Positions 1 through 64,000 of a stretch of 64,000 bases of DNA are shown here, piece after piece. This DNA comes from Gammaproteobacteria bacterium (GTDB lineage Bacteria > Pseudomonadota > Gammaproteobacteria > SZUA-229), in NCBI GenBank assembly GCA_026195895.1, contig JAPHRO010000026.1:62001-126000 (forward strand), read 5' to 3'. The notes below the pieces were generated by a model, which saw nothing but the letters and a program-made list of their open reading frames with translations, did no database searches and was not told where the DNA came from. The translations under genes and the position numbers were made by a program. Within the stretch, counting starts at the first letter, position 1; the number at the start of each line of letters is the position of its first letter.

Positions 1-483
1 ATTATCTTACAAATTCCCGATCGTTCGGCGCAAATAGCGCTCGGCCTGTTAACCATGGGATTGGGGATCTATTCCTGGCTGTCCCCCAGACTGGGGCAGC
101 AATTTGAACCCAGAAATCGCACCACGTCAGGATTCATTCTCGGCGGCCTGGTAATTTTTATTATCGGCGCCCTCAATGGCTCACTGACATCAGGCACCGG
201 TCTGTTTGTCACCCTGTGGCTGATACGCTGGTTCGGTCTTGATTATAAGGCGGCCGTCGCCTATACCCTGATCCTGGTGGGTATGTTCTGGAATGCGACC
301 GGAGCGATTACCCTGGGTATCCTGGGTGAAATTTACTGGCTGTGGCTGCCCGCCCTGTTGCTGGGGTCCTTTATTGGCGGCTATCTGGGCGCCCATCTGG
401 CCATAGTCAAAGGCAATCGATTGATTAAAAGAACCTACGAAGTCATTACCCTGGCGATAGGTCTCAAACTCATTATTGGCTAA
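1..483 (+). CDS. TauE/SafE family sulfite/organosulfonate exporter, 3' part
   Basis: The frame is open from base 1, so the gene starts outside the window; about 160 C-terminal residues are present. They form a hydrophobic membrane protein with four or so helices and the repeated Gly-rich segments typical of TauE/SafE ([17 protein letters not shown] and [13 protein letters not shown]), ending in the usual helix followed by a short tail ([11 protein letters not shown]). The family moves anions, often sulfite or sulfonates, across the inner membrane; the substrate here is not visible. It converges on pyrE, and the two 3' ends overlap by 11 bases with no terminator between them. The family call is sound; the substrate is unknown. 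Confidence 0.8.
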
Positions 484-1120
484 TACCGTACTCAGCCCGA
501 TAAAACTTCATCGCATCCAGCATTTCTTCCTGGTTGCCTTGTTCCTGCAGATACTGGATTAAATCCTGCAGACCAATCACACTGGCTACATCCAGGCCAT
601 AGTCATCCTGGATTTGCTGGACGGCCGAACGATCATCCGTTCCCTTTTCCTGACGATCCAGCGCGATCAACACCCCGATTGCCGTAGCATCAGCCGCATC
701 AATTATGTCGATAGCTTCACGGATGGCGGTACCCGCAGTAATAACATCATCCAGTACCAGCACTCTGCCTTCCAGCGGCGAGCCGACAATACTACCGCCT
801 TCACCATGATCTTTGGCCTCCTTGCGATTGAAGGCATAGGGCACATCCAGACCATGATCCTGATACAGCGCCATCGCCGTTACCGCCACCAGGGGTATGC
901 CCTTATAGGCCGGACCAAACAGCACGTCGTATTTGATACCACTATCGATGATCGCCTGCGCATAGCATCGCCCCAGCTCCGCCAGAGCCTTACCCGTATT
1001 GAATAATCCAGCATTGAAGAAATATGGACTCTTGCGCCCGGACTTTAATTCAAATTCACCGAATTTCAGCACATCATATTCAAGCGCCAGTTCGATGAAG
1101 CGGTTCTGGTTATATTGCAT
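473..1120 (-). CDS. pyrE: orotate phosphoribosyltransferase
   Basis: PyrE joins orotate to PRPP to make orotidine 5'-monophosphate in de novo pyrimidine synthesis, in the cytosol. The 215-residue length is normal for the bacterial dimeric enzyme. The PRPP-binding signature is clear ([17 protein letters not shown], about residues 121-137), as is the flexible catalytic loop with basic residues ([13 protein letters not shown], about 97-109) and the N-terminal segment [17 protein letters not shown]. It converges with the exporter gene and faces xthA across a short gap that must hold both promoters. The neighbourhood (exonuclease III next to pyrE) recurs in gammaproteobacteria. Assignment is firm. 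Confidence 0.96.
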
Positions 1121-1181
1121 GGTCCTGCCTGTTTAGTTGTAGAATACGTCGAATTCATAATTATAAGCGCTATTGTTGTTC

Positions 1182-1967
1182 ATGCGAATCATATCTATAA
1201 ACACCAACGGCATCCGGGCTGCTGCACGCAAAGGTTTTTTTGACTGGCTAAAAAAACAGCGGGCCGATGTCATCTGCATTCAGGAAACCAAGGCACAGGA
1301 ACACCAGCTCACTGATGCCGTGTTCTGCCCCCAGGGCTATCACTGCTATTACCACGATGCGCGCAAAAAAGGCTACAGCGGAGTGGCCATCTACAGCAAG
1401 CACGAACCTGAAAAAGTCATTAACGGTATTGGTATGCACGATATCGATGAAGAAGGTCGCTACATCGAGATTCAGTTCGATAAACTCAGCGTGATATCCC
1501 TGTACATGCATTCCGGCTCTTCATCGGAAGAACGCCAGGCACTGAAATTTGATTTCATGGCACGCTTCAAAGTGCATTTGCAAAAACTGCGACGCAAACG
1601 ACGAGAGTACGTCATCTGCGGCGACTGGAATATCGCCCATAAAAAAATCGATATCAAAAACTGGCGCAGCAATCAGAAAAACTCCGGCTTCCTGCCTGAA
1701 GAACGCCAGTGGATGACGGATTTATTTGATGAACTCGGTTATGTCGACGCCTTCCGCGTGGTTGATCAGCGCGAACACCAGTACACCTGGTGGAGCAACC
1801 GAGGCCAGGCCTGGGCAAACAATACCGGCTGGCGCATCGATTATCAGATCATCACACCAAAATTAAAAGACACGGTGAAGAAAGCCAGCATCTACAAAGA
1901 CGAGCGATTTTCTGACCATGCGCCGTTAATCATTGATTATGATTACGAGATACAAACCCAGACATAA
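1182..1967 (+). CDS. xthA: exodeoxyribonuclease III
   Basis: This Mg-dependent AP endonuclease and 3'-5' exonuclease acts in base-excision repair. Family hallmarks are visible: N-terminal MRIISINTNGIR, the metal-binding Glu in ICIQETKAQ, YSGVAIYSK, the GDWNIAHKKID segment with catalytic Asp and Asn, and the terminal FSDHAPLIIDY with Asp-His. The ATG at 1182 is chosen because it starts exactly at the conserved N-terminus; a TTG nine bases upstream would add only three residues. The stop codon abuts the ampG start with no spacer, so the two are probably cotranscribed. The assignment is firm; whether it is ExoIII or the related ExoA subtype is less so. Confidence 0.94.
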   Translation: MRIISINTNGIRAAARKGFFDWLKKQRADVICIQETKAQEHQLTDAVFCPQGYHCYYHDARKKGYSGVAIYSKHEPEKVINGIGMHDIDEEGRYIEIQFDKLSVISLYMHSGSSSEERQALKFDFMARFKVHLQKLRRKRREYVICGDWNIAHKKIDIKNWRSNQKNSGFLPEERQWMTDLFDELGYVDAFRVVDQREHQYTWWSNRGQAWANNTGWRIDYQIITPKLKDTVKKASIYKDERFSDHAPLIIDYDYEIQTQT

Positions 1968-3323
1968 ATGAATTTACCCACCGAAAACAATCACCCCCAT
2001 AGCTGGCAGGAATCCCTTAAGGTTTATAGCCAACCCCGCATCATTGTCATGCTGTTTCTGGGTTTTTCTGCTGGCCTGCCGTTTCTGCTGGTGTTTTCAA
2101 CCTTGTCCGCCTGGTTAAGTGATGCCGATGTCAGCAAAACCACCATTGGCTTTTTTAGCTGGATTGGCATTATGTATTCGATCAAGGTTTTCTGGGCACC
2201 GATTGTTGATCGCATCCCGCTACCCTTGATAACACGGCTGCTCGGACAGCGCCGTAGCTGGTTAATTGTGGCCCAGTCAGGTATTGCTATCGGATTGCTG
2301 CTGCTGGCTTACACAAGCCCCGGCAATCATCTTCAACTATTTGCCGTATACGCACTGATCGTGGCCTTTTCCTCGGCCACGCAAGATATTGTTATCGATG
2401 CCTACCGTATCGAGGCAATGGAAGCAGAATATCAGGCGGCTATGGCAGCGACTTATGTTTTTGGCTACCGGTTCGCCACACTGGCGGCCGGTGCCGGCGC
2501 GCTGTATATCGCCGATTTTATGAACTGGAAAATGGCATACCTGGCAATGGCCGCATTAACCGGTGTTGGTATTGTGACCACGCTGATTATTCGCGAGCCG
2601 AAACACCCGATTCAAGCCGACACCCTGGCTCAAGAAGAACAACTGATCAGTGAAATTGAAGACACTGTTCATGTAAAAGGTGTTTTACAGAAAATCACCG
2701 AATGGTTTGCGGCCGCCGTGATCAGTCCATTTGTTGAATTTTTCCGCCGCAGCGGCAAATATGCGCTAATCATTTTATTACTCATCGGCACCTATCGAAT
2801 TACCGATATCACCATGGCGGTTATGGCAAATCCGTTTTATTTAGACCTGGGATTTAGCAAATCAGAAATTGCCAGCGTGTCGAAAATATTTAGCTTTTTC
2901 TTTACGCTGGCGGGTGCTGCACTGGGCGGTATTCTGGTAATGCGTTATGGCATTATGAAAATTTTATTCCTCGGCTCCATACTGGTTATCAGCACCAATA
3001 TGTTATTTGCTCTGCTGTCGACTATCGGCCCTGATCTTAGCATGCTGGCGGTGGTTATCGGCGCCGACAGTCTGGCCGGTGGTATTGCGACTGCGGTGTT
3101 TATCGCTTATTTATCCAGCTTAACCAATAAAGCCTATACCGCAACCCAGTATGCCCTGTTTAGTTCGTTAATGACTTTATTCCCCAAAATCATCGCCGGC
3201 TTTTCCGGCATTATCGTCGATGCCTATGGTTACTTTTCTTTTTATATTTACTCGTCGTTCCTCGGCCTGCCGGCACTGTTTATTATTATTTATTTACTAA
3301 AAAACAAATCGCATTCAGAATAA
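1968..3323 (+). CDS. ampG: AmpG-like muropeptide MFS transporter
   Basis: This is a 451-residue inner-membrane protein with about 12 hydrophobic helices. AmpG-type permeases of the major facilitator superfamily import GlcNAc-anhydroMurNAc peptides for peptidoglycan recycling. Characteristic stretches include FSAGLPFLLVFSTLSAWL near the N-terminus, the loop APIVDRIPLP with a bound-Asp motif, and SSATQDIVIDAYRIE in helix 4-5, which is highly conserved in AmpG. The cytoplasmic loop between helices 6 and 7 is long (about residues 210-260). The ATG follows the xthA stop codon directly. No ampC or ampR is nearby, so a recycling role fits better than beta-lactamase induction. The next gene is convergent. 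Confidence 0.88.
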   Translation: MNLPTENNHPHSWQESLKVYSQPRIIVMLFLGFSAGLPFLLVFSTLSAWLSDADVSKTTIGFFSWIGIMYSIKVFWAPIVDRIPLPLITRLLGQRRSWLIVAQSGIAIGLLLLAYTSPGNHLQLFAVYALIVAFSSATQDIVIDAYRIEAMEAEYQAAMAATYVFGYRFATLAAGAGALYIADFMNWKMAYLAMAALTGVGIVTTLIIREPKHPIQADTLAQEEQLISEIEDTVHVKGVLQKITEWFAAAVISPFVEFFRRSGKYALIILLLIGTYRITDITMAVMANPFYLDLGFSKSEIASVSKIFSFFFTLAGAALGGILVMRYGIMKILFLGSILVISTNMLFALLSTIGPDLSMLAVVIGADSLAGGIATAVFIAYLSSLTNKAYTATQYALFSSLMTLFPKIIAGFSGIIVDAYGYFSFYIYSSFLGLPALFIIIYLLKNKSHSE

Positions 3324-3339
3324 TATAACTAAATAATCC

Positions 3340-3765
3340 TTAGCCGAACTTCATCAGTAATATTTTCCTGCCCTGGTCAGAATACTTGCGGTATTTATCA
3401 GCAATAATAACAGGTATCTCCTCAACATTCGTATCGCCAAAGCCGGCTCGCTTATAAAAGCCTTCCAGATGTTCAAACGGGAAACAGTAACAGGGTTTCT
3501 CAGCCAGAATATCCTGCAGCGCTGACAACATATAACTGCCGACGCCGCTGTTTCTATCATCACGACCCACACACATGCTGCGCAATAGCCAGGCGTCTTC
3601 ATGCGTACAAAGCCTGAGCGCGGCAATAATTTTTCTGTTTTTTAGCGCAACATATACAGCATCTGATTTAGCTACCTGCGGCCGCATTTTATGCTGGCGA
3701 TAAAATCGCTTCACCAGCTCCAGCTCATAGCCTTCCGCCCGCTTAATTGTGATACTATTTTCCAA
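3340..3765 (-). CDS. GNAT family N-acetyltransferase
   Basis: This 141-residue cytosolic protein has the GNAT fold: an N-terminal strand-helix (IKRAEGYELELVKRFYRQH), a central strand with R-rich acetyl-CoA loop (SMCVGRDDRNSGVGSYMLSAL, with the loop motif RNSGVGS) and a C-terminal strand-helix region containing FEHLEGFYKRAGF. The substrate cannot be told from sequence. The predicted start is a TTG whose first base is shared with the ATG of the divergent tapT gene, so there is no intergenic space for promoters; each promoter must lie inside the other gene, or translation starts later than shown. Confidence 0.8.
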   Translation of the reverse strand: MENSITIKRAEGYELELVKRFYRQHKMRPQVAKSDAVYVALKNRKIIAALRLCTHEDAWLLRSMCVGRDDRNSGVGSYMLSALQDILAEKPCYCFPFEHLEGFYKRAGFGDTNVEEIPVIIADKYRKYSDQGRKILLMKFG

Positions 3766-4397
3766 TGAGTCGCGCCTATTGTTATCAATGCCATAAAGCT
3801 AAAGCAGCCTGTATCTGCGGCCAGTCACCTGCAATAGAAAATCAGACAAATATTATCGTATTACAGCACCCTGCAGAAACCAGCAATCCTAAGGGTAGCG
3901 CAATTATTGCGAAACTGTACCTGGAAAAAATACAGCTCTGGATCGGTGAGGATTTCTCCAGCCACTCAAAGCTCAATCAGTTAATTGAACAATACCCCCA
4001 TTCGACAGCCGTGGTATATCCTGGGGAAAACACTCTGTCACTTGACGGCTTTATCGTGGATAGCAGCAGAACTATAGTCAATACATATCCAGAGAACCCT
4101 TTAAATTTAATATTCATTGATGGCAACTGGCGCAAGGCCAGAAAAATATGGCACTTATCTCGCAACTTACATAAGCTACCCTGCATCAAAATCGATCCCG
4201 AAAGCAGATCAAATTATCGAATAAGAAAAATCCCTGATGACAACTACCTTTCCAGTATAGAAGCCATACACTTTTGTTTAAGCAAGATCGAAAACGACCA
4301 GAGCAAGTTCAGGCCTTTATTGAACATATTTAATAACATGATTGATTTCCAGATTACCAGAATGGGCCGCGATGTTTATCTCAACAACTACAGCTAG
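3765..4397 (+). CDS. tapT: DTW-domain tRNA aminocarboxypropyltransferase (TapT-like)
   Basis: DTW-domain proteins transfer the aminocarboxypropyl group of S-adenosylmethionine to uridine 47 in the variable loop of tRNA (acp3U). The 210-residue product begins with a zinc-binding Cys cluster (CYQC near residue 6 and CIC near 16) and contains the signature region FIDGNWRKARKIW, where DGNW stands in for the name-giving D-T-W. Later SNYRIRKIP and SSIEAIHFCL are typical of the family. The start is shared by one base with the divergent GNAT gene. It is followed after two bases by rlmG, so two RNA-modifying enzymes appear to be cotranscribed. Confidence 0.85.
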   Translation: MSRAYCYQCHKAKAACICGQSPAIENQTNIIVLQHPAETSNPKGSAIIAKLYLEKIQLWIGEDFSSHSKLNQLIEQYPHSTAVVYPGENTLSLDGFIVDSSRTIVNTYPENPLNLIFIDGNWRKARKIWHLSRNLHKLPCIKIDPESRSNYRIRKIPDDNYLSSIEAIHFCLSKIENDQSKFRPLLNIFNNMIDFQITRMGRDVYLNNYS

Positions 4398-4399
4398 CC

Positions 4400-5536
4400 A
4401 TGGACAATAAACTCGTAATCCCACAGGGCAGCTTTGAACTCCAGCGCTTACCTCAGCGCAAAAATGAACTGCTGCGTGCCTGGGATGCGGCTGATGAATA
4501 TATCCTGCATTACCTTGCCGAAAACGCACTGCCGCTAGCCAATTCACGCATTTTGATAATCAATGACAACTTTGGCGCACTGGCTACTGCCCTGCATACA
4601 GCTTCACCTTACACTATGTCCGATTCATGGCTTTCGCAACAGGCCACGCGCCTGAACTATCAGCGCAACAATATCCCTGTTAAAAATTTAAATCTGCTTA
4701 CCAGCCTGGACACACCCACAGAAATATTTGACCTGGTGCTAATTAAAGCGCCCAAAACGCTGGCCTTGCTTGAAGATGAGCTTATTCGAATTCGCCACTG
4801 CATAACATCTGCCACCACAATCATTGCGGCTGGCATGATTAAAGGACTAAGCCCTTCCGTCTGGAAGCTATTCGAACGCATAATCGGCGCCACAACAACG
4901 TCTCGCGCGCAGAAAAAAGCCCGGCTCATCTTTGTTACTGTAGATACCAAACTAGCCGTCCCTGTCAGTCCATATCCAACACAATATCAACTGGAAAATA
5001 CAGACTTATTAATTATTAATCATGCCAACGTTTTTTCTCGAGACAAGCTGGATACAGGTACGCGATTTTTTCTACAGCACATTCCTGAAAAATCCGACGC
5101 AACAGACATTATAGACCTGGGGTGTGGCAATGGCGTGGTTGGAATAGCCGCCGCCAGGAAAAATCCCGATGCTACAATATATTTTGTCGACGAATCATTT
5201 ATGGCGATTGCTTCTGCCCGAACCAACTACTATAACGCCTCACTTCAAAACAACCATGCTGAATTCATAGCATCTGATAGCTTATCTGAATTCACAGCAG
5301 ATGCCTGCGACCTGGTTTTATGCAATCCACCTTTTCACCAACAACATACTGTCGGCGACCAGATAGCTATCAACATGTTTAAACAATCAGAAAAAGTGCT
5401 GCGCGAACAGGGTGAGTTACTAGTGATCGGCAATCGTCATTTAAGATACGACCTTGCTCTGAAAAAAATATTTGGCAACGTCGATTGCGTTGCCTCCAAT
5501 TCGAAATTTGTTATTTTTAGCGCTATTGCCCGCTAA
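4400..5536 (+). CDS. rlmG: 23S rRNA (guanine-N2)-methyltransferase RlmG-like
   Basis: The 378-residue length matches RlmG, which methylates G1835 of 23S rRNA. The C-terminal half carries a class I SAM-binding site (IDLGCGNGVVGIAAAR, about residues 236-251) and the catalytic NPPF motif (LVLCNPPFHQQHT) of guanine-N2 methyltransferases; the N-terminal half is a degenerate methyltransferase-like domain, as in RlmG and RsmC. RsmC is the main alternative, but is usually shorter (about 340 residues) and RlmG fits the overall pattern better. The gene lies two bases after tapT. It converges on the GGDEF-EAL gene; the 38-base gap holds no evident terminator. Confidence 0.85.
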   Translation: MDNKLVIPQGSFELQRLPQRKNELLRAWDAADEYILHYLAENALPLANSRILIINDNFGALATALHTASPYTMSDSWLSQQATRLNYQRNNIPVKNLNLLTSLDTPTEIFDLVLIKAPKTLALLEDELIRIRHCITSATTIIAAGMIKGLSPSVWKLFERIIGATTTSRAQKKARLIFVTVDTKLAVPVSPYPTQYQLENTDLLIINHANVFSRDKLDTGTRFFLQHIPEKSDATDIIDLGCGNGVVGIAAARKNPDATIYFVDESFMAIASARTNYYNASLQNNHAEFIASDSLSEFTADACDLVLCNPPFHQQHTVGDQIAINMFKQSEKVLREQGELLVIGNRHLRYDLALKKIFGNVDCVASNSKFVIFSAIAR

Positions 5537-5574
5537 TAAACACCCCTGAAAACCCGTTGTTAAATCGACACCCA

Positions 5575-8184
5575 CTAGACATCAAGTCTTTTCCCCTCTA
5601 ATAACATCTTATCTATTTCATCTGGAAATTTTGGTTCACTAAAATAATAGCCCTGTATTTCATTGCAACCATGCCGGTATAGAAAATCTATTTCTTCTTT
5701 CTTCTCGACACCTTCGGCAATTACTTCAATACCAAGATTATTTGCCATGGCGATAATAGCCGTTACAATTTCCGCCTCATTATTTTCACTGGATATATCC
5801 TGAATAAATGATTTATCAATCTTCAATTTATCTATGGAAAAACGTTTTATATAACTTAATGATGAATAACCCGTTCCAAAATCATCAATGGCAAGCTGGA
5901 TGCCGGTTTTATTTAACGCATCCATGACGCTAATCACGGAATCAATATTATCCATTAATGAACTTTCTGTCAGCTCAAGCTCAATTGCTTCATGCGGAAG
6001 CTGCAAACAATCTATGGTATTAACAATATAATCCACCACCTTTGGCCTGGATAATTGATGCCCCGATATATTAATAGCCATTCTCAAATTTAAACCAAAT
6101 TTTTCACGCCATATTTTTATTTGCTGACATGCCTGCTTCAAAACCCATTCACCAATTTGATAAATCATTCCGGCATCTTCGGCAATAGGAATAAACTTCA
6201 TCGGCGACACCCAGCCGTGCGTATCATGTTGCCAACGCACCAATGCTTCAAAGCCTATGATTTCTCCTGTTATCAGATTGACCTGTGGCTGATAGGCAAC
6301 ACTAAGTTCATTTTTTTCTACAGCTTTTCGCAGGTCATTTTCCAACATCAGACGTTCGGCAAAATCCTGACTCATATCACTGGTGTAAAATTGATAATTA
6401 TTTCTCCCTGCTTCTTTTGCGCGATACATTGCAGTATCTGCATTTTTAATTAGCAGTTCACTATTATTGCCATCTTCTGGAAAAATACAGATCCCCATAC
6501 TGGTAGTCGCATACAGCTCCATACCATCTGAAAGTTTTATGGGCCTGGAAAGTACATCAACTATTTTTCTGACCACCTTGACCGCATCTTCTGGTCGAGA
6601 AATATCATTGAGTATGATCGTAAACTCATCGCCGCCAAACCGTGAAACACTGTCTGAATCACGTACGCATTGCCGAATATTTTCCGCTACCGCCTGAAGC
6701 AACAGGTCGCCAACTTTATGACCCAGAGTGTCATTAACATTTTTAAAGCGATCAACATCCAGAAACATCACTGCCAGTTTTTTATTATGTCGATGTGCTT
6801 GCGCCAGAGCATTATCCAGATGATCATTGAATAATTCCCGGTTAGGCAGGCCCGTCAGATCATCATAGTAAGCCAGGGTGTGCAGGCGTTGGCGAATTTG
6901 CTCCTGCGAACTGATATCAGAAAAAATAGCAGCATAATAAAGAACATCTCCAGCATCATTTTTAATTGAATTAATGTTCATCCATTCAGGATATATTTCA
7001 CCATTCTTACGACGATTCCAGATTTCACCTTGCCAGTACCCCATTTCATCAATGCGCTGCCACATTTGCTGGTAAAAAGATTTGTCGTGCTTCCCTGAGC
7101 TGAGAAGAGAGGGTTTTTTGCCCTGCATTTCTTTAAAGCTATATCCAGTAGTAAAAGTGAATGCGGGATTTACCGAAATAACCCTTAGATGGCTGTCAAC
7201 AATCATGACGCCTTCGGGTGTATTATCCAGCACCATTGATGCAAGATTTTCTTTCTGCTCCTGTTTGAATGTTTCAGTAACATCCCGATCAATACCACGA
7301 TAGGCCTTCAATTTGCCGGCGTCGTCATAAACAGGAATAGCACTGGTTTCCAGCACAACTTTCCTGCCATTTTTATGCAAATTAGTATTAATCAAACGAT
7401 GTATCGGCAATTCACCTTCAGCGATCTGAGTAAAAAATATTTGTTTAACTCTTTCTGCTTCGCCTGCAGGCATCAGATCAAAAGGGGTACGGCCAATGAC
7501 TTCTGTTGGCTGGTAGCCCAGAATGGCTTCCAGTTTTGGACTGGCGTAGGTGTAACAGCCAGTTTGATCAACCTCCCATACCCAGTCACTGGTGTACTCC
7601 ACCAGATTGCGATAACGCTCTTTGGTAATAGTCAGCTCTTTCTGTATCGCGCGCTGCCGCTCCAGCGCCAGGGCATTACGCATCGCAATGGCAGCACCTG
7701 CCGCCAGCCCCTGCAGCATCTCGATATCCTGACTACTAAATTCTTCACCTTCCGCTTTGTCATGCATCTCGAGACAACCGATCAGTTTGCTCTCGTGATC
7801 AATAATTGGCACATTCACCAGACTGGTAAAATCCAGTGCCTGCTGAATTTCTGGAACAACCTGTGGGTCATGCGCTGCATCGTGGGTAATATACGGTTCA
7901 AGATGGTCTGCAACCCAGCCGGGCACACCATGGCCTGACTCAAACACGTAATCCATTTCGATTTTCTCCTGACCATCGAAATATTCCCTGAACACCATTT
8001 TTTGATTTTCCAGCAAACCCGCTGCCCCTGCACGGGCAGCCACCAGTTGCTGCCCATACTGCACCAGAGTGCGACGAATGGCTGTCAGCGACAATTCGGT
8101 ATTGAGCTCACGATTAGCATGACTCAAAATTCTGAGTTGATTTTCAAGACGGTTATTTTTTTTAAGGACTTCTTCTGGAGACAT
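5575..8184 (-). CDS. GAF-PAS-PAS-GGDEF-EAL cyclic-di-GMP enzyme
   Basis: This large cytosolic protein (869 residues from the ATG at 8184; a GTG six bases upstream is possible) has, in order: a short coiled coil, a GAF domain (about 35-175), two PAS domains (about 190-310 and 315-430), a GGDEF domain and a EAL domain. The diguanylate cyclase signature GGDEF (about 517-521) is intact and preceded five residues earlier by an RxxD inhibitory I-site (RDSD). The phosphodiesterase motifs EAL, DDFGTGYSSL, AEGVE and QGYYFSEP are intact too. Both activities are therefore possible; GAF and PAS suggest control by a small ligand, redox or oxygen. No membrane segment is seen. It is monocistronic by spacing. 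Confidence 0.93.
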   Translation of the reverse strand: MSPEEVLKKNNRLENQLRILSHANRELNTELSLTAIRRTLVQYGQQLVAARAGAAGLLENQKMVFREYFDGQEKIEMDYVFESGHGVPGWVADHLEPYITHDAAHDPQVVPEIQQALDFTSLVNVPIIDHESKLIGCLEMHDKAEGEEFSSQDIEMLQGLAAGAAIAMRNALALERQRAIQKELTITKERYRNLVEYTSDWVWEVDQTGCYTYASPKLEAILGYQPTEVIGRTPFDLMPAGEAERVKQIFFTQIAEGELPIHRLINTNLHKNGRKVVLETSAIPVYDDAGKLKAYRGIDRDVTETFKQEQKENLASMVLDNTPEGVMIVDSHLRVISVNPAFTFTTGYSFKEMQGKKPSLLSSGKHDKSFYQQMWQRIDEMGYWQGEIWNRRKNGEIYPEWMNINSIKNDAGDVLYYAAIFSDISSQEQIRQRLHTLAYYDDLTGLPNRELFNDHLDNALAQAHRHNKKLAVMFLDVDRFKNVNDTLGHKVGDLLLQAVAENIRQCVRDSDSVSRFGGDEFTIILNDISRPEDAVKVVRKIVDVLSRPIKLSDGMELYATTSMGICIFPEDGNNSELLIKNADTAMYRAKEAGRNNYQFYTSDMSQDFAERLMLENDLRKAVEKNELSVAYQPQVNLITGEIIGFEALVRWQHDTHGWVSPMKFIPIAEDAGMIYQIGEWVLKQACQQIKIWREKFGLNLRMAINISGHQLSRPKVVDYIVNTIDCLQLPHEAIELELTESSLMDNIDSVISVMDALNKTGIQLAIDDFGTGYSSLSYIKRFSIDKLKIDKSFIQDISSENNEAEIVTAIIAMANNLGIEVIAEGVEKKEEIDFLYRHGCNEIQGYYFSEPKFPDEIDKMLLEGKRLDV

Positions 8185-8444
8185 AAACACTCATGGGGGG
8201 TAGCTGTTAACAAATCTCATCCCTGATCGTTTTTAAACCGTTTTATTTTTATGGTTATGTATTTTATAGCATTCTGAATAACAGATTGCTATTCAAAAAC
8301 ACCAGTACGATAGTTTGTTTAATAAGTTTTTACTGCCAGATTATGTGACTTTTGTTATCTAAGACAGAATTTCGGTATGAATACCTCCATATCTACTTGC
8401 CTGTAATCCACGAGCACAGTTCTATTCACATCATTCAATACATA

Positions 8445-8660
8445 TCAGTCATAAAATTCTGCATCATTACGCACCGACTTCGCCAGGCTCTGTATTTTAT
8501 CTGCCATTTTTTCCAGCCGCTCAACCAGAGCCGTATCAATGCCTGCTTCGATTAATAGCGCCAGCTCATCATAATGTTCATCTGACAGAGAATCACCCGC
8601 CTGATTCACCATCTCACGGAATCGATCCGCTATTTTCCGGGCATGTTTAGTTTTATGCAT
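8445..8660 (-). CDS. small conserved-looking protein downstream of ppk2
   Basis: I do not recognise this 71-residue protein. It is soluble, rich in charged residues and apparently all-helical: a basic N-terminus (MHKTKHARKIADRF), a middle helix and a C-terminal amphipathic helix (ALVERLEKMADKIQSLAKS). It starts two bases after the ppk2 stop codon on the same strand, so translational coupling with the polyphosphate kinase is likely and a PPK2-binding or regulatory role is conceivable, though unproven. Reading-frame length and tight coupling are the evidence that it is real. Confidence 0.65.
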   Translation of the reverse strand: MHKTKHARKIADRFREMVNQAGDSLSDEHYDELALLIEAGIDTALVERLEKMADKIQSLAKSVRNDAEFYD

Positions 8661-8662
8661 GA

Positions 8663-9628
8663 CTATTTCTTCTCCTTGTTTTTATCAGCTTCATGAACAG
8701 GTTCCGGCAAATCTTCCACAATCGGCGGCTCTTCCAGAGTGTGCTCGCCTTTTTCATATATAGTTTCAGCAGATCCTACGATGAGCGGATCGGGTGCTTT
8801 AACGATGTCCGGGTTTTTATTTGGATAATCGAGGCTATCCAGCAGAAATCGCATCGCATTCACACGAGCTCTTTTCTTACAATCCGATTTCACCACGGTC
8901 CAGGGTGCATCGGCGGTATCGGTATAGAAGAACATGGCCTCCTTGGCCTCGGTATAGTCTTCCCATTTATCCAGTGAAGCCAGATCAATGGGGCTTAATT
9001 TCCATTGCTTCAGCGGATCGTGCTGACGTCCCTGAAACCGTCTGAACTGCTCATTTCGGCTCACTGAAAACCACAGTTTAAACAGCTTGATACCACTACG
9101 CACCAGCATGCGTTCAAGTTCCGGCGCCTGCCGCATAAACTCAAGATATTCACCCGGCTTACAAAACCCCATTACTCGCTCGACACCGGCTCGGTTATAC
9201 CAGGAACGGTCCAGCATGACGATTTCTCCTGCACTGGGCATATATTGAATATAACGCTGAAAATACCATTGTCCCTGTTCAAATTCACTGGGCTTCTCCA
9301 GTGCCACAACGCGCGCACCACGGGGGTTCATGTGTTCCATCATGCGTTTTATGGTGCCACCCTTACCCGCGGCATCACGCCCTTCAAACAGAATAAGCAC
9401 CTTCTGTCCGGTCTCTTTTACCCAGCCCTGCATTTTCAGCAACTCTATCTGCAGGTCTTTTTTCAGGCTTTCATATTCCTTGCGGTTCATTTTCTCGGCA
9501 TAGGGATAATTCGCATCGGCAAAAATTTTACTCTTACCCATTTTTTTCATTATTTTGGGCTTAGCCAGTGTCTGATCTTCCCGCTCTGCTGAAATCTTGG
9601 GCAAGGTAAAATTCACATCGTTACTCAT
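8663..9628 (-). CDS. ppk2: polyphosphate kinase 2
   Basis: PPK2 enzymes use polyphosphate to phosphorylate nucleotides (or the reverse), in the cytosol. The core kinase domain is complete: Walker A FEGRDAAGKGGTIKR, the lid and Walker B region IVMLDRSWYNRAGVERVMG, and the conserved SPIDLASLDKWEDYTEAK segment. A single-domain PPK2 is about 230-300 residues; here a roughly 50-residue N-terminal extension and an acidic tail (EEPPIVEDLPEPVHEADK) are added. The ATG at 9628 is preferred over one 27 bases upstream because GGAGA lies seven bases before it. Substrate class (ADP, GDP or AMP) is not decided by what I can see. The small helical protein follows two bases later. Confidence 0.93.
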   Translation of the reverse strand: MSNDVNFTLPKISAEREDQTLAKPKIMKKMGKSKIFADANYPYAEKMNRKEYESLKKDLQIELLKMQGWVKETGQKVLILFEGRDAAGKGGTIKRMMEHMNPRGARVVALEKPSEFEQGQWYFQRYIQYMPSAGEIVMLDRSWYNRAGVERVMGFCKPGEYLEFMRQAPELERMLVRSGIKLFKLWFSVSRNEQFRRFQGRQHDPLKQWKLSPIDLASLDKWEDYTEAKEAMFFYTDTADAPWTVVKSDCKKRARVNAMRFLLDSLDYPNKNPDIVKAPDPLIVGSAETIYEKGEHTLEEPPIVEDLPEPVHEADKNKEKK

Positions 9629-9853
9629 TAATCGTCTCCGCAGAAAATTAAACATTTATCTGTTTAAGTGTAGGACACATATGCTGTTTCATATTGATAC
9701 GAGTCAATATCTTTACTTACTAAAACCCGTGTTTAATCAGAGAAATCCTAAGTTATTGATATTAAACGACCAGCATTGAAACTCTTGTTGAAGATCAAAG
9801 CATAAAAAATGTTCATGGCGTATTTTTAAAGATATGAAAAGGAGATAAAGATT

Positions 9854-10378
9854 ATGAGCAAACAGTCCCCTACCCGCTTCCCTACTGAAGGCATGGGTGA
9901 AGCCTATGAGAAACTACTCAAACTCACCATGGAGGAAGCGAAACTACTGAAGGAAAAAACTGGCCCGATACTGCATAAGCTGATCGATACGACCAGTGAA
10001 AAAATTTCAGAGCTGGGTGAACTCACCGAGGAGGAAGCTGAAAAAATTTCCCAATATCTGAAACGTGACCTCAGGGAAGCAGCTTCCTATATGACTGAAA
10101 CCGGCGCTGATTTCAAAAAATGGCTCGCCATCGACACGGAAATTATTGAGGATTTTTTACTGGAGCAGTTTAAACAGGCAGCGGATCAGACAAAAATTGA
10201 ACTCGCCAAATTAAAAGCCGCCGGCGAAACGGCGGAATACCACACGGGTGAAATAACCGGCCCAGGTGTATTACTATGCGATGCATGCGGCGAAAACCTG
10301 CACTTTCATAAAGCGGGCCATATCCCACCCTGCGCAAAATGTAATGGCACCCATTTCCACAGGCTATTTTGCCAGTAA
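9854..10378 (+). CDS. zinc-ribbon protein of the YbeL/DUF1451 family
   Basis: The 174-residue cytosolic protein has a long helical N-terminal part (about residues 1-125, rich in Glu and Lys, partly coiled coil) and a C-terminal zinc ribbon with two Cys pairs (LLCDACGENLHFH and PPCAKCNGTHFHR). That layout is the DUF1451/YbeL family, whose function is unknown. A good Shine-Dalgarno (AAGGAGAT) lies eight or so bases before the ATG. The gene is divergent from ppk2 across about 200 bases and precedes norE by 18 bases. Membership is fairly secure; no role can be assigned. Confidence 0.85.
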   Translation: MSKQSPTRFPTEGMGEAYEKLLKLTMEEAKLLKEKTGPILHKLIDTTSEKISELGELTEEEAEKISQYLKRDLREAASYMTETGADFKKWLAIDTEIIEDFLLEQFKQAADQTKIELAKLKAAGETAEYHTGEITGPGVLLCDACGENLHFHKAGHIPPCAKCNGTHFHRLFCQ

Positions 10379-10396
10379 ACACCTGTTCTGCAAGCC

Positions 10397-11020
10397 ATGC
10401 CTGACGAAGCCATAGTTATAAGTTCATCTACCCCGCTGGACTATTCAACCAGGGGCCTGCCTGTTCCCAATCGAATTCCTGGCAATATCCCCATCTGGGT
10501 GGGCATCTTTTCAGAGATGAGCGAATTTGCATTTATGTTCATTGCTTATTTTCTCGCCAAGGTACATTACCCGGAAATTTTTAACGAGGGGCCACTGCGA
10601 TTAAATACCCTGGCCGGTACGCTGAATACGCTGGTTCTGCTATCCAGCAGTTATTTTGTCGCCAAAGCCATGGTTGCCATCCGAAAAAACCAGCCGGATA
10701 TCTGCATACGCTGGTTATGGCTGGCGATCGCCGCAGCCGGCCTGTATTTAATTACCAAACACTGGGAGTATCAATGGAATACCGATCAGGGCATTGGCAT
10801 AAAAACCAATGTTTTTTTTGGCGTTTATTACTACATGACGTTTAATCATTTACTCCATGTTGCCTGGGGTGGTGCCGCCATTCTGTGGGCATTGCTACGG
10901 GTTAAATCTGGAATTTACACCGCTGAAAAACATGAAGGACTGGAAGCCGTTGCCACTTACTGGCACATGATCGATCTGGTGTGGATCATCATTTTCCCCC
11001 TGCTTTATGTTTTACGCTGA
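10397..11020 (+). CDS. norE: haem-copper oxidase subunit III family protein (NorE-like)
   Basis: This 207-residue inner-membrane protein has about five hydrophobic helices and the subunit III pattern: GNIPIWVGIFSEMSEFAFMF with the conserved acidic residue in the first helix, a central THEY-like segment (TKHWEYQW) and the C-terminal YWHMIDLVWIIIFPLLY. Short forms with only five helices belong to the NorE type, which accompanies nitric oxide reductase genes, rather than the seven-helix CoxC. No catalytic oxidase or norCB gene is in the window, so it is an orphan accessory subunit here. It is followed directly by a NorF-like gene. Confidence 0.85.
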   Translation: MPDEAIVISSSTPLDYSTRGLPVPNRIPGNIPIWVGIFSEMSEFAFMFIAYFLAKVHYPEIFNEGPLRLNTLAGTLNTLVLLSSSYFVAKAMVAIRKNQPDICIRWLWLAIAAAGLYLITKHWEYQWNTDQGIGIKTNVFFGVYYYMTFNHLLHVAWGGAAILWALLRVKSGIYTAEKHEGLEAVATYWHMIDLVWIIIFPLLYVLR

Positions 11021-11031
11021 GGTTTTATTTT

Positions 11032-11316
11032 ATGCTGCATAATAAAACGATTGATGTTATCTGGTTACTACTCATGGCGATAACACTGCTTAGCGCCTAT
11101 ATTGCGGAATCTGCTGAACCCAGTTTTTTTGTCACCCTGACTATCTGCATTATTATTACCTTGAAAGGCCGAATGATTTGTGATCGATTTATGGAACTGG
11201 AAACTGCCAATCAGAAAATCCGCAAATTAATGAATATCTATTTTTATGTTTTACCCATCATGATAATGCTGGTTTTTTTATTCCCGGAACAACTCGCCAA
11301 TATGACACGACTGTAA
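11032..11316 (+). CDS. norF: small three-helix membrane protein (NorF / subunit IV-like)
   Basis: The product is a 94-residue membrane protein with three hydrophobic helices (about residues 8-26, 29-47 and 68-88) and the charged stretch LKGRMICDRFMELE after helix 2, typical of the prokaryotic cytochrome c oxidase subunit IV/NorF family. The ATG at 11032 follows a GAGG nine bases upstream; a longer frame from 10981 overlaps norE and is unlikely. It is probably cotranscribed with norE, forming a NorEF pair. NorF affects nitric oxide respiration in denitrifiers, but that is known only for relatives. Its stop lies one base from the stop of the convergent gene. Confidence 0.8.
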   Translation: MLHNKTIDVIWLLLMAITLLSAYIAESAEPSFFVTLTICIIITLKGRMICDRFMELETANQKIRKLMNIYFYVLPIMIMLVFLFPEQLANMTRL

Positions 11317-11317
11317 A

Positions 11318-11812
11318 TCAATTAAGGTGTAACTTGATAAATTTCCCTGCAATAATTTCATATTCAGGCACGATTAAATCTACAGCTGATTTATCCGATT
11401 GATAAACTTTGCCAGCAAAGTCATATTTCACATCAACACACACGGACTGTAAAAATCCCTCGGCCATTTCTACATTGCAGCCATAAAATGGATCATAGGC
11501 ATAGGCTACAAAATACTCGGGTATAACCGATCGAAGTTCCTCATCTGCTCTATTTGCACTACTGCCCTGCAATTCCCTGATCATCTGTTCAGTGCGAAAC
11601 AACACCAGCACATTCCGTCGATCGACTGGAAAATATTTTATATGCCCGGGTTTAAGATCAGTAATATCAAGCAACAGAATTTCAGCTTGTGAGGCATCAT
11701 TATCATTACCCATTAAACCTGAAAATAAAATATAAACAATAAACGCAATGCCGACCCATGCCATCAGCTTGACGCTTACTCTGAGTAATAACTTTTTGTC
11801 TGCCATCGCCAA
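11318..11812 (-). CDS. membrane-anchored protein with degenerate Rieske-like domain
   Basis: This 164-residue protein has a short cytosolic N-terminus, one membrane helix (about 15-32) and a periplasmic domain. The C-terminal part resembles the end of a Rieske iron-sulfur domain: YDPFYGCNVE, then VCVDVKYDFAGKVYQ and VDLIVPEYEI, the last two matching the usual 'C.D..YD..GRV....LPVP.Y.I' arrangement. The cluster ligands Cys-x-His and Cys-x-x-His are not there; only two Cys (112 and 125) remain, so no [2Fe-2S] cluster is expected. I infer the fold from these local patterns only. It may be an accessory of a respiratory complex, given the norEF neighbour, but this is speculation. Confidence 0.5.
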   Translation of the reverse strand: MAMADKKLLLRVSVKLMAWVGIAFIVYILFSGLMGNDNDASQAEILLLDITDLKPGHIKYFPVDRRNVLVLFRTEQMIRELQGSSANRADEELRSVIPEYFVAYAYDPFYGCNVEMAEGFLQSVCVDVKYDFAGKVYQSDKSAVDLIVPEYEIIAGKFIKLHLN

Positions 11813-11846
11813 TGCTAAACTAAACCAATTCCATTAAGACTGTATC

Positions 11847-13004
11847 ATGCCCGAATTTACCACCCTGCCGCCTTTATCTATTTACATTCATATTCCCTGG
11901 TGCGTGCGTAAATGTCCCTACTGCGATTTCAATTCCCATGTTGCAGAAACCGCATTACCAGAAAAAGAATATGTTAACGCCCTACTGGAAGATCTGGAAC
12001 AGGTTTTACCTGAGATCTGGGGCCGCCGTATCATGTCAGTTTTTATCGGTGGCGGCACGCCGAGTTTATTTTCGCCGCAGGCAATCGATCAATTGCTAAG
12101 CGGTATCCGCGCACGACTGCAGTGCCTGCCCGGCATGGAAATCACTCTCGAAGCCAATCCCGGCACATTTGAGCAGATTAAGTTTAATGAATTCCGCGCT
12201 GCCGGTATCAATCGTTTGTCCATTGGCATACAGAGTTTTGACGACGAAAAGCTGCAGGCACTGGGCCGTATACATGACAGTAAAGAAGCGCTTGCCGCAA
12301 TGGAAACCGCAGTTAACGCCGGTTTTGAAAATATTAACCTGGACCTGATGTTCGGCCTGCCCGACCAATCGCAGCAACAGGGTATGGCCGATTTACAAAC
12401 CGCAATTGATCTTGGGCCGACACATATTTCCTGGTATCAGTTAACCATAGAACCCAATACCCTGTTTTATAACCAGCCGCCGCCACTGGCCAGTGATGAC
12501 GCCATCTGGGAATTACAGCAACAGGGGCAGGCGCTATTAGCCAAACAGGGTTTCGACCAGTATGAAATTTCTGCCTATGCAAAATCCGGCAACCAGTGCC
12601 AGCACAATCTGAATTACTGGCAATTTGGCGACTACCTGGCGCTGGGGGCGGGTGCCAATGGTAAAATTAGTCGCGCCGACGATCACAGCATCAAACGCTA
12701 CTGGCAATTAAGACAACCCCGCGAATACCTGCATGCTCAGCCTGCAGCCAGAACCTCAGGCCAGCAGTTGATCAACGAAGAAGAACGAATATTTGAGTTC
12801 ATGCTGAATGCGCTGCGCCTGAAGCGGGGTTTTGATATGCGTCTGTTTGAACAGCACACGGGAATGAACACGGCAGCACTCCAGTCTCCCATCCAGTCAG
12901 CCATTGAAAAAAACCTGCTGGAACAGAAAGAGCAGTGGCTCAGGCCAACAGAACTGGGTTATCGTTTCCTTAATGACCTGATCAACCTGTTCGAACCGAA
13001 CTAG
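11847..13004 (+). CDS. hemW: radical SAM haem chaperone HemW
   Basis: HemW is a radical SAM protein that binds haem and delivers it to respiratory enzymes; it was long misannotated as oxygen-independent coproporphyrinogen oxidase. The radical SAM motif is CVRKCPYCDFNSH near residue 19, with the fourth Cys position replaced by Phe in the form CxxxCxxCxF that is normal for HemW. GGGTPSLF, EANPGTFE, INRLSIGIQSFDD and the C-terminal HemN_C domain (EEERIFEFMLNALRL) follow. The 385-residue length is usual. It overlaps the convergent DUF4124 gene by four bases: the palindromic CTAG supplies the stop codon on both strands. A haem role fits the cytochrome-related neighbours and hemH elsewhere in the window. 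Confidence 0.93.
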   Translation: MPEFTTLPPLSIYIHIPWCVRKCPYCDFNSHVAETALPEKEYVNALLEDLEQVLPEIWGRRIMSVFIGGGTPSLFSPQAIDQLLSGIRARLQCLPGMEITLEANPGTFEQIKFNEFRAAGINRLSIGIQSFDDEKLQALGRIHDSKEALAAMETAVNAGFENINLDLMFGLPDQSQQQGMADLQTAIDLGPTHISWYQLTIEPNTLFYNQPPPLASDDAIWELQQQGQALLAKQGFDQYEISAYAKSGNQCQHNLNYWQFGDYLALGAGANGKISRADDHSIKRYWQLRQPREYLHAQPAARTSGQQLINEEERIFEFMLNALRLKRGFDMRLFEQHTGMNTAALQSPIQSAIEKNLLEQKEQWLRPTELGYRFLNDLINLFEPN

Positions 13005-13483
13005 GGCTTCGACTGCTGCATAAGACTGTCGAGTATTTTTTGCTGTTCGGCCGCTCTTTCATTCATCATGTTCGAAACATCTTTAGTATCCTGCATCAAA
13101 TCCCTGACCCCTTCTGGTGAATAAGGGTTCTTCCGGACACTGGTCACCTGCGAACCACGTTTCGCTTCCTCTTCTTCTTCCGGAACCCTGATGGCTTTAA
13201 CCACATTGGCATCGGGAGACAGCTTTACCGTATCGACCTGCGCCTGACCAACAGGAGGGGTACTGCTGAAGTGCTTCTGACCATGCTCATCCACCCATTG
13301 ATAGACGGTAACATTTTTATCTGTCACCGCATTACCCAGGCCTTCTATACCTTTCGACCGATCTTCTTTGGGCTGCAGAAAACTCTTTAAATCAAAACCG
13401 CCCATGGCTCCACCACCCAGCAGATAGGCGTATCCCCCACCAATAATGAGCAGCGGCAACAACATTTTAAATAACAATTTCAC
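13001..13483 (-). CDS. DUF4124 domain protein, membrane-anchored
   Basis: This 160-residue protein has an N-terminal hydrophobic segment (LLFKMLLPLLIIGGGYAYLLGGG, split by glycine) that serves as signal anchor, a linker, and a short DUF4124 domain (YQWVDEHGQKHFSSTPP, about residues 62-78), a beta-rich module common in gammaproteobacterial envelope proteins. The C-terminal half is charged and helical. Function is unknown. It converges on hemW with a shared CTAG stop, and its start faces the rpmE promoter region. Confidence 0.8.
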   Translation of the reverse strand: MKLLFKMLLPLLIIGGGYAYLLGGGAMGGFDLKSFLQPKEDRSKGIEGLGNAVTDKNVTVYQWVDEHGQKHFSSTPPVGQAQVDTVKLSPDANVVKAIRVPEEEEEAKRGSQVTSVRKNPYSPEGVRDLMQDTKDVSNMMNERAAEQQKILDSLMQQSKP

Positions 13484-13604
13484 CTGTATGACTCCTTGCT
13501 ATGAACAGGGTGAATATAGCAGCAAATCCGACCCACTCACCAGTGGACTCAGCGGACAATAATCCTCCCAGCAGATACTTCTGATAAAAAAGCAGTAAAA
13601 TCCC

Positions 13605-13633
13605 TTGCCGGACAAATCCCAAAAGAGTAATAT
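13605..13633 (+). promoter_or_regulatory. putative sigma-70 promoter of rpmE
   Basis: TTGCCG (-35) and TAATAT (-10) are separated by exactly 17 bases, a good match to the vegetative consensus, and lie 44 bases before the rpmE ATG. A strong Shine-Dalgarno (AGAGGA, 13665-13670) sits six bases before that ATG. Sequence match only. Confidence 0.6.
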
Positions 13634-13676
13634 ACGCGGCTCCGTTCAGGACAGTAATTGATTTAGAGGACTCGAG

Positions 13677-13883
13677 ATGAGGCCAGAGATACACCCAGAA
13701 TACAAAGACATAGACGTAACATGCAGTTGTGGTAACACTTTTGCTACGCGTTCAACCTATACCAAAGAAGCGCTTCACATTGAAGTTTGCTCAAAATGCC
13801 ATCCGTTCTACACTGGTAAACAGAAAATTATGGATTCCGGCGGCCAGGTTGAGAAGTTCCGCAAACGTTTTGGTGGCAAATAG
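13677..13883 (+). CDS. rpmE: 50S ribosomal protein L31, zinc-binding type
   Basis: L31 joins the large subunit and bridges to the small subunit near the central protuberance. This 68-residue copy is the zinc-containing form: two Cys near residues 16-18 (TCSCGNTF) and [12 protein letters not shown] near 37-48, with the usual basic C-terminus (FRKRFGGK). The N-terminus reads MRPEIHPEY instead of the usual MK-x-x-IHP. It has a convincing promoter and ribosome-binding site. Zinc-containing L31 is often exchanged for a zinc-free paralogue under zinc shortage; no such paralogue is in the window. A strong terminator hairpin follows but lies inside the next reading frame. Confidence 0.97.
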
Positions 13884-13914
13884 TAAGTCTGCTACCAGAC
13901 GAGCATTGCAACCT

Positions 13915-14709
13915 GTGCATATTCAAAAAAGGACGCTACAGCTTGGCGTCCTTTTTTGTGTCTGGCTGCTTTCTACCCATGCCAGCGCCAACTGCCCTGC
14001 TTTCCAGATCCACGAAACGGCGACAGTCAAATCTGTGCATGACGGGGATACCATCAGGCTTAACGATGGCCGTAAAGTCCGCCTGATCGGCATCGACACC
14101 CCTGAACTCGCCCGCAACAACAAGCCCTCGCAAGCCTATGCTATCGAAGCCAGAAACGCGCTCAGCAAACTACTCAAACAGCATGACAACCATATCGGCC
14201 TGAGCTACGGCACGGAAAGGTTTGATAAATACCGCCGCACCCTGGCACACCTGTTCTTACCCGACGGCAACAACGTGCAGGATTTTTTATTGCGTAATGG
14301 TTATGCCACCGCCTACACCACCCCACCCAATGATCACATGGCCGATTGTTATCGCCGCTCAGAAGCCACCGCCATAAAACAGCGCCAGGGCATCTGGTCA
14401 CTAAATCAATACCAGATCAAATTGCCCGAACAACTCAAAACCAGTGAACAGGGATTTCGACGCATTCAGGGTAAAATCCAGTCTGTGCAACCGGGTAAGC
14501 AAGCCTGGTGGATCAACATGCCGCTAAACAATCGTCCGGGCATGATAAAAATTCGCATTGCAAAAAAAGACCTGCAGCATTTTGATTTACACAGCCTGCG
14601 CTTATTGCCCAATAAAACTGCCAGAATACGTGGCTGGTTGCACCCCAACAAAACCGGTTTCTTCATTAACCTGCGCCACCCTTCAGCACTCCTGGCTGAC
14701 CCCAAATAA
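13915..14709 (+). CDS. secreted thermonuclease (SNase) family protein
   Basis: The 264-residue product has a plausible signal peptide (basic MHIQKR start, hydrophobic LGVLFCVWLL, cleavage after THASA) if translation starts at GTG 13915; a TTG at 13906 is an alternative and no ATG exists nearby. The nuclease domain runs from about residue 35 to 170: VHDGDTIRLNDGRKVRLIGIDTPE carries the metal-binding Asp residues and the first Arg, followed by YGTERFDKYRRTLAHLFLPDG with Glu and the second Arg, and NGYATAY. A further beta-rich domain follows. It would degrade nucleic acid in the periplasm or outside. The signal-peptide codons contain the rpmE terminator hairpin, which may limit readthrough expression. 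Confidence 0.82.
   Translation: MHIQKRTLQLGVLFCVWLLSTHASANCPAFQIHETATVKSVHDGDTIRLNDGRKVRLIGIDTPELARNNKPSQAYAIEARNALSKLLKQHDNHIGLSYGTERFDKYRRTLAHLFLPDGNNVQDFLLRNGYATAYTTPPNDHMADCYRRSEATAIKQRQGIWSLNQYQIKLPEQLKTSEQGFRRIQGKIQSVQPGKQAWWINMPLNNRPGMIKIRIAKKDLQHFDLHSLRLLPNKTARIRGWLHPNKTGFFINLRHPSALLADPK
13925..13957 (+). terminator. terminator hairpin after rpmE, inside the thermonuclease 5' end
   Basis: A perfect 12-bp inverted repeat (AAAAAAGGACGC / GCGTCCTTTTTT) with a nine-base loop ends in six T, the classic intrinsic terminator. It lies 42 bases past the rpmE stop. It also falls within codons 4-15 of the thermonuclease as started at 13915, so it both ends rpmE transcription and encodes part of a signal peptide. 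Confidence 0.85.
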
Positions 14710-14777
14710 TGACACACAGGCCACTGGCAAAGTGTTAAAATGCGCAGCCACACTGTACCCACAAGCAAGTAGCATCA

Positions 14778-16007
<1,230 letters not shown>

Positions 16008-16091
16008 GCCGGTTTGGCTTCAGTAACGAATCCCGCTTGCAACTGCTACACTCAGCTGTAGTTGCAAAACACATTTAAAAAGGGATGCGTG

Positions 16092-17021
16092 ATGAAAAAA
16101 ATTACCGTAGTCGGCGCGGGGCGCGTGGGTGAATCCACGGCTCAATTCATGGCCTCCAGAGATCTGTGCGGCGAAATTGCCTTACTGGATATTAATGAAG
16201 GCGCGGCATCGGGCGCCGCACTAGATATCCAGGAAGGCGCTCCCTTATTTTCATTTGATACGCGCCTCAGCGGCGGTGCCGACCCGGAAATAATGACCGA
16301 CTCGGATCTCATTATCGTCACCGCCGGTATCCCCAGAAAACCCGGCATGTCACGCTCCGATGTGATGGCCACCAACGTCAAGGTCACTGACGAGATTGTT
16401 GCCAACACACTGAAATTTGCCCCCGATGCGATGATGCTATTCGTCTCCAATCCGGTCGACATCCTGACCTACCGAGCCTGGCAAAAAACCGGCTGGGACC
16501 GAAGTCGCATTTTTGGGCAGGCCGGTGTTCTCGACTCCACCCGCATGGCCAGTTTCATTTCACTGGAAACCGGTTATTCCGCGCTGGACATCGATGCCAT
16601 GGTACTGGGCGGGCATGGCGACTCCATGGTGCCGATGATGCGCTATACCACTATTTCCGGTATTCCAGTGGAAAATTTTCTAGATAAAAAATCGCTCGAC
16701 GGCATTGTTGATCGCACCCGCAACGGCGGTGCAGAAATCCTGGCACTGCGCCAGAACAGCAGCGCTTTCGATGCCCCGGCAGCGGCCGTGGCGGTCATGG
16801 TGGATGCTATCGTCAATGATCGCAAACGCATCCTGCCGTCAGTGGCCCTGCTCGACAACGAATACGGTTGCAAGGATATGGCTATCGGCGTACCGACGGT
16901 ACTGGGAAAAAATGGCATGGAAAAAGTCATTGAACTGGAACTCAATCAACAGGAACAGACGGACTTCAACAATTCTGTGGCGCAGGTTAAAAAAGACCTG
17001 GAAGTTCTGGCGACATTATAG
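16092..17021 (+). CDS. mdh: malate dehydrogenase, LDH-like type
   Basis: The 309-residue protein interconverts malate and oxaloacetate in the TCA cycle. The Rossmann motif is VGAGRVGESTAQ near residue 6; Asp in LLDINEG at the end of strand 2 favours NAD. The substrate loop AGIPRKPGMSRSD has the Arg that marks malate rather than lactate dehydrogenases, and the catalytic His lies in LGGHGDSMVP. This is the tetrameric LDH-like MDH rather than the E. coli-type enzyme. The ATG at 16092 is chosen because AAGGGATG lies just upstream and it starts at the conserved core; an upstream ATG adds ten residues. Confidence 0.95.
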   Translation: MKKITVVGAGRVGESTAQFMASRDLCGEIALLDINEGAASGAALDIQEGAPLFSFDTRLSGGADPEIMTDSDLIIVTAGIPRKPGMSRSDVMATNVKVTDEIVANTLKFAPDAMMLFVSNPVDILTYRAWQKTGWDRSRIFGQAGVLDSTRMASFISLETGYSALDIDAMVLGGHGDSMVPMMRYTTISGIPVENFLDKKSLDGIVDRTRNGGAEILALRQNSSAFDAPAAAVAVMVDAIVNDRKRILPSVALLDNEYGCKDMAIGVPTVLGKNGMEKVIELELNQQEQTDFNNSVAQVKKDLEVLATL

Positions 17022-17043
17022 AGGCTAGTGCAAAGTCATTCGG

Positions 17044-17077
17044 CGAAGGCCTAAAAACTTCAGGCTTTCGTGTTTTT
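17044..17077 (+). terminator. intrinsic terminator after mdh
   Basis: CGAAGGCCT and AGGCTTTCG form a nine-pair stem with one G-T wobble and a nine-base loop, followed by TGTTTTT. It lies 22 bases past the mdh stop and before the exonuclease gene. Confidence 0.65.
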
Positions 17078-17106
17078 ACATCGGGCTTTTAGTATAAAAT
17101 AACCGG

Positions 17107-18003
17107 ATGCCAAAACCTCGCGCCTACCTCATCGACTCCAGTATTTATATATTCCGTGCCTGGCACGTGTATGACGATTCCATTACGGATACCGATGGCA
17201 ACCCTGCCAATGCGGTCTATGGCTTTACTGAATTTCTGTTTCAGCTAATCCAGCAAAAAAATCCCGCCTACATTGCCTGTGCATTTGATTCGCACCAGAC
17301 CGATTCCTATCGCTGTGAAATTTTCCCCGACTATAAAGCCAATCGACCACCCGCACCTGAAGAACTCATTGTGCAATTTGAATATTGCCGCGAATTCTGC
17401 CGCGCTGCAGGTATTGCAGAATTCGGCAGCAACCGCTACGAAGCAGACGACATTATTGGCACTTTGGCAACTCGCCTGCGCAACGAAGGTTACGATATCA
17501 CCATTGTCAGTGCCGACAAAGACCTTACTCAGCTCATCACCGGCGACAAAGATGCCTGGTGGGATTTTGCCCGCGGCAATGTGTTAAATCACAAAGGCGT
17601 TGAAAAACACTTCGGCGTTAAACCGGAACAAATTGCCGACATGCTGGCATTGTCCGGCGACAAGATCGATAACATTCCGGGCATCCCGGGCATCGGTTAC
17701 AAAATGGCTTCAAATATTCTTAAAAAATATGAAACCGTTGAATCGATCCTGGAAAACATCGACAACATTTCAAAAATGAAATTTCGCGGCTCGGCACGCA
17801 TTCAGAATCTGGTCAATGAGCACCAGCAAATTTTACCCATGAACAAACAACTCACCACCATCGTTACCGATGCGGAATTTGACAATCATCAACAGGATAT
17901 TCGCTGGCACGGCATCAATGAAGATGCTTTCCACGAATTATTTGATCGACTTGATGCCAGCAATATTCGCCGCAAGCGCTGGCTCAGTTTGCAGTCTATA
18001 TAA
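17107..18003 (+). CDS. 5'-3' exonuclease of the polymerase I / Xni family
   Basis: This is a free-standing 298-residue flap-type nuclease. The PIN-like N domain begins LIDSSIYIFRAWH, with metal-binding Asp residues in ACAFDS, DYKANRP (the arch entrance), RYEADDIIGTLA and VSADKDLTQLI, then a helix-hairpin-helix in DKIDNIPGIPGIGYKMA. It resembles the N-terminal domain of DNA polymerase I and the shorter ExoIX/Xni; no polymerase part follows. The likely role is flap or RNA-primer processing. It lies six bases before the pseudouridine synthase gene, so the two are probably cotranscribed. Confidence 0.9.
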   Translation: MPKPRAYLIDSSIYIFRAWHVYDDSITDTDGNPANAVYGFTEFLFQLIQQKNPAYIACAFDSHQTDSYRCEIFPDYKANRPPAPEELIVQFEYCREFCRAAGIAEFGSNRYEADDIIGTLATRLRNEGYDITIVSADKDLTQLITGDKDAWWDFARGNVLNHKGVEKHFGVKPEQIADMLALSGDKIDNIPGIPGIGYKMASNILKKYETVESILENIDNISKMKFRGSARIQNLVNEHQQILPMNKQLTTIVTDAEFDNHQQDIRWHGINEDAFHELFDRLDASNIRRKRWLSLQSI

Positions 18004-18009
18004 GACAAA

Positions 18010-18549
18010 ATGTCTACGCTGGTTTTATTTAACAAGCCCTATGGCGTCATCTGTCAATTCAGCCCTGACGACAACCACCCCTCACTGGCAGAATATATTC
18101 CACATAAAAAAATCTATCCGGCCGGTCGACTGGATCACGACTCCGAAGGATTGTTATTGCTGACCGATGATGGTCTGTTACAAAATAAAATCACTCACCC
18201 AAAAAATAAAATGGCTAAAACCTACTGGGTACAGGTTGATGGCGATATTTCAGATGATGCAATTGAGCAATTGCAACATGGCATAAAATTAAAAGACGGC
18301 TTAACACGACCCGCAAAAGCCCGACGAATCGAAGAACCTGAAAATCTCTGGCCCAGAAATCCACCAGTGCGATTCCGTAAAAACATTCCTACCAGCTGGA
18401 TTGAACTAACTATAAAAGAAGGGCGTAATCGGCAGGTACGGCGCATGACGGCCGCTGCAGGGTTTCCTACTTTACGCCTGATTCGGTATCGAATTGGGGA
18501 GTGGACGCTGGATGGGATTGAGCCGGGGGAATATCGGGTGTTAGATTAA
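18010..18549 (+). CDS. rluE: RsuA/RluE-family pseudouridine synthase
   Basis: The protein isomerises uridine in 23S rRNA; RluE acts at U2457 in E. coli. At 179 residues it has the catalytic-domain start LVLFNKPYGVICQF, the catalytic Asp in PAGRLDHDSEGLLLLT, and the family's terminal ELTIKEGRNRQVRRM and PTLRLIRYRIG. There is no N-terminal S4 domain, which fits RluE and rules out RsuA, RluB and RluF. The specific target is inferred. Confidence 0.9.
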   Translation: MSTLVLFNKPYGVICQFSPDDNHPSLAEYIPHKKIYPAGRLDHDSEGLLLLTDDGLLQNKITHPKNKMAKTYWVQVDGDISDDAIEQLQHGIKLKDGLTRPAKARRIEEPENLWPRNPPVRFRKNIPTSWIELTIKEGRNRQVRRMTAAAGFPTLRLIRYRIGEWTLDGIEPGEYRVLD

Positions 18550-18635
18550 GATTATTGCCTGGAAATAAATATAGATTTTACTGGTTATATTTTCTGGCTT
18601 TATTGGTGGTTGGGTTTTTCTTTTATAACGGTTTT

Positions 18636-19183
18636 GTTTCGCCTGTTGGCGAGTTACTTTTCTATCTTCAGCAACAGAAAAGTAACCAAAAGAATGCCGT
18701 CCCAGCACAGTTTGAAAGCTCCGAGCATTGTATCGAATTTTTTGGAAGTTAAGTTTTCATTTCACCATATAGTCTTCGTTGCCGGGTCGTTTTGATTCGC
18801 ATCCCTGCTCAACAAAACTCAATCCACCTTCCCTGGTGGATTGTCCCTGTTATAAAACAATGCTCGGCAACCTGTGAAGGGAAATTAAAAAAACACAGAC
18901 TCCAAAGCTGAGAAAAAAACCCTTCGTTACTTGCCGGAAATTGCAACAGAATAGGGGCAAGATCGCAGGACGCGATTTTGAGTTCTGATAAGCCAGGACA
19001 GCGCATCTGAACGACCCGGCGAAAGAGCAGTATTTGTAAATCTGATTTACTAACAATAAGAACCTAACCACAATTTCCGGGAACCCAAATGCACCGCATT
19101 TAGGGCAAGTAACCTGGGGCGGCGTTTTCTTGGTTACTTCTTTGTCGCTGTTGACAAAGAAGTAACCCGCCAACAGGCGAAAC
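18636..19183. repeat. composite inverted repeat element with hairpin arms, gene-free
   Basis: The 720-base gap between rluE and the TPR gene is filled by two inverted copies of one unit. Each outer end reads GTTTCGCCTGTTGGCG (18636-18651; complement at 19168-19183), then a hairpin: 11-bp stem at 18653-18663/18676-18686, and a perfect 15-bp stem at 19132-19146/19153-19167. Inward of each is CC(A/g)AAGAAtGCCGyCCCAG-like sequence, and further in a second shared block GCCGGGTCGTT (18781-18791; complement at 19010-19020). The centre has an eight-bp hairpin (18821-18828/18835-18842). Short reading frames through it look spurious. I recall similar hairpin repeats ('AGTAACCAAA') scattered in proteobacterial genomes, but could not search. 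Confidence 0.75.
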
Positions 19184-19215
19184 AAAAACGTTAAAAACGA
19201 CCCACAATTCAAACC

Positions 19216-19242
19216 AAAAAAAACCAGGATAAAAACCCTGGT
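19216..19242 (-). terminator. intrinsic terminator of the TPR gene
   Basis: On the minus strand ACCAGG and CCTGGT form a six-bp stem around an AT-rich loop, followed by a run of seven T (A run at 19216-19222). It sits 30 bases beyond the TPR stop codon. Confidence 0.65.
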
Positions 19243-19271
19243 CTTTTAAAAAAAACATACTAAACCATTAA

Positions 19272-20264
19272 TTATTTATTCGCCCGATCCTTATCAATCA
19301 ACACCATCGATAATTCTTCAATGGCCCGCTCAAAGCCAGGCTTTTCCATCAGCACCCGATTGCAACAGGCTTCTGCTTCGACGAAATTTCCTTCATTACG
19401 ATAAATGCGCGCCAGGCCAATCAATGCAAACGCATCAAAATCTATATCCAGACTCTGATCATATAAATTATGCGCTTTATCCACATCGCCTTTATTAAAC
19501 CATGCATCGCCCAGACGACTGAGTATATTCTGGTTATGGGGTTCTTTCGCCAGAATTTTATTCCATAACTCAATAGCTTCATCCAGATTACCGGCACCGC
19601 GTTGACAGTTACCCAGCCCATATAAGGCATAGGAATTATCGGGCTCGAGTTCTACCGCTTTGCGATAATATTTTTCCGCATGTTCATAATCGCTGCGCCG
19701 CTGATAAATATTACCCACCATGGTTAGCACTGCTACATAGCGGTCATCAAGCGATAATAGCTTTTCGAAATAGCCCAGTGCTCGATCATCATCTCGGGAT
19801 TTGTAATAAAGATTACCCAGGCCCATCAACGCATAACGGTCTTCGGGTTGAATGGCGATGGACTGCAAATACAGTTCTTCCGATTTATCCACATCACCCA
19901 TGCTTTTATAAGCATCGGCCAGACGCACCATCACATGCACGTCACCGCGATTAATTTCCAGGTAGCGTGTCCAGAAGGCAATGCTCTTGTCAGGCTGGCG
20001 CAAACCTCGGTAACAGTCACCGATACCGCGCAAAGCAAACACATTGCCTTCATCTTCATGCAACAGGCGGGAATAATGGCTAATGGCTTTGCCAAATTTA
20101 CTGGAAATACGATACAGATCCCCAAGACCAACCAGGATATAACTATTATTGGGTTCCAGTTCCAGCGCTTCGAGAAAAACATTTTCAGCATCGTGAAAAC
20201 GACGCTGCTTCATCAGTTTTTTCCCCTGCTTGGAAAGCTTCAATACTTCACTGTTTGGCTGCAC
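19272..20264 (-). CDS. tetratricopeptide repeat protein
   Basis: The 330-residue protein consists almost wholly of about nine TPR units, each 34 residues with the Trp/Gly/Ala/Pro pattern (for example NVFLEALELEPNNSYILVGL, YYRKAVELEPDNSYALYGL). No signal peptide or membrane helix is evident, so it is a cytosolic scaffold. Partners cannot be deduced. It has its own terminator and lies downstream of the pntB gene with two unexplained hairpins in between. Confidence 0.88.
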   Translation of the reverse strand: MQPNSEVLKLSKQGKKLMKQRRFHDAENVFLEALELEPNNSYILVGLGDLYRISSKFGKAISHYSRLLHEDEGNVFALRGIGDCYRGLRQPDKSIAFWTRYLEINRGDVHVMVRLADAYKSMGDVDKSEELYLQSIAIQPEDRYALMGLGNLYYKSRDDDRALGYFEKLLSLDDRYVAVLTMVGNIYQRRSDYEHAEKYYRKAVELEPDNSYALYGLGNCQRGAGNLDEAIELWNKILAKEPHNQNILSRLGDAWFNKGDVDKAHNLYDQSLDIDFDAFALIGLARIYRNEGNFVEAEACCNRVLMEKPGFERAIEELSMVLIDKDRANK

Positions 20265-20351
20265 GCTATTCTCATTTGTTAGTTAATATCCAATCAAACC
20301 GAGGGGGGGATTTTTGTTTAAGGTAACACCTTAAGTATAATACGACTTTTC

Positions 20352-20432
20352 GCACTATTCCGGATATCACCTGAAAAGGGGATATCCGGAGTGCAAGATT
20401 ACCACTTTTGCCAGCGCCATGAAATATGGCGC
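20352..20432 (-). terminator. two hairpins downstream of pntB
   Basis: GCGCCAT/ATGGCGC (20414-20432) and CCGGATATC/GATATCCGG (20360-20389, extended by an outer GCAC/GTGC pair) lie 40 and 84 bases past the pntB stop. Neither has a T run, so termination or 3'-end protection is only a suggestion. Confidence 0.35.
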
Positions 20433-20472
20433 CCGCTCCATCCGTTGTGACTACATCTTCAAACGACTGGAT

Positions 20473-21867
20473 TTATAGCTGTTTCAGCCCGGCGACCAGT
20501 TCGCCCACTGCTTTCTGGCCATCACCATACAACATGCGGGTATTGTCCGCATAGAACAGATGATTCTCAATGCCCGAGAATCCCGAGCCTTTACCGCGTT
20601 TGATAACGATACAGTTTTTCGCCTTGTCTGCATTGAGTACCGGCATGCCATAAATGGGGCTATCAGGATTTGTTCTGGCGACTGGATTAACCACATCATT
20701 AGCGCCAATAACCAGCGCCACATCAACCGTGGGAAATTCCGGATTGATTTCATCAAGATCCATGATCTTGTCATATTCGACACCCGCTTCCGCCAGCAGC
20801 ACATTCATGTGACCCGGCATACGCCCCGCGACCGGGTGAATGGCGAATTTGACCGTGATCCCCCGCTCTTCCAGCAACTGGGTTAGTTCCTGCACCTTGT
20901 GCTGCGCCTGTGCGACCGCCATGCCGTAGCCCGGAATAATCACCACTTTTTCCGCATAGGCCATCATGATAGCGGCATCATTCGCCTCGATTTCTTTCAT
21001 CGAGCCTTCGATATCTTCCTCTACGGCAACACCGCTGTCTGTGCCAAAACTGCTAAACAGCACCTTGGAAATCTGCCGATTCATCGCTTTGGCCATTAAC
21101 TGAGTTAACAGGGTGCCGGAAGAACCCACCACGGTGCCGGCAATTATCATCGCTGCGTTTTCCAGCACAAAACCTTCGAAGGCTACTGCCAAACCCGTGA
21201 ATGCATTGAATAATGAAATCACCACGGGCATATCAGCGCCACCGATCGGCAGAGTGACCAGTACACCCAGTACCAGCGCCATGACAAAAAAGATCAATAC
21301 CATTTCGATGCTGGCGCCAGTGCCAAATCCGATAATGCCACCGACAATCAAAGTGGCAACAAACAGGCTCAAATTCACCATGCCCTGCATCGGTAGACGG
21401 ATAGTTTTACGAATCAGCCCCTGCAACTTGGCAAACGCAATGGCCGAACCGGAAAATGATACCGCACCGATCAGCCCACCCAGTACCGCCAGCACCTGAA
21501 CCGTGGCACCCAGCGAATGATCACCACCCGCGAGTTTGACCAGTTCAACGGCCGCGATAGCTGCAGCAGCACCACCACCCATGCCGTTATAGATGGCAAT
21601 CATCTGCGGCATATCGGTCATCTGTACCCGTTTGGCTGTGACATAAGCGGCTGCCGATCCCACAGCGATGGCGATCACAATTAAAACGACATTACTCAGA
21701 TGCGCCAGAACCCCAGGCTCCAGAAAAGCAACCAGTGACGCCGCCACCATGCCGACACCCGCCCAGACAATCCCGCCTCGCGCCGTCACCGGGGAACTCA
21801 TTTGTTTTAGCCCCAGAATAAACAAAACCGCGGCAGCAAAATAAACAATCTCAATAAAGGTCGACAT
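20473..21867 (-). CDS. pntB: NAD(P) transhydrogenase subunit beta
   Basis: PntB carries the membrane channel half and the NADP(H)-binding domain III of the proton-translocating transhydrogenase, which uses the proton gradient to reduce NADP with NADH. The 464 residues start with about nine hydrophobic helices and end with domain III (VIIPGYGMAVAQAQHKV, PVAGRMPGHMNVLLAEA, VIGANDVVNPVAR, KRGKGSGFSGIEN), all diagnostic. The start overlaps the pntA2 stop (TGATG), so the three pnt genes are translationally coupled. Confidence 0.97.
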   Translation of the reverse strand: MSTFIEIVYFAAAVLFILGLKQMSSPVTARGGIVWAGVGMVAASLVAFLEPGVLAHLSNVVLIVIAIAVGSAAAYVTAKRVQMTDMPQMIAIYNGMGGGAAAAIAAVELVKLAGGDHSLGATVQVLAVLGGLIGAVSFSGSAIAFAKLQGLIRKTIRLPMQGMVNLSLFVATLIVGGIIGFGTGASIEMVLIFFVMALVLGVLVTLPIGGADMPVVISLFNAFTGLAVAFEGFVLENAAMIIAGTVVGSSGTLLTQLMAKAMNRQISKVLFSSFGTDSGVAVEEDIEGSMKEIEANDAAIMMAYAEKVVIIPGYGMAVAQAQHKVQELTQLLEERGITVKFAIHPVAGRMPGHMNVLLAEAGVEYDKIMDLDEINPEFPTVDVALVIGANDVVNPVARTNPDSPIYGMPVLNADKAKNCIVIKRGKGSGFSGIENHLFYADNTRMLYGDGQKAVGELVAGLKQL

Positions 21868-22160
21868 CAGGCCTCTCCCTTTTTGCTGCTTTTAAACATT
21901 TCCAGCATTCTGACGGTGGCCACATAACCACCCACCGCATTACCCGCCGCCAGCGCCACAGCAATAAACCCAATAAACTGCTCGAGTCCGGTTTCCGCAT
22001 GACCCATCGCAATAATGGCGCCCACCAGTACAATGCCATGGACGAAGTTAGAGCCTGACATCATCGGCGTATGCAATATAACCGGCACCCGGCTAATCAC
22101 CTCATAGCCGGTGAATGCAGACAGCATAAAAATATACAGCGCAGTGAAACCTTCGATCAT
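21867..22160 (-). CDS. pntAB: NAD(P) transhydrogenase subunit alpha, membrane part
   Basis: This 97-residue protein is the separate membrane domain of the alpha subunit (alpha-2), with three to four hydrophobic helices (YIFMLSAFTGYEVISRVP, MSGSNFVHGIVLVGAIIAMG, GFIAVALAAGNAVGGYVAT). In E. coli this is fused to the NAD-binding part; the split form is common in other bacteria such as Rhodospirillum. It overlaps pntA1 upstream (ATGA) and pntB downstream. Confidence 0.95.
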   Translation of the reverse strand: MIEGFTALYIFMLSAFTGYEVISRVPVILHTPMMSGSNFVHGIVLVGAIIAMGHAETGLEQFIGFIAVALAAGNAVGGYVATVRMLEMFKSSKKGEA

Positions 22161-23290
22161 CGGGTTATCTCCTCTCTCCGCAGTCGCGTACTCTTAACCA
22201 CGCCTTCACATAACAGGACTGACTTGGCGATGACTTCATCATTAAAGTCCAGTTCAAGATTGCCATCCTCAGTAATAAACGGCGAAATCAGATTAAACAA
22301 ATTTCGAGCATACATTTCACTGGCATGCACCGGTGTTTGACTGGCTACATTCAGCGGGCCGGCGATAGTCACCCTGTGATCAATAAATATGGTCTCGCCG
22401 GGCTGGGTTAGCTCACAGTTGCCACCCCCTTCCGATGCCAGGTCCACAATCACCGCACCAATTTTCATATCATGAACCATTTCTTTGCTGATAATTTTTG
22501 GCGAGGGTTTACCGGGAATGGCCGCAGTTGAAATCACCACATCGGAATGAGCGATATGTTTGGCCAGCACGTCCTGTTGTTGCTGTTTTTCTTCATCGGT
22601 CAGTTCGCGCGCATAGCCGCCCTCACCATCGGCTGATACGCCGGTATCAATAAACCTGGCGCCCAGAGATTCACACTGCTCCCGCGTGGCCAGACGCACA
22701 TCATACGCCTCCACCACAGCACCCAGACGTTTGGCAGTCGCAATGGCCTGCAAGCCGGCAACCCCGGCACCAATGACCAGAACTTTTGCCGGGCGAATGG
22801 TGCCGGACGCGGTAGTGAGCATAGGGAAAAACACACTGGCCAGATCGGCCCCCATGATGACACCTTTATAACCGGCAATGGCCGCTTGTGATGATAAAGC
22901 GTCCATCGATTGCGCACGGGAAATTCGCGGCACCAGCTCCATCGCCAAACTGATCAACCCCTTGTGGCACATTTTTTCGGTGAGTTCTTTATTTTTGTGC
23001 GGCTGCATGAAACCAACAACCGTGGCGCCATCCTCGATCATATCCAGCTCTTCCAGCGTCGGTGGCTGCACCTTAAAAATGAGATTTGCACCTTTATACA
23101 ATTCTTCGGGGGTATCGATAATGGTCACGCCTGCAAAATCCGAATCGGAAAAATGCGCCGACAGGGCTGCGCCTTTCTCCATGCAAACCTCAACGCCCAT
23201 ATCGATCAAACGTTTAGCCACGCCCGGCTCCAGCGCAATACGTCGTTCGTCCGGCATAATTTCATTTGGCACCGCCAGTTTGATTGGCAT
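22157..23290 (-). CDS. pntAA: NAD(P) transhydrogenase subunit alpha, NAD-binding part
   Basis: Domain I of the transhydrogenase binds NAD(H) and passes hydride to PntB. The 377 residues show the alanine-dehydrogenase-like fold: PNEIMPDERRIALEPGVAKRL at the start, VGFMQPHKN, the Rossmann motif VLVIGAGVAGLQAIATAKRLGA and the mobile loop near ISTAAIPGKPSPKII. A Shine-Dalgarno GGAG sits seven bases before the ATG. The gene leads the operon pntA1-pntA2-pntB and is divergent from hemH across 180 bases that hold both promoters. Confidence 0.96.
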   Translation of the reverse strand: MPIKLAVPNEIMPDERRIALEPGVAKRLIDMGVEVCMEKGAALSAHFSDSDFAGVTIIDTPEELYKGANLIFKVQPPTLEELDMIEDGATVVGFMQPHKNKELTEKMCHKGLISLAMELVPRISRAQSMDALSSQAAIAGYKGVIMGADLASVFFPMLTTASGTIRPAKVLVIGAGVAGLQAIATAKRLGAVVEAYDVRLATREQCESLGARFIDTGVSADGEGGYARELTDEEKQQQQDVLAKHIAHSDVVISTAAIPGKPSPKIISKEMVHDMKIGAVIVDLASEGGGNCELTQPGETIFIDHRVTIAGPLNVASQTPVHASEMYARNLFNLISPFITEDGNLELDFNDEVIAKSVLLCEGVVKSTRLRREEITR

Positions 23291-23471
23291 TTTCTACTCC
23301 TGGTAATTTAAACCTGATAACGTAGTTTCCAGGCCGACAAAGAAATAAACATTTGTGACTGTAAGACTTGCATCATGTGTTGATTGTATACGCTAGCACT
23401 AAAAGTAGTGTAAATTAACACAGATATTTTATGCTTTATCCACGCGCACTTACGCTCTATTCTCACACATT

Positions 23472-24584
23472 ATGACTATATCGAAAGACCCAAATTATTT
23501 ACATGGCCCCCAGGAACGTATTGGCATTTTACTGGTTAATCTCGGCTCTCCTGAAGCACCAACGCCGAAAGCTTTAAAAAAATATCTGGCAGAATTCCTC
23601 TGGGATCCACGCGTTGTGGAAATACCTCGAGCAATATGGTGGCTCGTTTTACACGGCTTCATTTTACGTAAACGCCCCGCAGAATCTGCCAAACTCTATC
23701 AACGTGTCTGGACCGACCAGGGTTCCCCGTTAATTGCCACCTCAATGAAACAGGCGCAATTAATCGAGAAACAGTTACAAAAACAAATTCGCGGTAACAT
23801 ACTGGTCGATGTCGCAATGCGCTATGGCAAGCCGAGTATTACCAAAGGCCTGCGCGGTTTGCGCAAGGCAGGCGCACGACGATTACTTATATTACCCCTG
23901 TATCCACAGTATTCATCGACCACCACCGCTTCTGTATTTGATGCGGTCACTGAAGAATTACGTAACTGGCGCTGGTTACCGGATATGCGTTTTATAAACA
24001 GCTATCATGATAATCCGGGTTACATCAACGCACTGGCCAAAAGTATTTTGCGCCACTGGGATGCCCTCGATCGCAAACCCGAAGTCTTGCTATTTTCTTT
24101 CCATGGCATTCCAAAACGCTATTTTGAAAACGGTGACCCCTACTTCTGCCACTGTCAGAAAACCGCACGCCTGGTTGCTGAAAAATTACTCTTGAAAGAT
24201 TTTCAGTGGCGCGTCGTTTTCCAGTCACGCTTTGGCAAAGAAGAATGGTTACAGCCGTATACCGATGTCACCTTAAAACAGCTCGCCCATAATGGCGTCA
24301 AATCCGTTGATATTATTTGCCCCGGTTTCGCGGCTGACTGTCTGGAAACACTGGAAGAAATCAATATGGAAAATCGCGAGATATTCATCAATCGAGGCGG
24401 CCAGGAGTTTACCTATATTCCCGCGCTGAATGACGATGCGGAACACATTCAGGTACTGTGTGATCTTATCCAGCAGCACAGTTTTGGCTGGCCGGAAACC
24501 ATGCCCAAATGGGATGCAGGCCAGCAGGCTGTCGAAGCCAATAAAACTCGGGAAAAGGCGATTAAAATGGGATCAAAAGCTTAA
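23472..24584 (+). CDS. hemH: ferrochelatase
   Basis: HemH inserts Fe2+ into protoporphyrin IX, the last step of haem b synthesis. The 370-residue protein has GILLVNLGSPEAPT at the start, FLWDPRVVEIPR, YPQYSSTTTASVFD, the metal-site segment LFSFHGIPKRYFENGDPYFCHCQ with the catalytic His, and CPGFAADCLETLEEINME with the catalytic Glu. The Cys pair YFCHCQ may be noted, though the Fe-S ligand set of some ferrochelatases is not verifiable here. The DUF523 gene follows after 13 bases. Confidence 0.95.
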   Translation: MTISKDPNYLHGPQERIGILLVNLGSPEAPTPKALKKYLAEFLWDPRVVEIPRAIWWLVLHGFILRKRPAESAKLYQRVWTDQGSPLIATSMKQAQLIEKQLQKQIRGNILVDVAMRYGKPSITKGLRGLRKAGARRLLILPLYPQYSSTTTASVFDAVTEELRNWRWLPDMRFINSYHDNPGYINALAKSILRHWDALDRKPEVLLFSFHGIPKRYFENGDPYFCHCQKTARLVAEKLLLKDFQWRVVFQSRFGKEEWLQPYTDVTLKQLAHNGVKSVDIICPGFAADCLETLEEINMENREIFINRGGQEFTYIPALNDDAEHIQVLCDLIQQHSFGWPETMPKWDAGQQAVEANKTREKAIKMGSKA

Positions 24585-24597
24585 GTCTGAGGCGTCA

Positions 24598-25134
24598 ATG
24601 GACGATGATACACACAAACCCAAAATAGCGATTAGCGGCTGCATCATTGGTCAGCAGGTGCGCTATGACGGCGCATTGAAACACTTTGCCGATATTCACC
24701 AGTTCCTGTTGCAGCATGCTGAACTCATTCCAGTATGCCCTGAAGTCGAAATTGGACTCAGCGTTCCCCGGCCCGCAGTACAGCTTACCGGCTCGCCACA
24801 ACGCCCGGCCATGACCGGCCGGGATAATCCTGCATTAGATATCAGCCCACAGATGTACGCATTCTGCAAACATAAACCCCTTCTGCTCAGTGGCATTTGC
24901 GGCTATGTTTTCAAAAGCAAATCCCCCAGTTGCGGCATCCGTAACATCCCCGTTTTTGATCATGGCGAAATCATCTCAACAAATAATCGCGGTCTGTTTG
25001 CCCAGGCAATGTTCGACCACTACCCGGAATTACCCATTATCGACGAAACCCTGCTGACAACTGACCCGCAAAGACACCAGTTTTTACAACAGGTACTAAA
25101 CTATTGTCATAACCGGCCGACTACTTCTGCATAA
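24598..25134 (+). CDS. DUF523 family protein
   Basis: This 178-residue cytosolic protein has the Cys-rich DUF523 pattern: AISGCIIGQQVRYDGALKH at the start, PVCPEVEIGLSVPRPAVQL, and SKSPSCGIRN with a conserved Cys. E. coli YbgA carries a related domain, and DUF523 sits next to a desulfurase-related domain in some proteins; the function is unknown here. The ATG at 24598 is supported by GAGG five bases upstream. It overlaps the Sel1 gene by one base (TAATG) and lies after hemH, so the three look cotranscribed. Confidence 0.85.
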   Translation: MDDDTHKPKIAISGCIIGQQVRYDGALKHFADIHQFLLQHAELIPVCPEVEIGLSVPRPAVQLTGSPQRPAMTGRDNPALDISPQMYAFCKHKPLLLSGICGYVFKSKSPSCGIRNIPVFDHGEIISTNNRGLFAQAMFDHYPELPIIDETLLTTDPQRHQFLQQVLNYCHNRPTTSA

Positions 25135-25955
25135 TGGAAATAAAATCTCATCCTGCCACCGCATTATTATTTTTATGCGTGCTGACACTAAACACCTGCC
25201 TGGCGGGTGATCGCGAAGACGGACTGGCTGCATATAAACAGGGGCATTACGCAGCAGCCATCCAGCTCTGGACACCCCTGGCCAAAGCAGGTGATCGTGA
25301 AGTCCAGTACAACCTTGGCGTTATGCACAGCGAAGGCAAAGGTGTCGACCAGGATTACCAGCAGGCCTATGACTGGTTTTTACAGGCAGCCGAACAAAAT
25401 GACTCAGATGCCCAGCTCCGTCTGGGCAGAATGTACGCCAAAGGCCTGGGCGTTGAGCAGGACTACAAACAGGCCGAGCAGTGGTTTCGTCGCGCCGCAA
25501 AAAACAATAATCCCAATGCACAATACAATCTGGCCGTTCTCTACGCCAAAGGGCTTGGGCTAAGACAGGATCATGAACTGGCCTTACGCTGGTATTATCG
25601 GGCTGCTGAAAAAAATCATGTTAGCGCCCAGTTCAATCTCGGTCATATGCATGAAACAGGTCTGGGTGTGCCAATCGACCTGAATGAAGCCTTTCGCTGG
25701 TATGATAAAGCCGCGCGTCAGGGCGCGATTGATGCCCAGGCTAATCTGGGACGCATGTATTATCAGGGCCAGGGCACGCGCAAAGATAATATAATCGCTT
25801 ATGCCTGGTTTTATGTCGCCGCCCAACAGGGACTGGAAAATGCTGAACGCAATCGACTGTATGCTTTGCAACAACTGGATGATGATGAGAAAACCCAGGC
25901 TAAATCACTGGCCAGCGAATATCTCAAGCAATTTGGAAAGCCGGATAAACCTTAA
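25134..25955 (+). CDS. secreted Sel1-repeat protein
   Basis: The 273-residue protein has a signal peptide (hydrophobic TALLFLCVLTLNTCLA) and then about six Sel1/TPR-like repeats of 36 residues (for example GDREVQYNLGVMHSEGKGV, NPNAQYNLAVLYAKGLGL), ending in a charged tail. Cys-Leu-Ala-Gly near the cleavage site hints at a lipobox (LNTCLAG), so it could be a lipoprotein rather than soluble. Sel1 proteins are envelope scaffolds; the partner is unknown. It is cotranslated with DUF523. Confidence 0.85.
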   Translation: MEIKSHPATALLFLCVLTLNTCLAGDREDGLAAYKQGHYAAAIQLWTPLAKAGDREVQYNLGVMHSEGKGVDQDYQQAYDWFLQAAEQNDSDAQLRLGRMYAKGLGVEQDYKQAEQWFRRAAKNNNPNAQYNLAVLYAKGLGLRQDHELALRWYYRAAEKNHVSAQFNLGHMHETGLGVPIDLNEAFRWYDKAARQGAIDAQANLGRMYYQGQGTRKDNIIAYAWFYVAAQQGLENAERNRLYALQQLDDDEKTQAKSLASEYLKQFGKPDKP

Positions 25956-26009
25956 AAAAACCAGGTCTATTTCCCTTATACAGGCATCAATTTTATTGCT
26001 TCCCGCCCC

Positions 26010-26028
26010 CCTAATGAGAACCATTGTC
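26010..26028. promoter_or_regulatory. weak Fur-box-like palindrome upstream of the DsrL-like gene
   Basis: CCTAATGAGAACCATTGTC matches the 19-base Fur consensus at about 14 positions. It lies about 150 bases before the start of an iron-sulfur flavoprotein gene, which makes iron control plausible, but one site of this quality is weak evidence. Confidence 0.25.
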
Positions 26029-26181
26029 ATCGCTAGCTGTACGTTGGTCACAAAGCCCCGTTTTTTCCAATTCCACTACTGATTTGCGGTTGAATAAATC
26101 GGCTTCTTCTAATATATTTACGCGTTCCCATTTATACAGTAAAACAGCTAATTCCGCGCACGCGTTAGAGGACAAACTAAA

Positions 26182-28134
26182 GTGACACAATCAAACTTCA
26201 CATATCGTCGCTTCGAAGATAGAGATCGTTCCACCACCGACAATGACATTAAAAAGAAGTGGAATCAGGAACCCATTACTATTGGTGAATCTTACGCCTG
26301 TCCAACCTACGTTCACAAAACACCACCCTGCCAGGGTAGCTGCCCATCTGGCCATGATATCCGCGGCTGGTTATCCATTGTGCGCGGTATCGACACCCCG
26401 CCCGAAGGCATGGAATGGCAGGAATACGCATTCCAGCGCATGACCATGTCCAATCCCTTCCCGGCGATTATGGGCCGTGTCTGTCCAGCGCCCTGTGAAG
26501 ACGGCTGTAACCGTAACGAACTGGAAAACTTCGTTGGCATCAACTCGGTTGAACAGTACATCGGCGACTGGGCCATCGAAAACAACATCAAGTTCCCTGC
26601 ACCGGGCGCCGATACTGGCAAAAAAGTCGCCGTCGTCGGGAGCGGACCTGCCGGACTTGCGGCTGCTTACTTCCTGCGCCAGCTCGGCCACGGTGTAACG
26701 CTGTTTGAAGAATATGAAAAACTCGGCGGCATGATGGTTTACGGCATTCCTGATTATCGTACCCCACGTGACAAACTGAACGCAGAAATTCAGCGCATCC
26801 TCGATATGGGTGTGGAAGTTCGCACCAACACTCGCGTAGGTCGCGATGTGTCCGTTGAAGAATTGAACAAAGATTTCGATGTCATCTTCTGGGGCATCGG
26901 CACTCCAGACGGTCGTGGCGTTCCCGTACCCGGTGGTGAAAACGCGCCTAACTGTACTGACGCCATGGCCTTTCTGCGCGCCTACAACAACGGCAAATTA
27001 AAATACCTGTCGGGCCGCATCGTGGTTATTGGTGCGGGTGACTCAGCGATGGACGTACTGGCGGTTGCCAAACGTATCGGTCACATCGACGATGTGCCTG
27101 AAGCTGATTTACCTGAAAACGTTATCCTGGGCAAAACCGTTCACGATCCGGCGATGGCCGACAAACGCAAACCCGCCGATGTCTGGGTTACCTATCGACG
27201 CCCCATTTCAGAAGCCCCCTGTACACCCCACGAACTGAAAGCGGTTATTGATGAAGGCGTTGAAATTCACGACAGCCTGTCACCCATGGAAGTTATGCTG
27301 GACGACAATGGTCGCGCCAGAGCACTGAAAGTTGCACCAACCGCCATAATCGATGGCAAGCTGACGGTTAAAGAAGACGAGGCTTTTGAAATCGAATGCA
27401 CGCTGATCGTTGGTGCGACTGGTCAGCAGGGCGACTACGAAGGCCTGGAATACCTGGACAATGGTCGCAAGCTGATTGATGCCGATGCCACCTATCGCGT
27501 CATGGGCCAGGAAAATCAGTTTGTCGCCGGTGATGCGGTTCGTCCTCACCTGTTAACCACGGCCATCGGTCAGGCATCGGTTGCTGTTGAAGGTATCGAC
27601 AACTTCCTGAAAGGCAAAGAAATTGCAAAACGTCCGAAAGTTGACTCACATCACTTCAGCATTAGTGAGGAACTGGCGCGCCACAACCTGACGCCAGAAG
27701 AATACACACAGGGCGAAACCCGCGGCACTAATGAAGCCAGGTTTGCGATTCATAACTACGAAGATCGCTCTGATGCAGAAATCATTGGTGCCGACGAACT
27801 CTTCCTGGGACACTTCGATTTCAATGCAATCAATAAACGCAAAGAAACTGAACTGAACCCCGAACAGGTACTGAGCAACTTTGAAGAACGCTTCTCAACC
27901 CTGGACGAAGAGTCTGTACGCAAAGAAGCTGATCGCTGCATGAGCTGTGGCATGTGCTTTGAGTGTGACAACTGTGTTATCTACTGTCCACAGGATGCCA
28001 TCTTCCGGGTGAAGAAAGATGAACGTACCATTGGCCGTTATGTAGATACAGACTATACAAAATGCATCGGTTGCCACATCTGCCAGGATGTTTGCCCAAC
28101 CGGTTACATCAAAATGGGATTGGGCAGCTACTAA
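26182..28134 (+). CDS. DsrL-like iron-sulfur flavoprotein oxidoreductase (GltD superfamily)
   Basis: The 650-residue protein has an N-terminal [4Fe-4S] domain (Cys 40 in ESYACPT, then C50, C54, C101, C105, C109), an FAD site (VVGSGPAGLAAAYFLRQLG, about 151-169), an NAD(P) site (VIGAGDSAMDVLAVA) and a C-terminal ferredoxin domain with two clusters (CMSCGMCFECDNCVIYCP and CIGCHICQDVCPTG). GltD lacks that ferredoxin end; DsrL of sulfur oxidisers has it, with about the same length. DsrL moves electrons between NAD(P)H and reverse sulfite reductase. No dsr genes accompany it here, so the acceptor is open. Translation starts at GTG after GAGGA. A terminator follows. Confidence 0.85.
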   Translation: MTQSNFTYRRFEDRDRSTTDNDIKKKWNQEPITIGESYACPTYVHKTPPCQGSCPSGHDIRGWLSIVRGIDTPPEGMEWQEYAFQRMTMSNPFPAIMGRVCPAPCEDGCNRNELENFVGINSVEQYIGDWAIENNIKFPAPGADTGKKVAVVGSGPAGLAAAYFLRQLGHGVTLFEEYEKLGGMMVYGIPDYRTPRDKLNAEIQRILDMGVEVRTNTRVGRDVSVEELNKDFDVIFWGIGTPDGRGVPVPGGENAPNCTDAMAFLRAYNNGKLKYLSGRIVVIGAGDSAMDVLAVAKRIGHIDDVPEADLPENVILGKTVHDPAMADKRKPADVWVTYRRPISEAPCTPHELKAVIDEGVEIHDSLSPMEVMLDDNGRARALKVAPTAIIDGKLTVKEDEAFEIECTLIVGATGQQGDYEGLEYLDNGRKLIDADATYRVMGQENQFVAGDAVRPHLLTTAIGQASVAVEGIDNFLKGKEIAKRPKVDSHHFSISEELARHNLTPEEYTQGETRGTNEARFAIHNYEDRSDAEIIGADELFLGHFDFNAINKRKETELNPEQVLSNFEERFSTLDEESVRKEADRCMSCGMCFECDNCVIYCPQDAIFRVKKDERTIGRYVDTDYTKCIGCHICQDVCPTGYIKMGLGSY

Positions 28135-28155
28135 TACCTGCCCATCATAAAAATT

Positions 28156-28187
28156 AAAAAGCCAAACTTTATGTTTGGCTTTTTTTT
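28156..28187 (+). terminator. intrinsic terminator of the DsrL-like gene
   Basis: AAAAAGCCAAAC and GTTTGGCTTTTT pair perfectly over 12 bases around a five-base loop and end in eight T. It starts 22 bases after the stop codon. Confidence 0.9.
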
Positions 28188-28350
28188 GGAAAAAATTTAG
28201 CTCGCTAATGGCCGCAGAAACCCAGCATCATATAAACCAGGCTTAAGCAACTAATATGACCCACTCGAACTGTGGATTATCAGCATAATGCTTATGGCAG
28301 AATGACAGCTTGCTATAATTCATAGCCAATTCCCCCCGGAGATGTGCAAC

Positions 28351-28815
28351 ATGCTAAATGCTCAACAGGCAGCACCCAATTTCAGCAGCGTAAACGAAAA
28401 TAATGAAACTATCAGCCTGGGTGATTTCAAGGGAAAACAAAATCTGGTTTTATATTTTTATCCCAAAGATGACACCCCAGGCTGCACTATCGAAGCCAAC
28501 CAGTTCACCGCACTGGCTAATGAATTTGCCGCATTAGATACGGTGGTTATTGGCGTCAGCAAAGATGACTGCGCATCGCACCAGACATTTATTGATAAAT
28601 ACAATCTTAAAATAATGTTACTGGCAGACACCACTGGTGAATTATGTGAAGCCTATGGCGTATGGCAGGAAAAAGAAAAAAATGGCGAAAAGAAAATGGG
28701 CATAGTGCGCTCTACATTCATCATTGATAAACAGGGCCAACTGGTTGATGTGGAATATGGCGTAACGGCGGATGGCCATGCGCAAGCTATTCTAGAAAAA
28801 ATCAAACAGCTTTAA
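28351..28815 (+). CDS. bcp: thiol peroxidase Bcp/PrxQ
   Basis: This 154-residue peroxiredoxin reduces hydrogen peroxide and organic peroxides. The catalytic motif is KDDTPGCTIEANQF, with the peroxidatic Cys at 45. The position five residues on, which holds the resolving Cys in E. coli Bcp, is Asn. A second Cys at 74 (KDDCASH) could resolve instead, as in the variant PrxQ group. The ATG at 28351 is chosen because GGAG lies nine bases upstream; an ATG nine bases earlier would abut that site. It sits between the DsrL-like gene's terminator and the LysR gene. Confidence 0.93.
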   Translation: MLNAQQAAPNFSSVNENNETISLGDFKGKQNLVLYFYPKDDTPGCTIEANQFTALANEFAALDTVVIGVSKDDCASHQTFIDKYNLKIMLLADTTGELCEAYGVWQEKEKNGEKKMGIVRSTFIIDKQGQLVDVEYGVTADGHAQAILEKIKQL

Positions 28816-28878
28816 TGCCGCCAGCTTTATGCATGGCCTGTATATTATTGGGTTATTCACTTAACCATCGGCGCAGCA

Positions 28879-29757
28879 TCACTCCAGCACAATCCCACTA
28901 GCTATTGCTTTTTCCTGTTCAATAGCAGCCTGTTTCCGCAAACTGTTAAGCACCTGGTCCAGCACCGGGGAATCGCTATTACGCGGATAGGCCATGTAAG
29001 TTGGCAATTTAAACTGCGGGCTATCAGGCATATGAAACAACTGCCCCGCACGGATCAATGGCTCGGCCATGCGAACCGGCACAAAACAGGAACCGCCAAT
29101 ACTCAGAATAATCTGAACACCTAGCCAGCCAATATTCACCACCTGGGCCGGGCGCTCCAGATCAGGGTAACTGCTGCTGTGCTGAGCATAAAATGCCGGA
29201 CCCCAGTCAACATAAATATAATCTTCATCGGGCCAGGGTTTATTCGGGTCAGTGGTCAGCAATACCAGCGTCTCATCAAACAGGTGCTGCACATGAATAC
29301 CCGGGCTGTGCTGCGGCGTATACATAAGTGCCACATCCATGGTGCCCTCGATGACGCGACGCATCAGGTCTTCTTCAAAACCAATTTCACTGCGAATGGA
29401 AATATCCGGCGAGGTGCGCCGCATTTCACCCACCCAGCGAGGCAGGAGTATTTCCCATAATGCAATACGAGCACCTATGGTAATGCTGGCTCGATAGCGA
29501 CTGGGCAAACCGACATCATGGCGTGCCTGCTCCAGGGTCAGAATAAAAGCTTTGGCGTGATGCACAAAACGTCTGCCCGCAGGTGTCAGCGTTGCCCCCG
29601 AACGGTTACGCACAAACAGGCTGGCGCCCAGATAAGCTTCCAGCGATTGAATGCGACTACTCACTGTCGACTGTGTAACGTGCAACCGCGTGGCCGCTTC
29701 AAGAAAACTACCATTGGCTGCCACGGCGAGAAAAGTTCTGACCTGATTCATATCCAT
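28879..29757 (-). CDS. LysR-type transcriptional regulator of the HPP locus
   Basis: The 292-residue regulator has an N-terminal winged helix-turn-helix (MDMNQVRTFLAVAANGSFLEA, AATRLHVTQSTVSSRIQSLE) and a C-terminal effector-binding domain. I start it at ATG 29757 (or 29751): upstream in-frame codons would translate the operator palindrome. It is divergent from the HPP gene with 82 bases between them, holding an 11-bp inverted repeat whose core is ATC-N9-GAT, the usual LysR half-site arrangement. It is therefore likely to control itself and the HPP-CBS-RspA operon. The inducer is unknown; nitrite or a sulfur compound would suit the neighbours, by inference only. Confidence 0.88.
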   Translation of the reverse strand: MDMNQVRTFLAVAANGSFLEAATRLHVTQSTVSSRIQSLEAYLGASLFVRNRSGATLTPAGRRFVHHAKAFILTLEQARHDVGLPSRYRASITIGARIALWEILLPRWVGEMRRTSPDISIRSEIGFEEDLMRRVIEGTMDVALMYTPQHSPGIHVQHLFDETLVLLTTDPNKPWPDEDYIYVDWGPAFYAQHSSSYPDLERPAQVVNIGWLGVQIILSIGGSCFVPVRMAEPLIRAGQLFHMPDSPQFKLPTYMAYPRNSDSPVLDQVLNSLRKQAAIEQEKAIASGIVLE

Positions 29758-29759
29758 GG

Positions 29760-29788
29760 CATTAATATCGGTTATTTCGATATTAATG
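29760..29788. promoter_or_regulatory. LysR operator: perfect 11-bp inverted repeat
   Basis: CATTAATATCG (29760-29770) is mirrored by CGATATTAATG (29778-29788) around a seven-base spacer. The inner part reads ATC-N9-GAT and T-N11-A, the LysR recognition form. It lies directly upstream of the regulator's chosen start and 52 bases before the HPP gene. Confidence 0.75.
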
Positions 29789-29816
29789 TCCAATAAAAAT
29801 CGTTTGTGTTATATCA

Positions 29817-29839
29817 AAAGTAACTTATATAGTTACTTT
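29817..29839. promoter_or_regulatory. second inverted repeat at the HPP start codon
   Basis: AAAGTAAC and GTTACTTT form a perfect eight-bp inverted repeat with spacer TTATATA, ending at the base before the ATG at 29840. It could be a second operator or an mRNA hairpin hiding the start of translation; no Shine-Dalgarno is seen. Confidence 0.5.
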
Positions 29840-30826
29840 ATGAAATTTCTTAACCACACCATGAGCGCCATCGCCCAATTTATAGGCCTGGAGAGTAACA
29901 AAACGGGACACCTGGAGAAATGGGTATCAGCCACAGGCGGGCTGGCTGGCATTTTGACGGTTACTTTCATTAGCCAGCAGTTCCTCGGTCTACAGGCGGT
30001 TTCCCTGGTAGTGGCTTCTATGGGAGCTACCGCCGTACTGGTATTTGCCGTGCCCCATGGCCCATTATCTCAACCCTGGGCAGTGCTGGGAGGGCATCTG
30101 GTTTCTGCCGTGATTGGTGTGGCCTGCGCACGCTGGATCCCGGATCAGCTCTTCGCCTCGGCGGTGGCGGTGGCGCTGGCGATTGGCAGTATGCATTATC
30201 TGCGTTGCATTCATCCCCCGGGAGGTGCAACGGCACTTACTGCGGTTATTGGCGGTGCAAATCTGCAGGCGCTGGGTTTTCAGTATGCGCTCACCCCGGT
30301 TTTATTGAACGCAGTCACCATAGTCATTATTGCCATTGTATTTAACTATGCCTTTAGCTGGCGTCGTTATCCTGCCTCTCTCGCTGTGCGCCATGCAGCA
30401 CCAGTAGCTGCCAGCCATGATGCACAGGAAACCCGGCAGGAGAGCCTGAATGAAAATGACCTGCAAACAGCTTTACAGACAATGGACAGCACCATTGATA
30501 TCAGCAGCCAGGATCTGGCACATATCTATCACCTGACCCAGCAAAATAAACTAACCGCTCGACTCAAACCTGCTGACCTTCAGCTGGGCAATTACTACGG
30601 TAATGGTCTGTTCGGTAGTGACTGGCAGGTGCGACAAATTATTGATATGACCACGCCGATGACATCCACGGAAGATCTATTGAAATACAAAATCGTTGCT
30701 GGCCCAGATCGACGCAATACCGGCACCAGCAGTTTTGACGCATTTGCCAAATGGGCCAGTTACGAAGTATTTCTCAACGAGAGTTCGTGGCAACGTAAAA
30801 AACCGGTAGAGTTAGTTTATGCTTAA
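29840..30826 (+). CDS. HPP family integral membrane protein (putative nitrite transporter)
   Basis: The 328-residue protein has about five to six hydrophobic segments in its first 175 residues, with the family signature: MGATAVLVFAVPHGPLSQPW, AVLGGHLVSAVIGV and CIHPPGGATALTAVIGG (His125-Pro-Pro). Plant HPP proteins and cyanobacterial relatives transport nitrite; the bacterial substrate is unproven. The C-terminal 130 residues are cytosolic and contain NDLQTALQTMDSTIDISSQD (206-225), a segment repeated at the start of the next gene's product. HPP proteins are often fused to CBS pairs; here CBS is separate. Start at ATG 29840, just after an inverted repeat. Confidence 0.85.
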   Translation: MKFLNHTMSAIAQFIGLESNKTGHLEKWVSATGGLAGILTVTFISQQFLGLQAVSLVVASMGATAVLVFAVPHGPLSQPWAVLGGHLVSAVIGVACARWIPDQLFASAVAVALAIGSMHYLRCIHPPGGATALTAVIGGANLQALGFQYALTPVLLNAVTIVIIAIVFNYAFSWRRYPASLAVRHAAPVAASHDAQETRQESLNENDLQTALQTMDSTIDISSQDLAHIYHLTQQNKLTARLKPADLQLGNYYGNGLFGSDWQVRQIIDMTTPMTSTEDLLKYKIVAGPDRRNTGTSSFDAFAKWASYEVFLNESSWQRKKPVELVYA

Positions 30827-30851
30827 TAGCAAAAACCAGCGGGAGCAAAAC

Positions 30852-31475
30852 ATGGACAAAGATAATACACAAAAACTGCAGCCAGATGATTTTGCAATGG
30901 CGTTACAGGAGCTCGACACCTTCGTTGATATCTCTGTCGATGATCTGATGCAACTCCACCAGTCGGCAGAAAAATTTGCCCGCATGCGCACTAAAGGAAG
31001 CTTACGCATAGTGACATTGATGACACAGCCAGTAACAACTGTGCAGCCCAATTGCTCATTAGCGGATGCGGCGCATATTCTGGTTACAGCTAAAATTAGT
31101 GGCTTGCCAGTTGTTGATGATAAACACCAGCTGGTTGGTATTATTACCGAAGCCGATTTCTTACGCGCCCTTGGCATCCCCGCCCATCATCCCAAACATA
31201 GTTTATGGCAGACACTGGAAAGCATGTTCAAACACGAGCTACAGGTGCGCGAACCAGAGGGTCTGGTCGCTGATTTAATGAGGACGGAGGTGATCACGGC
31301 ATCACCACAACAAACACTGCACCAGGCACTGGACATAATGAAGCAGCACGAGATTAAACGTCTTATCGTCTGCAACGAGGTAAATCACGTAGTCGGAATT
31401 ATTACTCGCTCCGATCTGGTTCGCGTTTTTTTCGACCATTTCAAAACAACAAACAAAGACATCAGTAAAGGTTAA
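30852..31475 (+). CDS. CBS-domain-pair protein
   Basis: The 207-residue cytosolic protein starts with a module matching the HPP protein (DDFAMALQELDTFVDISVDD, residues 12-31) and then has two CBS domains (about 54-107 and 138-195), each with the LMxxxVxTxxP...GIIT pattern (VTLMTQPVTTVQP, VGIITEADFLRAL; VADLMRTEVITAS, VGIITRSDLVRVF). CBS pairs bind adenine nucleotides and gate transporters or enzymes. The ATG at 30852 is preferred because GGGAG lies six bases upstream; an earlier ATG at 30819 overlaps the HPP gene end. It likely regulates the HPP protein. Confidence 0.9.
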   Translation: MDKDNTQKLQPDDFAMALQELDTFVDISVDDLMQLHQSAEKFARMRTKGSLRIVTLMTQPVTTVQPNCSLADAAHILVTAKISGLPVVDDKHQLVGIITEADFLRALGIPAHHPKHSLWQTLESMFKHELQVREPEGLVADLMRTEVITASPQQTLHQALDIMKQHEIKRLIVCNEVNHVVGIITRSDLVRVFFDHFKTTNKDISKG

Positions 31476-31481
31476 ATCATC

Positions 31482-32123
31482 ATGATCTGTGTTAACGTTA
31501 TTATGAAATTTTCTAATCAGCCATTAAAACGGACACCTGTCGAATTGATACTGGATGAAGATGGCAGGCATATCGGCCCCGTAGCGACTGACCGTTCGGG
31601 TAATGCCTGTTTCGACATACCCAATAACAGCGGTAAGATTCTGGTCGCCGGCATTGAGCGCTACCAGGGCCGACTTGCTGGCGAGATCGTTATTGAACTG
31701 TGGAGTCTTACTGAAACCGGGTACAGTTCCGATGGTGCGGCGACAGATGAAACCAGTGGCAGCAATGCTTATCCTGGCATGAGCACACGCGGCATAATAA
31801 TTGATAACCATGAAGTATTAACTGACAGTGAAGGCTACCTGGTTAATCCGAGTGACTGGAGTGAAGAATTTGTCCGCCAGCAGGCCAGCCTTGAAGGCCT
31901 GAAATTAAACAGTGAACACTGGGAAATTATTCGTTTTCAGCGTGACTGGTATGCAAACCATGGGCGCCAGGCCACAGTGCGTGACATGATTAAGGCCTTC
32001 CGAAAATTATGGGGCGATGAAAAAGGCAGCAATCATTACCTGCATCTGTTATTTCCACGTGGCGGACCACAAAAACAGGGAAATCGTCTGGCCGGTTTAT
32101 TACGAACCAAAGGGGAGCACTAA
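31482..32123 (+). CDS. RspA-type DsrC/TusE-fold protein without catalytic cysteines, with N-terminal extension
   Basis: This 213-residue protein has two parts. Residues 111-213 match DsrC/TusE: TDSEGYLVNPSDWSEEF, EHWEIIRFQRDWYANHGRQA, GSNHYLHLLFPRGGPQKQ and an AGL end. DsrC has Cys at the QAC site and a penultimate Cys; here they are Gly200 and Glu212, so persulfide transfer as in DsrC/TusE is impossible. Cysteine-free members are called RspA and thought regulatory. Residues 1-110 form a separate beta-rich domain (VELILDEDGRHIGP...NACFDIP), unrecognised. It follows the CBS gene by six bases in one operon. Loss of cysteines is a direct reading; regulatory role is inference. Confidence 0.85.
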   Translation: MICVNVIMKFSNQPLKRTPVELILDEDGRHIGPVATDRSGNACFDIPNNSGKILVAGIERYQGRLAGEIVIELWSLTETGYSSDGAATDETSGSNAYPGMSTRGIIIDNHEVLTDSEGYLVNPSDWSEEFVRQQASLEGLKLNSEHWEIIRFQRDWYANHGRQATVRDMIKAFRKLWGDEKGSNHYLHLLFPRGGPQKQGNRLAGLLRTKGEH

Positions 32124-32216
32124 GTTTTCAGAAAATTCCGCTGCAAATGCAATTGAAATATCTTACTCGGAACTAACAAGCCTGGTGTGAACGCCGGTTA
32201 ATAAACAGGCGAAATA

Positions 32217-33140
32217 TTATTTAGCTGCACCACCAAACAGGTTGAATAAATTAAAATCATGCTTAAATGACACGCGCTTTGCCGCAGGAATTTTCTTATC
32301 CAGCATATTCATATACAGGCTCATTTGATGGTCTTTTAAATTACTTTCATTTAACGGCTGCTGGGTAAACCGGGTAGCACGCATCATACTGCTGACACCT
32401 TCCAGCAAAGCATACGTGTTAGCTTCCAGCAAAACGATCTCTTTACCGAGATGCCAGTAAATATCAATATCATTAATATCCACCGGATCCAGCGGTGGCA
32501 CCAGCGGCACCAGATCTTTGGGCATTACCACACGAAAAACCTTAAGATGCTGAAATTTATTTGCGCCAGCCACATTGGTAACCTTGGGTTGTCCAAAAGT
32601 AATGACCGGTCCGGTCTGGTAATTATCAACATCCAGATACATCGCCAGAATCAGCGCAACGGCACCACCCAGACTATGACCGGTAGTACTAATCATATAA
32701 TCAGTTTTTAATTGCGGTTTGATTTCTGCATAAATCGCCTGTGCCGCCCGAGAAAAACCATTATGCAGGCGTATACCCGTATGCTTATCCGGCGTCAGCT
32801 TGAGCGCCACATCAACGATTGCGTTTTCAATATTGGACGTGCCCCGCACCGCAATGATTTGTGTTTTAGCAATATTATCGGTCTGTAAGAAATAGGAAAT
32901 TTCAATGGCCGGTATTTTACTATAATGCGTAAACGAATAATTTTTTGAAAACCGCTGCTGCTGAATTTCAGCTTTCGCCTGATATGCAGCATTGGAAAAT
33001 TCGGCATACTGCTGAATTGCAATGAAATCTATAGCGTCCTGACCTGGATGCGTCGTCGCAAACGCGCCGGGTGCAAAAACCACGACCAGCGACATCAGGA
33101 AACTGAAGAAATAGTTTGAACTTTGAGTAAACATAATCAT
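32217..33140 (-). CDS. secreted class 3 lipase family protein
   Basis: The 307-residue protein has a signal peptide (hydrophobic FFSFLMSLVVVFAPGAFA) and an alpha/beta-hydrolase domain of the lipase 3 type: the nucleophile elbow TGHSLGGAVALI (Ser near 158), an Asp in MPKDLVPLVPP and a late His in LKDHQMSLYM complete a plausible triad. Substrate is unknown. The ATG overlaps the stop of the DUF4197 gene (TAATG), so the two exported proteins are cotranslated. Confidence 0.88.
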   Translation of the reverse strand: MIMFTQSSNYFFSFLMSLVVVFAPGAFATTHPGQDAIDFIAIQQYAEFSNAAYQAKAEIQQQRFSKNYSFTHYSKIPAIEISYFLQTDNIAKTQIIAVRGTSNIENAIVDVALKLTPDKHTGIRLHNGFSRAAQAIYAEIKPQLKTDYMISTTGHSLGGAVALILAMYLDVDNYQTGPVITFGQPKVTNVAGANKFQHLKVFRVVMPKDLVPLVPPLDPVDINDIDIYWHLGKEIVLLEANTYALLEGVSSMMRATRFTQQPLNESNLKDHQMSLYMNMLDKKIPAAKRVSFKHDFNLFNLFGGAAK

Positions 33141-33889
33141 TAATTCCCTATACTGCCAAATACGTCTTTAAGTAAATCGGTTGTGCGCGCTAACGGCTGC
33201 TGCCGAATCCGCTTCTCTTCATCCGCAATTTTAATAAACAAACCGTCTATCGCTTTGTCGGTGACATACCGATCAATATCCAGACTGTCTTTATCAATAT
33301 ATTTCGCCATGAAACCCGCTTTTTTAATCATTTTTTTATAGCTCTCTGTGACACCAACAGCATTGGTTGCCTGCTTTACAACAGGATGAATTGCATCATG
33401 CAAATGCGCAGCACTGGTACGCCTGAAATATTGAGTTGCCGCATCATCCTTACCATTCAGTATATTAATCGCATCCGTTAAGGACATATTTTTCAGCGCA
33501 CTGATAAAAATATCAGTCGTTTTCGGCACCGCCTGCTCTGCTGCACGATTCATGGTATTAACAAATCGATCCGCTGTTTTTTGTTGCCCCAGTTTTCTTA
33601 AGCCTTTCTCCACTTTCTTTAACGTTTCTGGCATAGGTATTTTTACGGCAGCATCACCCAGAAATCCATTTTCCTTGCCCAGTTGTTTTATTGCCTTGTC
33701 CACACCTTGATTCAGCGCCTGCTTCAAACCATCAACAATAACGTCTTCTGACAATGAAGAATGACTATTGTTTACAGTTTCTTCTTTAACTGATTCTTTT
33801 AAATCATTTAAATAGTCTCGCCAGCCCGCTTGTGACAATTGGGAAAATGAAATCAATGCCAGCAACAAAAAACACCTGAATAAAAGCAT
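33140..33889 (-). CDS. exported DUF4197 protein
   Basis: The 249-residue protein begins with a signal peptide (LLFRCFLLLALISFSQLSQA) followed by a helical DUF4197 domain (SLSEDVIVDGLKQALNQGVD, GFLGDAAVKIPMPETLKKVE, FRRTSAAHLHDAIHPVVKQA). The family is periplasmic with unknown function; the pattern VKIPxPE is its hallmark. Operonic with the lipase gene downstream. Just upstream lies the icd terminator. Confidence 0.85.
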   Translation of the reverse strand: MLLFRCFLLLALISFSQLSQAGWRDYLNDLKESVKEETVNNSHSSLSEDVIVDGLKQALNQGVDKAIKQLGKENGFLGDAAVKIPMPETLKKVEKGLRKLGQQKTADRFVNTMNRAAEQAVPKTTDIFISALKNMSLTDAINILNGKDDAATQYFRRTSAAHLHDAIHPVVKQATNAVGVTESYKKMIKKAGFMAKYIDKDSLDIDRYVTDKAIDGLFIKIADEEKRIRQQPLARTTDLLKDVFGSIGN

Positions 33890-33903
33890 AAAAATTGTCC
33901 TGC

Positions 33904-33930
33904 AAAAAAATGAGCGCCCTCAGGCGCTCA
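33904..33930 (-). terminator. intrinsic terminator of icd
   Basis: TGAGCGCC and GGCGCTCA form a perfect eight-bp stem with a four-base loop; on the minus strand it is followed by seven T. It is 34 bases after the icd stop codon. Confidence 0.85.
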
Positions 33931-33964
33931 ACATTCTAGAAAAAAATTTAGAAAAGGCTTAACG

Positions 33965-36232
<2,268 letters not shown>

Positions 36233-36308
36233 TTAACCCTGGATCATCCCCCATGCACCCTAAAACTTGGTCTCGAACAGGCGATCACTTTCACATGCAA
36301 CAGGCATA

Positions 36309-36339
36309 AAAAAGGCCGAACAATCTGTTCGGCCTTTTT
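36309..36339 (-). terminator. intrinsic terminator between fbp and icd
   Basis: GGCCGAACA and TGTTCGGCC form a nine-bp stem with a three-base loop flanked by A and T runs, giving a good intrinsic terminator in either direction; it serves fbp here, 23 bases after its stop. Confidence 0.88.
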
Positions 36340-36361
36340 AAGATTAGAGCAGCAAAAATAG

Positions 36362-37402
36362 CTACACCGCATCTTTTTTCTTTTTGGCTTTACCAGAGCC
36401 TTTCAGGTGATATTCAACCACCCGTTCAACTTCTGCTTTTGATCCCAGCACCACCGGCACCCGCTGGTGCAGATCTTTGGCATCCACATCCAGTATCCGT
36501 TCCCGGCCGGTTGAACTCATGCCGCCCGCCTGCTCAACAATATAGCTCATCGGATTGGCTTCATACATCAGGCGTAATTTACCGGCTTTTGATGGATCCC
36601 GGTTATCGTAGGGATACATGAAAATACCACCGCGCACCAGGATACGATAAACCTCCGCCACCATGGAAGCGACCCAGCGCATATTATAGCGTTTACCCAG
36701 CGGGCCTTTTTCACCCTGAACACAGTCTTCGATGTATTCTTTCATCGGCTCTTCCCAGAACCGCTTGTTAGCCATATTGATGGCATATTCCGTGGTTTCT
36801 TCGGGGATTTTACAGCCTTCGGTAGTCAGTACGAATTCACCAATACTGTTGTCCAGGGTGAACATGTTTACGCCCTGACCAGTGGTTAGCACCAGCACCG
36901 TTGCCGGGCCGTACACAACAAAACCCGCCGCTTTCTGATCCGCACCATTCTGGTAGAAATCTTCCAGCGTTGGATCGGCGCGACAGCCCATAGGGGCTTT
37001 CAGTACAGAGAAAATCGTACCGACAGAAATATTCACGTCGATATTAGATGAGCCGTCCAGCGGATCGAACATCAGCAGGTATTCACCGCGCTCAACCGCA
37101 GGCACCAGAATGGGATCATCCACTTCTTCCGAGCCCATACCCGCCACCAGACCGCTGAATTTCATGTGATTGACCATGATATCGTTGGTAATAATATCCA
37201 GTTCTTTCTGGGTTTCACCCTGCACATTTTCCGAACCCGCCACACCCAGCACACCGGATAATTCGCCACGGCTCACCGTTGCTGCTATTTCCTTACAGGT
37301 AATACTCACTTCGTGGATTAATTCAATTAAATCGTAGGACAGGTCAACACCTGCGCGTTTTTCATGCAACAGAAATTGCTTAAGTTTCATACCTGTAGTC
37401 AT
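36362..37402 (-). CDS. fbp: fructose-1,6-bisphosphatase class I
   Basis: This enzyme removes the 1-phosphate in gluconeogenesis or the Calvin cycle. The 346 residues show the class I pattern: a metal-binding Asp pair in LMFDPLDGSSNIDVN, ELDIITNDIM, GSEEVDDP and the end GKLRLMYEANPMSYIVEQAGG. A GGGAG lies five bases before the ATG at 37402; an upstream TTG would add four residues. No Calvin-cycle genes (RuBisCO, prkB) are nearby, so gluconeogenesis is the safe reading. The C-terminus is Lys-rich (GKAKKKKD). Confidence 0.96.
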   Translation of the reverse strand: MTTGMKLKQFLLHEKRAGVDLSYDLIELIHEVSITCKEIAATVSRGELSGVLGVAGSENVQGETQKELDIITNDIMVNHMKFSGLVAGMGSEEVDDPILVPAVERGEYLLMFDPLDGSSNIDVNISVGTIFSVLKAPMGCRADPTLEDFYQNGADQKAAGFVVYGPATVLVLTTGQGVNMFTLDNSIGEFVLTTEGCKIPEETTEYAINMANKRFWEEPMKEYIEDCVQGEKGPLGKRYNMRWVASMVAEVYRILVRGGIFMYPYDNRDPSKAGKLRLMYEANPMSYIVEQAGGMSSTGRERILDVDAKDLHQRVPVVLGSKAEVERVVEYHLKGSGKAKKKKDAV

Positions 37403-37602
37403 AACAACTCCCAATAAACGTTATATATCGTCACCAGGAAAGTTGCTCAGGGGGGAGGTTCTTTCGCCGGTTCTCACAAGGCGGCGTATATTAGCATATT
37501 ATGTATTATTATTATACTGTCAGGATTATTAACGCCGCACTAATAAATCATAGAAATATCAATAACCTGGAGAGGCCAACATCCAAACCATCAGGTGAAT
37601 AA

Positions 37603-38799
37603 CTAAACCTGTAAGCCCGCCGCCTGCGCCGATGCCCAGGCCCATTGGAAATTAAACCCGCCGAGCTGGCCGGTGACATCGACCACTTCGCCAATAAAAT
37701 ACAGCCCCGGCTGTTTTTTCGCTACCATGGTTTTTGACGACAGTTCGTCAGTGTCTACACCGCCCAGAGTGACCTCAGCAGTTTTATAACCTTCGGTAGA
37801 TTCGGGATAGAGTTTCCAGTGATGAAACCGGTGCGCCATGTCACTGAGCTGTTTTTCACTGAACTGGTTAATGGGCCTATCAAGTGACCAGATTTCGCAT
37901 AGCCGCAGCGCCAGTCGTTTCGGCAATTGGCTGGACAGAATATTTTTCAGCTCCATTTTTGGATGCAGTCTTCGCTGCTCCTGCAAATAGCCCAGTAGAT
38001 TGAAGCCCGGTAATAAATCAATCAGAATAAAATCACCAGGCTTCCAGTAGGATGAAATCTGCAAAATGGCCGGCCCGCTCAAGCCTTTATGGGTAAAGAG
38101 CAAGCCACCGCTGACACTTTCATTATTGCAGCACACCGACACTTCGGTAGACAAGCCTGACAGGCCAGCTAATTTTTCCTGCCATTTTTTCTGTAACACA
38201 AACGGCACCAGTGAGGCATGCGTGGCTAACACATTTATGCCGAACTGTTTTGCGATTGCATAACCGAAACCCGTTGCACCCAGCGTGGGAATAGACAAAC
38301 CGCCGGTAGCCACCACCAGCGATTCGGCACTGTATTGACCATCAGTGGTTGCCAGCAAAAACTGATCCTGCTTGCTAATTTTTTTTATGCTACAACGGGC
38401 TTTAATTTTCACACCTGCCCGTGCGCATTCGGCCAACAGCATTTGTAGAATATCTCTGGAACTGTTTTTACAGAACAGTTGCCCGGCATCTTTCTCGACA
38501 TATTCAATCTGATGCTGTTCAACTAGCGCCAGAAAATCATAAGGGGTATAGCGTTTTAAGGCCGATTTACAAAAATGGGGATTTGCCGAAAAGTAATTTT
38601 CCGCCGTTGCGTACAGATTGGTAAAATTGCAGCGGCCACCCCCCGACATCAGAATTTTTTTACCAACTTTATTGGCGTGATCCAGCACCAGCACTTTACG
38701 CCCGCGCTGCCCGGCTGCAATTGCACACATTAGGCCCGCAGCACCGGCACCAATAATAATGACGTCATATTCATGAGTAGTATGCGGAGACGATTGCAT
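37603..38799 (-). CDS. HI0933/YhiN-like FAD-dependent oxidoreductase
   Basis: The 398-residue flavoprotein has the dinucleotide motif VIIIGAGAAGLMCAIAAGQRG, then KILMSGGGRCNFTN, which marks the HI0933/YhiN (BaiN-like) family, a second FAD contact LVVATGG and C-terminal YFIGEVVDVTGQLGGFNFQWA. Some relatives reduce steroid or bile acid enoyl groups, but the substrate here is unknown. The ATG at 38799 is chosen since it precedes the Rossmann motif by a usual distance; upstream codons overlap the kinase-like gene. The kinase-like gene lies just upstream on the same strand. Confidence 0.87.
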   Translation of the reverse strand: MQSSPHTTHEYDVIIIGAGAAGLMCAIAAGQRGRKVLVLDHANKVGKKILMSGGGRCNFTNLYATAENYFSANPHFCKSALKRYTPYDFLALVEQHQIEYVEKDAGQLFCKNSSRDILQMLLAECARAGVKIKARCSIKKISKQDQFLLATTDGQYSAESLVVATGGLSIPTLGATGFGYAIAKQFGINVLATHASLVPFVLQKKWQEKLAGLSGLSTEVSVCCNNESVSGGLLFTHKGLSGPAILQISSYWKPGDFILIDLLPGFNLLGYLQEQRRLHPKMELKNILSSQLPKRLALRLCEIWSLDRPINQFSEKQLSDMAHRFHHWKLYPESTEGYKTAEVTLGGVDTDELSSKTMVAKKQPGLYFIGEVVDVTGQLGGFNFQWAWASAQAAGLQV

Positions 38800-38827
38800 A
38801 GAATTTTTGCGGATCAGAGCAGCAATT

Positions 38828-39706
38828 TTATTTGAGCTCGGCCAGTAACTGTTCCAGCATACTGAGCGCCTGACCATGATAGCCGCCACCAAATATATTC
38901 AGGTGATTAATGATGTGATACAGATTGTAAAACGTCTTGCGCACTGGATAACCCGCATCCAGTGGCCATGCCTCACCATAGGCTGCATAAAAGGCCTGAC
39001 CAAAACCGCCAAACAAATGGGTCATGGCCAGATCGGCTTCGCGATCACCATAATAGAATGCGGGATCATAAATTACCGGCGTACCGTCGGCTAAACCGGC
39101 AGCATTGCCACCCCACAAATCACCATGCAACATGGATGGCTGCGGACTGTAACCTTCAAAAAACAAATGCATATCGGCCAGCAGTTTTTCACCCAGGCTT
39201 TGTAATTCACCACCATAGCCATTTTGTCTCGCCAGCCGCAATTGATAAGCCAGCCGATGCTCACGCCAGAATTCGATCCAGTCGCTATGCCAGTCATTAA
39301 TCTGCGGTGTGGAACCAATGGTATTGTTGCGATGCCAGCCGAAACGGTCATGGCTTATTCGGTGCATAGCCGCAAACTGCTCACCTAACAGGCTCATGTT
39401 CGGCGTGCCGTGTAAATTTAAAAATTCCAGCACCAGAAAACAGCTTGCGCCATCATCTCCATAACACACCGGTTGCGGCACCTTGATAGTATGGGTCTGG
39501 GCCATCTCCTGCAAAGCCTCCGCTTCAGCCGCAAACATATCGCCATGTTCAATGCTGTTGGTTTTTACAAAATAACTGACCTTCCCATCGGACACTTTTG
39601 TTGTCTGATTGATACAGCCACCACCGGCAGCCTGCTGGTTTTTAATCTGGAATGTCTCGCCGGTTGCCGCTGTTATGTGCTGACTGATTTGATCCCAAAG
39701 TGACAT
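38828..39706 (-). CDS. fructosamine kinase family protein
   Basis: The 292-residue protein belongs to the fructosamine-3-kinase/YniA group of the aminoglycoside-phosphotransferase-like fold. Key segments are AAGGGCINQT (glycine loop), SYFVKTN (Lys), the catalytic loop MLHGDLWGGNAAGL and the metal site VIYDPAFYYGDREADLAMTHLFGGF. Such kinases phosphorylate glycated lysines or ribulosamines, marking them for release. It starts at ATG 39706, 48 bases inside a longer open frame whose start lies in a hydrophobic non-homologous stretch. The YhiN-like gene follows. Confidence 0.9.
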   Translation of the reverse strand: MSLWDQISQHITAATGETFQIKNQQAAGGGCINQTTKVSDGKVSYFVKTNSIEHGDMFAAEAEALQEMAQTHTIKVPQPVCYGDDGASCFLVLEFLNLHGTPNMSLLGEQFAAMHRISHDRFGWHRNNTIGSTPQINDWHSDWIEFWREHRLAYQLRLARQNGYGGELQSLGEKLLADMHLFFEGYSPQPSMLHGDLWGGNAAGLADGTPVIYDPAFYYGDREADLAMTHLFGGFGQAFYAAYGEAWPLDAGYPVRKTFYNLYHIINHLNIFGGGYHGQALSMLEQLLAELK

Positions 39707-39792
39707 AAAAAAATGACCGCCCGATAACAGGTATAAGAAGCTGCGTGTTAGCATAACCGAATTATTTTTTAGAAAGAACCCAAAGACACCAC

Positions 39793-40212
39793 ATGACTCA
39801 ACAAACCGCCTCTTTGGCAGAACAAATCGGTCGTGATCAGATACGCCGGGTTATTAATGCTTTTTACCAGAAACTGCTCGTGCACCCGAAACTCGGACAT
39901 TTTTTTTCATCCATTGATGACTTTGAAAATCACCAGCAACGCATCAGCGATTTCTGGTGGATGGCGATGGGCGGCCCACTGAAAAATCGACCTGAACCCA
40001 AAATTGATATGATTGGCAAACATTTTCCCCTGGGTATAAAACAGCAGGATCTGGAACTGTGGCTGGTTATTTTTGGTGAGACACTGGGTGAACAACTGGA
40101 TGAAAAACTGGCCGTGCAATGGATGGACAAGGCGCTACAAATCGGCAGCCGCATAAAACAAATCGTGATCGACCATCAGCCCATGGGGGTCGAAATAGGC
40201 AAGCCATCATGA
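39793..40212 (+). CDS. group III truncated haemoglobin
   Basis: This 139-residue haem protein shows the truncated-globin fold: VINAFYQKLLVHPKLGHFF, the region FWWMAMGGPL typical of group III, KIDMIGKHFPLG with the proximal His in the F-helix area, and a C-terminal helix WMDKALQIGSRI. Such globins bind oxygen or nitric oxide and may help resist nitrosative stress, which fits the orphan NorEF pair in the window only loosely. It overlaps the next gene by four bases (ATGA). Confidence 0.85.
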   Translation: MTQQTASLAEQIGRDQIRRVINAFYQKLLVHPKLGHFFSSIDDFENHQQRISDFWWMAMGGPLKNRPEPKIDMIGKHFPLGIKQQDLELWLVIFGETLGEQLDEKLAVQWMDKALQIGSRIKQIVIDHQPMGVEIGKPS

Positions 40213-40754
40213 AAGTCCATGACAGTATTTCACCCGATATGGTGCACTGGATGCATAAACAGGCGATGTTTTTTGTCGCCAGCGCGCCCCTGTCTGCCGA
40301 GGGACATGTAAACCTTTCCCCCCGGGGTTACGACTGCTTTCGCGTGCTGTCGCCAAATGCCGTAGCCTGGCTGGATTTAACCGGCAGCGGCAATGAAACC
40401 GCCGCTCACCTGCAGGAAAATGGCCGAATTACCCTTATGTTCTGTGCTTTTGAGGGCGAGCCACAAATCCTGCGTCTGTATGGCAAAGGCGAAACCCTGT
40501 TGCCCGAAAGTCCGGAATGGCAGCAACTGATTGATCAATTCCCGCCACTGCCCGGTCCTCGGCAAATTATTAGAGTCAATGTTGAGCGGGTACAAACATC
40601 CTGTGGCTATAGCGTGCCTTTCATGGAGTATCGGGCTGATCGCGATCGCTTGCTGGATTTATCAATAAAAAAAGGGGAAGCCGGCCTGAAAGAATACCGA
40701 AAACAGAAAAATAGCCGAAGCATTGACGGCCTGGATATTAAACTGAAAGACTAG
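40209..40754 (+). CDS. pyridoxamine 5'-phosphate oxidase-like flavin-binding protein
   Basis: The 181-residue protein has the split-barrel fold of the PNPOx-like family: HVNLSPRGYDCFRVLSPN, the FMN-contact segment LTGSGNETAAHLQENGRITLMFCAFEG (shown as its ends only), RQIIRVNVERVQTSCGYSVP and a charged tail. Substrate unknown. Its start overlaps the haemoglobin gene's stop by four bases (ATGA), so the two are coupled; a haem-globin with a flavin protein suggests a redox pair, an inference from spacing only. Confidence 0.85.
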   Translation: MKVHDSISPDMVHWMHKQAMFFVASAPLSAEGHVNLSPRGYDCFRVLSPNAVAWLDLTGSGNETAAHLQENGRITLMFCAFEGEPQILRLYGKGETLLPESPEWQQLIDQFPPLPGPRQIIRVNVERVQTSCGYSVPFMEYRADRDRLLDLSIKKGEAGLKEYRKQKNSRSIDGLDIKLKD

Positions 40755-41384
40755 AAAAAACCTTATGCACAACCCGGATTCAATTTGCGTACAGGCTGTA
40801 CAAAAATTAACCACAGCCCAGAAAAATAATATAAGCCATTGAAAAATCAACAGATATCAGTGCGCAACAATTGATCGATGGGGCCTGTTTTTGCGCTTGT
40901 TCTGCCCGATTAGCACAGACTATCAGAGTTACCCACAGGTTTATCCACAGGAAATAGCAAAAAGATAGCTTTTCATTTAAAAACAAAAACTTACAGCGCC
41001 TTCATAAAAATTAAATTAATGTTTTATGCTAAGCGAACTTAAATTTTAGCTACCAAATCAGCAAAATAATGGCAAGCGTCTGACAAATTTTTTTTACTTA
41101 TACACATGACTGAAAAATGTTTATATATAGTAAATCTAATATTTCGCAAATGCCTATATTTATAGGCTTTGCGAAATATGTTTCCATAAGCCATTGATTT
41201 TAAAGACTATAATATTTTGTCTATTTTTTAACCAAAATGTCACAAATGCCGTCCTGTTGCAGACTCAACTCAGTTATCAGACATTAATCCACAGAGTTAT
41301 CCACAGCTTCTGTGGAAAAAGTTTTTTAGCCCAATCACACATTTCGATAAAGCATTTCATCAGACACACTGGCACAATACGCCC
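40755..41384. other. gene-free AT-rich region dense in DnaA boxes (candidate replication origin)
   Basis: The 630 bases between the PPOX-like gene and priA have no convincing reading frame. They contain five exact TTWTNCACA DnaA boxes: TTATGCACA 40763, TTATCCACA 40941, TTATACACA 41098, TTATCCACA 41297 and, on the minus strand, TTTTCCACA 41311-41319. Three more differ by one base (TTAACCACA 40807, TTACCCACA 40929, TAATCCACA 41285). Two doublets have the same 12-base pitch: 40929/40941 and 41285/41297. Two AT-rich stretches (40950-41050, 41080-41150) lie between. A 41-base palindrome lies at 41139. By chance I expect about 0.04 exact boxes here. This is what an oriC looks like; a DnaA-titrating site is the alternative. 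Confidence 0.7.
41139..41179. repeat. 41-base near-perfect palindrome inside the DnaA-box region
   Basis: ATATTTCGCAAA (41139-41150) is matched by TTTGCGAAATAT (41168-41179) and inside it GCCTATA by TATAGGC, with a single unpaired T at 41151. It does not resemble a dif site. It could be a binding site for an origin protein or a hairpin. Confidence 0.7.
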
Positions 41385-43601
41385 ATGCCAGACCAGACCC
41401 CCATGAAAACCATTGCTAAAATTGCTGTTCCCGCCCCTTTGTTTGGCCTGTTTGACTATAAAATCAGTCAACAACAGCAACTCAGCATCACGCCCGGCTG
41501 CCGTGTCAAAATTCCCTTTGGGCGGAAATCTGTCACTGGCGTGGTTGTTCAAACAGCCAGTCACAGCGATTTCCCCGACAGCCGACTTAAAGCCATCGAA
41601 CAGCTCATCGATGAAACCCCGGTGTTATCAGCCGAGCTGCTCAAATTGCTGGAATGGGCCGCCGGCTACTATCAACATCCCCTCGGCGACGTTATCGCTA
41701 CTGCGCTGCCCAAACTGCTACGCCAGGGGCTGCCCCCCGAGGTAAAGGGTGATACGGTCTGGCAACTGACAGAACAGGGCAAAACAACTACCGCCGATGA
41801 ACTTGGCCGCGCCCCCAGACAGGCCAGCCTGCTGACATTGTTGCAACAGGATCGCGCTGCCCTGAATAGCGAACAACTGAATGCCCTGAGTGAAAACTGG
41901 CGGCCGGCGATGCAGGGTCTGGTAAAAAAACGGCTGGTGGAAACCCGTGAACTGCCCTGCCTTATGCTTGCCGATGCTGCCCGACAACCGGCACCTGCGC
42001 TCAATATTGAACAGCAGGCCGCCGTTGCTGCGGTCAGTCAGCTATTTGATCAGTTCCATAGTTTTCTGCTGCAGGGCATCACCGGCAGCGGTAAAACCGA
42101 GGTTTATCTGGCGCTGGTTGAGCAGATGATCGAACGAGGCAAACAGGTACTGATTCTGGTACCGGAAATCAGCCTGACGCCACAGTTAACCCGCCGCTTT
42201 CAGCAACGGCTGACTGTGCCGATAGCCGCCATGCACTCGGGCCTGAATGATCGCCAGCGGCTGTGCGCCTGGAGCATGGCGCGGGAAAATCGCACCCAGG
42301 TGGTGATTGGTACCCGTTCGGCGCTGTTTATGCCAATGCCCGAACTGGGCCTGATAATCATCGATGAAGAACATGACGGCTCGCTCAAGCAACAGGAGGG
42401 CTTTCGCTACCATGCCCGCGACCTGGCGCTGGTCAGAGCCAGAAATAATAACATCCCGATTCTGCTGGGCTCGGCCACGCCGTCACTGGAAACCCTGAAC
42501 AATGCTAACCGTGGCCAATATCAGCAGCTACACCTGACCCAGCGCGCTTCGAATGCCAGACCGCCCAGAATCCACGTACTGGATGTCTGCCGCCGGCCGC
42601 TGGAAGACGGCATCTCCGACATTCTGCTGGCGCAGATACAGCAGCACCTGAAACAGGACGGCCAGATACTGCTATTTCTGAATCGGCGGGGTTATGCACC
42701 GCTATTGATGTGCCACGCCTGCGGCTGGACCACCGACTGTCCGCGATGTGATGCCCATATGACGTTGCATCACCATAGCCAGCGCTTGCAGTGTCATCAT
42801 TGTGGTCATGAACGCGCCGCACCTGAACAGTGTCCGGAATGCAGTGCCGAAGAACTCTACATCCCCGGTGCCGGAACCGAGCGTATCGAGCAGGCATTAA
42901 ACCGGCATTTCCCCGACACCTTGATCAGTCGCATCGATCGCGATACCACTCGCCGCAAAGGCGCACTGCACGATAAACTGGAACAGGCCCGTACCGGCGA
43001 AGCAAAAATCCTCATCGGCACCCAGATGCTGGCCAAAGGCCATGATTTTCCCAATGTCACCCTGGTTGGCATCCTGGATACGGACCAGGGGCTGTTCAGT
43101 GCCGATTTCAGGGGTACCGAACACATGGCGCAACTGATCGTTCAGGTCGCCGGACGCGCCGGACGCGCGACCAAACCGGGAGAGGTTTTTATTCAAACCC
43201 ATCATCCCGAGCACCCGCTGTTGCAAACGCTGTTAAATCAGGGCTATGAAGGATTTGCCCGGGCGGCACTGGCAGAACGCCAGACCGCCCAGTTCCCGCC
43301 CTTTGCCTATATGACGGTCCTGCGCTGCGCAGCGCCCCAGAAACAGTCCTCCATGCAATTTCTACATGATGCCCGCAGCCTGCTGGCCAGGCTGCCAACA
43401 ACCGGGGTGGAAATATTCGGCCCGCTGCCCGCGCCGATGGAACGTCGTGCGGGTCGATTCCGGGCACAACTGATTCTGCAATCGACGGAACGTAAAGCGC
43501 TGCACAACCTGCTGAATCAATGGGTACCACAATTGAGCAAATTAAAAATGGCCAACCGGGTCAGATGGTCGGTGGATATAGATCCACAGAATATGTATTG
43601 A
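41385..43601 (+). CDS. priA: primosomal helicase PriA
   Basis: PriA restarts stalled replication forks. The 738 residues contain the DNA-binding N domain (VPAPLFGLFDYKIS), Walker A GITGSGKTEVYLA, DEEH in IIIDEEHDGSLKQQ, the GSATPSLETL motif, the zinc-binding Cys series (CHACGWTTDCPRCDAH, CHHCGHERAAPEQCPECS) and C-terminal VAGRAGRATKPGEV. Two ATG candidates (41385 and 41403) exist; no Shine-Dalgarno decides, and the second fits the usual N-terminus. It leads a run of plus-strand genes into argS and the SPOR gene, as in other gammaproteobacteria, and abuts the candidate origin. Confidence 0.97.
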   Translation: MPDQTPMKTIAKIAVPAPLFGLFDYKISQQQQLSITPGCRVKIPFGRKSVTGVVVQTASHSDFPDSRLKAIEQLIDETPVLSAELLKLLEWAAGYYQHPLGDVIATALPKLLRQGLPPEVKGDTVWQLTEQGKTTTADELGRAPRQASLLTLLQQDRAALNSEQLNALSENWRPAMQGLVKKRLVETRELPCLMLADAARQPAPALNIEQQAAVAAVSQLFDQFHSFLLQGITGSGKTEVYLALVEQMIERGKQVLILVPEISLTPQLTRRFQQRLTVPIAAMHSGLNDRQRLCAWSMARENRTQVVIGTRSALFMPMPELGLIIIDEEHDGSLKQQEGFRYHARDLALVRARNNNIPILLGSATPSLETLNNANRGQYQQLHLTQRASNARPPRIHVLDVCRRPLEDGISDILLAQIQQHLKQDGQILLFLNRRGYAPLLMCHACGWTTDCPRCDAHMTLHHHSQRLQCHHCGHERAAPEQCPECSAEELYIPGAGTERIEQALNRHFPDTLISRIDRDTTRRKGALHDKLEQARTGEAKILIGTQMLAKGHDFPNVTLVGILDTDQGLFSADFRGTEHMAQLIVQVAGRAGRATKPGEVFIQTHHPEHPLLQTLLNQGYEGFARAALAERQTAQFPPFAYMTVLRCAAPQKQSSMQFLHDARSLLARLPTTGVEIFGPLPAPMERRAGRFRAQLILQSTERKALHNLLNQWVPQLSKLKMANRVRWSVDIDPQNMY

Positions 43602-43692
43602 AGATAACTCCCTCAAATGAGTGAGCAGGCTTTATCCCTGTCAGTTTCCCATGTAAAATTCGCCCACTTTTTAAAGCATCCCGGCCGTAATC

Positions 43693-45453
43693 TTGAAACA
43701 CGAAATTAAAACCCTGCTGACCCAGGCGGTATCATCGCTAAAATCCAGCGATGTCATACCCGATGATGTTGAGCCCAATATTCAGATCACGCGCACCAAA
43801 GACCCGTCCCATGGTGATTTCGCCTGCAACCTGGCGATGATGCTGGCAAAACCGGCGGCCAGGAATCCGCGCGAGCTGGCACAACTGCTGGTCGATGCCC
43901 TACCCGCCAGCGAACACATAGAAAAAGTCGCTATTGCCGGGCCGGGCTTCATTAACTTTTTTGTCAGCCAGGACAACACGCTGTCGGTGATCCGCGACGT
44001 GATGCAACAGGCCGAAACCTATGGTCTGAGTAACATCGGCGCCGGACGCAGGGTTCAGCTCGAGTTTGTATCCGCCAATCCAACCGGGCCGTTGCATGTG
44101 GGCCATGGTCGTGGCGCTGCCTATGGAGCAACCGTGGCAGACCTGCTGGAAGCAGTCGGCTTCAATGTGCACCGTGAATACTACGTCAATGACGCCGGTC
44201 GCCAGATGGACATACTGGCCACCAGCGTCTGGCTACGTTATCTGCAGCTCAACGACATTGAGCTAGTCTTCCCCAGCAATGGCTACCAGGGGGATTATGT
44301 GATTGAGATCGCCCGCGATCTGCAGGCACAACATGGCGGCAATCTGGTGCACCCGCTGGCCGCAGTCATGGAAGACATTCCCGCTGACGAGCCCCAGGGC
44401 GGCGACAAGGAAATTCATATTGATGCTTTGATTGCCCGCTGCAAAATACTGCTTGGGGACGACTCTTACCTGCAGGTATTCGATGCTGGCCTAAATACAA
44501 TTATCCAGGATATCCGTGATGACCTGGCCGGTTTCGGCGTCGTCTATGACGACTGGTTCTCCGAGCGCACCCTGGCAAAACGCGGTTTAATCAAACAGGC
44601 GATCGATCGGCTGAAAGACAGCGGACACATTTATGAAAAGGGTGGCGCGCTGTGGTTCAGGTCCACCGACTTCGGCGATGAAAAAGATCGTGTCGTGGTG
44701 CGTGACAATGGCCAGACCACCTACTTTGCCTCCGACATCGCCTACCATATGGACAAACTGGAGCGGGGCTTTGATCGCGTTATTGATGTCTGGGGTGCAG
44801 ACCACCACGGTTATGTACCACGGGTAAAAGCTGCCTTAACGGCACTGGGTGACGAAGCCGATAAACTGGATGTATTGCTGGTGCAGTTCGCAGTGCTCTA
44901 TCGCCATGGCGAAAAAGTGCAGATGTCAACGCGTTCCGGCTCATTTGTCACGCTGCGTGAATTACGTGAGGAAGTCGGCACCGATGCCGCGCGTTTCTTT
45001 TATGTCATGCGCAAGTGCGAACAGCATATGGATTTTGATCTTGACCTGGCCAAATCCCAGAGCAGTGACAACCCGGTGTATTACATCCAGTACGCCCATG
45101 CACGCATCTGCAGCGTGTTCCGTCAACTGCAGGAAAAAAATATTCAGCATGATATAGCCATCGGCAATCAGCATTTAAGCCTGCTAACCGAAAGCCATGA
45201 AACGGCTTTGATAAATTCTCTGGCTAAATATCCAGAAGTAGTAGAGAAAGCGGCACTCAATGAAGAGCCCCATCAACTGGCACATTTTCTTCGCGAGCTT
45301 GCCAATGAACTACATACTTACTACAACGCCCACCAGTTTATTGTTGATCAGGACACAATACGTAATGCACGTTTGAATCTGATAAGTGCAACACAACATG
45401 TACTACACAATGGTCTTAAACTTCTCGGTGTTAGCGCACCCGAGAAAATGTAA
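43693..45453 (+). CDS. argS: arginyl-tRNA synthetase
   Basis: ArgRS charges tRNA-Arg. The 586-residue class I synthetase has the HIGH region as HVGH in [18 protein letters not shown], the KMSKS region as KVQMSTRSG, the [11 protein letters not shown] motif, and the anticodon-binding domain at the C-terminus ([13 protein letters not shown]). The start codon is TTG at 43693; no ATG is available at the conserved N-terminus. It follows priA after 91 bases. Confidence 0.97.
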
Positions 45454-45467
45454 ATAGAACTGATTCA

Positions 45468-46070
45468 ATGTCACCCGCAGCAAGAGACCTGAAAGGCCGT
45501 CAATCTATGTCCAGTAAAAAACCAATGCCCGGCTATGTCTGGCTACTTGCAGGCCTGGCGATTGGTTTGTTTTTCGCATTTCTGGTTTATCTGGATAAAC
45601 AACCTGAAGAGCAGGTCAGTTTTACCCAGGCAGTTAAACAGGAACTGCAAAAAGTAAAAGATGCTCGCCAGGAAGAAAAGCAGCCGAACGCTGTTAAAAA
45701 AAATACTGCAGACAGCAAAGAACCGCGGTTCGATTTTTATACCATTTTGCCTGAACTGGAAGTTTTCATTCCGGAACCTGAAATTAGCAAACCGCCTAAA
45801 AACATACCCAGTATAAATAATCAGCCGATGGTCACTGGCAAACAATATTTATTACAGGCAGGTTCATTTCGCAACAACGATGATGCGGAAAGACTGAAAG
45901 CCAGTCTCGCCTTACTCGGCGTACAGTCATCCATCCAGAATGTCAGCATTAAAAATGACACCTGGCACCGTGTGCGTATTGGCCCGTTCAATGACACCAA
46001 ATCGCTGCACGAAACTTTGAGCACATTAAAACAAAATAATATCCATGCCATGACCATGGAATTGAAATAG
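45468..46070 (+). CDS. FtsN-like SPOR-domain cell division protein
   Basis: The 200-residue protein has a short basic cytosolic N-terminus (ARDLKGRQ), one membrane helix (PGYVWLLAGLAIGLFFAFLVYL), the FtsN-type linker with RFDFYTILPELEV, and a C-terminal SPOR domain (QYLLQAGSFRNNDDAERLKA, WHRVRIGPFNDTKSL) that binds septal peptidoglycan. The length is shorter than FtsN of E. coli (319) but the FYTILPELEV hallmark and the argS neighbour fit FtsN-like proteins of other gammaproteobacteria. An internal ATG at 45507 would lose the cytosolic motif region. Confidence 0.88.
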   Translation: MSPAARDLKGRQSMSSKKPMPGYVWLLAGLAIGLFFAFLVYLDKQPEEQVSFTQAVKQELQKVKDARQEEKQPNAVKKNTADSKEPRFDFYTILPELEVFIPEPEISKPPKNIPSINNQPMVTGKQYLLQAGSFRNNDDAERLKASLALLGVQSSIQNVSIKNDTWHRVRIGPFNDTKSLHETLSTLKQNNIHAMTMELK

Positions 46071-46112
46071 TAAAATTAAAAATTCTGGAAATAATTTATT
46101 AGGGAGAGGTAG

Positions 46113-46508
46113 ATGTCAGACCTGTTTAATAACGAGTGGATGAAAAAATTTCAATCAGTGTGGAATAACGATCCGGAACTCGCACCGGCTTTAAAAAAAA
46201 TACATTTTAACTCTATCATCGGCTACGGCTTCACTAACGAAGAAACGCCCCGTGGCTGCATTACCATCGAAGATGGTAAAGTGATTGATGCGGGCCCATA
46301 CGAAGGTCAATCCCTGAACTGGGATTTACGCGCCAGAGAAAACCACTGGCAGGAATGGCTCAACCGTGAAGTCAGTAAAGCCGGCTTCGGCCTCGCCTAT
46401 TCAACCGGCAAACTCAAGTTTCTTACCGGTGACTTTAAGGGGATGATTAAAAACCCCAGTATGGCCCGCCCCTTCGTCAAAAGTATTTCTGCCATGGGTC
46501 GTGTTTAA
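46113..46508 (+). CDS. SCP2 sterol-transfer-fold-like protein
   Basis: The 131-residue cytosolic protein looks like an SCP-2-type lipid-binding fold: CITIEDGKVIDAGPYEGQ, and a helix-strand end GLAYSTGKLKFLTGDFKGMI followed by NPSMARPFVKSI. The 'GxLxxxTGDxK' stretch is typical. Ligand unknown. A Shine-Dalgarno AGGGAGAGG lies six bases before the ATG. It stands between the SPOR gene and a two-component pair. The fold call is from pattern only. Confidence 0.65.
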   Translation: MSDLFNNEWMKKFQSVWNNDPELAPALKKIHFNSIIGYGFTNEETPRGCITIEDGKVIDAGPYEGQSLNWDLRARENHWQEWLNREVSKAGFGLAYSTGKLKFLTGDFKGMIKNPSMARPFVKSISAMGRV

Positions 46509-46561
46509 ACGTCAAACATGCTAGATTCTGTCGTCCATGGCAGACACACGAATCCAGCAAC

Positions 46562-47479
46562 GTGCATAAAAATCTCGAACAACATCTACCATTTTTAATA
46601 GAAGAGCTTTCTAATAAAGACTCTGCTGATTCGATTGACGTTCGCTGGCACACAATACTTGGCCAGTTTTTCAATACATCCGAGCTAACCCGGAAACCAG
46701 GCGCGATTGAACATAGCAAAATATGCAATGGCAATTCGACGCTGCTGGCGCCCGCCATTGAAGGCAACCAGCACTATGAACTCATTGCTGACCAGCCAGA
46801 GCAATTTTCCGAAAATGACCAGCATCTGGCGGATGCCATGTTCAAACTATGCTGCCAGTTCATCAGTATCCAGCAGGCAGTAGAAATCGGCGCCACCGAA
46901 GAGCGCCAACGTATTGCGCGCGATCTACATGACGATGTAGCGGCCCGCCTGCTCACCCTTATCCATCAGGCGAAAGATCAACAATCAATCGACCTGGCGC
47001 GCAGTATTCTGAAATCATTAAGAAATGCCATTTACACGCTTGACAACAAATCAACAACCACCATACTTGATGCATTAACGGATATACGTGCTGAAATACA
47101 GGATCGTCTCAATTCCATTGGCATCCTGCTTTACTGGGAACAACATAGTCGGTTTGACAAGCTGACTTTTACGCCCAGGCAGCACATCAACCTGCATCGC
47201 ATTGCCCATGAAATTGCGACCAATGCAATTCGTCATGCGAACGCACAATACATGAGTATTGACGTCGATTTAGAAGACACTATTTTCCATATCACCGTGT
47301 GTGACAATGGACCGGGTTTTAATATTGATGAGTGCATTCCCGGCAAGGGAATTAATAATATTAAAACCCGTGTCAAAGAACTTTATGGACAGGTCAACTG
47401 GACGACTTTAACTGAGACTAATGACAATAAAGGCTGTTGTATAGATATTCAATTTCCGATATCCCTTGCAACTGAATAA
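46562..47479 (+). CDS. cytosolic NarX-family sensor histidine kinase
   Basis: The 305-residue kinase, starting at GTG 46562, has an N-terminal unrecognised sensor region, the HisKA_3 phosphorylation box (EERQRIARDLHDDVAARLLT, His in DLHDD) and an ATP-binding domain (HEIATNAIRHANAQ with the N box, and VCDNGPGFNIDE, GKGINNIKTR). No membrane helix is present, so it senses a cytosolic signal. The response-regulator gene begins four bases after its stop, so they form an operon and presumably a pair. Confidence 0.9.
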   Translation: MHKNLEQHLPFLIEELSNKDSADSIDVRWHTILGQFFNTSELTRKPGAIEHSKICNGNSTLLAPAIEGNQHYELIADQPEQFSENDQHLADAMFKLCCQFISIQQAVEIGATEERQRIARDLHDDVAARLLTLIHQAKDQQSIDLARSILKSLRNAIYTLDNKSTTTILDALTDIRAEIQDRLNSIGILLYWEQHSRFDKLTFTPRQHINLHRIAHEIATNAIRHANAQYMSIDVDLEDTIFHITVCDNGPGFNIDECIPGKGINNIKTRVKELYGQVNWTTLTETNDNKGCCIDIQFPISLATE

Positions 47480-47483
47480 TACA

Positions 47484-48119
47484 ATGCAATCAGTATTGAT
47501 ACTTGAAGACCATCCCGAAACGCGTGAATGGCTGAGTGACATTCTTAACCAGGCCTTCACTGAAGTAAATTTATCTGTCGCATCCAGTCTGGCCCAGGCA
47601 CGCAAATGCATTAGTGAAAACAAATTTAACCTGGCCCTGATTGACCTGAATCTGCCGGATGGCAACGGTGTCGAAATCATTCGCGAACTTAATCGCACTT
47701 CGCCTGATACTTACTGCGTAGTGGCGACGATTTTTGATGATGATGATTATTTATTCCCTGCTCTGGAAGCCGGTGCTCAGGGTTATTTACTCAAGGAACA
47801 AACCACGGAAGAATTCATCCACAATTTGCAGGGTATTATTCGAGGCGAGCCGCCCATATCACCCACCATTGCCCGTAAAATGATTAACCATTTTCATGCC
47901 GTGGTCGACAAATCAGACAAGCCCGAACTATCTGAAAGAGAGAAGGAAATCCTCAGCGCTATCGCCAAAGGCCTGAGCCGAAACGAAGCCGCTGAAATTC
48001 TGGGTATTACTTCCAATACCGTGGCCAGCCACCTGAAAAGCATTTATGGCAAATTGAACGTGTCTAATCGCGCCCAGGCAACGCTGGAAGCATTACGACT
48101 CGGACTGGTTAAACCCTAG
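47484..48119 (+). CDS. NarL/FixJ-family response regulator
   Basis: The 211-residue regulator has a receiver domain (LILEDHPETREWL, phospho-acceptor Asp in LALIDLNLPDGNG, switch Lys in QGYLLKE) and a LuxR-type helix-turn-helix (LSEREKEILSAIAKGLSRNE, ITSNTVASHLKSIYGKLNV). The ATG at 47484 is preferred to a TTG at 47466 inside the kinase end, since it starts at the receiver. Paired with the kinase just upstream. Its targets are not visible. Confidence 0.93.
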   Translation: MQSVLILEDHPETREWLSDILNQAFTEVNLSVASSLAQARKCISENKFNLALIDLNLPDGNGVEIIRELNRTSPDTYCVVATIFDDDDYLFPALEAGAQGYLLKEQTTEEFIHNLQGIIRGEPPISPTIARKMINHFHAVVDKSDKPELSEREKEILSAIAKGLSRNEAAEILGITSNTVASHLKSIYGKLNVSNRAQATLEALRLGLVKP

Positions 48120-48195
48120 GACAAAGAAAAGTGCTTCCAGTCATACCCCGTTAAAATAACAAAAGACGGAACGCAAATTATAACCACAGCCGAGC

Positions 48196-48534
48196 ATGAG
48201 CGAATTCGTCGACTATTTACAGGAAGTGTTCGAACCTTTTGGCAATATTTATGCGCGCAAAATGTTCGGCGGTTACGGGATATATTTTGATGGTGTCATG
48301 TTTGGTCTGGTAGCGAATGATACACTGTATCTTAAAGCCGATGCCTCCACCGCAAACGATTTTGAATCCCGAAACTTAAGCCAGTTCGAATATAAAAAAG
48401 GGAATAAAATAATAAAAATGTCTTATTACCTTGCGCCTGAAGAAATTTTTGATGATCCAGAAAAGGCAACTATCTGGGCTAAACGCGCTTATGAAGTCGC
48501 CTTTCGAGCCAAACAAAAACATAAAAATAGCTAG
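48196..48534 (+). CDS. TfoX/Sxy N-terminal domain protein
   Basis: This 112-residue protein is the TfoX N-terminal domain alone: YLQEVFEPFGNIYARKMFGG, YGIYFDGVMFGLVANDTLYL and MSYYLAPEEIFDDPEKATIW are its hallmarks. In full-length Sxy/TfoX a C-terminal domain follows and competence genes are controlled; single-domain forms are common and their role is unclear. It lies between the two-component pair and a convergent gene. Confidence 0.88.
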   Translation: MSEFVDYLQEVFEPFGNIYARKMFGGYGIYFDGVMFGLVANDTLYLKADASTANDFESRNLSQFEYKKGNKIIKMSYYLAPEEIFDDPEKATIWAKRAYEVAFRAKQKHKNS

Positions 48535-48545
48535 CGTTCACTTTA

Positions 48546-49064
48546 TTAATAAAACTTATGCTTGGCGACCTTATAGAGTTTCACTTCGCCAGTACTGCCC
48601 AATACCTTAATGCCGCGAATAATCGGCGCATTGCCATGACAGAATTGCTCCAGTTCCTTACTATCCAGTAATGCAACGCCACCGCGAAATATCGTGACTT
48701 TGGTGGAAATTTTATCGCCGCAACGAGCCAGATAATTCACGTTAAATATTTTAGGCTGGAGTATCACTTTATACAGGTTGCTGCTTAACTGACAGCTAAG
48801 CTCAATTTTTTTACTTTCGCTAAGCAGGCGTCTACCTTCCCGCTCTCGAAAAGCAACCCACTCCCATGGATTATATGTCCCCTGCTCATCTGAATAGGGG
48901 AAATTTTTACCCTGATCCCCCCATTTAACTTCATTTTTGATTTTAAGCAGGTCTTTTTCAGCATCACAGGTATAGGTGATAATCGGGTATGACTGCTCAG
49001 CAATCGCAGTCGCCTGATACAGGCATAGAAATATAACCAGTGCTAATATGTGCAATCCTTTCAT
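48546..49064 (-). CDS. exported hypothetical protein
   Basis: I do not recognise this 172-residue protein. A signal peptide is clear (GLHILALVIFLCLYQATAIA, cleaved after IA), and the ATG at 49064 is preferred because an upstream ATG would add ten non-hydrophobic residues before it. The mature part is mostly beta-like with four Cys (near YTCDAEKD, ELSCQL, ARCGDK and EQFCHG), which could form two disulfides in the periplasm. It converges on the tfoX-like gene and faces hrpA. Confidence 0.65.
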   Translation of the reverse strand: MKGLHILALVIFLCLYQATAIAEQSYPIITYTCDAEKDLLKIKNEVKWGDQGKNFPYSDEQGTYNPWEWVAFREREGRRLLSESKKIELSCQLSSNLYKVILQPKIFNVNYLARCGDKISTKVTIFRGGVALLDSKELEQFCHGNAPIIRGIKVLGSTGEVKLYKVAKHKFY

Positions 49065-49268
49065 AGCTGACAACCTACCTTCAAATAAGGCCATATTGTG
49101 TTTTTATAAATAAAAAAAGACCAGTCAATTATTTTTCATCACTTATGCCTATATTATATATATCTGCTGTAAAAAAAATACACCACCTGAACGAATAGCT
49201 GCATTAACTTGCATCCTGGATTTAGCTCATCATAATAACCCCTTTATAAACCCGACCATCGCTGTTCC

Positions 49269-52200
49269 ATGACCGACTCTCAAAACCAGCTAATTGAACA
49301 ATGCCAGACAAACCTGACAGGATGTATGGCCGCCGATTACTGGAAACTATCCAGAAAACTTCAGCATATTCAGCAACAGGCGCGTAAAAATAAACCGGTG
49401 GACAAGATGCTGAAACAATTGAGCGAGCTGCTCAATAAATCAATTTCCCGGGTCAGCCAACGCGAACAGAGTCGCCCTTCGATTACCTACCCCGGTGAAT
49501 TACCGGTTAGCCAGAAACGCCTGGAAATACTTGCGACCATTAAATCCAGTCAGGTCGTTATCGTGTGCGGGGAAACCGGATCTGGAAAAACAACCCAGTT
49601 ACCTAAAATCTGCCTTGAAGCAGGCCTTGGCCGACGGGGTTACATCGGGCACACCCAGCCCAGACGGCTAGCCGCACGTTCAGTGGCCAGTCGTATCGCG
49701 GAAGAACTGAATACACAGTTAGGCAATGGCGTTGGCTTTAAGGTTCGCTTTACCGACCAACTGAAACCCGACAGCCTGATCAAACTAATGACGGATGGCA
49801 TATTACTGGCTGAAATCCATCATGATCCTTTGCTGAGCAATTATGACTGCATCATTATTGATGAAGCCCATGAACGCAGTCTGAATATTGATTTTCTTCT
49901 GGGTTACCTGAAACAGCTGCTACCGAAACGGCCGGATCTAAAAATTATTATTACCTCAGCTACTATTGATCCGGAAAGTTTTTCTCGTCATTTTAATAAC
50001 GCACCGATTATAGAAGTATCCGGTCGAACTTATCCGGTTGAAGTGCATTACCATCCCCTGCATGGTGAAGATGACGATGAGAGACAGAAGGATTTACAAC
50101 AGGGTATTGCTGATGCAATAGATGAAATTTCCCGCATTGATCGCGGTGATATCCTGGTGTTTCTGAGTGGTGAACGTGACATTCGTGATACCGCAAATCA
50201 TCTCAATAAATGCCAGTTGCAAAACACTGAAATCCTGCCATTGCTGGCGCGTCTGTCTGCTGCTGAGCAAAATAAAATTTTTCATACGTCCAGCCAGCGG
50301 CGTATTATTTTATCGACCAATGTCGCGGAAACTTCGCTGACGGTGCCGGGCATTAAATATGTGATCGATTCTGGTGTCGCTCGCATCTCACGCTATTCCT
50401 GGCGCAGCAAAATCCAGCGCCTGCCTGTTGAAAAAATATCTCAGGCCTCGGCTAATCAGCGCAAGGGTCGCTGTGGCCGCATCAGCGCTGGTATCTGTAT
50501 TCGACTTTATTCTGAAAATGACTTTAATGAACGCGCCGAATTCACTGAACCGGAAATTCAACGTACGAATTTAGCTGCGGTTATTCTGCAGATGGAAAAC
50601 TTACGCCTGGGCCATGTAGAGGATTTTCCTTTTGTTGAACCGCCAGATAGTCGATTAGTTGCTGATGGTTATAAATTATTATTTGAACTGGGCGCGATTA
50701 ATCACCAGCATAAAATTACCGCTACCGGAAAAAAACTTTCCCGGCTACCCATCGACCCCAGACTGGGTCGGATGCTGCTGGAAGCGGAAAAAGAATCTGC
50801 CCTGAATGAAGTATTAATTATTGTTTCCGCCCTGGCCACACAGGACCCTCGAGAACGCCCAATGGACAGGCAACAGGCTGCTGATGAAACACACAAATCC
50901 ACACAGGATAATCGATCTGACTTCATAACATACCTTAACCTGTGGAATAAATTTCACAGCCAGAAAAAGAAACTGTCAGGAAACCAGTTGCGTAAATGGT
51001 GCAAGCAAAATTTCATTTCCTGGATGCGCATGCGAGAGTGGCTGGACACACATAAACAGATTAAAAAAATGCTGGCTGAACTAAAAATAAAATTCAATCA
51101 GCAAGATGCGGATTACACATCTATTCATAAGGCTTTATTAACCGGCTTACTGGGCAATCTCGGCTTCAAAGAAGAAGGCGCGGAATATTCAGGTGCTCGC
51201 AATCGAAAGTTTCATATATTTCCCGGCTCCGGCTTATACAACAAAGGCCCAAAGTGGATCATGTCGGCAGAAATTGTGGAGACTAGCCGCGTCTATGCCC
51301 GCACCCTGGCTAAAATAGAACCGCAATGGATAGAACAGAAAGCCCGTCATTTGATTAAACGCAGTTATAACAATGCCCACTGGGAAAAACGCTCGGCACA
51401 GGTTTCCGCATTCGAACGCAGCACCTTATATGGATTGATTATAAACCCGAAGAAAAAAATCAATTATGGCCCGATAAATCCTGCAGAAAGCCGCGAAATA
51501 TTTATTCGTTCGGCACTGGTACAGGGCGACTTTTTCTGTAACGCCGATTTTTTCAAACACAACCAGACACTATTAACCGAACTGGAAACCCTGGAAGCCA
51601 AGTCGCGCCGTCAGGATATTATTGTCGATGATGAAATATTATTTCAGTTTTATGATCAGCATATACCCGAAGATATTTATAGCGGCCCCCAATTTGAAAA
51701 ATGGCTAAAACAGAACAATTCCGATGCACTACTGCTGCAACGTGAAGATCTAATGCAACATGATGCAGCGCACATCACCGACAATCAGTTTCCTGACTTT
51801 CTCGAGATCAACGAAGTTAACTATCCACTGGATTACCATTTTGATCCTGGCATGCATTGTGATGGCATCACGCTAATCACGCCGCTGGCCGGGTTACAGG
51901 CACTCAATGCTGAGCGCTGTAACTGGCTGGTGCCCGGGCTACTACATGAAAAAATTGTCGCACTGATTCGCTCCCTGCCGAAACCGTTGCGACGAAATTT
52001 TGTACCCGCGCCAAATTTTGCTGACGCCTGTGTTGATGCACTGGAAGCAACTGACATCTCACTCAGTTCTGCCCTGTCTGTACAACTGAGAAAAATGACA
52101 GGAGTGGATGTTCCCTATGATGCCTGGCGCGAAGAATTACTTGATCCACATTTGTTAATGAATTTTCGCGTTATTGATAACCAGGGAAAAATACTCGATG

Positions 52201-53144
52201 AAAACCGTGACCTGGCCGCACTCAAAAATAAATTCGCCAACCACGTAGCAGAACAAACAAAAAAGACACCTGCCATCAGTATCGAACAGGACAATGTAGA
52301 TGCCAGCATTCTGGGCAGCTTACCTGAAACCTATGACATAGATATGCAGGGCATAACAATAAAAGGCTATCCTGCTCTGGTTAAAAACGGCCAGACAGTT
52401 TCGGTTAAAGTACTAACGTCAAAACAGCAGGCCGATGAGCAGCAACAGCAGGGTTTAAGACAACTTTATATCAATTCACTGACGGAACAGATACGCTATC
52501 TGAAAAAGAACATTCCCAATATTCAGACACTCTGTATGAAATATTCCAGCATTGGCAAATGTGAAGATTTAAAACAGGATATAATTTCCGTCACCATTGA
52601 TGAATTGTTCACCCAGCATGGCGCACAAACACCGCAGGAATTTGAAACCATTTTACAACAGGGCCGAAGTGAAATTCAGTCGACTGCGGAAAGCTGGTGT
52701 AAATTGCTGACAACGATTTTAGATGAATATCAGAGCCTGAAGAAACAACTTAAAAATCCACCCCTGACCTGGCTGGATGCCATGAGCGATATTCAGTCAC
52801 AGCTCAACCATCTGCTTAGTCCCCATTTTCTATTACTGACTGAAAAACAATGGCTGGAACAATATCCGCGCTACCTGAAAGGTATCCATAAACGACTGGA
52901 TAAACTGCAGGACAGTCCTGATCGCGACAGGAAATGTCGTCTCGAAATTGCCCGTCTCTGGCAGGATTATCAAAAACGCATGGACAGCCTGCAGCAGCGC
53001 CAGGCAACATCAGGCCAGCTTGAGCATTATCGCTGGATGCTGGAAGAATACCGGGTATCACTATTTGCCCAGGAATTAAAAACCCGCTTCCCCATCTCCG
53101 CCAAACGCCTGCAAAGCTACTGGAATGAAATATCCGATGTTTAG
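49269..53144 (+). CDS. hrpA: DEAH-box RNA helicase HrpA
   Basis: HrpA is a large ATP-dependent RNA helicase that rescues stalled ribosomes in E. coli. At 1291 residues it has the expected length. Motifs in order are Walker A CGETGSGKTTQLPKI, THTQPRRLAARS-type motif Ia, DEAH in IIIDEAHERSLNIDF, ITSATID, TNVAETSLTVPGIKYV and QRKGRCGR, then the winged-helix and OB domains and the long DUF3418 C-terminus (about residues 700-1290). No close neighbour on its strand within 170 bases; likely its own transcript. Confidence 0.97.
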   Translation: MTDSQNQLIEQCQTNLTGCMAADYWKLSRKLQHIQQQARKNKPVDKMLKQLSELLNKSISRVSQREQSRPSITYPGELPVSQKRLEILATIKSSQVVIVCGETGSGKTTQLPKICLEAGLGRRGYIGHTQPRRLAARSVASRIAEELNTQLGNGVGFKVRFTDQLKPDSLIKLMTDGILLAEIHHDPLLSNYDCIIIDEAHERSLNIDFLLGYLKQLLPKRPDLKIIITSATIDPESFSRHFNNAPIIEVSGRTYPVEVHYHPLHGEDDDERQKDLQQGIADAIDEISRIDRGDILVFLSGERDIRDTANHLNKCQLQNTEILPLLARLSAAEQNKIFHTSSQRRIILSTNVAETSLTVPGIKYVIDSGVARISRYSWRSKIQRLPVEKISQASANQRKGRCGRISAGICIRLYSENDFNERAEFTEPEIQRTNLAAVILQMENLRLGHVEDFPFVEPPDSRLVADGYKLLFELGAINHQHKITATGKKLSRLPIDPRLGRMLLEAEKESALNEVLIIVSALATQDPRERPMDRQQAADETHKSTQDNRSDFITYLNLWNKFHSQKKKLSGNQLRKWCKQNFISWMRMREWLDTHKQIKKMLAELKIKFNQQDADYTSIHKALLTGLLGNLGFKEEGAEYSGARNRKFHIFPGSGLYNKGPKWIMSAEIVETSRVYARTLAKIEPQWIEQKARHLIKRSYNNAHWEKRSAQVSAFERSTLYGLIINPKKKINYGPINPAESREIFIRSALVQGDFFCNADFFKHNQTLLTELETLEAKSRRQDIIVDDEILFQFYDQHIPEDIYSGPQFEKWLKQNNSDALLLQREDLMQHDAAHITDNQFPDFLEINEVNYPLDYHFDPGMHCDGITLITPLAGLQALNAERCNWLVPGLLHEKIVALIRSLPKPLRRNFVPAPNFADACVDALEATDISLSSALSVQLRKMTGVDVPYDAWREELLDPHLLMNFRVIDNQGKILDENRDLAALKNKFANHVAEQTKKTPAISIEQDNVDASILGSLPETYDIDMQGITIKGYPALVKNGQTVSVKVLTSKQQADEQQQQGLRQLYINSLTEQIRYLKKNIPNIQTLCMKYSSIGKCEDLKQDIISVTIDELFTQHGAQTPQEFETILQQGRSEIQSTAESWCKLLTTILDEYQSLKKQLKNPPLTWLDAMSDIQSQLNHLLSPHFLLLTEKQWLEQYPRYLKGIHKRLDKLQDSPDRDRKCRLEIARLWQDYQKRMDSLQQRQATSGQLEHYRWMLEEYRVSLFAQELKTRFPISAKRLQSYWNEISDV

Positions 53145-53253
53145 CAAATCACTGTTTGCTAGAGAACAGCGTATTTATTGAGAAATTGACCTGTTTCAAC
53201 TACTGTTCGGTATGCAATGTTATTCTGATAAAACATAAATCTACAGACACACC

Positions 53254-54294
53254 ATGACAATACTAAAAAAATCAATTATCTATATTTTGCTGCTGCTTCC
53301 GCTGACGGCAATAGCTGACCGTGGCGCTGACTTATATGCAGAGAACTGCTCTATCTGTCATGGGCTGGATGGCAATGGCGGCGTAGGCGTACCCCTGGCC
53401 CTGCCCTCCTTTCTATCCCAGGTATCTGATTCATATTTACATCGCAGCATACGCGTTGGCCGACCCGGCCGTGTCATGCCGCCCTTCTACAAGCTCTCTG
53501 ATGCCGAAATTGACGACATCGTTAAACATCTCCGCAGCTGGTCAGATGCGCCGGCGCCACCAAGGGATGAACGGCCCGTTATTGGTATTGCGGCCCGCGG
53601 TGAAAAGCTCTATCAGACAAAATGTGCTAACTGTCATGGTCAGGATTTAACGGGAGGGGTCGGCACCGGCCTGATGTTTTCCCGCTCCAGAGATCTGCCT
53701 ATAACCGCGCCCGCACTAAGCAACCAGGGCTTTCTTAATTCTGCCACTGATCAGATGATTAAAAAAATCATTATCAACGGCCGCGAAGAAACACCCATGC
53801 CGTCTGCAAAGCTGATGAAAATAACGGAAACCGATGTCGATGACATCGTTGCCTATATTCGCAGTTTTCAACTACCTATGGTTTCCCGCGCACCGTCGCT
53901 GGATGATGAACCCGCGACCATTATTTACGATTCACCTTATGATTTTGCAGAAACGGTGGAGAACCTGAAACGCGCCATCATTGGTTCAAATTATCTGCTG
54001 ATTCGCGATCAGGCGCTGGATGCGGGGCTGGTTAGCCAGGAAAATGAATCAAAATCCGAACTAATCGTCTATTTCTGCAACTTCAACCTTGTCTATGAGG
54101 CATTGAAAATAGACCCTCGAGTGGGCATGTTCCTGCCCTGCCGCATTACGGTTGTTGAACGAGATGGCAAGGTACAGATGATGAGCATTAATCCCAAGCA
54201 TCTCAGTCGATTATTTAATAACAACGAACTCAACGAAGCCTGTGATCATATGTACGAGGTTTATACCTCCATACTCGATGGGGCCTCATTATGA
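53254..54294 (+). CDS. di-haem cytochrome c fused to DUF302
   Basis: The 346-residue protein has a signal peptide (IYILLLLPLTAIA) and two cytochrome c domains, each with one haem motif: C32-SI-C35-H36 and C124-AN-C127-H128, with likely Met ligands at 75 (RVMPPFY) and 182 (ETPMPSA). Residues about 225-340 form a DUF302 domain (DFAETVENLKRAIIGSNYLL, LVYEALKIDPRVGMFLPCRI). It is thus periplasmic and redox-active. The fusion is unusual: the DUF302 fold resembles metal- or small-ligand-binding domains but its role is unknown. It overlaps by four bases (ATGA) a gene for a second DUF302 protein, suggesting a complex. Confidence 0.88.
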   Translation: MTILKKSIIYILLLLPLTAIADRGADLYAENCSICHGLDGNGGVGVPLALPSFLSQVSDSYLHRSIRVGRPGRVMPPFYKLSDAEIDDIVKHLRSWSDAPAPPRDERPVIGIAARGEKLYQTKCANCHGQDLTGGVGTGLMFSRSRDLPITAPALSNQGFLNSATDQMIKKIIINGREETPMPSAKLMKITETDVDDIVAYIRSFQLPMVSRAPSLDDEPATIIYDSPYDFAETVENLKRAIIGSNYLLIRDQALDAGLVSQENESKSELIVYFCNFNLVYEALKIDPRVGMFLPCRITVVERDGKVQMMSINPKHLSRLFNNNELNEACDHMYEVYTSILDGASL

Positions 54295-54755
54295 AAAAAT
54301 TATTTATTTTACTGCTAGCACCCCTGTTACTCTCACTATCGACCAGCGCCCATGGCGTGGTGACCGGTGAGCTAATCATGATTCGCTCCATTCAGTCGTT
54401 TCCCGAAACCATGGCCAGCCTGCAAACCGCTATCGCCGATAAAGGCTACACCGTTTCCCGAGTCCAGCGAGTGGATGTAGGACTGACCGCGCGCGGCTAT
54501 AAAACCGATAAATACCGGATTGTATTCTTTGCGAAGCCTGAAGAAATAACCCGGCTGAAAACAAAATATCCTGAACTCATCCCCTACCTGCCGCTCAAGA
54601 TAGCCATATTTGCTGAAAACAATGAAACCATTGTGGTCAGCTCAAATCCCATGGTGTTTGCCGACTTCTATCCCCAGCCCGAGCTTAAACAGGTTTTTGC
54701 GCAGTGGAAAAAAGACGTTATTCAAATACTGAAATACGTGCAATTTTCAGATTGA
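54291..54755 (+). CDS. exported stand-alone DUF302 protein
   Basis: The 154-residue protein has a signal peptide (LFILLLAPLLLSLSTSAHG) followed by a DUF302 domain: SFPETMASLQTAIADKGYTV, YRIVFFAKPEEIT, YLPLKIAIFAENNETIVVSS and a terminal helix. It matches the C-terminal domain of the preceding cytochrome protein and overlaps its gene by four bases (ATGA), so the two are coupled. Both are periplasmic. Function unknown. Confidence 0.85.
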   Translation: MKKLFILLLAPLLLSLSTSAHGVVTGELIMIRSIQSFPETMASLQTAIADKGYTVSRVQRVDVGLTARGYKTDKYRIVFFAKPEEITRLKTKYPELIPYLPLKIAIFAENNETIVVSSNPMVFADFYPQPELKQVFAQWKKDVIQILKYVQFSD

Positions 54756-54798
54756 ACGCTATTATCAGGGAATATGTTTAATAACAAATCAAATTCCC

Positions 54799-55071
54799 AT
54801 GAGCAGTGAAAATCGCAAACATCTTCGTATTGGGCTAGTCGTCGACATCGAACTCACCCTGCAAGACAAAGACCCGATCAATGTCAGCACCAAAAATATC
54901 AGCGACGGCGGATTGTTTCTGGTCCTCGATGACATCGAGCTACCGCCGGTAGGCACCGAAGTCATGGTGCGCCTGAAAAACCAGCTAGGTGACGGCGAAG
55001 AACCGCCGATCAATCGCGCCATGGTGGTTCGTCATGATCCCGATGGCGTTGGGCTGCAATTTCTCGAATAA
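54799..55071 (+). CDS. PilZ-domain protein
   Basis: The 90-residue protein is a single PilZ domain: the RxxxR motif (RKHLR, near residue 6) and the [D/N]xSxxG motif (NISDGG) are both present, so cyclic-di-GMP binding is likely. It follows the DUF302 gene by 43 bases on the same strand. With the GGDEF-EAL protein and the degenerate HD-GYP protein it makes a third c-di-GMP-related gene in the window. Confidence 0.88.
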   Translation: MSSENRKHLRIGLVVDIELTLQDKDPINVSTKNISDGGLFLVLDDIELPPVGTEVMVRLKNQLGDGEEPPINRAMVVRHDPDGVGLQFLE

Positions 55072-55354
55072 TCCAGCACAACGGCTTACTGCCTGCCCCC
55101 GATAACGACGTTGCCCTGGCAGCCCCTTTACAGGGATATTTTTCTGGTCTGGATTTGCCCGATTTCGCCGAATGGGGCCTTAAACAGGCAAACGCCCCTG
55201 GGCCACGCGTATCGCAGCGCCAACCATCCGCTGCTGGCAGCAAGACAGGGGGCAAAGATTATTTAACCCAGTTCTTACATACCTTCTGCGTTACTGAAAA
55301 CACTTGGCGCAGAGGCTTTGCACCCCGGCCAGAAAAAGTAAAATATCAGCACTT

Positions 55355-56815
55355 TTAAACACGAATTAATTTCATTACCGGCGCATTTAATTCTGGATCA
55401 TCATTGAACCCGGAAACCAGTAATACTGTGCGACCGGTTTTTGTCAATTGACACCGTTGCGATATATCCTGGCATAGTTTTTTCCAGTTATGGGTAGTTT
55501 TTTCTTCAATATGAAAGGGTATTACTCCCCAATGCATGGCAAGACGCCGACAAATAATTTTATCTGAGCAGACGCCAAACAAGGGCGCTGTTGGCCGATC
55601 AGCCGCCAGAATTCTTGCCGTGGTACCGCTACTGGTTGGCACTACTATACCCTGCAGCTTAAGATCCTGAGCAAGCGCGGTAACGGCACGTGCAATAGCC
55701 CTTCTATCTGACGGCATTGCCTCACGCACGACCTCGGCATCCACTTCGCCAAATCGATTGTGCTGCCATTGATAGGCCTCCATTTCTCTTAACACGCAGT
55801 CCATGGTTTTTACTGTTTGCAGGGGGTATTTTCCGCTAGCCGTTTCTGCCGATAACATGACCGCGTCCGCACCGGACAAAGCTGCATTAGCAACATCACC
55901 CACTTCCGCACGCGTAGGTCGAGAATTAGTAATCATTGATTCCATCATTTGTGTAGCAACAATAACAGGACGCTGAAAACTTCGCGCTTTGTTCACCAGA
56001 TCTTTCTGTATCAGCGGCACCTGCTCTGCAGGTAACTCTATGCCCAGATCACCGCGCGCCACCATAATGCCATATGATTCTTTGAGAATAAGATCAATAT
56101 TTTGCACGGCTTCCGGTTTTTCAATTTTTGCGATCACCGGAATGCTGGAATTATTTTTATGCAAAAATCGCTGTAATACCTTTACATCTTTTTCACTTCT
56201 AACAAAGCTCAACGCAAGGAAATCCGCACCCAGCGCTACTGCCAGCGCAGCATCTATCTTATCTTTGGCAGTGAAACTGGAAATCGACACACTTGAATCT
56301 GGTAAATTGAGGCCTTTACAATTGCGTAACACACCGCCATAAATGACTTTACATATCACTTCTTTGCCGACGACCTTCTCAACCACCAGTTCCAGATTGC
56401 CATCATCAAGCAGCAGTCGTTCTCCTTTATTCACATCTTTATATAAATTTTTATATTGCGAAGGAACCAATCCTTTTTTGCCGATAACGGCCTGACAGCT
56501 CACCGTAACTGATTCACCCCTGCGCAATTCTATTTCACCATTTTCAAATTCGCCGACACGAATTTTAGGACCACATAAATCCATCAATATGGCGATATCC
56601 CTTTGCTCCTGCTCAGCAACTTTTCTTATTGTTTTTAGCGCTCTGCGATGCTGTTCATGATTACCATGAGACATATTAAGCCGGAATATATTTACACCTG
56701 TCCTGATGAGCTTTTTGACCATAGCCTCAGAATTCGAAGCTGGCCCCAGGGTGGCGATAATCTTCGTCCGCCGCCAGTGCAGGGCAATTTTTTTTCTTAA
56801 ATCTTTATTTGCCAT
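55355..56815 (-). CDS. pyk: pyruvate kinase
   Basis: Pyruvate kinase turns phosphoenolpyruvate and ADP into pyruvate and ATP. The 486-residue protein shows the family's path: RTKIIATLGPASNS, FRLNMSHGNHEQH, VIAKIEKPEAVQNI, the catalytic MVARGDLGIELPAEQVP, VATQMMESMI and a C-terminal domain with VPTSSGTTARI. The ATG overlaps by 11 bases the alpha/beta-hydrolase gene upstream on the same strand. Confidence 0.96.
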   Translation of the reverse strand: MANKDLRKKIALHWRRTKIIATLGPASNSEAMVKKLIRTGVNIFRLNMSHGNHEQHRRALKTIRKVAEQEQRDIAILMDLCGPKIRVGEFENGEIELRRGESVTVSCQAVIGKKGLVPSQYKNLYKDVNKGERLLLDDGNLELVVEKVVGKEVICKVIYGGVLRNCKGLNLPDSSVSISSFTAKDKIDAALAVALGADFLALSFVRSEKDVKVLQRFLHKNNSSIPVIAKIEKPEAVQNIDLILKESYGIMVARGDLGIELPAEQVPLIQKDLVNKARSFQRPVIVATQMMESMITNSRPTRAEVGDVANAALSGADAVMLSAETASGKYPLQTVKTMDCVLREMEAYQWQHNRFGEVDAEVVREAMPSDRRAIARAVTALAQDLKLQGIVVPTSSGTTARILAADRPTAPLFGVCSDKIICRRLAMHWGVIPFHIEEKTTHNWKKLCQDISQRCQLTKTGRTVLLVSGFNDDPELNAPVMKLIRV

Positions 56816-57536
56816 TTATTTTTTCCAGAAATTGTTTCAATGCCAGACGGTATTCCCGGTGATCTTTCTTCGATACCCATAACGCCCTGGATCCATGTTC
56901 TCCCTCTCCGGTTGGTACAAATACAGTTAAATACCTGCCGGGTATTTTTTTCGCAATATCACCCCAGTAATGGTGTTCCTCACGCTTTGCCGTTATAAAC
57001 ACGGGTGCCTTTATATTTTTAGCGGATTGCTGAATATATGATTTATCCGAAAAATATTCGCCGGGTGAAAATGCCATAACTGCATCTAAATCATATTTAT
57101 ACTCGCCCGCAATTTTTATAGCTAGCGAGGCAGAATAAGAGCTGCCGAGCAAATAAAAACTATCCATCTGAAAATTTTCCCGCATATATTTTATCGCCGC
57201 CTCTATATCAGGTTTGGCGGCGATATATTTTGTCGACAGCTCTCCATCCCTGGCCAGCTTGGCCGTCTGATTAACAACGCCGTTAACCACATTGCCTGAA
57301 CGCTGATCCAGCGCCAGCACATTAAACCCCAGCTCATTTAACCAGGGCGCGGTTTCCAGGTATTCACCTCGGCTCCAGCCCGCCTGATGACAGAGTAAAA
57401 TGTACTTTTTTGATGCCCGCGTTGCAGCATAATAATCCGCAGTTAATAGGAGATTATCTAATGAACTAAATTGTATCGTCTGTCTGGAGAATGCCAGAGT
57501 AGGCAACAGGCACATTAAGAGCAGTATTTTTTTCAT
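56805..57536 (-). CDS. exported alpha/beta-hydrolase (dienelactone-hydrolase-like)
   Basis: This 243-residue protein has a signal peptide (ILLLMCLLPTLAFS) and an alpha/beta-hydrolase fold. Visible are the oxyanion region LLCHQAGWSRGEYLETA, the nucleophile elbow LGSSYSASLAI (Ser), an acid candidate in VFITAKREEHHY and a His in GEGEHGSRAL. The core resembles dienelactone hydrolases, though Ser rather than Cys is the nucleophile. Substrate unknown. It overlaps pyk by 11 bases, so its expression is coupled to pyruvate kinase although no functional link is apparent. Confidence 0.78.
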   Translation of the reverse strand: MKKILLLMCLLPTLAFSRQTIQFSSLDNLLLTADYYAATRASKKYILLCHQAGWSRGEYLETAPWLNELGFNVLALDQRSGNVVNGVVNQTAKLARDGELSTKYIAAKPDIEAAIKYMRENFQMDSFYLLGSSYSASLAIKIAGEYKYDLDAVMAFSPGEYFSDKSYIQQSAKNIKAPVFITAKREEHHYWGDIAKKIPGRYLTVFVPTGEGEHGSRALWVSKKDHREYRLALKQFLEKINGK

Positions 57537-57687
57537 TTTTTTTGCCTTCAGTGAGACCCTTCAATTAAACAATAATAGACGAATCAACTGGAAAGCACCT
57601 GAATATAAACCAGAATATTCAAGGTGACTGTTTCAATGTTTACCCTGCTACTACGGGCATCGCTGAAAATGACATTCAAAAATAGTA

Positions 57688-57756
57688 TTACAGACTGCTA
57701 AATAGCAGCAACACGATGACGATGGCAACCACTAAAAGACTATATTTAGCACTCAT
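57688..57756 (-). CDS. possible 22-residue single-helix membrane peptide
   Basis: The frame gives MSAKYSLLVVAIVIVLLLFS followed by SL: a short basic start and one uninterrupted hydrophobic helix, the typical make-up of small bacterial membrane peptides. A weak GAG lies five bases upstream. It lies alone in a 545-base gap that otherwise shows no gene; the remainder holds a possible -35 (TTGACA, 57984) for the next plus-strand gene. Too short to be secure. Confidence 0.35.
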   Translation of the reverse strand: MSAKYSLLVVAIVIVLLLFSSL

Positions 57757-58081
57757 GAACTCGATATTCCCTTAAAAATTTAAAACTCGGCTGAATTTAT
57801 ATCCTGGTACGCAACCGCTTTTATCGCTATACATCACGATATTTATATTGATTATCACAAATCACAATCGAACACCTTTCGATTTTTCAATATTATTTAC
57901 ATTAACAGCTTTACCACAATAACCAGTTCACAGATTTAGCCTGTTTATAAAATCATTTTTTAAACTTCATTTAAACTTCATTATTGACATTATTTGAAAG
58001 CATTAAATTCCTGGGCATAAAAACAGTCTACAACAGCCAGGAAAGGGTTATAATCAGAAATTTAACAATAGCAATAAAAAA

Positions 58082-58765
58082 ATGTCTATTTACTGGCGCA
58101 AACATCCCAACCTACCCGATACTGAACTGCCTCAAACGATTATGCGTCCTTTCTGGCATCCTGTGCCCGATGAGCTGGACGATAATACTTTCAGCATCAT
58201 CCTGACCGGCGAACGTCCTGTGGCTATTGCCATAATCATTTTGCTACTTTCAGTTGCTTTATTTATGGCATCAATTTTTTCCATCTACAACCTGTACATG
58301 CATATTGGCACCCATGCATTTCGCTGGAATGCCGAAACAGCTTATTACAGCGTATTGACAGCAGTGTTATTACTAACAGGAACAGGGCTTCTGTTTTTAT
58401 TTTTTAAACTTGTTCAGATACGGAAAGTTGTGTTTGATCGCCATAATCATTGCATTCAATATCCACAGCAGGGATTACTTCCCCGGTATCACAAAAAAAA
58501 CTATGACGATCTGAATGGAAAAATTATCCAGCTAAAAAATCCCTTTGGGAAACGCATTGCAAAATTAATACTTGAAAACCCTGACACTGGACACATCATC
58601 AGTCTTTATTCAACGCACAAAAGCCCGCAGGCACTTGCTGGATACTGGTCATTTATAGTGCAATATATGAAGCCAGATGCGCCGCTACCCGATGTTCCTT
58701 TATTACATAACTATCCGAATACCACACCCGGCGTACTGCAGAAAAATACTATTGATTATAGCTAG
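58082..58765 (+). CDS. hypothetical inner-membrane protein
   Basis: I do not recognise this 227-residue protein. It has two clear membrane helices (AIAIIILLLSVALFMASIFS and VLTAVLLLTGTGLLFLFFKL) separated by a short periplasmic loop, then a cytosolic C-terminal domain of about 110 residues that looks beta-rich (KVVFDRHNHCIQYPQ, GHIISLYSTHKSPQALAGYW), reminiscent of PH-like bacterial domains. Its start is an ATG with no strong ribosome-binding site. It converges on the ExeA-like gene; the gap of 23 bases shows no terminator. Confidence 0.65.
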   Translation: MSIYWRKHPNLPDTELPQTIMRPFWHPVPDELDDNTFSIILTGERPVAIAIIILLLSVALFMASIFSIYNLYMHIGTHAFRWNAETAYYSVLTAVLLLTGTGLLFLFFKLVQIRKVVFDRHNHCIQYPQQGLLPRYHKKNYDDLNGKIIQLKNPFGKRIAKLILENPDTGHIISLYSTHKSPQALAGYWSFIVQYMKPDAPLPDVPLLHNYPNTTPGVLQKNTIDYS

Positions 58766-58788
58766 ATACCCTATGAACTCATGCCAGA

Positions 58789-60906
58789 CTATTTTTTGCA
58801 GGTGGATAAAAACTTGGCCGATGGGCTATTGCATGGATTAGCAGAAAACTTGGTTGAGCCTGGTTCTTTTTTAACCGTCGGTTTTTCAGCAGGTGCTGAT
58901 ATTGCTTCTTCATTTACTACCGGTTGAGCCACTGATACGGGGGCAACGGCACTCGCCTGTTTTGCAGATTCAACTGTTTTTAGTCGCGCAGCTTCCACTC
59001 TGGCCTGTTCAGCCTCCAGCCTGATCTGCTCCGCTTTTTCACGGGCCTGCGTTTCTCTTTGCTCTGCTCTTATTGCCGCCAGTTCAGCCTGTCGTGCTCT
59101 TTTCCTGGCCTGCGTTATCTGGATAGCTGTTTTGCGTTCCTGCTCAGCAATGATCTCCGCCGCGCGTTGCTCCGCAGCCCGCATTTCTTCCTGTACTTTC
59201 GCACTTGCAATAGCCGCGTCTCGCTCACGCTCTAATGCTTTAGTCAAGGCTAATGCCGCATCCCGTTCCTGCTGCATAGCATTGATTCTTGCTTGCTCAA
59301 TTTCAGTTCGGCGCTGAAGTTCAAGCTGTGACACCTGCTCAACAGGCGGCACCATCTGCTGTACCTGCTGAGGCTGATTCAGGGTGATTCCAGAAAACAC
59401 CACATAGCCAACTAACATTAGCGATGCCAGGAACATGCCACCAGCAAGACCCAGCACCAGGGCATTAATATTCTTTTTCGAACTGTCTTCAACCTGAATT
59501 ATGGGATAGGCCTTTTCATAGTTGATGTTTTCTGAATAAGATGACTTTTGAGATTCAAATTCTGGTTCCGCCTCGACATGCTCTATGACCACCTCTTCAT
59601 CCCGAGAATCAGTTTTCGTTTGCTGCGCAGTTGTGCTCTGTACCTCTGCTGCCTTATTTAATGGCTCGCTGACACTTTCATCAATAGCCAATGTATCATC
59701 AATGTTCTCTGCCGGCTGATCCTCTGGTGTTGCTTTAGAAGATTGCTGCTCCATTTCTTCGTGAGATACAACATCCTGTTTGATTGGCGTAACATTTGAG
59801 TCCTTGTTATCTGACTTATGTTGATCCATTTTAGCTTCAGAGCCATTAGCAACATCAGTTGTTACAGTTGCCTTAACTCCTGCTGTCGTTATCGTCTCAT
59901 CCAGATCTATTTCGGCAGCTCTGGCATTTGCTACTGCTTCCAGGTTGGAAACAGCCTGCGCGGCTCTTTGACCAAGATCGGCGATAACTGAATCATTCAC
60001 ATTGTGCTGTGCATTAACTGATTTGCTCTCAAGCTGATCAACCGCTGAACTGGTTTTTGTTGTCTGTTTTTCGGTCTGCGAAGTATTGAAAGTTGGCACG
60101 ATGCTATTACTGTGCTGCTCCCTTACCACATCATCTACAAGCTGCTTATTTATCTGAGGTGTTTGTTCCGCAAAACCATAAACCAGTGAGGTATCACACA
60201 AAAGATTAATCAGCCGGGGCGTGCCGCCACTGTATTTGTAAATTGCCCGACAGGCATCTGGCGTGAAAATATCATTTTCTGCACCCGCAATTTTTAATCT
60301 GTGCTGGATATAAGCAGTGGTTTCTTCTTCGCTTAGTGACTCAAGATAATAATCGACGGCTATGCGTTGTGCGAACTGCATCAGTTCTGGCTGGCGCAAG
60401 GTTTCTCGCAATGCGGGTTGCCCGGCAAGAATAACCTGCAGTACCTGATCTTTATCGGCGTTAATATTTGACAGCATGCGCAGCTCTTCCAGCGTTGCTG
60501 CATTCATATTTTGAGCTTCGTCCACGATCAAAACAGTATGTTTACTATCGGCATACTGTTCGATAAGGAAGCTAATAAACATTTGATGCATCTGGGCTTT
60601 GCTCTTGCCATCTGCATCAATGCCAAACGCCATTAATACCCAGTTCAATAATTCGCCAAATGACTGATGGGTATTGGTAATCAAACCTACTGTTGTATCA
60701 TCACCGAGCTCGGTCAATAGCCGACGGATAAGCGTTGTTTTGCCCGCACCCGTATCCCCGCATATAACACTGAAACCCGCCTGATTCATCATGCCATACT
60801 CGAGCAATGTCAAAGCACGCTGATGTTTTGGGCTTAAATATAAATATTCAGGATCCGGCAATAATGTAAACGGCTTTTCCTTTAGCCCGTAAAACGACTC
60901 ATACAT
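58789..60906 (-). CDS. ExeA-like AAA ATPase with membrane helix and periplasmic coiled coil
   Basis: The 705-residue protein starts with an ExeA/GspA-type ATPase (about 1-265): YGLKEKPFTLLPDPEYLYL, Walker A CGDTGAGKTT (Lys56), Walker B VLIVDE (125-130), sensor ILAGQPALR and the C-lid YSGGTPRLINLLCD. A low-complexity linker runs to residue 480, one membrane helix lies at 482-506, and the periplasmic part is a long charged coiled coil (about 523-650) ending with Cys692 and Cys703. ExeA reshapes peptidoglycan for secretin assembly; the usual periplasmic PG-binding domain is replaced here. Role unknown; it lies before the HD-GYP and LapG genes. Confidence 0.85.
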   Translation of the reverse strand: MYESFYGLKEKPFTLLPDPEYLYLSPKHQRALTLLEYGMMNQAGFSVICGDTGAGKTTLIRRLLTELGDDTTVGLITNTHQSFGELLNWVLMAFGIDADGKSKAQMHQMFISFLIEQYADSKHTVLIVDEAQNMNAATLEELRMLSNINADKDQVLQVILAGQPALRETLRQPELMQFAQRIAVDYYLESLSEEETTAYIQHRLKIAGAENDIFTPDACRAIYKYSGGTPRLINLLCDTSLVYGFAEQTPQINKQLVDDVVREQHSNSIVPTFNTSQTEKQTTKTSSAVDQLESKSVNAQHNVNDSVIADLGQRAAQAVSNLEAVANARAAEIDLDETITTAGVKATVTTDVANGSEAKMDQHKSDNKDSNVTPIKQDVVSHEEMEQQSSKATPEDQPAENIDDTLAIDESVSEPLNKAAEVQSTTAQQTKTDSRDEEVVIEHVEAEPEFESQKSSYSENINYEKAYPIIQVEDSSKKNINALVLGLAGGMFLASLMLVGYVVFSGITLNQPQQVQQMVPPVEQVSQLELQRRTEIEQARINAMQQERDAALALTKALERERDAAIASAKVQEEMRAAEQRAAEIIAEQERKTAIQITQARKRARQAELAAIRAEQRETQAREKAEQIRLEAEQARVEAARLKTVESAKQASAVAPVSVAQPVVNEEAISAPAEKPTVKKEPGSTKFSANPCNSPSAKFLSTCKK

Positions 60907-61134
60907 GACTCAGTAAATCTCCAACAACAGTAGTATCAATTCTATATTTATAATCAAAAATAAAATATAAATGCCAAAACGCATAGTGCGCACATTCGGC
61001 ATTAAACACATTAACTTCAACAACTTAACTACGGCAACTCACCTGGAGTAATCGCATTTATTCAGTCTGACTATGGAATAATGTCGCTCTAACTGAAAAA
61101 ACACAAGCAGTAGTTCATAAAATACTAATAAATA

Positions 61135-63174
61135 TCACTCGTCACGACTGACAGATTGCCACTTCTGCCAGTCAGTTTTGTTCTCGGCTATATGAAACAA
61201 TGCCGCCACAACATGACGATCATAACAGGCATCCGCCTGTTGCAGGAGCACGTCGATAACATCTTTGATAGCGCGCCCTTTACGATAAGCCCGAGAACTG
61301 GTCATTGCTACAAACGCATTAGACACAGCTAATATTCTGGACTCGAGCAGTATACTGTCACCCACCGTGCCTTCTGGATAACCACTACCATCAAGGCATT
61401 CATTCTTTTGTGAAATAATTTCAACAACCGGGCCTTCAAATTCCAGTTGTTTAAGAATATCCACGGCATATTCGATGTGTTTTTTGAGCACATCATTTTC
61501 ATCCTCAGATAATGGCTCCATCTTGATGAGTATCTCTCTGGGTACATATAACTTGCCGATATTGGCGAGCAAGGCTGCAAGCTCAAGAGCATCCCGCCGT
61601 TCTTTTTCCAGATTTAATTCCAGCGCAATATCAACGGCTACTTCTCTTGTTCGTTCAGAATGATTTACACAGTAAGGATCATGTAAATCAACCGATTTCA
61701 CTAATGTTGATATGATGCCCCGGGCCAGTCGATCACGTTTTTCCTGGGCCGATTTCAGACGCGTAATATCATGCAACACAAATAATTTGGTATTTTTATA
61801 ATCACCCTGCTGCAGTTCAACCGATGAAATATGATAGTAATTATCACTTTCATCACCCAGCGGCAAATTAACTACACAACCCTGCGTTCCGCTATCTTCA
61901 TTACAGCTTAAACCCAGGATAGTTTCTGCCACATCTGAACCAACCACACTGGGCAATTTTTTTCCAATAACATCTTCCGGATTTACCTTTAAATTATTTG
62001 CCAAAGACAAATTAGCAAAAACAAAATGACTATCCTGATCAATTAAAAATATATGTTCATTTATATTATCTGACACTGCATTAAGCAGTGCAGTTCGCGA
62101 TTCAAGCACGCTGGTAATTTTCTGCAACCGTACACTGGTACTGTGTCGCCATATAGCAATAAACAATGCCGCTAATAGCAACGTCAGCAGTAAAAAAGTT
62201 GTTAATAAAAATCTTTGATGTTTATTAGATTCTTCCAACGCTTCTTTAGCAGAAATTTTCTGCATTAACACCCATGGCGTATTTTCTATTTTTCGCCCCG
62301 TAACCAGCACATCATGGCCCTGGTAATCACGCTTAAGCGCAAAACCGCCGATATTTTCATAGGCAAAATTTGCTGCCAGGTTTTTATTTCCTACTGGCAT
62401 TTGATGAAACACTTTAAATTCGTTTAATAGCGGACTCACAAAAACCAGACTATTTTTCGTCTGTTTAATCAACAAGGTTTCGTCGGTTGATGTATCAAGA
62501 TGTTTGTTTTCTATGATTCTAAAAAGATTATCTTCGGGATTAAATAAAACCACAACCGCACCTATTGCCTGTTGCGACTGCATTTTCTGGATATGGAATA
62601 CAGGCAATACAAGACCATACGCCGCCTTTTCATTTCCTGCTGCATACAGATCAATCAGCTGAAAAGCTGCTGTCGTTATAGCGCGCTCAATCACCAGCTT
62701 ATGTCGAGATAGATCTTTGGGAAAGCCTTTAGTAGAAAATAAAAGATTGGCCGATGCATCTAACACGGCCAGACCTTTGTCTCTGGTAGAATCATATTCG
62801 ATATTTATTGAGCTGGATGCCTGCTGTGAAAAGCCAAACCGCGCTGAAGCTGCATGCAGCAAATTGCGTACATGAGACAACTGCGCATTCATTATTTCAT
62901 CATTGCTATTTGCAGACGAAGAATACTGAGATAAATATAATTGCAGCGTCGGATTATTTGATAGTTCTGATAACTGTTTTTTTTGATCGCTAATCCAGTC
63001 TTCGACAGCGGCTTTTCGGGTATCGGCAATAATCCCTAATCTTGCCTGCCAGTTCATTAAGTCACGATTTCTTTCCTTCTCAGCATACTCAAAAATGAGC
63101 CATACGCTTAAAACAAAAAAGCCGAGCAATAGAAACAGGCCGGTAAATGCAGGGAATTTTTTTATAGCATTCAT
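61135..63174 (-). CDS. membrane receptor with periplasmic sensor, PAS and degenerate HD-GYP domain
   Basis: The 679-residue protein has membrane helices at about 8-29 and 323-343 enclosing a periplasmic Cache-like domain, a PAS domain (about 355-475) and an HD-GYP domain (about 480-670). The fold is recognisable by H505 (NHSERTREV), H566 and DGSGYPEG (595-602), but the metal ligands are gone: LLHDIGK reads LLANIGK (A537, N538), HHE before DGSGYP reads KNE (590-592), and AVAD reads AVSN. So it should not hydrolyse cyclic di-GMP, but might bind it or a partner. It lies 15 bases after the LapG gene on the same strand. Confidence 0.88.
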   Translation of the reverse strand: MNAIKKFPAFTGLFLLLGFFVLSVWLIFEYAEKERNRDLMNWQARLGIIADTRKAAVEDWISDQKKQLSELSNNPTLQLYLSQYSSSANSNDEIMNAQLSHVRNLLHAASARFGFSQQASSSINIEYDSTRDKGLAVLDASANLLFSTKGFPKDLSRHKLVIERAITTAAFQLIDLYAAGNEKAAYGLVLPVFHIQKMQSQQAIGAVVVLFNPEDNLFRIIENKHLDTSTDETLLIKQTKNSLVFVSPLLNEFKVFHQMPVGNKNLAANFAYENIGGFALKRDYQGHDVLVTGRKIENTPWVLMQKISAKEALEESNKHQRFLLTTFLLLTLLLAALFIAIWRHSTSVRLQKITSVLESRTALLNAVSDNINEHIFLIDQDSHFVFANLSLANNLKVNPEDVIGKKLPSVVGSDVAETILGLSCNEDSGTQGCVVNLPLGDESDNYYHISSVELQQGDYKNTKLFVLHDITRLKSAQEKRDRLARGIISTLVKSVDLHDPYCVNHSERTREVAVDIALELNLEKERRDALELAALLANIGKLYVPREILIKMEPLSEDENDVLKKHIEYAVDILKQLEFEGPVVEIISQKNECLDGSGYPEGTVGDSILLESRILAVSNAFVAMTSSRAYRKGRAIKDVIDVLLQQADACYDRHVVAALFHIAENKTDWQKWQSVSRDE

Positions 63175-63189
63175 TATCTTGTCATTTTA

Positions 63190-63810
63190 TTAATTTGGCA
63201 GATACATCCACCATTGATTTTCATTTACCGAATAAATCGGCACGTAGTGAACAATATGGCGATGTGAGACAACTTCTTCTACCTGGTTATCCATAATCAG
63301 TGTATCGCCTTTTACATTGACAGCTAACACTGCATGGGGAATTCTTAAATTAGTGTCCTGTAAAACAACAATTCGCATTTCCGATGAATTAAAACCCAAT
63401 TGTTTCAAAGACAGCATTTTAGTGATGGCATAATCCTCACAATCACCATTATTGTATAAAAACTGTTTTGGTGTTGCCCAGTAGTCTTCAACACCATAGT
63501 TCTCTATATCCAGTATGTATTCCTGCTGATTAGCAAACTCATTGACTCGCCGAATTTGCTCCATGCGCGGTAGAGACTTAAGACTATGAATAAAATATTT
63601 CCAGCGTTTAACATGGCAGGAATCCAGCCTGCGGGTGTTGCATTCCCCTTCGGGAACCCTGTCTTTGATGTTTCTTTCAAGCACTGATAACCATTGCGGA
63701 AAAATAGACAAATTATCTCTTTCAGTTTCCTGATAGCCAAACAAACTCGCCGAGGAATACTGCGAAAAACAACAGCTCAGTGCAAACAGGATGAATCTGA
63801 CTAACTTCAT
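63190..63810 (-). CDS. lapG: LapG-like periplasmic cysteine protease
   Basis: The 206-residue protein has a signal peptide (LVRFILFALSCCFSQYSSA) and a transglutaminase-like (BTLCP) protease domain with the Cys-His-Asp triad: C124 in NNGDCEDYAITK, H159 in IPHAVLAV and D174 in LIMDNQVEE. LapG in Pseudomonas cleaves the adhesin LapA when the receptor LapD releases it at low c-di-GMP. LapD (HAMP-GGDEF-EAL) is absent here; the next gene codes for a degenerate HD-GYP receptor. No adhesin gene is visible. ATG 63810 is chosen because it starts a proper signal peptide. Confidence 0.88.
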   Translation of the reverse strand: MKLVRFILFALSCCFSQYSSASLFGYQETERDNLSIFPQWLSVLERNIKDRVPEGECNTRRLDSCHVKRWKYFIHSLKSLPRMEQIRRVNEFANQQEYILDIENYGVEDYWATPKQFLYNNGDCEDYAITKMLSLKQLGFNSSEMRIVVLQDTNLRIPHAVLAVNVKGDTLIMDNQVEEVVSHRHIVHYVPIYSVNENQWWMYLPN

Positions 63811-64000
63811 TGAAAAATAACGACCGGACATGCTCGACACTTACAATACAACACTAATACATATCCCTGCTTCATCTATGAAAGAACAAAAACATAGGGT
63901 TAAATCGTATACCCGTCAAGCAAATACTGGCCCATAGCGCACATTGGAAAACGCTATTTTCTTGAAAAAATGGCAAAATGCGTTCAATATCTGCGCAATT

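Follow-up and report, generated by a model that had tools for sequence, protein, structure and literature searches.

A predicted rpmE terminator overlapping the putative signal-peptide codons of a nuclease gene in Gammaproteobacteria

Can one short stretch of DNA act as the transcriptional terminator of one gene and also encode the beginning of the next protein? The question arises between rpmE and a downstream nuclease gene in the window, by which we mean the whole 64,000-nucleotide stretch of DNA that was analysed. An earlier note had placed the hairpin that follows rpmE within the signal-peptide codons of the nuclease gene, and our analysis confirms this placement. The features concerned are as follows.

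13677..13883, + strand: rpmE, encoding ribosomal protein bL31, 68 aa (Ribosomal_L31, PF01197, E 5.5e-33)
13906..13908, + strand: TTG, an alternative in-frame nuclease start (sequence reading)
13915..13917, + strand: GTG, the likeliest nuclease start, 31 nt past the rpmE stop, chosen by analogy with relatives
13915..13989, + strand: predicted nuclease signal peptide, MHIQKRTLQLGVLFCVWLLSTHASA (sequence, judged by eye)
13915..14709, + strand: predicted exported SNase-type (thermonuclease-like) nuclease (SNase, PF00565, E 2.7e-22)
13925..13957, + strand: predicted rpmE intrinsic terminator hairpin, 12-bp stem with A6/T6, equal to nuclease codons 4-15 (sequence, fold and relatives)

The rpmE stop codon is TAG (13881-13883), and 41 nt separate it from the hairpin, AAAAAAGGACGC-TACAGCTTG-GCGTCCTTTTTT, which has a perfect 12-bp stem and six T, and which occupies codons 4-15 when the GTG at 13915 is codon 1. 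The protein read from this GTG opens with MHIQKRTLQLGVLFCVWLLSTHASA-NCP and continues into the SNase domain (79.7 bits against a cutoff of 21); judged by eye, the hairpin would encode the charged n-region and the start of the hydrophobic core of the predicted signal peptide. The nuclease frame has no stop through the hairpin and reaches back, still open, into rpmE. In the gap from rpmE to the hairpin the window offers no in-frame ATG, only GTG or TTG, one of which we infer to be the start, and no Shine-Dalgarno sequence is visible by eye before the GTG. At 33 nt, the hairpin has a minimum free energy of -17.4 kcal/mol (z -5.75; none of 200 shuffles was as good), and the predicted fold lengthens its stem to 14 pairs. 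A G+C-rich hairpin with a U-tract shortly past a stop codon has the makeup of an intrinsic terminator, and this one lies between the likely start and the stop of a single reading frame. Since it falls at codons 4-15, before the SNase domain, it is not a 3'-end terminator of the sort that leaves an active truncated form.

The hairpin pattern matches only once in the 3.33-Mb genome, which rules out a dispersed repeat, and membership of a known RNA family is ruled out by a best Rfam match of 20.3 bits against a gathering score of 57. A simple terminator scan of the window missed the hairpin, presumably because its T tract belongs to the paired stem. A strict scan gave 13 strand-wise matches in the window, none of the others lying in the 5' part of a recognisable gene; a minus-strand match (28156-28184) sits in a 110-codon open frame. 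The hairpin is near-symmetric, and 13924-13958 also scores as a terminator on the minus strand, on which we know of no gene that ends there. A DUF4124 protein is encoded just before rpmE (13001-13483, minus strand). A consensus promoter scan of the window listed no promoter upstream of rpmE, for which the earlier note had supposed a strong one.

Relatives were gathered by nuclease homology, blind to the hairpin, in four samples: 40 relatives (nuclease match in 30); 54 genomes of the window's order, all of one family (match in 50); 370 genomes drawn evenly from the class at a completeness of at least 90% (147 of which matched at E 1e-30); and, from the GTDB genome collection, the best 80 of 521 confirmed loci, by title nearly all from Gammaproteobacteria. 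The resulting 296 loci gave 295 nucleases, 263 of them distinct once 32 duplicates by nuclease DNA had been dropped. The counts that follow are not independent, as the loci share ancestry. The rpmE gene lies directly upstream on the same strand in 221 of the 263 distinct loci, the remaining 42 including some broken by contig ends; one junction shorter than 60 nt was dropped, leaving 220 for scoring. Both of our hairpin detectors are simple. The strict one found hairpins in 183/221 junctions, 169 of them inside the nuclease frame, and the loose one in 196/220, with 184 inside; we prefer the loose detector because the strict one missed visible hairpins.

By the loose detector, the 196 rpmE-nuclease junctions with a terminator-like hairpin compare with 18.7 expected from dinucleotide shuffles, and in 184 of the 196 the hairpin lies wholly inside the nuclease frame. 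Overlap is not obligatory: in 24/220 junctions this detector finds no terminator, and in 12/220 the frame does not span the hairpin (8 begin after it and 4 overlap it partially). In the class sample of 147 genomes, 98 have the hairpin inside the frame with a preceding ATG, GTG, or TTG and 8 have it inside the frame without one; in 7 the nuclease frame starts within or after the hairpin, in 17 rpmE adjoins and no hairpin was detected, in 13 rpmE is not upstream, and 4 are broken by contig ends. The nuclease is held by 72 families of this sample, and 52 of them show overlap with an upstream start. The overlap is thus found class-wide in Gammaproteobacteria, whereas the earlier note had treated it as a local curiosity.

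The stem itself appears to have been maintained. For covariation we aligned 31 relatives, nearly all of the window's family, blind to pairing (31 of the 32 listed references, with 12 long junctions and the near-duplicate L125 left out). Pairing is kept in 94.5% of the cells; 7 of 13 stem pairs show changes on both sides, and 27 cells are compensatory, where shuffles average 6.7 and slid pairing registers give only 4-6. The earlier claim that one sequence is under two constraints, terminator and signal peptide, is well supported by relatives through the overlap counts, this covariation, the spread over families, and the enrichment of start codons described below.

To which of its two neighbors does the hairpin belong? 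It starts a median of 29 nt past the rpmE stop (first to ninth decile 21-47 nt), a spacing that may be compared with a system in E. coli, where a terminator that follows a stop codon by more than 27 nt is reported to work at full strength, with no repression by the stop-bound ribosome (PMC4824070); by this analogy, the median spacing would lie near the limit of ribosome repression. The hairpin occurs in only 2/35 nucleases without rpmE upstream, and in 6/13 rpmE loci without the nuclease (taken from 30 of 106 matching genomes) it is found about as far from the stop (median 25 nt); in the remaining 7 the detector finds no hairpin. We therefore read the hairpin as going with rpmE, most clearly where the nuclease follows. 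Were it instead a regulatory or stability element of the nuclease mRNA, separate from rpmE termination, its position in the 5' part of the nuclease gene would be explained, as would the 7 rpmE loci that lack both nuclease and detected hairpin; its scarcity in nucleases not behind rpmE, its retention at the 6 other rpmE loci, and the conserved U-tract speak against such an element, to which we give hardly any weight. Nucleases not behind rpmE include L067, L079, L085, L094, L105, and L110; by eye, several of this kind carry a DUF4124-like segment, YxWxDxxGxxHFSD, between signal peptide and SNase domain.

The second question is where nuclease translation begins. The 184 junctions were chosen for a nuclease frame open through the hairpin, with no start codon required, and were then searched in each frame for a start codon within 45 nt before the hairpin (two lay at its first bases) that is open through it. 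An ATG is present in 100/184 in the nuclease frame as against 4 and 3 in the other two frames, and an ATG, GTG, or TTG in 167/184 as against 22 and 24. Stops alone cannot explain this enrichment, because the other frames, followed from 15 nt ahead of the hairpin as far as its last base, contain no stop in 94 and 137 of the 184; a stop falls inside the hairpin in 54 and 18 of the 184 in the two unused frames, and in none in the used frame by construction. Since the enrichment of ATG is specific to one frame, the nuclease start would generally lie upstream of the hairpin. In the 100 ATG cases it lies a median of 11.5 nt past the rpmE stop, and the distance from it to the hairpin is 5-24 nt in 78 of them; L006, MRNIKKALFIGAFFYAGTISA, and Pseudomonas L058, MGFCQLLKKASLVGAFFVSAIWLSAAQA, are examples. 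Fusion of rpmE and nuclease by frameshift is ruled out as a general rule by loci in which the nuclease frame begins at, just after, or barely before the rpmE stop (L010, L014, L018, L020, and L025).

If the nuclease instead started downstream, the open frame through the hairpin would be accidental. Five loci (L016, L106, L290, L291, and L295) have a downstream ATG and a frame beginning within or after the hairpin, and 17/184 lack an ATG, GTG, or TTG before the hairpin in the nuclease frame (L008, L014, L140, L182, L195, and 12 others); these 17 may begin at less common start codons, or within the hairpin or beyond it. As a general account, a downstream start seems very unlikely to us, given the one-frame enrichment of ATG and the positive charge that the hairpin supplies ahead of the hydrophobic core, with an early Lys or Arg in 97/100 ATG cases. 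The earlier note had offered two options, that the nuclease is made only by readthrough or that it starts elsewhere. The one-frame ATG enrichment favors the first, and the second would hold in a minority of lineages, the 7/147 class-sample genomes in which the frame begins within or after the hairpin. One of the exceptions is Shewanella L106, with a start after the hairpin, a Shine-Dalgarno-like stretch, and 271 nt between the rpmE stop and the nuclease domain; L016 and L291 represent further lineages with such a start. As far as their sequences tell, these exceptions show that the overlap can be resolved, and they are good comparison strains. In genus g11 of the order sample, 193-334 nt separate the rpmE stop from the nuclease domain (L016, L021, L135-L137, L141, L143, L145, L146, L149, and L151), the start having perhaps moved away from the hairpin; by eye, the extra stretch of L021 contains a near repeat with several ATG codons.

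The coding content of the hairpin fits a start upstream of it. The reading frame through the hairpin differs between lineages, with products of the KKAL..AFF or the KKGA..RLFL type; the T-run begins in phase 0 in 74 loci, in phase 1 in 85, and in phase 2 in 25. In the alignment called A2 (columns 83-85), the loop is 3 nt shorter in 16/31 rows, and those shorter-loop rows whose translation was seen read in the KKGA..RLFL-type frame, not KKAL..AFF. Whichever of the three frames of the 184 hairpins is read, the first three codons give Lys or Arg in 45-57% and the last three a hydrophobic residue (Gly included) in 78-91%. We take this as the reason why the overlap is tolerated: every frame of the hairpin tends to read Lys/Arg, then Phe/Leu. 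The signal peptides were assessed from the pattern of charge and hydrophobicity only, by which 94 of the 100 ATG cases have a net charge of at least +1 before the most hydrophobic 10-residue window, and in 72 that window overlaps the hairpin; the 97 cases with early Lys or Arg have it within the first four hairpin codons. Codon choice, too, seems to bear the mark of the terminator. TTT serves for 237/290 Phe codons in the hairpin (TTT:TTC 237:53) against 657/1213 elsewhere in the same genes (657:556), with the ratio 12:10 against 18:91 in genes of GC3 >0.85, and 32:5 against 103:29, a small bias, in genes of GC3 <0.4. Because TTT is favored in this way, the hairpin Phe codons seem to be shaped by the U-tract, an effect that is clearest in G+C-rich genes. 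Among Lys codons, AAA is not favored there (AAA:AAG 129:79 in the hairpin, 1118:636 elsewhere).

From these lines of evidence, we consider it probable, with good confidence, that the hairpin acts as the intrinsic terminator of rpmE and at the same time forms the 5' end of the nuclease gene, encoding the n-region and early core of its signal peptide; the sequence comparisons support a start codon upstream of the hairpin and the retention of both readings. The terminator and the signal-peptide code would then be the same bases, and with the start upstream of the terminator two consequences would follow: a full-length nuclease mRNA, from any promoter, must have read through the terminator, and a terminated rpmE mRNA would carry the nuclease start codon without a stop. 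An internal promoter would offer no escape, as a transcript that includes a start upstream of the hairpin still crosses it. Most polymerases would halt at the hairpin, yielding abundant rpmE message, and a minority would read through, giving passively a low, fixed fraction of nuclease message. An A-tract, a G+C stem, and a U-tract tend to read Lys/Arg then Phe/Leu in any frame; a signal peptide is laid out in the same way, and for that reason the fit of terminator to signal peptide may be an easy one. When a terminator was placed 30 bp behind a start codon in E. coli constructs, translation is reported to have cost it only ∼10% of its efficiency, and expression of the upstream reporter to have dropped to about half, an effect ascribed to stopless RNA (PMC4824070).

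The nuclease starts themselves look weak. A Shine-Dalgarno energy of -4 kcal/mol or lower was found for 9.6% of the 167 pre-hairpin nuclease starts (16/167), as compared to 75% for rpmE starts (n = 182) and 27% for random coding windows (n = 552). It was found for 7/25 nucleases without rpmE upstream, a modest contrast with the 16/167 (p 0.016) between starts that were picked differently (the nearest ATG before the hairpin, or failing that GTG, then TTG; the last ATG in the controls), and for 3/10 where the frame begins within or after the hairpin. Such a weak start, with little Shine-Dalgarno sequence and often GTG or TTG, would limit translation of the stopless rpmE 3' end.

Instead of passive readthrough, the overlap might be a regulated attenuator: a ribosome re-initiating at the nuclease start, or loading there directly, would cover the 5' arm and block the hairpin, the polymerase would proceed, and nuclease output would report rpmE translation or ribosome supply. 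The geometry would allow it, with the ATG close behind the rpmE stop and, in those 78 of 100 cases, within a ribosome footprint of the hairpin. Moreover, nearby ribosomes suppress a terminator in E. coli (PMC4824070), and bL31 is described as repressing its own mRNA in gamma-proteobacteria (PMC10931766). Against this stand the mere ∼10% loss with a start codon 30 bp before the terminator (PMC4824070), the little Shine-Dalgarno sequence of the nuclease starts, and the lack of a conserved antiterminator: RNAalifold, run on the 31-sequence alignment with columns from the rpmE stop onward, predicts the hairpin alone. We regard an attenuator as unlikely, and a ribosome-controlled switch as possible but unsupported. 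Also doubtful is a bolder proposal, that across Gammaproteobacteria the rpmE terminator is a translation-sensitive switch set in a signal peptide, at which initiating or re-initiating ribosomes decide polymerase passage and tie the periplasmic or secreted nuclease to bL31 and ribosome status, and that intrinsic terminators in general are a ready source of signal peptides, A-tract then U-tract tending to give Lys then Phe in every frame.

The favored reading, passive readthrough of a terminator that is also signal-peptide code, can be set beside known systems. Intrinsic (Rho-independent) terminators share the A-tract, G+C stem, and U-tract, mostly 21-47 nt past the stop; here, in contrast, the entire element also encodes the N-terminus of the next protein. 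The ribosome-rescue genes arfA and brfA are described as having an intrinsic terminator inside the coding frame (arfA also an RNase III site), which likewise gives RNA without a stop codon, but there the terminator removes the end of the gene and the truncated product works (PMC8012679), whereas here it lies near the 5' end, is the upstream gene's own, and on truncation would leave a short peptide only. Lambda tR2, 30 bp past the NinA start codon in plasmid W48, is also a terminator just after a start, but in a plasmid construct with phage sequence, and its description as available mentions neither a signal peptide nor class-wide conservation (PMC4824070). Many E. coli RNA 3' ends are reported to lie inside reading frames, suggesting premature termination there as well (PMC7815308). 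In leader-peptide attenuators such as pyrBI, a translating ribosome similarly reaches a terminator, there in a separate short leader frame (PMC4824070) and here in the structural gene itself; the conserved alternative structure of such attenuators is missing from the prediction for our 31 sequences. Among titles and abstract openings in the open-licence literature, we recognised no paper describing the rpmE-terminator/nuclease arrangement, which does not prove it unpublished. Nor did we find an open-licence paper on PA5048, which we take to be the tag of the Pseudomonas nuclease, or on rpmE together with thermonuclease and terminator.

In this widely conserved case, a single short piece of DNA appears to end one transcript and to begin another protein, and expression of a gene would depend on the failure of its neighbor's terminator. 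Stopless RNA is predicted at the end of the rpmE message, so that readthrough, re-initiation, and ribosome rescue become testable at a natural site common to many bacteria, including Pseudomonas species. Gene callers may misplace starts of this kind. The arrangement also suggests a route by which export signals arise from terminators.
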